Shown in pieces: positions 1-21,000 of a DNA stretch of 21,000 nucleotides. Below the pieces are notes generated by a model. That model was not told where the DNA came from. It saw only the letters and a list, made by a program, of their open reading frames with translations, and did not search any database. The stretch lies in IMG/VR virus record IMGVR_UViG_3300046559_001074, positions 1 to 21,000 of that record. One strand, 5' to 3'. Both the position numbers and the translations under genes were made by a program. The DNA is from a virus. Position 1 is the stretch's first letter. Each line of letters opens with the position of its first letter.

Positions 1-30
1 GACGACGAGAGTAAGAAGCGCGCCAATCAT
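1..30 (-). CDS. Start of a membrane protein gene, cut by the window edge
   Basis: Only the first ten codons are inside the window. They read MIGALLTLVV, a hydrophobic start typical of a membrane segment or signal peptide. An AGGGG Shine-Dalgarno sequence lies 7 nt before the ATG, inside the last codons of the upstream appendage gene. It follows a one-helix membrane protein and an endolysin, so a holin or spanin component is possible, but ten residues cannot establish a function. Confidence 0.5.
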   Translation of the reverse strand, partial: MIGALLTLVV

Positions 31-40
31 CGCAAAACCC

Positions 41-880
41 CTAACTGTCCCATGCGGTAAAGCCACTAGGTGGCGTGTATGTCTGGCTGGCAGCAGTAGA
101 TTGGAGGGTCCAAACACCCGAGTTGGGGCCATTAAATGACATCGCCGGGAAATAGCTCACACCTAAACTAGGCCCCGCAAGAGATACCATCGGGTTAACT
201 CCAGTAGCCGGATTACCACCGCCAAACCAAACATTATTCACGGCCATCCAAACCTTACCAGAAGTAAAGTCTCCGGCAAACGCAATAACAGCATTAATAG
301 CTATTGTGAATGTCGCGGTGTAGTTAATTATCGTATTGGCAACATTCATCCCCTGAGCCAGATTACCAATATTGTCCACCCCAAATCCATTAGTTGATCC
401 AAGCCCGACATAATTATTCAAAGGAATAGAGCTATCGCCCATCCCAAATATAACACTAGCGGCACTCGATGCGCTTGTCTTCATTTCGACATACCATTTA
501 CCGGACGCTTTTGATATTGTCGTTCTGATTGTCTGCCACCCAGCCGCCCCACTCGGTGTCACCGTTAGCCCGCCATTGCTTAACGTCATACCACTGGCGG
601 CGGCGTCGGCAGCGCTCCATGTCGACCCAACGACCGTCCCACCATCTGATCCCACCCCTCCAATCCAAACGATCGTAGCCGCGCCGACCCCAGCAGGCGG
701 CGTCGGGCCGTAGCCTGCGACCCAAACCGGCGTCGCTCCGGCGACCGGCTCGCCGTAGCCGGCAATCCATCTCTGAACAGCGCCGGCAATCGGGTCGCGA
801 TAGCTGGCGATCCAGACCAGGGCTGCACCGCCAGTCGGCGTCCCGCCATACCCCGCAACCCAGACCGGATTGACGCTCAT
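41..880 (-). CDS. Putative phage appendage protein: N-terminal GYG repeats plus SPRY-like domain
   Basis: 279 aa. Residues 1 to about 80 contain five imperfect repeats of 11-19 residues, each built on W-(V/I)-A-(G/S)-Y-G followed by a P-x-(A/G)-G-A segment. From about residue 85 to the end the protein has the character of a SPRY/concanavalin-like beta-sandwich: SGKWYVEMK, VGLG, FGVDN, a GKVWMAVNNVW strand, and a C-terminal YTPPSGFTAWDS tail often seen in phage SPRY-domain proteins. This suggests a virion-surface or receptor-binding role, which is an inference. The start ATG overlaps the stop of the upstream membrane gene as ATGA. The DNA for the SPRY-like part is clearly richer in A+T than the repeat part, as if the C-terminal domain had been exchanged. 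No signal peptide is seen. Confidence 0.65.
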   Translation of the reverse strand: MSVNPVWVAGYGGTPTGGAALVWIASYRDPIAGAVQRWIAGYGEPVAGATPVWVAGYGPTPPAGVGAATIVWIGGVGSDGGTVVGSTWSAADAAASGMTLSNGGLTVTPSGAAGWQTIRTTISKASGKWYVEMKTSASSAASVIFGMGDSSIPLNNYVGLGSTNGFGVDNIGNLAQGMNVANTIINYTATFTIAINAVIAFAGDFTSGKVWMAVNNVWFGGGNPATGVNPMVSLAGPSLGVSYFPAMSFNGPNSGVWTLQSTAASQTYTPPSGFTAWDS

Positions 881-1059
881 CCCGGCGTCCTCCCGCAGTT
901 CTCGATGACGTACTTGGTCAGGATCTGTCGCTCGTCCCGCTGCTGACCGGCGACGTACAGCAGCGCGAAAATCATCCCGGCGTTGAGCACGACGACCACG
1001 AGCAGAAGCGGGCTCGTCTTAAGCGCATCGATCGTGCTGCTGGCGACCTGAGTCATCAC
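877..1059 (-). CDS. Small one-helix membrane protein of the lysis region
   Basis: 60 aa from a GTG start (the next codon is ATG, so 59 aa is also possible). Residues about 17-38 form one strongly hydrophobic stretch (PLLLVVVVLNAGMIFALLYV), followed by a polar, charged C-terminus (QQRDERQILTKYVIENC). The GTG overlaps the stop of the preceding 58-aa gene as GTGA, and its own stop overlaps the next start as ATGA, so it should be translationally coupled on both sides. Its size, single helix and position two genes after an endolysin fit a holin-like or spanin-like lysis protein. No family-specific motif is visible, so the lysis role is an inference. Confidence 0.7.
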   Translation of the reverse strand: MMTQVASSTIDALKTSPLLLVVVVLNAGMIFALLYVAGQQRDERQILTKYVIENCGRTPG

Positions 1060-1232
1060 TTGCTGTATTTGCTCCTAGAAGGATGGTAGTTCTTCTGCCC
1101 CGGGGCGGCCTGCGCCTTGCGGGCGAGCTCGCCGATGACCCCGCCGGGAACGCCGGCGGCTTTGAGCTGTGCGGCCCGGCCACCATGGCCGAGCTTGTTG
1201 CTTTTTCCCTTGAAGGTTCCGGTTTTCTTCAT
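1056..1232 (-). CDS. Conserved-looking small basic Gly/Lys-rich phage protein
   Basis: 58 aa with an ATG start. The sequence begins MKKTGTFKGKSNKLGHGGRA and continues with AAGVPGGVIGEL and a basic, Tyr-containing tail. The short GxxGKSNxLGHGGRAAQL type of protein is familiar from phage genomes but has no known function as far as I can recall. It overlaps the endolysin stop as ATGA at its start and the downstream membrane protein as GTGA at its end, which supports it as a real translated gene within the lysis cassette. It is strongly basic and has no transmembrane helix. Confidence 0.75.
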   Translation of the reverse strand: MKKTGTFKGKSNKLGHGGRAAQLKAAGVPGGVIGELARKAQAAPGQKNYHPSRSKYSK

Positions 1233-1795
1233 GTCAGCGCTTCCTTGAAGGACTTGTAGTAGCCAGCGATCAGGTCGGCCTTATCGAGCCCATTGACGAT
1301 CTTGCGCGCGTTGACCGGGTCTTCCTTGGCGGCGTTGAAATAGTCGGAGAGCTTCACGCCGGTGAACCATCCCCAAATCATGCCGTCGAACAGGACCAAG
1401 GCTGACGGCTCGTCTTCCAGCATGCGGTGCGGATATTGATGCAGAGGGACATCCGCAGCGTAGCGTTCAGCCAGGAACTGCTCTGCCTTCTGGTAATTCT
1501 CCATCCAGGTGAGCTGCACGTGGCCACGACCGTAATAGGCCTGCTCGTAAGGGCCGGTCGTGACGCCATAGGGCTGGCCAGAGCCTTTGCCGTACTCTTC
1601 CAAGGGCCGCATGTTGTAGGCGGTTTCGTGGAAGGTTGTGGCTAAGGCGTATGCCAGCCAACGAATGTCCTTATCGGGGAACAGGCGCTCCCAAACGTCG
1701 AGGAGGTAGTTCATCCCATCAACTTGCCGCTGCGATAGGACGCCGTAGAACAGCGACTCGCGGATGCTGTCGAAGAAGGCCTGGCGGTCGATCAC
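1229..1795 (-). CDS. Endolysin, glycoside hydrolase family 19 (chitinase-like) type
   Basis: 188 aa from a GTG start at 1795. This start is preferred over a GTG at 1846 because it forms a GTGA overlap with the upstream stop and has a GGGAGGG Shine-Dalgarno sequence 6 nt before it. The protein has the lysozyme-like GH19 pattern: HET at residues 56-58, with Glu57 as the expected catalytic acid, a second acidic site in PLEEYGKG (64-71), and the substrate-cleft motif YYGRGHVQLTW (87-97). GH19 phage enzymes cut glycan strands of peptidoglycan at the end of infection. There is no signal peptide or wall-binding domain, so it would need a holin to leave the cytoplasm. The neighbouring membrane protein could supply that function. 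Confidence 0.9.
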   Translation of the reverse strand: MIDRQAFFDSIRESLFYGVLSQRQVDGMNYLLDVWERLFPDKDIRWLAYALATTFHETAYNMRPLEEYGKGSGQPYGVTTGPYEQAYYGRGHVQLTWMENYQKAEQFLAERYAADVPLHQYPHRMLEDEPSALVLFDGMIWGWFTGVKLSDYFNAAKEDPVNARKIVNGLDKADLIAGYYKSFKEALT

Positions 1796-2094
1796 ACCCG
1801 GCCCTCCCACGCTCTGAACGGGCGCGCTTCCCAACTGTTGAGCCACTTCCTGAAGGCGTCGTCGTCGTCCCAGACGCCGCGCCGCTTCAGGTCCTCGGCG
1901 ACGATGAACGGGATCGAGGCCACATCCTTGTTGTCGGTCAGACCGGTCTTGTGGTTCTCGCGGCGGCGCTGAACGCCACCGAGGATTTCCTCGATGTCCT
2001 GCTCGACCTTGATGGCGAACTCTCCCGGCCGGTCAGGGTCGGTGAACATGGTCCGGCGAATGCCGTTGGCGTTGTGGTAGACGCGGGAGGTCAT
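1792..2094 (-). CDS. Conserved phage protein of unknown function upstream of endolysin
   Basis: 100 aa from the ATG at 2094, beginning MTSRVYHNANGIRRTMF. A GGGGGTCTCC stretch just upstream can act as Shine-Dalgarno, whereas the reading frame open farther upstream has no such signal. The pattern of an N-terminal YHNxNGIRRTMF segment, a central polar helix (DIEEILGGVQRRRE), an IPFIVAEDLKRRG segment and a C-terminal WLNSWEARPFRAWEGRV tail resembles small proteins found among structural genes of podovirus-like genomes. I know no function for them. Its stop overlaps the endolysin GTG start. The start region also overlaps a candidate promoter for the opposite-strand HNH gene. Confidence 0.75.
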   Translation of the reverse strand: MTSRVYHNANGIRRTMFTDPDRPGEFAIKVEQDIEEILGGVQRRRENHKTGLTDNKDVASIPFIVAEDLKRRGVWDDDDAFRKWLNSWEARPFRAWEGRV

Positions 2095-2122
2095 TGGAGA
2101 CCCCCGCAAAATGTGGTAAAAT
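2094..2122 (+). promoter_or_regulatory. Candidate extended -10 promoter for the HNH gene
   Basis: TAAAAT at 2117-2122 is preceded by TGG, giving an extended -10, and TGGAGA lies 17 nt upstream as a 4/6 match to the -35 consensus. It reads rightward toward the HNH gene, 67 nt before its start, against the direction of the late block. No transcript evidence can be seen. Confidence 0.4.
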
Positions 2123-2189
2123 AGCGCGACGGCCCGCCGCTGAAACGACGAGCCGCCACTTGACACAGCAACCTACTGGAGAGGTCGCC

Positions 2190-2702
2190 ATGCCCGCTTT
2201 CAAAGATATCACTGGTAAACGCTTCGGGCGACTTGTCGCCGTCCGTCTTTGCGGCAGGCAAGGAAAGCAGCTTCTCTGGGAACTCAAATGCGACTGCGGG
2301 AACACCACAACCGCTAGCGTCAGCAACATCGGACGAAGCGTCACCAGTTGCGGATGCGCCCACCGAGATGAACTCGTCGCCCGCAACACCAAGCATGGAC
2401 ATACGCCGAGAGGCCGTAGAACATCCGCCTACGCCCGCTGGGCTGCGATGGTTCAACGCTGTCGCGACCCCAACGACAGTCATTTCGAACTCTACGGCGG
2501 TCGCGGCATCACCGTATGCGACCGTTGGCTGACGTTCGAGAACTTTCTCACCGATATGGGCGAACCACCGCGTGGGTTGTCGATCGATCGTATCGACAAC
2601 AATCGTGGATACGAGCCCGGAAACTGCCGTTGGGCGACAGCCTCCGAGCAAGCATTCAACCGACGGCCTAAGCGATGGCATAGAAAGCCCTCAGTATTAT
2701 AA
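2190..2702 (+). CDS. HNH-type homing endonuclease-like protein with zinc ribbon
   Basis: 170 aa from the ATG at 2190, chosen because GGAGAGG lies 6 nt before it; the longer frame from 2094 has no good signal. Residues 1-60 contain a GKRFGRLVAV segment followed by a CxC...CGC zinc-ribbon pattern (Cys34, Cys36, Cys54, Cys56). Residues 80-150 carry the typical phage HNH-like block: a Cys-Arg helix, YGGRGITVCDRW, and SIDRIDNNRGYEPGNCRWAT at 131-150. Such free-standing endonuclease genes are mobile in phages. It is the only plus-strand gene inside the 8-kb minus-strand late block, sitting between the capsid and the 100-aa gene, which fits an insertion. No broken neighbour or intron is apparent. 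Confidence 0.85.
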   Translation: MPAFKDITGKRFGRLVAVRLCGRQGKQLLWELKCDCGNTTTASVSNIGRSVTSCGCAHRDELVARNTKHGHTPRGRRTSAYARWAAMVQRCRDPNDSHFELYGGRGITVCDRWLTFENFLTDMGEPPRGLSIDRIDNNRGYEPGNCRWATASEQAFNRRPKRWHRKPSVL

Positions 2703-2716
2703 AGTATCAGGCTTTC
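2683..2716. terminator. Possible bidirectional terminator between convergent HNH and capsid genes
   Basis: GAAAGCC at 2683-2689 pairs with GGCTTTC at 2710-2716 around a 20-nt A+T-rich loop that holds both converging stop codons. The stem is 7 bp and there is no clear T-run after it, so termination is plausible but weakly supported. Confidence 0.3.
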
Positions 2717-3726
2717 ACACCATTGAACAGAATATGAGCCGCTGCGTTTCTCATTTCTAGACCAAACTCGACCACTAACATGCGAGTCTCGGCGTCTCCG
2801 ACCCTCGCCATAAGATACTGGCGAAAAGCCCTAAAGTAAGCGACGGCCGCATAGTCGGGATCTATTAGCAATCCGACGTCTGGCGGCACCCATCGACTTG
2901 GCGCGACCTTGATCCTGCCGAAGTCGGTGGCGATGACATCGATCGTCGACACCACTTCATTCTTCCCAACTAATACTTGGGTCGTGCTACGTCCCACGAA
3001 CGTGGATATTGTCCTCTTTGGTCCCGGCGGCACGATCCAAAGGCTTGGGCTGGCGCCATTGGTGTAGGCGTTCTGCATGGCGAGGCCGAGCATGGCTTCC
3101 GACACCTGGATCTGGGAGCCGCCGGCGACGGCGGCGAAAGTCGAATCGCCAACCGCCGATCCCTGAATTGTCGGCAAGCCGGCGGTGACGCCGGCGACTG
3201 CGCCGCCTGCGCCTGCGGCCTGGCCGGTTCTCGGGGTTGCGACGCGCCCGACCCAGTGGGCGAAGCCTTCGCTGACGCGAGCAACCGTGTCGCTGCCGTC
3301 AATACGCTGCTGGCGGGAGCAGATCGACGTTTCCATGTCGGACTTCAGCGCCTTGGAGGTGATCGCCATCTGGTGCGCCATTTCCGAGCCCTTGCCGGCG
3401 GCGTCGGCCTCTTCCTGGGTTCCCGACACGGTGGCGTCCCGCTCGGAGATTTGCGTGACGTTGTTTTGCCGGATGGTCGGGGTCGACAGGGCGTTGGAAA
3501 GCTGGAAGCCTTCGAACTGGGCGTTGTAACCGGCTGTGGGGTAAGCAGGGGCTACGGTCGGCAGGTTCTCGGTCTGCCAGTCGAAGATCCTGTTCTTGAC
3601 GTTGCGCCTTCGGATCGCCGACATGACGGGCGTGTCGAAGGGGTCGATGTTGTAGATTGCGTTGGATAGATCTTCACGATTTCCTGTCGCCTGATAGGTC
3701 GTGAAGGCGTTGGTGACCTTTGCCAT
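2707..3726 (-). CDS. Major capsid protein, SU10/DUF5309-like
   Basis: 339 aa. The N-terminus (NAFTTYQATGNREDLSNAIY, then NIDPFDTPVMSAI and FDWQTENL) and the following QISERDATVSGTQEEADAAG segment match the SU10-type (DUF5309) major capsid family, which has the HK97 fold and forms the icosahedral shell. The length is normal for the family. A GAGG Shine-Dalgarno sequence lies 5 nt before the ATG, and the gene starts 15 nt after the scaffold stop, the usual scaffold-then-capsid order. A Gly/Ala-rich insertion (about residues 167-195) may be a surface loop. The last third of the gene is richer in A+T than the first two thirds and abuts the HNH gene. Confidence 0.85.
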   Translation of the reverse strand: MAKVTNAFTTYQATGNREDLSNAIYNIDPFDTPVMSAIRRRNVKNRIFDWQTENLPTVAPAYPTAGYNAQFEGFQLSNALSTPTIRQNNVTQISERDATVSGTQEEADAAGKGSEMAHQMAITSKALKSDMETSICSRQQRIDGSDTVARVSEGFAHWVGRVATPRTGQAAGAGGAVAGVTAGLPTIQGSAVGDSTFAAVAGGSQIQVSEAMLGLAMQNAYTNGASPSLWIVPPGPKRTISTFVGRSTTQVLVGKNEVVSTIDVIATDFGRIKVAPSRWVPPDVGLLIDPDYAAVAYFRAFRQYLMARVGDAETRMLVVEFGLEMRNAAAHILFNGVKA

Positions 3727-3741
3727 TGCTGCCTCGCAGAT

Positions 3742-4959
3742 TCATTTGAGAAGTCTCTCGAAGACGGCTGCGGTGGCGTCGATTGAGCCTCCGGTGCGCG
3801 CCTGGTTTTTGAGAGCGTCATCAATGCTTCTGCGGGCCGCTGAGCCGATTGGTCTTGCGCTTCCGGGAGCTAATGTGCGTCCTTTGTCATGCATGACCGG
3901 TCTAGGTTTATTAGCCGCCATGCGTCGATATTCGCTGGCGTCCCGAAGGACGTGCAGCATTCGCGGATCAAAGACGGTACCGATTTCGTGTTCGGTGAAG
4001 CCGTAAACCTCCAGGCCTACTTTCCTCATCGCTGAAAATTCGTTGTTCAACGATGGGATGTCTGTGATTCCGATGCGTCTCTGGAACTCCTTTTTTCCCC
4101 ATTCGGCGTAGGCCGCTTCTTGCTGGGCGGCGGCTTGGGTCTGTGCCTGATACTGGGCCTGGGCCTCGGCCTGCTCGCGCTGCATTTCCTGGGCGATCGA
4201 GGTCATGCGGCCGCGGACGTGCTGGTAGACCTTCTCCTTGTCGTGGGCGGCCTTCGGATCGGCGGAGTATTCGGCCTCCCAGTTGAGTTCCTTGGGATAG
4301 AGGTCGGCCATGACCCGGCCGATATATTCGAGCCGCTGCTGGTAGGTCTGGCGGGCCTGGCCGATCTCCTGGGCGACTGCCGCGCTCTGCTGCTCGAAGG
4401 TTCTGGCGTATTCCTCGACCTGGCGGGCGCGCTGGTTGATGGCTTCCTGCTCGGCGTAACCCTTGACGACATCCTGGAGGGAGACCTGTTTGGTTTCGCC
4501 GCCGACGTCGATTTCGATCTTCTCGACGGGCTTGCCGTCGTGGGTTAGCGCCCAGCGCGCGGCGTCGGGGTCTTCGGCTTCGTCATCTTTGGCATCGTTA
4601 TCCTTGGCGTCGCCTTCATCGGGCTTTTTGCCATCGCCTTTGGCTTCGGCATCGCCCCCGGACTTTTGGTTCCGGGGGTCCCCGGCGGCGTCGAGCTCCT
4701 CGGCGTCCCCTTCCTCACCCCTGCCGTCTGCGACTCTTCTCTCGATTGCCTTCAGACGCTCGTCGTCCCCGGCGTCGCGGGTGTCTCCCTTCTCATCGCC
4801 TTCGAGGGAGCGGGGTTCGAACAGCGGCTCGGGACGCTGGGAGACGCTTGAGAAGCGGCCGCTCTCGTCGCGGGGGCGGTCTGATCCCCGGATCGAGTCC
4901 GGGGAGGGGGCGATTTCGTTGCGGAAGGCGTCCGCTGCGCCATCAATGCCGTCGGCCAT
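3742..4959 (-). CDS. Capsid scaffolding protein (putative)
   Basis: 405 aa, very acidic and hydrophilic. Residues 1 to about 135 are low complexity (runs of Asp, Glu, Gly, Lys and Ala), about 145-170 are more ordered (KIEIDVGGETKQVSLQDVVKGY), and about 175-290 are Gln/Ala/Glu-rich and predicted coiled coil. The C-terminal part has a basic segment with RRSIDDALKNQART before a short helical end. Placed between portal and major capsid genes, with this composition, it fits a scaffold that fills the procapsid and then leaves. The start ATG overlaps the upstream stop by one base (TGATG). No protease motif is visible. Function rests on gene order and composition. Confidence 0.75.
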   Translation of the reverse strand: MADGIDGAADAFRNEIAPSPDSIRGSDRPRDESGRFSSVSQRPEPLFEPRSLEGDEKGDTRDAGDDERLKAIERRVADGRGEEGDAEELDAAGDPRNQKSGGDAEAKGDGKKPDEGDAKDNDAKDDEAEDPDAARWALTHDGKPVEKIEIDVGGETKQVSLQDVVKGYAEQEAINQRARQVEEYARTFEQQSAAVAQEIGQARQTYQQRLEYIGRVMADLYPKELNWEAEYSADPKAAHDKEKVYQHVRGRMTSIAQEMQREQAEAQAQYQAQTQAAAQQEAAYAEWGKKEFQRRIGITDIPSLNNEFSAMRKVGLEVYGFTEHEIGTVFDPRMLHVLRDASEYRRMAANKPRPVMHDKGRTLAPGSARPIGSAARRSIDDALKNQARTGGSIDATAAVFERLLK

Positions 4960-5213
4960 CAGGCGCTGCCCCGGTTCTGGGCGCGCACGCCGGCGTTGTA
5001 TTCGTTGATGAGGGCTCTGAGCTGACCGGCGATCTCATCGATCACCTTGATCTGGGCGACGAGTTCGAGTTTCTTCTCGGTGGTGACGGCGGTGGTGACG
5101 AGGGTGTTGACCAGGCGATCCTTGAGATCAGCCTTGGCCTTCTCGAACGCCTTGCTTTCGAGGATGTCCTTGGCCTCGGTGGCGAGTTCCCGTTTGGCGG
5201 ACAGGTCGTTCAT
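4959..5213 (-). CDS. Small helical protein between portal and scaffold
   Basis: 84 aa, almost entirely predicted helix, charged and likely coiled coil: KRELATEAKDILESKAFEKA, then a Thr/Val stretch, then KLELVAQIKVIDEIAGQLRA. Small proteins of this type are common between portal and scaffold genes in podovirus-like head modules, but I know no proven role. It starts in an ATGA overlap with the portal stop and ends in a TGATG overlap with the scaffold, so these three head genes should be translated together. Confidence 0.7.
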   Translation of the reverse strand: MNDLSAKRELATEAKDILESKAFEKAKADLKDRLVNTLVTTAVTTEKKLELVAQIKVIDEIAGQLRALINEYNAGVRAQNRGSA

Positions 5214-7525
5214 TGACCGTCACCGTCTTGCTGGGACTGTTGCGCCGCAGCCTGAGCGGTTTCCGCCTGCAGTTGGGCCGCTTCCCTTTGCTGGGCGATC
5301 TTCGCCTGGTCGGTGGCGAACTTCATCCGCATGTCCTGGTCGGCCATCGCCGCATCGAGATGGGCGGTGTGGATGTCGACGCCGATCTTGGCGGCTTCGA
5401 TGGGGTCCACGGCGGTCGGGCCAGCGGGAGAAGCGCCGACGAACACTTTGGCGCGTTCGATTTCCAACTTTTGCTGCTCGTAGTCGGCTTTCTGCCTGAG
5501 TTGCTCGCGGCGGAAGGCGTCGTCCCGTTTCTGCTTCTCCTGCCGGATCTGCAGGTCGCCGATCGCCTGGGCGGTTTCCGACTTGACCTTCTCGTATTGG
5601 GCTTTTGCCGCGACCGTCATGGCGTCCGGTTCCTTCGGGGAGGCGGCGATCTGTTGCAGCACCTGGGGCGGCGGGGTTTGGAAGTATCGGCCGACGTTCT
5701 TGATGTTGGAGAGCGCCAGCATGTCGGTGATGGTGTTGAGGTATTGCGGGACGCCGACCACCGGGTTCGAGGTCCCGAACTGCTGCATGATCAGTTCCTG
5801 CGTCTGCTTGATCTGCAGGAGGGTCTGGAAGCGGACGGTGTCGGAGCCTTTGCCGAGGGTAGAATTGACTTCGACGCCCATGCTTGCATCGAAGGTCGAG
5901 GTGTCGATCGGGGTCCACTTGCCGTTGACGCGGAGCGTGCGGCGCTGGTTGGGGGACTCGGCGATTTCGTTGTAGAGGCCTTCGAAAAGATCTTTGAATC
6001 CCGTCTCAGCGAGCACTCTCGCGATGAGTTCGGTGCGTTCCTGTTGGCCGTTGATGATGGCTTCGACGCCGATCTGGGTCGAGGACTGGAGTTGCTTGGG
6101 GTCGAGGCCTTTCGCCGCGTCGGACATGCCGGTGCGGCGCTGCAGGACGTCGTTCATGAGTTCGATGACCGGGAGCGCCTGCTGGCCGGCGAACGGGGTG
6201 GTGACGTAGGAGATGGCGTCGCCGGGATTGCCGCGGACGCGGATGATTCCGCCGACGTCGTCGTTCATGGCGTCGTCCATATCGACGACCAGTTCGTTGA
6301 TGGCGCTCTTCGGGTTGATGCTCTCGGCGAGAGAGTCCAGCACCCCGCGCATCATATTGGTCTTGAACTTCTGGACGTCCTGGACGTAGTCGGCCAGGGA
6401 ATCCCCGACGATGGTGTGGGAGATCGGGTCGCAGCCGAACACGGCGAATTTGACCCGGTTGGCTTCCTTGTCATGGACGATTTTGTGGTCTTCGCCCATG
6501 GTGCAGATGTAGCGGAGTTCGGCGACGCCATCGCCGTCGCGATCGACCTTGATGTACCATTCGCCGTAGAGGACGCCGTCGCCGACCCCGGTCGACATGG
6601 ATCGGCCGGGATTGCGGAGCTGGCTCTCCATGGTGAAGTTATCGATCTCCTGGCTTTGCAGGTAATCGAGGCATTGTTCGCGATCGTAGCCCATGGCGGT
6701 GAGTTCATCGATCGGGACGATGCGTTCGTGGCCGACGATGCGGGAGGTTGAGAAGGACCTGGCGTAGCGGTCGAGGCGCATCTCTTCCGGGGGGACGCCC
6801 ATGACGCGGATGGCGGGTTTGTCGACCTGATACTCGAACACGACTTCGTCATAAGATCCGGTTTGGGGGTCCTGCTGCCCGACATGGACGAGCCTGGCGG
6901 TCGGGTCCTGGCTTTGCAGCATCTGGACCTGCGGGCCGGAGAGGTTGACGAAGCTTTTGCGCCGCTTCTCTTTATGATCGTCGGTCCACCATTTGACGAA
7001 GCCGGTCCGCACCGTCAGGGCGTCCTTGAACGCGCCATGGAGGATCAGGAAGCCGGGGTTGTCCTGCCAGAAGACGTAATTGATGTAGTTGGTCTGCTGG
7101 TCGGCGGCGTCGACATCCGCTTCGGTTCTCGGCACAAGGTTGACGACGTTTTCGGATGCGGCGAACAGGCGGATGAGGCTTGGCAGGGTGAGCATGACGG
7201 CGTCGCGGACGTCGGTCGAGACGTAGGTCGACTTGTGGGCGCTTTCCTTGTCGTAGCCGAGGATTTGCTCGAAGGTGGCGTTGGGATCCTGGACGATCTG
7301 GTTGTCGGTATAGGGGGACCCATCTGGGTTCAGGGACGGCAGGTAGCCGTAGTAGTATTTCTGGGCGGTATCGCGCGCCGGGGCGAGGGTATCTTCCTCA
7401 TAGCCCCGGCTATCGCTGATAATGGCTTGAATGAAGGATTCATAAGATGCGGGGTCCGCCGGGTCATAGCCCCCGACCCGCGGGCCGCCTTCTTTGAAGT
7501 GTGCGAATAACCTCTCGAGGGCCAT
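5210..7525 (-). CDS. Portal protein, P22-like
   Basis: 771 aa, near the size of P22-type portals. The body includes TDVRDAVMLTLPSLIRLFAA, an FKDALTVRTGFVKWW segment, the LVAQ-like central part with GEWYIKVDRDGDGVAELR, DPISHTIVGDSLADYVQDVQ and a GMSDAAKGLDP-Q-STQIGVEAI segment, all characteristic of portals that build the ring at one capsid vertex through which DNA enters. The last 150 residues are Gln/Ala/Glu-rich coiled coil and would form the barrel extending into the head. The Shine-Dalgarno sequence is weak (GAAAAG). A perfect 10-bp inverted repeat lies 34 nt upstream and could set or process the message end. A long plus-strand frame opposite it is a shadow. Confidence 0.9.
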   Translation of the reverse strand: MALERLFAHFKEGGPRVGGYDPADPASYESFIQAIISDSRGYEEDTLAPARDTAQKYYYGYLPSLNPDGSPYTDNQIVQDPNATFEQILGYDKESAHKSTYVSTDVRDAVMLTLPSLIRLFAASENVVNLVPRTEADVDAADQQTNYINYVFWQDNPGFLILHGAFKDALTVRTGFVKWWTDDHKEKRRKSFVNLSGPQVQMLQSQDPTARLVHVGQQDPQTGSYDEVVFEYQVDKPAIRVMGVPPEEMRLDRYARSFSTSRIVGHERIVPIDELTAMGYDREQCLDYLQSQEIDNFTMESQLRNPGRSMSTGVGDGVLYGEWYIKVDRDGDGVAELRYICTMGEDHKIVHDKEANRVKFAVFGCDPISHTIVGDSLADYVQDVQKFKTNMMRGVLDSLAESINPKSAINELVVDMDDAMNDDVGGIIRVRGNPGDAISYVTTPFAGQQALPVIELMNDVLQRRTGMSDAAKGLDPKQLQSSTQIGVEAIINGQQERTELIARVLAETGFKDLFEGLYNEIAESPNQRRTLRVNGKWTPIDTSTFDASMGVEVNSTLGKGSDTVRFQTLLQIKQTQELIMQQFGTSNPVVGVPQYLNTITDMLALSNIKNVGRYFQTPPPQVLQQIAASPKEPDAMTVAAKAQYEKVKSETAQAIGDLQIRQEKQKRDDAFRREQLRQKADYEQQKLEIERAKVFVGASPAGPTAVDPIEAAKIGVDIHTAHLDAAMADQDMRMKFATDQAKIAQQREAAQLQAETAQAAAQQSQQDGDGQ

Positions 7526-7558
7526 TGACTTTTCAGCCGACTATTTTTGTTCCGTGTT

Positions 7559-7586
7559 CGATCTCCTTTCGGCCACAAGGAGATCG
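7559..7586. repeat. Perfect 10-bp inverted repeat before the portal gene
   Basis: CGATCTCCTT at 7559-7568 and AAGGAGATCG at 7577-7586 form a perfect 10-bp stem with an 8-nt loop. It lies in the 93-bp space between the Gly/Pro repeat gene and the portal. There is no T-run after it on either strand, so it is not a standard intrinsic terminator. An RNA-processing hairpin, an attenuator or a protein-binding site are all possible. Each arm includes an AGGAG or its complement. Confidence 0.7.
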
Positions 7587-7618
7587 ATGTACGTTATACT
7601 CTTGGTACTTGCGAGGCT

Positions 7619-8134
7619 CTACTTCGGCTCCGGTTCCGGCGTTGGCTCGGGCTCGGGCTTCGGCGGCACGCCGGGCGTCGCCTCGATCCAGCCGATGCCG
7701 GGAACCCATACAACGATTGGCGGCAAGCCTTCCGTATCAGGTAACGTATTATCTACGTGGTCTCCCCCGGCCGGGGGCCTCGGAAAATAGATCGGGCCGC
7801 CACCAGGATGCGGCACGCCGCCCGGTCGCCCATAACCCGGATCAACTGGAGGACGCTGGCCCCAGCCAGGATCTACGGGACTCCATCCTGGACGGCCATA
7901 CCCAGGATCCGTCGGGCCGCCGGGATAGACTGGGCCGCCGCTGGGATGGCCCCCGCCATAGATCGGGCCGGTGCTGATATGCGGGCCGCCGGGTCTGCCA
8001 TAGCCCGGATCTACGGGGCTCCAGCCAGGGCGGCCATAGCCGGGGTCGACCGGCCCGCCGCCGCCGGGCATGGGCCCGCCGCCGATCTGGACATTCTGCT
8101 CGTAGATTTCGCCGACGATAACGACTTTGGTCAT
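7619..8134 (-). CDS. Gly/Pro-rich tandem-repeat protein, unknown function
   Basis: 171 aa, starting MTKVVIVGEIYEQNVQIGGG, then a region to about residue 110 with four exact DPGYGRPG units and one degenerate copy (DPGWGQRP), spaced by Pro/Gly/Ser linkers. It ends with DNTLPDTEGLPPIVVWVPGIGWIEA and a (Pro-Glu/Thr)n tail. AAGGAG lies 9 nt before the ATG. Phage genomes often carry a low-complexity protein of this kind ending in a DNTLP-like segment, but no role is known to me. It is the first gene of the minus-strand late block and is divergent from dpdA, with a 36-bp dyad in the shared upstream region. Confidence 0.75.
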   Translation of the reverse strand: MTKVVIVGEIYEQNVQIGGGPMPGGGGPVDPGYGRPGWSPVDPGYGRPGGPHISTGPIYGGGHPSGGPVYPGGPTDPGYGRPGWSPVDPGWGQRPPVDPGYGRPGGVPHPGGGPIYFPRPPAGGDHVDNTLPDTEGLPPIVVWVPGIGWIEATPGVPPKPEPEPTPEPEPK

Positions 8135-8164
8135 GGGGCGCGGCTCCTTGCGGCAAAGGCCTTC

Positions 8165-8200
8165 CTGAACTTTTGTTCCATGTCATGTACAAATGTTCAG
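8165..8200 (+). promoter_or_regulatory. 36-bp dyad (site 1) in the divergent dpdA upstream region
   Basis: CTGAACTTTTGT (8165-8176) and ACAAATGTTCAG (8189-8200) are inverted with 11 of 12 positions matching, separated by a 12-nt spacer that itself contains CATG-T-CATG. A second copy with the same arms but a different spacer lies at 12233-12268 in the opposite orientation. It sits 31 nt upstream of the Gly/Pro-repeat gene start and 83 nt upstream of dpdA, where an operator controlling both directions would be expected. A recombination site is another possibility. Confidence 0.7.
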
Positions 8201-8282
8201 AGCTTCTCGTTTAGCGCCAACTTGCCATGTTAGCAAGATTGTCTCAGAAACTATTCCGCATGTCCCACGACGCCGTCTTCTG

Positions 8283-9020
8283 ATGATTTTTTATATCGGC
8301 CTGCACAAGCCCTGGCATGGCGGCGTGGTCGAGCGCGCCTTCATGAGCATCAACGTGCTTCGGCGGCGGCGGAAGCCGGTGTCGTGTCCGATTATCGTCG
8401 ACAGCGGGGCATTCACGGAGCTGGCCCAATACGGCCGCTATCGCCATTCGCCGGCGGCTTATGCCGCCGATCTGCGCCGTCTTGCTTCCGTGGCGTCGAT
8501 ACAGGCGGCGGTCGCCCAGGATTACATGTGCGAGCCGTTCATGCTGGCCAAGACCGGCTTGACCATCGCCGATCATCAGCGGCTGACCATTGAGCGTTAT
8601 GACGCGCTTTTTGCCGAAGATCTGCCCTTCCCTATCCTACCCGTCTTGCAGGGGTACGATCCGGCCGATTACGTGCGGCACCTTGAGGCCTATGGCGACC
8701 GTCTGAAACCGGGCCAGTGGGTGGGGGTCGGCTCGGTGTGCAAGCGCAACGGGCGTCCTGCCCAGATCCTCGCGGTGCTGGAGGCGATCGTCCGTCAGCG
8801 TCCCGATCTTCGCCTGCATGGGTTTGGGGTCAAGAAGACCTCGCTCGAGCATCCGGGGGTGCGGGCGCTTCTTCACTCAGCCGATTCGATGGCGTGGTCC
8901 TACGCGGCTCGCCGCGAAGGCAGAAACCCTAACGCGGCTTCCGAGGCCCTGGCCTACAGCGCGGCAATCGCCAACATCCTCGGCACAGGCCGCCAGTTCT
9001 GGCAACCGAGCCTGCTATGA
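8283..9020 (+). CDS. dpdA: DpdA-family 7-deazaguanine DNA transglycosylase
   Basis: 245 aa from the ATG at 8283. The frame is open to an ATG at 8193, but that lies in the dyad and family members begin close to MIFYIGLHKP. DpdA enzymes are relatives of tRNA-guanine transglycosylase that exchange guanine in DNA for a 7-deazaguanine such as preQ0. Visible family segments are DSGAF (40-44), AQDYMCEP (78-85), LPVLQGYDPADYV (119-131), VGVGSVCKRNG (147-157), HGFGVKKTSL (179-188) and a HSADSMAWSY segment with Asp201. These resemble the phage-type DpdA best. The stop overlaps the terL start as ATGA. No clear Shine-Dalgarno sequence precedes 8283. No folE, queC, queD or queE genes are in the window. 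Confidence 0.85.
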   Translation: MIFYIGLHKPWHGGVVERAFMSINVLRRRRKPVSCPIIVDSGAFTELAQYGRYRHSPAAYAADLRRLASVASIQAAVAQDYMCEPFMLAKTGLTIADHQRLTIERYDALFAEDLPFPILPVLQGYDPADYVRHLEAYGDRLKPGQWVGVGSVCKRNGRPAQILAVLEAIVRQRPDLRLHGFGVKKTSLEHPGVRALLHSADSMAWSYAARREGRNPNAASEALAYSAAIANILGTGRQFWQPSLL

Positions 9021-10336
9021 CCGACGCTGCCGCAGCCGAAGGCCCCGACCGGGCGACCCTCATCCCTTATCTGCCCCGGAAGCATTTCCGGGCGCTGCAT
9101 GCCTCCGAGAAGCGGTGGATGTTCGTGTGCGCTCATCGCAGAGCCGGGAAAACTGTTGCTTTGGCCAATCATCTGATCCGGGCGGCCTCGCAGAATGGCC
9201 GCAAGTGGCCGCCGCCGCGGTACGCCTATGTCGGGCCAAGTTTCGATCAGGCGAAGGATTTGGTTTGGTCCTACCTCAAGCAGTACACCGAGAACGTCTC
9301 CGGCACCCGCTACCTCGAGGGGGAACTGGCCTGTCTTCTGCCCAACGGGGCGATTATCAAGCTCTATGGCGGGGCGGCGGCCTACGAGCGCATGCGAGGC
9401 ATGTATTTCGACGGCATCGTGCTCGACGAATATCCGCTACTGAACCCCGCCGTGTTTGGAACGGTGGTGCGGCCCTGTCTCGCCGACTATCACGGCTTTG
9501 CCCTGGTGTCGGGGACCTCGAACGGCGACGATCATTTCAACCATTTGCGGCTCAGGACCGAGAGCGATCCCCGCTGGGACCAGTTCATCATCCCCTTATC
9601 CTCGACTGGGGAAGAGGCTTTGAGCAAAGAAGAGGCGATCGAGCTCGCCCAGGACATGACGCCGGAGGAGTACTCCCGGGAACTCGAATGTTCGTTCGAC
9701 GCGCCGGTCGAGGGGGCCTATTACGCCGAGGCTCTTAACAAGCTCGCTGCCCAGGGCCGGATCTGCGCGGTCCCCCCTGACCTTTCTCAGCCCGTCATCA
9801 CCGCCTGGGACTTAGGGATTCACGATTATTGCTGCATCTGGTTCTATCAGATTGCCGGGCGAGAGATTCATTTCATCGACTACATCCAGGACAATGGGAA
9901 GGGGTTGGACCACTACGCCCGCGAGCTGAGGAACCGGGCGCACAAGGGCGGCTATCTCTATAAAGCGCATTGCCTGCCCCACGACGTCGAGGCGCGGGAG
10001 ATCTCGACTGGGCAATCTCGACGAGCCTTTCTTGAGAACGAGCTTGACGAGCCGGTGATCACTGCGCCGTTCTCGAACCCCGAGGACGGGATCGCCGCAG
10101 CCAGGAACCTGATGGGGCTCTCGTACTTCGATCAGGTGAAGTGCCGACAGGGGTTACAGATGCTGCGCGGCTACCATAAGTCGAAGATGGGCAAGCCGGT
10201 GCATGGGCCCGGTCCTCACTCCCATGGCGCGGATGCGTTTCGATGCTTCGCCTGCGCCTTCCACCTGGTGGGGGGCCTAAGGGCCCGCACCCTCGGGCAG
10301 GGGCCGCTGAGAAGGCGGATCAGGGGACTGGTTTAG
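9017..10336 (+). CDS. terL: Terminase large subunit (ATPase and nuclease)
   Basis: 439 aa. The ATPase half has Walker A AHRRAGKT at 39-46, Walker B IVLDEYP at 134-140 with the catalytic acid in DE, and a coupling motif SGTSNG at 165-170. The RNase H-like nuclease half has AWDLGIHD (Asp265, Asp270), LPHDVEAREIS (Asp323) and HGADAFRC (Asp406). All expected acidic residues are present, so it should be active. It pumps phage DNA through the portal and cuts the concatemer. Its start overlaps the dpdA stop by 4 nt, tying the modification enzyme to packaging in translation. Its 3' end overlaps the convergent HTH gene by 17 nt. A small subunit is not directly upstream; candidates lie at 10668-11102 and 14899-15180. 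Confidence 0.95.
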   Translation: MTDAAAAEGPDRATLIPYLPRKHFRALHASEKRWMFVCAHRRAGKTVALANHLIRAASQNGRKWPPPRYAYVGPSFDQAKDLVWSYLKQYTENVSGTRYLEGELACLLPNGAIIKLYGGAAAYERMRGMYFDGIVLDEYPLLNPAVFGTVVRPCLADYHGFALVSGTSNGDDHFNHLRLRTESDPRWDQFIIPLSSTGEEALSKEEAIELAQDMTPEEYSRELECSFDAPVEGAYYAEALNKLAAQGRICAVPPDLSQPVITAWDLGIHDYCCIWFYQIAGREIHFIDYIQDNGKGLDHYARELRNRAHKGGYLYKAHCLPHDVEAREISTGQSRRAFLENELDEPVITAPFSNPEDGIAAARNLMGLSYFDQVKCRQGLQMLRGYHKSKMGKPVHGPGPHSHGADAFRCFACAFHLVGGLRARTLGQGPLRRRIRGLV

Positions 10337-10658
10337 AGCGGCTCTCCAGCTCCATCGCCAGCCACCCGAGATCCATCCACAATCTCTCGGCGACTGCCGT
10401 GAAGGCGGCCGACGCCTTGAGCCGCTCGATCTCGGCGTTCCTTTGCCTGAGTTCGGCATGCATGCGCCCGAGCTCCAGGGCCTCGACATGGCGACGGACT
10501 AAGAGGCAAACGCGCGTCGGTGAGAGGTCGAATTTCTCGGCCAGCGCCTTCCTGGTTATCTTGCCGCCGACCTCATCGTGAAAGGCCAGCATTGCCTCTT
10601 CGCGCAGCCGCTCCTGGTCCCAGTGCTCGCGCCATCCCTCCTCGCCCAAAAGAATCAC
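10320..10658 (-). CDS. Small helix-turn-helix protein, convergent with terL
   Basis: 112 aa from a GTG start, with GAGG 7 nt before it. Residues about 35-58 (ITRKALAEKFDLSPTRVCLLVRRH) look like a helix-turn-helix, followed by a charged helix likely to be coiled coil (ALELGRMHAELRQRNAEIERL). The final 17 nt overlap the end of terL on the other strand. It is the last gene of a minus-strand operon and starts 9 nt after the terminase-like gene. It could be a DNA-recognition partner in packaging or a regulator; the sequence does not decide. Confidence 0.7.
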   Translation of the reverse strand: MILLGEEGWREHWDQERLREEAMLAFHDEVGGKITRKALAEKFDLSPTRVCLLVRRHVEALELGRMHAELRQRNAEIERLKASAAFTAVAERLWMDLGWLAMELESRSKPVP

Positions 10659-10667
10659 GTCGGGGCC

Positions 10668-11102
10668 TCAACCGGCTTCCGGCCCATCCCCAGGGACCTC
10701 CAGCTCCTCCCGCGGCTCGAGCCACCGTAGTGTGATCGTCCTCGCGCCCCCCTTGTCCTTCAACTCCAAGGTCGCCGATCCGCTCGCCTCATGACCGAAG
10801 CCACGCCTTCTTGCCGCCCCGGTGCGCAGGAACTCCTTGGCCGCATAGAAGCGGTTCTGGAAACTCATCTCGTCCCGCAGACCTTCGAACAAGACCCCGA
10901 CCGCCTCGTCCACCGCCCCCTCGAACACCTCGTCGATCGCCCCGCACAATCGCTCGCTCTTCGCCACGAACTTCCTAAGCCTCGAGGACTTCACCCCAAG
11001 CTTCTTCGCCACCCTGCCCACATTGCCGTCATGCTCGGCCAGCAGTTCCTCGATCCGATCCTCGTCAAGAGGGGCTTCGAATAGGATGACCTCAGCCGTC
11101 AT
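10668..11102 (-). CDS. Small-terminase-like HTH protein (copy 1)
   Basis: 144 aa. Residues about 14-45 (RIEELLAEHDGNVGRVAKKL then GVKSSRLRKFV) form a helix-turn-helix of the type in which a short helix, a Gly/Asn turn and an AAKxLGV recognition region occur. A helical middle follows (DEVFEGAVDEAVGVLFEGLR) and then a SFQNRFYAAKEFLRTGAARRRGFG segment that resembles small terminase subunits. The C-terminus is acidic with a beta-like segment (ARTITLRWLEP). Its position next to terL, though on the other strand, supports a role in recognising phage DNA for packaging. The 93-aa protein at 14899-15180 shares the same layout. The assignment rests on pattern, not on a search. Confidence 0.6.
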   Translation of the reverse strand: MTAEVILFEAPLDEDRIEELLAEHDGNVGRVAKKLGVKSSRLRKFVAKSERLCGAIDEVFEGAVDEAVGVLFEGLRDEMSFQNRFYAAKEFLRTGAARRRGFGHEASGSATLELKDKGGARTITLRWLEPREELEVPGDGPEAG

Positions 11103-11117
11103 TTCCGCTATGCTCGC

Positions 11118-11537
11118 CTAAGCGGGGGCCGAGCCGGCCAGCTCGCGCGCCGGGCTTCCTTCGTCGGTTCCCCCGGCCGCCCCCGCAGCCCCAACACCTG
11201 CCTCCAACGCTCCACGCATCACCCGATCCAAAATCGCCATGCTCAACTGCCCAACTCCCCCAGCCAGCGCATACTGAGCAAAATCCTCCGAAACCCACCC
11301 CGTCCGCACAACCCCGTCATCCCCAACAACAATAACCCCTAACCCCGTCACTCCCCCACCAGAAACCTCCTCCCGAACCTGCTTAAGCAAATTCTCCAAC
11401 CCCACACGATGCTCAGGTATCCGAAATCGTAGCGGCCCAGCCTCAAGCCCCCCAACCTTCTCCTCCAACCGCTTCAACCGCTCGTCAAAAGTCCCCTGCG
11501 CACGCCGAGCCCAGTCGCGAAACTCACTCTCCTGCAT
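11118..11537 (-). CDS. Unknown protein with N-terminal coiled coil
   Basis: 139 aa from the ATG at 11537, which overlaps the previous stop as TGATG and has AAGGGG 8 nt upstream; an earlier in-frame start at 11570 lies inside the neighbour and is less likely. The N-terminus is charged helix (MQESEFRDWARRAQGTFDER, then LKRLEEKVGGLEA). The middle has LLKQVREEV and a small beta-like part (GLGVIVVGDDGVVRTGWV), followed by an Ala/Gly-rich C-terminus. Its DNA is unusually poor in G on the plus strand. I do not recognise a family. It lies between two DNA-binding-type genes of the same operon. Confidence 0.6.
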   Translation of the reverse strand: MQESEFRDWARRAQGTFDERLKRLEEKVGGLEAGPLRFRIPEHRVGLENLLKQVREEVSGGGVTGLGVIVVGDDGVVRTGWVSEDFAQYALAGGVGQLSMAILDRVMRGALEAGVGAAGAAGGTDEGSPARELAGSAPA

Positions 11538-11878
11538 CAAACCAACCCCTTCGCCTTCCGACGCTCCCACGTCTTCCTGCTAACCCCATCAACATCCCAA
11601 GGACGATCCCCAGCAATCCTCGGCCGACCCCGCCCACGCGGCCCCGCCTTAACCTCAACCTTGCTTACCGCAGCCCGCGCACGCTCCAACCGTACCGCAG
11701 GCGGGGAAGCCGAAGTCTCCTCAACCGTCGCAAACCGCCGAGCCCAATTCGAATCCCCAAGCCCCTGCTGATCCAGAAGCCGACGACCCCGATCAGCCCC
11801 GTGCCCCTTAAAATTCCCAATAACCATGTCGCAAATAATCCCCCTAGCGGAGACTTCTTGCGTCATTTTATGCGTCAT
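11537..11878 (-). CDS. Small basic protein with AT-hook-like motif
   Basis: 113 aa from the ATG at 11878, which has a strong GGAGGGG 5 nt before it; an upstream ATG at 11902 would lie outside the transcript predicted from the nearby -10 element. The N-terminal part contains ARGIICDMVIGNFKGHGADRG. The C-terminal part carries GPRGRGRPRIAGD, like an AT-hook minor-groove binder, then a PWDVDGVSRKTWERRKAKG tail that resembles helix-turn-helix regions of small phage and integron proteins. DNA binding is therefore likely, but its target is unknown. It is the first gene of the 11878-to-10320 minus-strand operon. Confidence 0.65.
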   Translation of the reverse strand: MTHKMTQEVSARGIICDMVIGNFKGHGADRGRRLLDQQGLGDSNWARRFATVEETSASPPAVRLERARAAVSKVEVKAGPRGRGRPRIAGDRPWDVDGVSRKTWERRKAKGLV

Positions 11879-11899
11879 TCGAGCCCCTCCAGCAAGCCT

Positions 11900-11935
11900 C
11901 ATATGTATTATACGCTGGCTTATGTGAATTATGGG
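11900..11935 (-). promoter_or_regulatory. Candidate promoter for the 11878-10320 operon
   Basis: A perfect TATAAT on the minus strand occupies 11907-11912, about 20-30 nt before the Shine-Dalgarno sequence and ATG at 11878. No good -35 match is present at the normal distance (CCCATA at 17 nt), so an activator or a phage-specific factor may be needed. The expected start of transcription near 11900 excludes the ATG at 11902. Confidence 0.5.
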
Positions 11936-12224
11936 AGGGGGTTAAGAGCGGGATGGGGCCCCCGGCGCTGGTTCCGGTCGAGGCCGGGGGGGTGGGGGGC
12001 CAAAACGCTTCTGGCTAGGGAACGACGGGCGGTCCAGCCGCCCGCCAGGACACACACGCTATCCACATGCAGGGCGACTGGACGCAGTCAGCATCAACGA
12101 TATCAACGACTTAGCGCACGATACACTGTGATGTTCAATCACGAGCAGTGCTCTAGAGTAGCCATTGGCCAGCCTCGGCGCGAGGTTTAAATGGGCCCGG
12201 AATGTTTGGGGCGAGGGCCGTTTT

Positions 12225-12264
12225 GAGACGTCCTGCACATTTGTGAGACGGGCTGCACAAAAGT
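12225..12264. repeat. Two adjacent 20-bp direct repeats
   Basis: GAGACG-n2-CTGCACA occurs at 12225-12239 and again at 12245-12259, a period of exactly 20 bp, about two turns of the helix. The repeats overlap the 36-bp dyad. Two head-to-tail protein sites on one face of the helix are a reasonable reading. Confidence 0.65.
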
Positions 12265-12268
12265 TCAG
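12233..12268 (-). promoter_or_regulatory. 36-bp dyad (site 2), copy of the site near dpdA
   Basis: On the minus strand it reads CTGAACTTTTGT, a 12-nt spacer (GCAGCCCGTCTC), then ACAAATGTGCAG. The left arm is identical to that of the site at 8165-8200, the right arm differs at one position, and the spacer is unrelated. Conservation of arms but not spacer points to a protein-binding site rather than a copied block of DNA. It lies just downstream of the gene ending at 12287 and 355 bp before the operon starting at 11878. Confidence 0.7.
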
Positions 12269-12286
12269 GCGGGATTAATATGGCCC

Positions 12287-12520
12287 TTATGGAGCAATGA
12301 AGTCTGAGCGGGCAGGAGAGCAGTTTACTTGGCGCTCGGCGTGAAGGCTCTGGTTTTCGAGCATGAGGGCATCGCCGGCTTCGCGCCAATAATCGAGGGC
12401 GAAAGAGAGGCGGCGAACTTCGTCCTCTAGCTCGAGTTCGCGGGCGCTTTTAGTCGGTGGAGCTGGCTTCGCCCTCAGTGGGAACAGGACCAGGCTCAGG
12501 ACTAGGCTTGTCAGGCTCAT
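12287..12520 (-). CDS. Small membrane-anchored coiled-coil protein overlapping its neighbour out of frame
   Basis: 77 aa from the ATG at 12520, with AAGGGAG 7 nt before it. It starts with a hydrophobic segment (MSLTSLVLSLVLFPL), then a Pro-rich link, then a charged helical part with heptad character (ELELEDEVRRLSFALDYWRE and ALMLENQSLHAER). Its first 71 nt are shared, in another frame, with the last 71 nt of the 93-aa gene. The layout of a short N-terminal anchor plus coiled coil is like an inner-membrane spanin or another membrane-tethered phage protein, but it is far from the lysis genes, so function is open. Confidence 0.55.
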   Translation of the reverse strand: MSLTSLVLSLVLFPLRAKPAPPTKSARELELEDEVRRLSFALDYWREAGDALMLENQSLHAERQVNCSPARSDFIAP

Positions 12521-12731
12521 GAGCGGCTCCCTTGGGCTCTTGGGATGCGGTGATGGACTTCGTGGCCTCCGTGAGGGCGGACGCGGCTGTGCGCCAGCGC
12601 TGGCCTTCCTCGGACGATGCGGCGCCGGCAGCCTTGCGCTGGCATACGCGCTTGAGAGACTCGAGCAGCGCCTCGGGCTCGTTGAGATCAATGAGGAGGC
12701 GGGTATGTTCCTGCAATTCATCCATCCGCAT
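12450..12731 (-). CDS. Unknown small acidic helical protein
   Basis: 93 aa from the ATG at 12731 (or 91 aa from the ATG at 12725). It starts MRMDELQEHTRLLIDLNEPE and is helical to about residue 62 (ALLESLKRVCQRKA, RWRTAASALTEATKSI). The last 30 residues are Pro/Glu-rich and disordered, and this tail is the part that overlaps the next gene in another frame. No family recognised. It is the first gene of a short minus-strand pair and is divergent from the plus-strand accessory genes. Confidence 0.6.
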   Translation of the reverse strand: MRMDELQEHTRLLIDLNEPEALLESLKRVCQRKAAGAASSEEGQRWRTAASALTEATKSITASQEPKGAAHEPDKPSPEPGPVPTEGEASSTD

Positions 12732-12792
12732 AGCCTAACACATTGATATCGCTAAGACCACAAAAATAATTGCCCAATCGATACGATTTCGC

Positions 12793-12821
12793 TTGACGCC
12801 ATGGCTTGATGGCCTTATGTC
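12793..12821 (+). promoter_or_regulatory. Candidate promoter for the 12862 accessory genes
   Basis: TTGACG at 12793-12798 and TATGTC at 12816-12821 are separated by 17 nt, with transcription expected to start near 12828, shortly before the Shine-Dalgarno sequence of the first plus-strand gene. The -35 is a 5/6 match; the -10 is weak. Confidence 0.4.
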
Positions 12822-12861
12822 ATTATGCATGGTGGCGATAGGCCGCTGAGGAGAAATGACA

Positions 12862-13035
12862 ATGGACTCGTCTGACACTTATTGGATCGTACAGGGTTGG
12901 CGCAACCGTGCATGGCAAACCCTATTCGCTCCTTATCTCACAGCAGGCGATGCAGACCGCATGCGCGAAAACCTAAAGAAAACCAATCCTGCCTGCCTCT
13001 ATCGCACAAAACGGATTGTTCCCCGAAAACCCTGA
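12862..13035 (+). CDS. 57-aa Trp-rich protein, unknown function
   Basis: 57 aa from the ATG at 12862, which has TGAGGAG 8 nt upstream; another ATG at 12856 is only 2 nt from that signal and is less likely. The protein contains DTYWIVQGWRNRAWQTLF, a short AGDADRMRENLKK helix, and a basic C-terminal tail (YRTKRIVPRKP). It is the first of the plus-strand accessory genes. No family recognised. Its base composition, with more A+T than the flanking blocks, suggests a recent arrival. Confidence 0.65.
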   Translation: MDSSDTYWIVQGWRNRAWQTLFAPYLTAGDADRMRENLKKTNPACLYRTKRIVPRKP

Positions 13036-13051
13036 ACCCTTGCCTGCTAGC

Positions 13052-13090
13052 GTGGCCTTACGCCACATAACAAAGGAAACCGACGATATG
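13052..13090 (+). promoter_or_regulatory. Hairpin plus conserved translation-start leader (copy 1)
   Basis: A small hairpin GTGGC/GCCAC (13052-13066) is followed 6 nt later by the 18-nt AAGGAAACCGACGATATG (13073-13090), which holds the Shine-Dalgarno sequence and the ATG of the 78-aa gene. The same 18 nt, also after a 5-bp hairpin of different sequence, occurs before the next gene at 13371-13409. Confidence 0.6.
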
Positions 13091-13324
13091 CGATACGCAA
13101 ACTGCTTTGACGCAATCCGCGAAGCCAACTTCCTTGGCTCCTACGGCGTCGCTTGGGAATACGGAACCGATGGCAAACCGGGTGAATGGCTGTTGTACAA
13201 CCCAGTTGATGGTTGCCCTAAGGGCGCACGGCCAGAATTCTTCTGCTTCCATTCAGGCGTGATGCCAATGCCCCTCTCGGAGCCCGCAATCGAAATCATG
13301 ATGGAGCTAAAGGGCATCAAGTAA
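13088..13324 (+). CDS. 78-aa protein, unknown function
   Basis: 78 aa from the ATG at 13088, chosen for the AAGGA signal 10 nt upstream within the repeated leader. It starts MRYANCFDAIREANFLGSYG and contains VAWEYGTDGKPGEWLLYNPV, three cysteines (6, 46 and 56), and an IEIMMELKGIK end. It looks like a small folded cytoplasmic protein. I do not recognise it. It shares its leader with the following secreted-protein gene, so both may be translated at similar levels or be controlled together. Confidence 0.65.
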   Translation: MRYANCFDAIREANFLGSYGVAWEYGTDGKPGEWLLYNPVDGCPKGARPEFFCFHSGVMPMPLSEPAIEIMMELKGIK

Positions 13325-13370
13325 CTGACCGCCAGCTCATGCCCTTGAGCAATCGAATCGAGGGCATTGG

Positions 13371-13409
13371 CGGGCGATACTGCCCGATACCAAGGAAACC
13401 GACGATATG
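13371..13409 (+). promoter_or_regulatory. Hairpin plus conserved translation-start leader (copy 2)
   Basis: Hairpin CGGGC/GCCCG with a 6-nt loop (13371-13386) is followed 5 nt later by the same 18 nt as copy 1 (13392-13409), ending in the ATG of the secreted protein. The hairpin sequences differ between the copies while their place and stem length are kept. Confidence 0.6.
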
Positions 13410-13622
13410 AAAACCCTACTCGCCATGGTTGCAGCGCTTGCCCTTGCCACCCCCGCCCTCGCTTGGGACAACAACGACGAAATCCGCGAGCAAGGCCGCG
13501 AAGCCCAGCAGCAGCTGCAGGACATGGCCAACGCCAATGCCTGGGCAATGCAGCAGCGCCAGCAGGCCCAGCAGGACTGGGCATGGCGGTGCGCGGCTAG
13601 AAACTACCAGAACTGCTACTGA
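13407..13622 (+). CDS. Small secreted Gln-rich protein
   Basis: 71 aa. Residues 1-19 (MKTLLAMVAALALATPALA) are a clear Sec signal peptide with a Lys, a hydrophobic core and an ALA cleavage box. The mature part of about 52 residues is helical and Gln/Ala-rich (REQGREAQQQLQDMANANAW, then MQQRQQAQQDW) and ends with two cysteines (CAARNYQNC) that could form a disulfide in the periplasm. An intrinsic terminator follows directly. A short secreted protein with its own signals in an accessory block is typical of a moron gene, expressed to alter the host envelope or block other phages, but that role is an inference. Confidence 0.75.
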   Translation: MKTLLAMVAALALATPALAWDNNDEIREQGREAQQQLQDMANANAWAMQQRQQAQQDWAWRCAARNYQNCY

Positions 13623-13647
13623 GAAGCGCTGATCCCGTCCCTTATCG

Positions 13648-13674
13648 CCCCCAGGCCCAAACCTGGGGGTTTTT
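13648..13674 (+). terminator. Rho-independent terminator
   Basis: CCCCCAGG (13648-13655) and CCTGGGGG (13662-13669) form a perfect 8-bp stem with a 6-nt loop, followed at once by TTTTT (13670-13674). It ends the transcript of the secreted protein gene and is the best terminator in the window. Confidence 0.9.
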
Positions 13675-13748
13675 GTTGACAGGCCTATGGCTAAAGGCCA
13701 TTCTAGGCCAGACGAAGGAAAACCCGCAGTCCCCCCGAAGGAATCGAA

Positions 13749-13952
13749 ATGAGCAGCCAACCAGACGGCCGCGATGCGCAGATCATCCCCGAACCCCTTG
13801 TAAACGGAGATCTAAATCCTGATAGCGCTCTTGAGCGCGCGGCTGCTGATCTATGGCGCGCCGACAACCCTAAACAGTCAGTATTTGATTGCGATGGGGA
13901 AACGAAGGCTCACTATCGTCGCCTCGCTCTGGAGCGGCGCGCGAAGGCTTAG
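13749..13952 (+). CDS. 67-aa charged protein, unknown function
   Basis: 67 aa, with GAAGGAA 6 nt before the ATG. The N-terminal half is acidic and probably unstructured (MSSQPDGRDAQIIPEPLVNG); the C-terminal half is helical (ALERAAADLWRADNPK, ETKAHYRRLALERRAKA). A TTGACA at 13676-13681, just after the terminator, may be the -35 of a new promoter for this gene and those that follow, though no convincing -10 is seen. No family recognised. Confidence 0.6.
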   Translation: MSSQPDGRDAQIIPEPLVNGDLNPDSALERAAADLWRADNPKQSVFDCDGETKAHYRRLALERRAKA

Positions 13953-14050
13953 GAAAGCCCACAGAGCGGCTTTTGCCTCCGGATGGACAAAGTCACCGCA
14001 AATCCCCTGAAGGCCGCCCACGGGCCTCCTGTGAGGCTTGGAGAGACCAC

Positions 14051-14269
14051 ATGACCGATATGAGAGACGAGACCCTCGCAGTCTTCAAGGACCGCATAAG
14101 CCAGCTCCAAACGGAAGCCGGTCTCGCCCTCGCTCACGCAACGGCTGGCGATATCGACGGCGTCCACGGCCATCTCGGCGAAGTGCACATGCAGCTCTCA
14201 GCCGTCATGCATATCCTCTGGCACTATCGAACCGAGCTGACGGTCAAGCCGCAGGCGCCCGCCAAATGA
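14051..14269 (+). CDS. 72-aa helical protein, unknown function
   Basis: 72 aa from the ATG at 14051, with GGAGAG 7 nt upstream. It is mostly helical: MRDETLAVFKDRISQLQTEA, then LAHATAGDIDGVHGHLGEVH and LSAVMHILWHYRTEL, with several His residues. The next gene starts in its stop codon as ATGA. It may form a complex with that HTH protein, since the two are translationally coupled, but nothing more can be said. Confidence 0.65.
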   Translation: MTDMRDETLAVFKDRISQLQTEAGLALAHATAGDIDGVHGHLGEVHMQLSAVMHILWHYRTELTVKPQAPAK

Positions 14270-14505
14270 CCGCAGCCGAATTGCGACAAGCCCGCAACCG
14301 CCTCGGCGTCTCAGGAGCTGAGTTCGCCCGCGCCTTCGATGTCTCAGAGCGAACCTTGCGCTCATGGGAGGGCGCAATCCATAACAAGCGCCTGATCCCC
14401 GTCCCGCGCGCCGTCGCAATCCTGACCAAGCTCGCGCTCAAAAACCCATCCATCCGGCGCGAGCTCGGCCTCGCCAAAGCCAAAGCGCCAGCAGCCGATG
14501 GCTAA
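14266..14505 (+). CDS. XRE-type helix-turn-helix protein
   Basis: 79 aa. Residues 4-38 (ELRQARNRLGVSGAEFARAF then DVSERTLRSWE) form a standard XRE/Cro-type helix-turn-helix of the kind found in antitoxin-like and small phage regulators. The second half has a further helix (AVAILTKLALKNPSIRREL). Start and stop are both overlapped: ATGA with the 72-aa gene and 8 nt with the zinc-ribbon gene. It probably binds DNA in or near this accessory block, and its partner could be the 72-aa protein. Confidence 0.8.
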   Translation: MTAAELRQARNRLGVSGAEFARAFDVSERTLRSWEGAIHNKRLIPVPRAVAILTKLALKNPSIRRELGLAKAKAPAADG

Positions 14506-14926
14506 AGCCCGCTATACCCACCTGCCTCGGCGCACCGATCTGCCCACCCTGTCCGTCTGGGCCCTCCGCAAGCCCGGTCTCATCAATCCGTCCATGAGCA
14601 GCGCCGAAATCGAAGTCGGAGGCCTCAAGCGCCGCGTTGGCCTCTGGCACATGCATTTCCCCAGCGGCGGCTCATGGTCCTATTTCCTCTGCCCCCACTG
14701 CGGCCGCAAATGCCAGAAGTTGCGCCTTTACGATGGGCGCTTGACATGCCGCTTATGCGACGGACTCGGCCGTGACCGCGGTAAAGACATCGAGAGCATC
14801 CGCGCGAAACTCGCCACGCCCGGACACCCCCAGCGCAAATCGCTTGAAGCCTCTCTCAGACGCGCCATAATTGCCCAACGCCGGGAGAAGCTCAAAGGAT
14901 GGCCGCCACCACCCCCAAAGACCTAG
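14498..14926 (+). CDS. Zinc-ribbon protein, unknown function
   Basis: 142 aa. The middle holds a beta-rich GLKRRVGLWHMHFPSGGSW segment, then CPHCGRKC, KLRLYDGRLTCRLCDGLG: two CxxC pairs about 20 residues apart, expected to bind one zinc. The C-terminus is basic and helical (RRAIIAQRREKLKGW) with a Pro-rich end. Proteins with this CPxCGRRC...CRxCxGL pattern recur in phages of Proteobacteria; a nucleic-acid role is likely but not proven. It overlaps both neighbours (8 and 28 nt). Confidence 0.75.
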   Translation: MAKARYTHLPRRTDLPTLSVWALRKPGLINPSMSSAEIEVGGLKRRVGLWHMHFPSGGSWSYFLCPHCGRKCQKLRLYDGRLTCRLCDGLGRDRGKDIESIRAKLATPGHPQRKSLEASLRRAIIAQRREKLKGWPPPPPKT

Positions 14927-15180
14927 ACCCCGAACAGATTGTCGAAGCGCTTACCAAAGCCGAAGGCTCGACCATTAGAGCCGCCAAGGCTCTCAATGTC
15001 GGGGCGCACGACTTGCGCCGCTTCTGCCTGCGCGAACCTCGCCTGATGGAAGCCGCCTTCGAAGCCTCTGAACTCGCCCTCGATAAAGCCGAAGCCCAGG
15101 TCTTCAGAGCCCTGCGCACCGGCCAGCTCTCAAACCGCCTGCAGGCCGCCGCGTTTATCGTTAAAAGCCGGCGGCGCTAA
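14899..15180 (+). CDS. Small-terminase-like HTH protein (copy 2)
   Basis: 93 aa. The pattern is IVEALTKAEGSTIRAAKALN, VGAHDLRRFCLREPRLMEA, a helix (LALDKAEAQVFRALRTG) and a final QLSNRLQAAAFIVKSRRR. The order helix, turn, AAKxLxV, (D/R)LR(R/K)F, acidic helix, then an N-R-(L/F) ... AA helix matches the protein at 10668-11102. Its shorter length omits the acidic and beta-like C-terminus of that protein. It may be a terminase small subunit or a regulator of related fold. The stop codon shares CTAA with the stop of the opposite-strand Ig-like gene. Confidence 0.6.
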   Translation: MAATTPKDLDPEQIVEALTKAEGSTIRAAKALNVGAHDLRRFCLREPRLMEAAFEASELALDKAEAQVFRALRTGQLSNRLQAAAFIVKSRRR

Positions 15181-15728
15181 GCAACAGAAATCTGATTTGA
15201 GATAGGGGCCGCCGTCGGCGGTGGCGTGGCGTTTGTGGCCGTAACTACGCACCCCACCTGATGCCCACTGTCACCACTGACCAGCGTATAGGTGTTGGCA
15301 TTCGTGCCAATGTTCGTCGAACCGTCGCGTTTCCACTGGTACGCATACGAAGATGGACTACCCGCCCAGTTTCCCTGGGTGCAGGTTAACAATTGGCCAA
15401 CCGTACCAGCGTTGAGAGATCCAGTGGGCCCGTAAACCGCCGGCACGTCGATGACGCCCGGCGGAAACAGAACCCCCGCCACCCCGTCGATCGCCGCAAT
15501 GATCGAGGCCGTCGGCAGATTGCCAGCCTTGGCGATGTTGACCAGGTTGCACAGATCGCGGGTCAGCCGCGACTGGCCCGCCGCCGGGGCGTCGCTGAAC
15601 AGGCCGGCCGGGGGCGTCTGAATTGTTCGATCATGCGTCGTATTGTCGCTCGCCAGCGCCGTCGCAACTGCCTGCAATTCAGTCGCCATGTTGGTGTTGG
15701 CGTAGTGGATCTTCGCCAGAAGGACCAC
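15177..15728 (-). CDS. Putative virion protein with Ig-like C-terminal domain
   Basis: 183 aa from a GTG at 15728 with AAGG 4 nt before it. A perfect AGGAGG at 15767-15772 points instead to an ATC codon at 15761 in the same frame, which would add 11 residues (see findings). The N-terminal half is helical (TELQAVATALASDN, LTRDLCNLVNIAKAG). The C-terminal half (about 93-183) reads as an Ig-like domain: a YGPTGSLNAGTVGQLLTC strand, WAGSPSSYAYQWKRDG, and YTLVSGDSGHQVGCVVTATN. This type of domain decorates phage capsids or tails and binds loosely to the cell surface. It is first downstream of two Pro-rich proteins in the same block. Confidence 0.65.
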   Translation of the reverse strand: MVLLAKIHYANTNMATELQAVATALASDNTTHDRTIQTPPAGLFSDAPAAGQSRLTRDLCNLVNIAKAGNLPTASIIAAIDGVAGVLFPPGVIDVPAVYGPTGSLNAGTVGQLLTCTQGNWAGSPSSYAYQWKRDGSTNIGTNANTYTLVSGDSGHQVGCVVTATNATPPPTAAPISNQISVA

Positions 15729-15775
15729 CTCGCCTTGGAAGTCTGGGTATCTGACAGAGATTTTCGCCTCCTATT

Positions 15776-16381
15776 TCAGCCTCGAAAGTATCTTGGATCA
15801 TCGGGCCCGATCAAGGTCGCGGCCCGGGCGTTGCCGGTCGCCGGCACATAATAACCGAGATTGGGAGCGCCGGCCCTGCGCTTCAATGGGAACTTGGCGT
15901 CCGAGCCTATCCCGCCTTGGCCAGACGGCGAGGCCAGCGGGCCTGCAGGCGCAGCCGGAGCGCGGATAGATGACAACGGGTCATAGGGCCTGGGCGTGGC
16001 GCTCGGCGAACCAGGAGGCGCAGACATCCCCGCCCCTGTGGATGTGAGCCAGTTGAACGGCGGCGCATTCGGCCCTGGCCCCGCAACTCGCGGCCCCTCG
16101 TTCGCGGGAGGAACGCGCCAAGGCATGGGGCCGGTGGGCGGCGGGGATGCAACTTGCGCCCCCTCGTTGGCAGGAGGCACGCGCCAAGGCACAGTCGGCG
16201 CATAGACGCCACCGCCTGGCCGGGCCCCGCCAGGCCCAGGCCCAACATTTGGCGGCGTCTGCGTCGGGTCGGGCAGAAACCCATTCACCGGGCCAACGTT
16301 GCCCGGCCCATACGTGGTCCCAGCGCCGGTTCCGCCCGGCGCTAGCGACTGTAGCCACGCCCAGAGATCGTTGGGGCCCAT
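15776..16381 (-). CDS. Pro/Gly-rich protein with a duplicated segment
   Basis: 201 aa, starting MGPNDLWAWLQSLAPGG. The centre is Pro/Gly-rich and contains two copies of PWRVPPANEG (65-74 and 87-96) spaced 66 nt apart in the DNA. The C-terminal part has a more specific RRAGAPNLGYYVPATGNARA, then ATLIGPDDPRYFRG. Nothing catalytic is seen. The ATG overlaps the upstream stop as TGATG. It could be an internal virion or connector-associated protein, as Pro-rich proteins often are, but it is not recognised. Confidence 0.65.
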   Translation of the reverse strand: MGPNDLWAWLQSLAPGGTGAGTTYGPGNVGPVNGFLPDPTQTPPNVGPGPGGARPGGGVYAPTVPWRVPPANEGAQVASPPPTGPMPWRVPPANEGPRVAGPGPNAPPFNWLTSTGAGMSAPPGSPSATPRPYDPLSSIRAPAAPAGPLASPSGQGGIGSDAKFPLKRRAGAPNLGYYVPATGNARAATLIGPDDPRYFRG

Positions 16382-16737
16382 CAGCGGCGAGCTTCGTGCG
16401 CCTCAACCGGACGCTGCTGAATGCCAGCGACCGTCTTCGGAGCGTTGGGGTCACGCTCGTCGTGCCTGGCCTTCCACGCGTCAACGCCCTCGCGCTGCAT
16501 CTCATCCGAACGCTCGCGCTGCTCGTCGGCGATCGTCTTCACCGGCGGCTCAAGCTTGCGATCCCGCGCTGCGCTCTCCGCAAGCTCAAGCTTCGCTTCC
16601 TGGGGATCTTTCGAGTGCGCCTCGGGGACATGCGCGGCGGCCGGAGGCGGGCTTCCAGGCGGCTTCGGAGCAGGAGGGGGCGGGGTTTGCGGCTTCGGGG
16701 GTTCCGGCTTCGGCGGCGGATGCGGAGTTGTGGCCAT
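16381..16737 (-). CDS. Pro-rich then charged-helix protein, unknown function
   Basis: 118 aa from the ATG at 16737, with GGGAG 6 nt upstream; an earlier in-frame start at 16782 lacks this. Residues 1-40 are (Pro-Lys/Pro)n low complexity (PHPPPKPEPPKPQTPPPP); the rest is charged and helical (DPQEAKLELAESAARDRKL, IADEQRERSDEMQREGVD) with a polar C-terminus. It looks like an extended linker plus coiled coil. Translation is coupled to the next Pro-rich gene by a TGATG overlap. Confidence 0.6.
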   Translation of the reverse strand: MATTPHPPPKPEPPKPQTPPPPAPKPPGSPPPAAAHVPEAHSKDPQEAKLELAESAARDRKLEPPVKTIADEQRERSDEMQREGVDAWKARHDERDPNAPKTVAGIQQRPVEAHEARR

Positions 16738-16781
16738 TGAAATCTCCCTGATTTGGGGGCTTCGTCGTTGAGCATACACCA

Positions 16782-17000
16782 TTACTGGGCGTCCGCCACT
16801 CGCCCGCCCTCTATTTCCTTGAATTGCGCAATCGCCGCCATCAACTCCCGCCGCAGTTGGCGCAGATGCATCTCGAGCGTTCCAGCCTCATGTCGGCGAG
16901 CCGCCTCCTTGGCCGAAATCGCGTAGCTTTCCATCATATCCATCTGCTGGGCGATAATCCCGAATCTCGAAGCGTCGTCATTCTCGCGCTCCTCTGTCAC
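16782..17000 (-). CDS. 72-aa helical protein, unknown function
   Basis: 72 aa from a GTG start with only a weak Shine-Dalgarno sequence, but its first 23 nt overlap the end of the upstream gene, so reinitiation can serve. It is charged and helical throughout: IIAQQMDMMESYAISAKEA, AGTLEMHLRQLRRELMAAIA. A heptad pattern suggests a dimer. No family recognised. Confidence 0.55.
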   Translation of the reverse strand: MTEERENDDASRFGIIAQQMDMMESYAISAKEAARRHEAGTLEMHLRQLRRELMAAIAQFKEIEGGRVADAQ

Positions 17001-17235
17001 GTCGGGTGACCGCCTTGAAAATGCAGTGGGTGAGGAAATCGATCAACGACGCCATCAACTCAAGCTCCGACGCCGCCCGCTTTTCGGTCAGCGTCCCTTT
17101 CTGCACCCATTTGGGATAGCACCTCTCGCGAAAAGCCAGTTCGCGCTTGCAGCAGCCCAGGAGGTCGTTGAGATTCACCTCGTGCCATTGCATCGCTGGG
17201 TCCGAAATGCGGATGATGGCGGATCGGTCAACCAT
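16978..17235 (-). CDS. Conserved-looking small phage protein
   Basis: 85 aa. Residues 15-60 have DLLGCCKRELAFRERCYPKW, then VQKGTLTEKRAASELELMAS. The pattern (a Cys, an Arg-rich helix, a YPxWV turn and an A-E-L-x-M helix) recurs in small proteins of alphaproteobacterial phages that I know only as hypothetical. It starts 3 nt after the PC4-like gene stop and overlaps the next gene by 23 nt. Confidence 0.7.
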   Translation of the reverse strand: MVDRSAIIRISDPAMQWHEVNLNDLLGCCKRELAFRERCYPKWVQKGTLTEKRAASELELMASLIDFLTHCIFKAVTRRDRGARE

Positions 17236-17237
17236 AA

Positions 17238-17486
17238 CTAGAAACCGGCGTCTACAAGAGCCTGATTCATCGCGCTAACCAGCTCGCGCGCACGCCCTCC
17301 AGATACCGCTAGGCTAAGATCCCCCTTGCCCGGAAGCCAATCACTGCCCTCTCGTTTCCTGTACCATTCATGGCAATTGATGAACTTATGCCCCCTATAT
17401 TCTCTAATAGAAACTCTTATTTCGGTATCTTCATTCTTCTTTATTGTGTAGCTCTTAGGAGACGGTACAGGTACGATATTAGGCAT
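17238..17486 (-). CDS. PC4/p15-like single-strand DNA-binding protein (putative)
   Basis: 82 aa. The order IRVSIREYRGHKFINCHEWY, then a short loop, SDWLPGKGDLSLAVSGGRARE and a final LVSAMNQAL helix fits the transcription coactivator p15 (PC4)-like fold, four curved strands and a helix that bind single-stranded DNA. In bacteria such proteins (YdbC type) are small dimers with this size. AAGGAG lies 7 nt before the ATG. The DNA of its N-terminal half is richer in A+T than its neighbours. It may act in phage replication or late transcription, which is inference. Confidence 0.6.
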   Translation of the reverse strand: MPNIVPVPSPKSYTIKKNEDTEIRVSIREYRGHKFINCHEWYRKREGSDWLPGKGDLSLAVSGGRARELVSAMNQALVDAGF

Positions 17487-17507
17487 TCCTACTCTCCTTC
17501 CCTACTA

Positions 17508-17544
17508 GTTATATAGAGCCCTACGGGGTGAGGGCTGCGCTCTA
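17508..17544 (-). promoter_or_regulatory. Candidate -10 and overlapping inverted repeat before the PC4-like gene
   Basis: TATATA (17510-17515, minus strand) lies 24 nt before the ATG. It touches TAGAGC (17514-17519), which is inverted as GCTCTA at 17539-17544, and an inner pair AGCCCT/AGGGCT at 17517-17522 and 17531-17536. This fits a promoter with an operator, though no -35 match is clear. The rest of the gap to 17694 shows a GCGTATACGC palindrome at 17669-17678 and nothing else. Confidence 0.35.
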
Positions 17545-17694
17545 CGACGAACGGGCTGTCATCAATGGCGGTGGCTAACGATCAGCGGAGCAAGGGGCAT
17601 TGAAAGGAGGACGCCAACAAACTCAGTGTGCTATCCGGATAAGGCTATGCACTGGACTAACAAGGTTAGCGTATACGCGCGCGATGGGTTTGTT

Positions 17695-17877
17695 TTACAG
17701 CGTCTCCCTTGCAAATTGCAGCGTCTTGAGCGTCTCCGCCGCAGCCTCGAGCTCGGCCGAGACGGCCTCGAGTTCGTCGCCCCGCTCGACCGACTTCTCA
17801 GCCAGCGCCAGATAGTGTTGGGCCGCCGTCTCGACGGCCACGATTTGCTGGGTGAGGGTCGGCGGATCGGCGGTCAT
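17695..17877 (-). CDS. 60-aa helical protein, unknown function
   Basis: 60 aa from the ATG at 17877, which overlaps the VRR-NUC stop as ATGA; the longer frame from 17907 starts inside that gene. It is helical, with heptad spacing (IVAVETAAQHYLALAEKSVE, LEAVSAELEAAAETLKTLQ). A small coiled-coil protein coupled to a nuclease may be its partner, but no family is recognised. Confidence 0.6.
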   Translation of the reverse strand: MTADPPTLTQQIVAVETAAQHYLALAEKSVERGDELEAVSAELEAAAETLKTLQFARETL

Positions 17878-18278
17878 GCGAACGCCTCCCGCGTCGCAAT
17901 CCCCCACACCCTAAAAGCCGCCCGTGCATCCTCGATAGAGCGCACGACCGCGCACCGCGCGCCCCGCATTTCAAGACATGGGAGCATCTCGTTCTGCGCG
18001 TCGCTCAAGCGACCTCGTTTCGGGGTCTTGATCTCGAAGAAGCCCGCCCGGCCCCCCGGCAGGACGAGGCCCAAATCAGGCATGCCGCTCAAAGTGCCGG
18101 TCCATTTCATCCGCGCCGCCTCGGGCTTGGACCGAAGCCCGCCGTTCGGAATCGCGTAAACCACGACGGAAGGGCAAACCCAACGAATCCACTCGACCAC
18201 CGCGGCTTGGACGCGCGCCTCGGCGTTGCCGTCACGGCGACGCTCGGCCGGACGCTGCTGAAGCGCCGCCTGGCTCAT
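17874..18278 (-). CDS. VRR-NUC domain nuclease
   Basis: 134 aa. The domain covers about residues 20-115 and includes IPNGG at 43-47, GTLSGMPDLGL with Asp68, FFEIKTP with the E-x-K pair Glu82 and Lys84, and LSDAQ with Gln95. These are the expected residues of the VRR-NUC (PD-(D/E)XK) family, so it should be active. Phage VRR-NUC proteins are structure-specific endonucleases, thought to work in recombination or in cleaving branched DNA before packaging. It is coupled by ATGA overlaps to both neighbours and is transcribed from the divergent repressor region. Confidence 0.9.
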   Translation of the reverse strand: MSQAALQQRPAERRRDGNAEARVQAAVVEWIRWVCPSVVVYAIPNGGLRSKPEAARMKWTGTLSGMPDLGLVLPGGRAGFFEIKTPKRGRLSDAQNEMLPCLEMRGARCAVVRSIEDARAAFRVWGIATREAFA

Positions 18279-18520
18279 GCCGCGACCTTTTCAGGTCGTG
18301 GCACATAACGCGGCCATTTCGCATTGTCCGGCCAATGGTCGGAGAACCACTGCAACGCCCGATCGAATGTCTTCACGGTAAAGGTCTGGCCGCTATCCAA
18401 GCGGTCCATGAAACGCCCGTCTTTGACGGCGCTCGCCCATACGCCTGACGGCTTGCGACCGGTCGCTCTCACAAACTCGGACGAAACATCCAAAAGGATA
18501 CGCTTCAGTTCGTCTTCCAT
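18275..18520 (-). CDS. Small regulator-like protein opposite the repressor
   Basis: 81 aa with no classic HTH score by eye, but FVRATGRKPSGVWASAVKDG then RFMDRLDSGQTFTVKTFDRALQWF resembles small regulatory proteins of alphaproteobacterial phages (a C/A-G-x-x-P helix, a DGxF turn, then a helix ending in WF). It is the first gene leftward from the operator region and faces the CI-like repressor, the position of a Cro-type or early regulator. It could also be an early gene under repressor control with another role. Its stop overlaps the VRR-NUC start as ATGA. Confidence 0.6.
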   Translation of the reverse strand: MEDELKRILLDVSSEFVRATGRKPSGVWASAVKDGRFMDRLDSGQTFTVKTFDRALQWFSDHWPDNAKWPRYVPRPEKVAA

Positions 18521-18527
18521 GAAGCGA

Positions 18528-18606
18528 AGTTAGTGGGAAGTCTCCCACGATGTCAATCGGAAATATCCCAATCGACAGGCTTGACAACGATGTTGGATAA
18601 TTCCAA
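18528..18606. promoter_or_regulatory. Divergent promoters with three operator-like dyads (left cluster)
   Basis: Three GGA-N4-TCC dyads occur: GTGGGA/TCCCAC at 18533-18548, TCGGA/TCCCA at 18557-18570, and TTGGA/TCCAA at 18593-18606. Leftward, TTGACA (18556-18551) is a -35 and the first dyad fills the space to the -10. Rightward, TCGACA (18572-18577) and GATAAT (18596-18601) are 18 nt apart, and the third dyad covers the -10. Both directions could thus be controlled by the adjacent repressor. Confidence 0.7.
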
Positions 18607-18607
18607 T

Positions 18608-18919
18608 ATGACGTCTGACTTGAAAGCTCTCGTAAAACGCCGCCTCGTTGAGTTGGGCATTAATCCATTCGAAGCCGCCAGACGCGGCCGCCTGGAACGC
18701 TCGTTCGTCAATGACCTCCTCAACGGGAAGAAACGCTCCATCCGTGGCGACAACGCGACCAAGCTTGCCGCTGCCCTGGAAGTCGACGTCGTCTCCCTTC
18801 TGTCTCGCCGCGATGGGCCGCCTCCGGAAGACGAGGAGCTTGTAAAGCGTTTCCACCAATCCAGTCCCGAGACCCAGCGCATCATCAAGACGATCCTGCG
18901 CACCGGCACGGGCGGCTAG
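18608..18919 (+). CDS. CI-like XRE repressor, short form
   Basis: 103 aa from the ATG at 18608. Residues about 7-65 are an XRE helix-turn-helix: LKALVKRRLVELGINPFEAA, RRGRLERSFVNDLLNGKKRS, then DNATKLAAALEVDVVSLL. There is no LexA/S24-type peptidase domain, so induction would not follow the RecA self-cleavage route. The predicted transcription start from GATAAT is at or within one base of the ATG, with no Shine-Dalgarno sequence, so the message may be leaderless, as for lambda cI from PRM. Operator-like dyads lie on both sides of the gene. A C-terminal helix (LVKRFHQSSPETQRIIKTIL) may dimerise. Confidence 0.8.
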   Translation: MTSDLKALVKRRLVELGINPFEAARRGRLERSFVNDLLNGKKRSIRGDNATKLAAALEVDVVSLLSRRDGPPPEDEELVKRFHQSSPETQRIIKTILRTGTGG

Positions 18920-18992
18920 CGCCACAAAACCTCCTAAATACCGGACGAACATGACGAATCACGCAGCGTCACGGATTGCGCTCGCGGCATGA

Positions 18993-19043
18993 TGGGAAAC
19001 CTCCAACTTATCGCTTGACAGCCAGTTGGAAGTTTCCATACAG
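18993..19043 (+). promoter_or_regulatory. Rightward promoter with two operator-like dyads (right cluster)
   Basis: TGGGA/TCCAA at 18993-19006 and TTGGA/TCCAT at 19026-19039 match the GGA-N4-TCC dyads left of the repressor gene. TTGACA at 19015-19020 is a perfect -35 lying between them, with a weak -10 (CATACA, 19037-19042), so the second dyad fills the spacer. Repressor bound here would shut off the genes from 19070 onward. Confidence 0.7.
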
Positions 19044-19069
19044 TGTCCCCAACGCAAAGGGGAGCGCTG

Positions 19070-19306
19070 ATGCCGCAAAATTCTTACTCCCGCATGACCA
19101 GGCTTCTCACCTTTTGGACGGCTGCGGACGCCGTAATGGCGAAGCGCGGCTTGCCGCCATTCACCTTCGAGCAGGCGACCGATTGGTTCGGTCTCGAGGT
19201 CACGCCGGACGAGGTGGCTGACATCATCCAATCTGGCACGGCTTGCCGAGGCGCGGCGCGGCCGGGCGAGGCTGGGCAAGGCAAGGCGGAGGAGGCAAAC
19301 CAATGA
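19070..19306 (+). CDS. 78-aa early protein, unknown function
   Basis: 78 aa from the ATG at 19070, with GGGGAG 5 nt upstream; a GTG at 19043 lies at the promoter and is rejected. It begins MPQNSYSRMTRLLTFWTAAD and has FTFEQATDWFGLEVTPDEVA, like a small helical or winged-helix fold, then a Gly/Ala/Glu-rich tail. It is the first rightward gene under the operator cluster, where lambda-like phages keep a regulatory gene, but it is not recognisably Cro or CII. Confidence 0.65.
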   Translation: MPQNSYSRMTRLLTFWTAADAVMAKRGLPPFTFEQATDWFGLEVTPDEVADIIQSGTACRGAARPGEAGQGKAEEANQ

Positions 19307-19527
19307 CCGGCCGCCCGCCTCCCACTGCTGAGATCCTGACCCATTTTTGCGTCGATGGGGACGCAGTCCTCATGCGGCGCGACCGCGAAGCGCTCATCTT
19401 CATCGGCGTTTGCGAGGTCTGCGACGGCCACGGCCGCAACTGCCAGCTCTGCGGCTGGGAGCACGCCGAACGCACCTCGCCCGCGGGCGGCCCGCTCTGC
19501 GCCGAATGCCTGGAGCTACTGCAATGA
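19303..19527 (+). CDS. Small zinc-finger protein, unknown function
   Basis: 74 aa from the ATG at 19303, overlapping the previous stop as ATGA. It carries CEVCDGHGRNCQLCGW, two CxxC knuckles 5 residues apart, and a final CAECLELL, so it probably binds zinc. The layout is like a DnaJ-type or treble-clef finger. Both ends overlap neighbours by 4 nt, and the next gene is the ERF recombinase, so a role in DNA metabolism is likely but not shown. Confidence 0.65.
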   Translation: MTGRPPPTAEILTHFCVDGDAVLMRRDREALIFIGVCEVCDGHGRNCQLCGWEHAERTSPAGGPLCAECLELLQ

Positions 19528-20327
19528 GTGATACCGACAGCGCCGCAGCGGAGTCTGCCCTTGCGGCGCTTAGTCCCGGCGGGGGCACACCCCCTTTCGC
19601 TCCCGCCGGGGCGACCTTCGATCCGTACCTCGGGATCATTGAACGGGCCGCGCGCGACCCGGCCATCGACATCCTGAAGCTCGAGGGCCTCATGGGTCTG
19701 CGCGAGCGAATGGAGGACCGGCGCTCGAAGCAGGCCTTCGACCTCGCAATTGCGCACGCTAAGGGCGAGATTGGGCCCATCGTCAAGAACCGCGCCGTCG
19801 ACTTCACCAACAAGGGCGGCCAACGGACGAATTATCGCTACGAGGACTTTGCTGGCGTGGCGGCCGCGGTCGATCCGGTGCTTGCGCGCCATGGGCTTTC
19901 GTATCGCTTCCGCAGCGAGCAGAGCGGCAACAGGCTCAAGGTGATTTGCCGGGTCAGCCACGCCGACGGCTTCGGCGAAGAGACGGCGCTGGAGGCCCAG
20001 AACGACGAGAGCGGCAACAAGAACGCCATTCAGTCGGTCGGATCGGCCGTCACTTATCTGCAGAGGTATACGCTTAAGCTCGCGCTCGGCCTTGCTGCTT
20101 CCAACGACGACGACGGCCGCCTTGGCAAAGACGAGGACGAGCCGCTGATCGACGCCGACCAGGTTGCCCAGCTCCAAGAGCTTCTCTCCGAAACCAAGAG
20201 CAATGTCGGGGTGTTCTTCCTCACCGTCGGCTGCACCACCTTTTCCGACATGACGGTGCCCCAATACCGAAAGGGGATCGCCTTGCTCAACGAGAAGAAG
20301 CGCCGCATGGCGACGGCGACGTCATGA
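19524..20327 (+). CDS. ERF-family single-strand annealing recombinase
   Basis: 267 aa from the ATG at 19524. After a disordered first 40 residues, the ERF domain covers about 45-205: RRSKQAFDLAIAHAKGEIGP, then RYEDFAGVAAAVDPVLARHG, and the family signature GSAVTYLQRYTLKLALGLA followed by NDDDG. ERF proteins form rings that anneal complementary single strands and support circularisation and recombination of phage DNA. The C-terminal 60 residues are a separate helical part. Start and stop are both ATGA overlaps, so it is co-translated with the zinc-finger and methyltransferase genes. Confidence 0.9.
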   Translation: MSDTDSAAAESALAALSPGGGTPPFAPAGATFDPYLGIIERAARDPAIDILKLEGLMGLRERMEDRRSKQAFDLAIAHAKGEIGPIVKNRAVDFTNKGGQRTNYRYEDFAGVAAAVDPVLARHGLSYRFRSEQSGNRLKVICRVSHADGFGEETALEAQNDESGNKNAIQSVGSAVTYLQRYTLKLALGLAASNDDDGRLGKDEDEPLIDADQVAQLQELLSETKSNVGVFFLTVGCTTFSDMTVPQYRKGIALLNEKKRRMATATS

Positions 20328-21000
20328 TCCGTCCGCTGGCGATCGATCTCTTTTGCGGCCTCGGCGGCTGGACCGAGGGATTGCTTGCCGAAGGTTTCGA
20401 TGTCATCGGCTTCGACATCGAGCGCCATGAGTACGGCGCGCACCGCTATCCCGCGCAGCTTGTCGTTCAGGACGTTCGCACCCTGCACGGCTCGCAGTTC
20501 AAGGGCGCGGCGCTGATCGTCGCCTCTCCGCCATGTCAGGCCTACAGCTATCGCGCCATGCCATGGAAACGCGCAAGAGCACTGCCGCCGCCGGACAATG
20601 AATTGTTTGAGACATGCTTCCGCATTCAGCGCGAGGCCAGCGAAGCGGCTGGGAAGCATATCCCGCTGATCGTCGAGAACGTGCGCGGGGCGCAGAAATG
20701 GGTTGGGCGGGCGCGGTGGAATTTTGGCTCGTTCTATCTGTGGGGCGACGTGCCGGCGCTGATGCCGGATATTGCGATCATTAAGAATCATGGCGGTTCT
20801 TGGTTCAATGTTGCCCACAACACGGCGAGTGGTAAGGGAAAGAACCCAGACGGGAGAAAAACGAAAAAAGATAATCTAGGGGGGTATGGCGGCAATTTTG
20901 GCTGGGACGATACGCCGCTTCGACGAGGCAATTCTAAATCCAAGGCGCGCAAAATGGCGAGCGCAATGATCGCAAAGATCCCGCTGCCGCTCGCCCAGCA
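20324..21000 (+). CDS. DNA C5-cytosine methyltransferase, 3' end outside the window
   Basis: The first 225 residues are present and no stop is reached. Motif I is DLFCGLGGWTEG (8-19), the catalytic Cys71 lies in SPPCQAYS (68-75), and motif VI is VENVRGAQ (117-124), with a GGYGGNFGW segment farther on. This identifies a DNA C5-cytosine methyltransferase that would methylate phage or host DNA. The target-recognition end and the last motifs are cut off. No restriction partner is seen, so it is likely an orphan enzyme of the phage. ATGA overlap ties it to the ERF gene. Confidence 0.9.
   Translation, partial: MIRPLAIDLFCGLGGWTEGLLAEGFDVIGFDIERHEYGAHRYPAQLVVQDVRTLHGSQFKGAALIVASPPCQAYSYRAMPWKRARALPPPDNELFETCFRIQREASEAAGKHIPLIVENVRGAQKWVGRARWNFGSFYLWGDVPALMPDIAIIKNHGGSWFNVAHNTASGKGKNPDGRKTKKDNLGGYGGNFGWDDTPLRRGNSKSKARKMASAMIAKIPLPLAQ

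Follow-up and report, generated by a model that had tools for sequence, protein, structure and literature searches.

Two matching dyads that bracket a 4.1-kb segment of a soil phage in opposite orientation may be two copies of one operator-type site for a phage DNA-binding protein, which would co-regulate the late operon and the dpdA-terL unit and whose most likely candidate is the product of g10320; from sequence comparison, we give this reading a roughly even chance. Three observations favour it: both sites are found in intergenic control DNA, their arms but not their spacers are alike, and the nearest relative, L003, keeps site 2. The window, here meaning the whole 21-kb stretch of DNA that was analysed, is a virus record whose genes mark a tailed phage of podovirus-like type (SU10-type portal, major head and scaffold proteins, TerL, DpdA, endolysin); by TerL, Ochrobactrum phage vB_OspP_OH comes closest among named phages (53%). 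A tyrosine integrase is encoded in three relatives, so the clade is probably temperate. A match to PtaRNA1 (RF01811) was also recorded at 2122-2196 on the minus strand, below the gathering score (35 versus 47 bits, E 0.001).

Sequence, geometry and distribution of the dyads

Site 1 (8165..8200, plus strand) is the 12-12-12 dyad CTGAACTTTTGT-TCCATGTCATGT-ACAAATGTTCAG, and site 2 (12233..12268, minus strand), as read on the minus strand, is CTGAACTTTTGT-GCAGCCCGTCTC-ACAAATGTGCAG. The first-pass annotation had placed two such dyads with 12-nt spacers at these positions, and both the coordinates and the likeness of the arms were confirmed: the arms are identical at 23 of 24 positions and the spacers at 1 of 12, and arm-to-arm complementarity inside each site amounts to 11/12 and 10/12. 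Its observation that the window holds no further copy of the arms also stands, as a scan that included a single arm with one mismatch found no third copy in the 21 kb. With a pattern derived from the sites themselves, matches at three or fewer mismatches occurred in 0 of 100 shuffled sequences. When all 12-gap-12 words of the window were compared without a preset pattern, the top reverse-complement pair was sites 1 and 2 alone (23/24), and the pair at 22/24 was a one-base shift of the same two sites. The match between the sites is not due to chance.

The middle base of the arms is asymmetric in every copy, with TTTTGT in one arm and ATTTGT in the other, so the dyad has a direction. This direction matches that of the downstream operon at both sites, dpdA-terL at site 1 and the late operon at site 2, and this common direction, together with like arms, unlike spacers and a position in control DNA, makes an operator-type site, read by a protein at the arms, the simplest reading. 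Each arm can also be read as an imperfect 14-bp palindrome, TGNAC-N4-GTNCA, with centres 20 bp apart, and the centres of the 12-bp arms are 24 bp apart; a dimeric or tetrameric HTH protein would grip the two 12-bp arms. The 16-bp unit TGTKCAGNNCGTCTC extends site 1 only weakly and is not counted as part of it.

The distribution of the dyad is narrow. L003 (TerL 98%) retains site 2 at 10366-10401 with one pattern mismatch and 22 of 24 arm bases unchanged, and 11 of the 12 spacer bases are kept as well, a difference too small to rank the arms above the spacer. L004 (TerL 94%) is without either dyad, site 1 being absent at the aligned place, and no dyad was found in the contig of L005 (TerL 89%), which ends short of the site-2 region. 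The remaining fetched relatives contained no dyad within 5 mismatches, the one exception being a weak match at 5 mismatches in the distant contig L144, which bears dpdA. Exact and loose scans of viral contigs found the dyad in L003 only, besides unrelated AT-rich contigs, mostly with other spacers. The first-pass annotation had stated that many copies of the arms in unrelated genomes, or a lack of conservation in close relatives, would speak against a specific site. The arms are not scattered widely, for bacterial genome contigs gave two stray matches only, which indicates that the dyad is not a common bacterial operator; conservation was found for one half of the pair, site 2 being kept in L003 and site 1 being absent in all relatives. 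BLAST searches matched nothing in plasmids with the site-2 stretch and gave only weak partial matches in phages with the site-1 stretch (E 0.5 or more), no Rfam family matched at either site, and the dyads showed no sign of transposon-end character. Among 34 pieces of relatives, no analogous dyad pair of other sequence was convincing. Site 1 is known from one genome only, and the dyad is, as judged from these scans, private to one narrow lineage.

The site-1 leader and the bracketed segment

Site 1 is intergenic, 30 bp upstream of g7619 (minus strand) and 82 bp upstream of dpdA (plus strand). The terL leader also contains an imperfect palindrome, AACTTGC-N7-GCAAGATT (8219..8240, plus strand), and a GTCTCA box (8241..8246, plus strand) that is present in L003 too; the terL leader of L004 contains two GTCTCA copies, 22 bp apart. 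The palindrome AACTTGC-N7-GCAAG is kept in L003, L004 and L005 and is similar in L007, while site 1 is not kept there. L003 and L005 carry different, unrelated hairpins where the window has site 1, that of L003 being a GC hairpin. These hairpins, and the folding of both dyads themselves, which is better than that of shuffles (z -4.7 and -3.7, DNA parameters), would fit the idea that the sites are a small selfish or structural hairpin acting as RNA or cruciform, for instance a leader hairpin by the ribosome-binding site of g7619. We regard this as rather improbable, since site 2 does not lie in a leader so near a start codon, neither hairpin is followed by a T-run, and the arm sequence is kept between the sites beyond what mere pairing would need. 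An intrinsic terminator was likewise considered and rejected, with no terminator call at either site and AT-rich stems.

The segment between the dyads contains dpdA (8283..9020, plus strand; Pfam DpdA, 145 bits), terL (9017..10336, plus strand; inverted relative to the late operon), g10320, and a terS-like gene (10668..11102, minus strand) with a weak HTH_8 match. DpdA is known for the insertion of preQ0 into DNA, a type of modification that gives protection from restriction (PMC6884629); the comparisons revealed no link between the dyad and this activity. The stop codon of dpdA overlaps the present start of terL, and a 7-codon remnant of the old terL start, MSHDAVF followed by a stop (8260..8283, plus strand), has a TGA that overlaps the ATG of dpdA and is aligned to the terL start of L003, MSDISTDD.... 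By this sequence evidence, dpdA entered at the terL start. The gene is missing in L003, L004 and L005; in L005 the place that dpdA occupies in the window, immediately ahead of terL, is taken by an HNH_3/AP2-type endonuclease gene (9441-9980), and in L020 dpdA lies downstream, after terL. The dpdA-terL-terS module of the first-pass annotation is thus not a unit. The entry of dpdA in the window and of the HNH gene in L005 at the same point resembles the insertion of morons or homing endonucleases at the terminase, but the dyads show no sign of being insert ends, as the conserved leader separates site 1 from dpdA by about 80 bp.

Close relatives (window, L003-L078) differ in where terL lies, and on which strand, with respect to terS and portal, and three settings were found in the clade: terS-terL-portal with all three genes co-oriented, the setting of phage OH; terS-portal-terL; and an inverted terL that separates terS from portal, the setting of the window, L003-L007, L009, L010, L012, L013, L015 and others. 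The order of terS and portal is constant, so terL alone flips.

The first-pass annotation had offered two interpretations of the pair, a shared operator or promoter element and a pair of recombination sites that would invert or exchange the 4.1-kb segment. The latter draws on the opposite orientation of two matching sites, in which they resemble invertible segments of the Gin/gix and Hin/hix type, on the inversion of terL in part of the clade, and on the tyrosine integrase encoded by relatives. However, L003 and L004 have the bracketed genes in the order and orientation of the window without site 1, both orientations of the bracketed DNA were not seen in the relatives, and the inversion concerns only terL, with respect to terS and portal. 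No member of the tyrosine or serine recombinase families (PF00589, PF00239) was found in the 21-kb window, which is a genome fragment, and in L004 about 15 kb separate the integrase from the region. The systems of the Gin and Hin type also differ in site geometry and in showing orientation variation linked to their sites. Known tyrosine recombinase core sites are 6-8 bp long, and the 12-bp spacer of the dyads is longer. The 7-codon remnant, the insertion of dpdA or HNH genes and the flips of terL account for the arrangement, with no need for recombination at the dyads. Inversion or exchange at the dyads is already largely refuted by L003, and we consider it extremely improbable; the bracketed stretch is most likely neither an invertible nor a mobile unit. 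Of the two interpretations it is the shared operator or promoter element that is favoured, by the intergenic control DNA and by the retention of site 2 in L003.

The control region of the late operon

Site 2 lies at the right end of a conserved noncoding control region of 384 bp (11903..12286) upstream of the late operon, whose first gene is g11537 (11537..11827, minus strand; its start, formerly set at 11902, was corrected against L003). This region contains a G-rich element (11955-12011), an IHF-like sequence, TATCAACGACTTA (12101-12113), and the palindrome GTGAT-N5-ATCAC (12128-12142). It is recognisable in nine more relatives by the G-rich element and by TATCAANNNNTTA, which we take to be IHF-like from the general consensus, and GTGAT-N5-ATCAC is found in most of them. 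L168 and L174, which were found via the G-rich element, were rejected as relatives; they look like chance matches, and their flanks are unalignable with those of the other relatives. A sigma-70 scan found no good promoter beside site 1 or site 2, and its one site (12682-12709, plus strand) was no better than shuffles.

Two direct repeats (12221..12259, minus strand), which read TTTTGAGACGTCCTGCACA and TTGTGAGACGGGCTGCACA on the plus strand and TGTGCANNNCGTCTCA twice on the minus strand, overlap site 2; they are 19 nt long with a period of 20 (12221-12239 and 12241-12259) and contain two TGAGAC boxes. The repeat is kept in L003, and in L004 at a period of 22 without the dyad. From this comparison, the direct repeat probably came first at site 2, and the dyad was added later. 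It might be argued that chance accounts for part of the pairing: site 2 would really be a TGAGAC direct repeat and site 1, which is unique, a chance lookalike, and the repeat without dyad in L004 would agree with this. We hold it to be very improbable, since a match at 23 of 24 positions between two equally spaced sites is not expected in 21 kb.

The boxes themselves are a feature of the clade. GTCTCA/TGAGAC is the most enriched hexamer in the late control regions clade-wide, with 39 copies seen versus 1.75 expected, and regions with it were found in the window (11903-12286), in L004 (7732-8155) and in L170, L171, L167, L012 and L173. Just upstream of g11537, TGAGAC boxes form converging arrays in 8-9 bp steps in L004, L167, L170 and L171, and in a complete 44.9-kb relative 7 of the 9 GTCTCA/TGAGAC copies lie inside 580 bp. 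The late control region of L169 has other repeated words, GTTAAGTC, in place of the TGAGAC boxes, and that of L003 has GTGTCAGTGCCACC-like repeats; from their sequence, these words would fit an exchange of recognition specificity. A parS-like palindrome, GTTTCACGTGAAAC, was observed in the late control regions of L012 (about 11485-11500) and L173 (about 4096-4111), in the latter followed by a small serine recombinase gene.

Site 2 could belong to a control region for replication, partition or packaging, in which the dyad and the direct repeats would be iteron- or TerS-type sites and site 1 a recently gained copy. This is suggested by the IHF-like site, a DnaA-box-like CTATCCACA, the G-rich element and the TGAGAC arrays upstream of g11537, and also by the parS-like sequence of L012 and L173; an IHF-like site and repeated boxes upstream of terS are likewise reminiscent of cosB/pac or iteron regions. 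The intergenic stretch of site 1, however, has none of those elements, and no replication initiator was identified. The contig ends of large relatives fall inconsistently relative to the site-2 region. One relative is circular with a 127-base overlap, and five others are without end repeats; in these contigs termini were not located at site 2, a possible difference from cosB/pac regions. On balance, a role in replication, partition or packaging appears unlikely.

Candidate binders and regulatory role

A dyad-symmetric site is thus found in intergenic control DNA at more than one transcription unit of this phage. If the two dyads are copies of one operator, site 2 would act on the late operon (terS, portal, capsid; minus strand) from the control region ahead of it, and site 1 would act in the divergent region between g7619/portal (minus strand) and dpdA-terL (plus strand). 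As terL is inverted out of the late operon, it needs a promoter of its own, and one bound protein could co-regulate both units. The closest parallel is with operators of the lambda OR/OL type, in which the same imperfect palindromes also occur at two control regions of a temperate-type phage, likewise as palindrome pairs about two helical turns apart. The dyads differ from these in that one copy lies at terL/dpdA and not in an immunity region, in that there are only two copies, and in that the binder is a candidate. To our knowledge, the arms are unrelated to any known operator.

The phage encodes several HTH proteins, among which g10320 (10320..10658, minus strand), a small protein located between terL and terS, is the most likely candidate for binding the dyad. 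In its predicted structure (mean pLDDT 89), long helices come after an HTH; matches to PDB structures cover the HTH only and are weak (Lrp/AsnC family, 42 columns, E about 0.2), and a PDB sequence search with the g10320 family gave no match. g10320 is 99% identical in L003, the keeper of site 2. At its place L004 has an XRE gene (HTH_31, 33.9 bits, cut-off 27) and L005 has nothing. In these four genomes, on which the association rests and of which the L005 contig ends before the site-2 region, site 2 is kept in L003 with g10320 and lost in L004 without it, and site 1 is absent in L003 despite g10320. Other carriers of g10320, 54-67% identical, have no such dyad. The alternative candidates are the terS-like protein, g11537, which has no Pfam match and a C-terminus conserved in relatives, and the XRE-like protein encoded at 14266-14505. 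The gene of the last, a small HTH gene on the plus strand, is conserved in relatives (92% in L004) and may be a phage regulator.

In L004, TGTGCAGGAYGTCTCA is common to the terL leader (4294) and the late region (8150), with one match overlapping the terL start codon. Within the four genomes, this pair is consistent with a joint swap of regulator and operator. It can be imagined, as a speculation of low probability, that the terL-terS junction is a slot for exchangeable DNA-binding regulators (the g10320 HTH, the XRE HTH or none), each of them bringing a pair of operators, one in the terL leader and one in the late control region. A change of regulator would then rewire terminase expression along with the operator, and the dyads would be the g10320-type pair.

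As regulatory elements of a phage, the dyads seem mostly ordinary in kind, with an unusual, lineage-specific sequence. Their surroundings are at least as interesting, namely a mobile and inverting terL, cargo (dpdA, HNH) at the terL start, and clade-wide TGAGAC arrays. If the two dyads are indeed copies of one operator, the expression of dpdA, and with it DNA modification, and that of the packaging motor would be tied to the late-gene switch in this uncultured temperate phage group.
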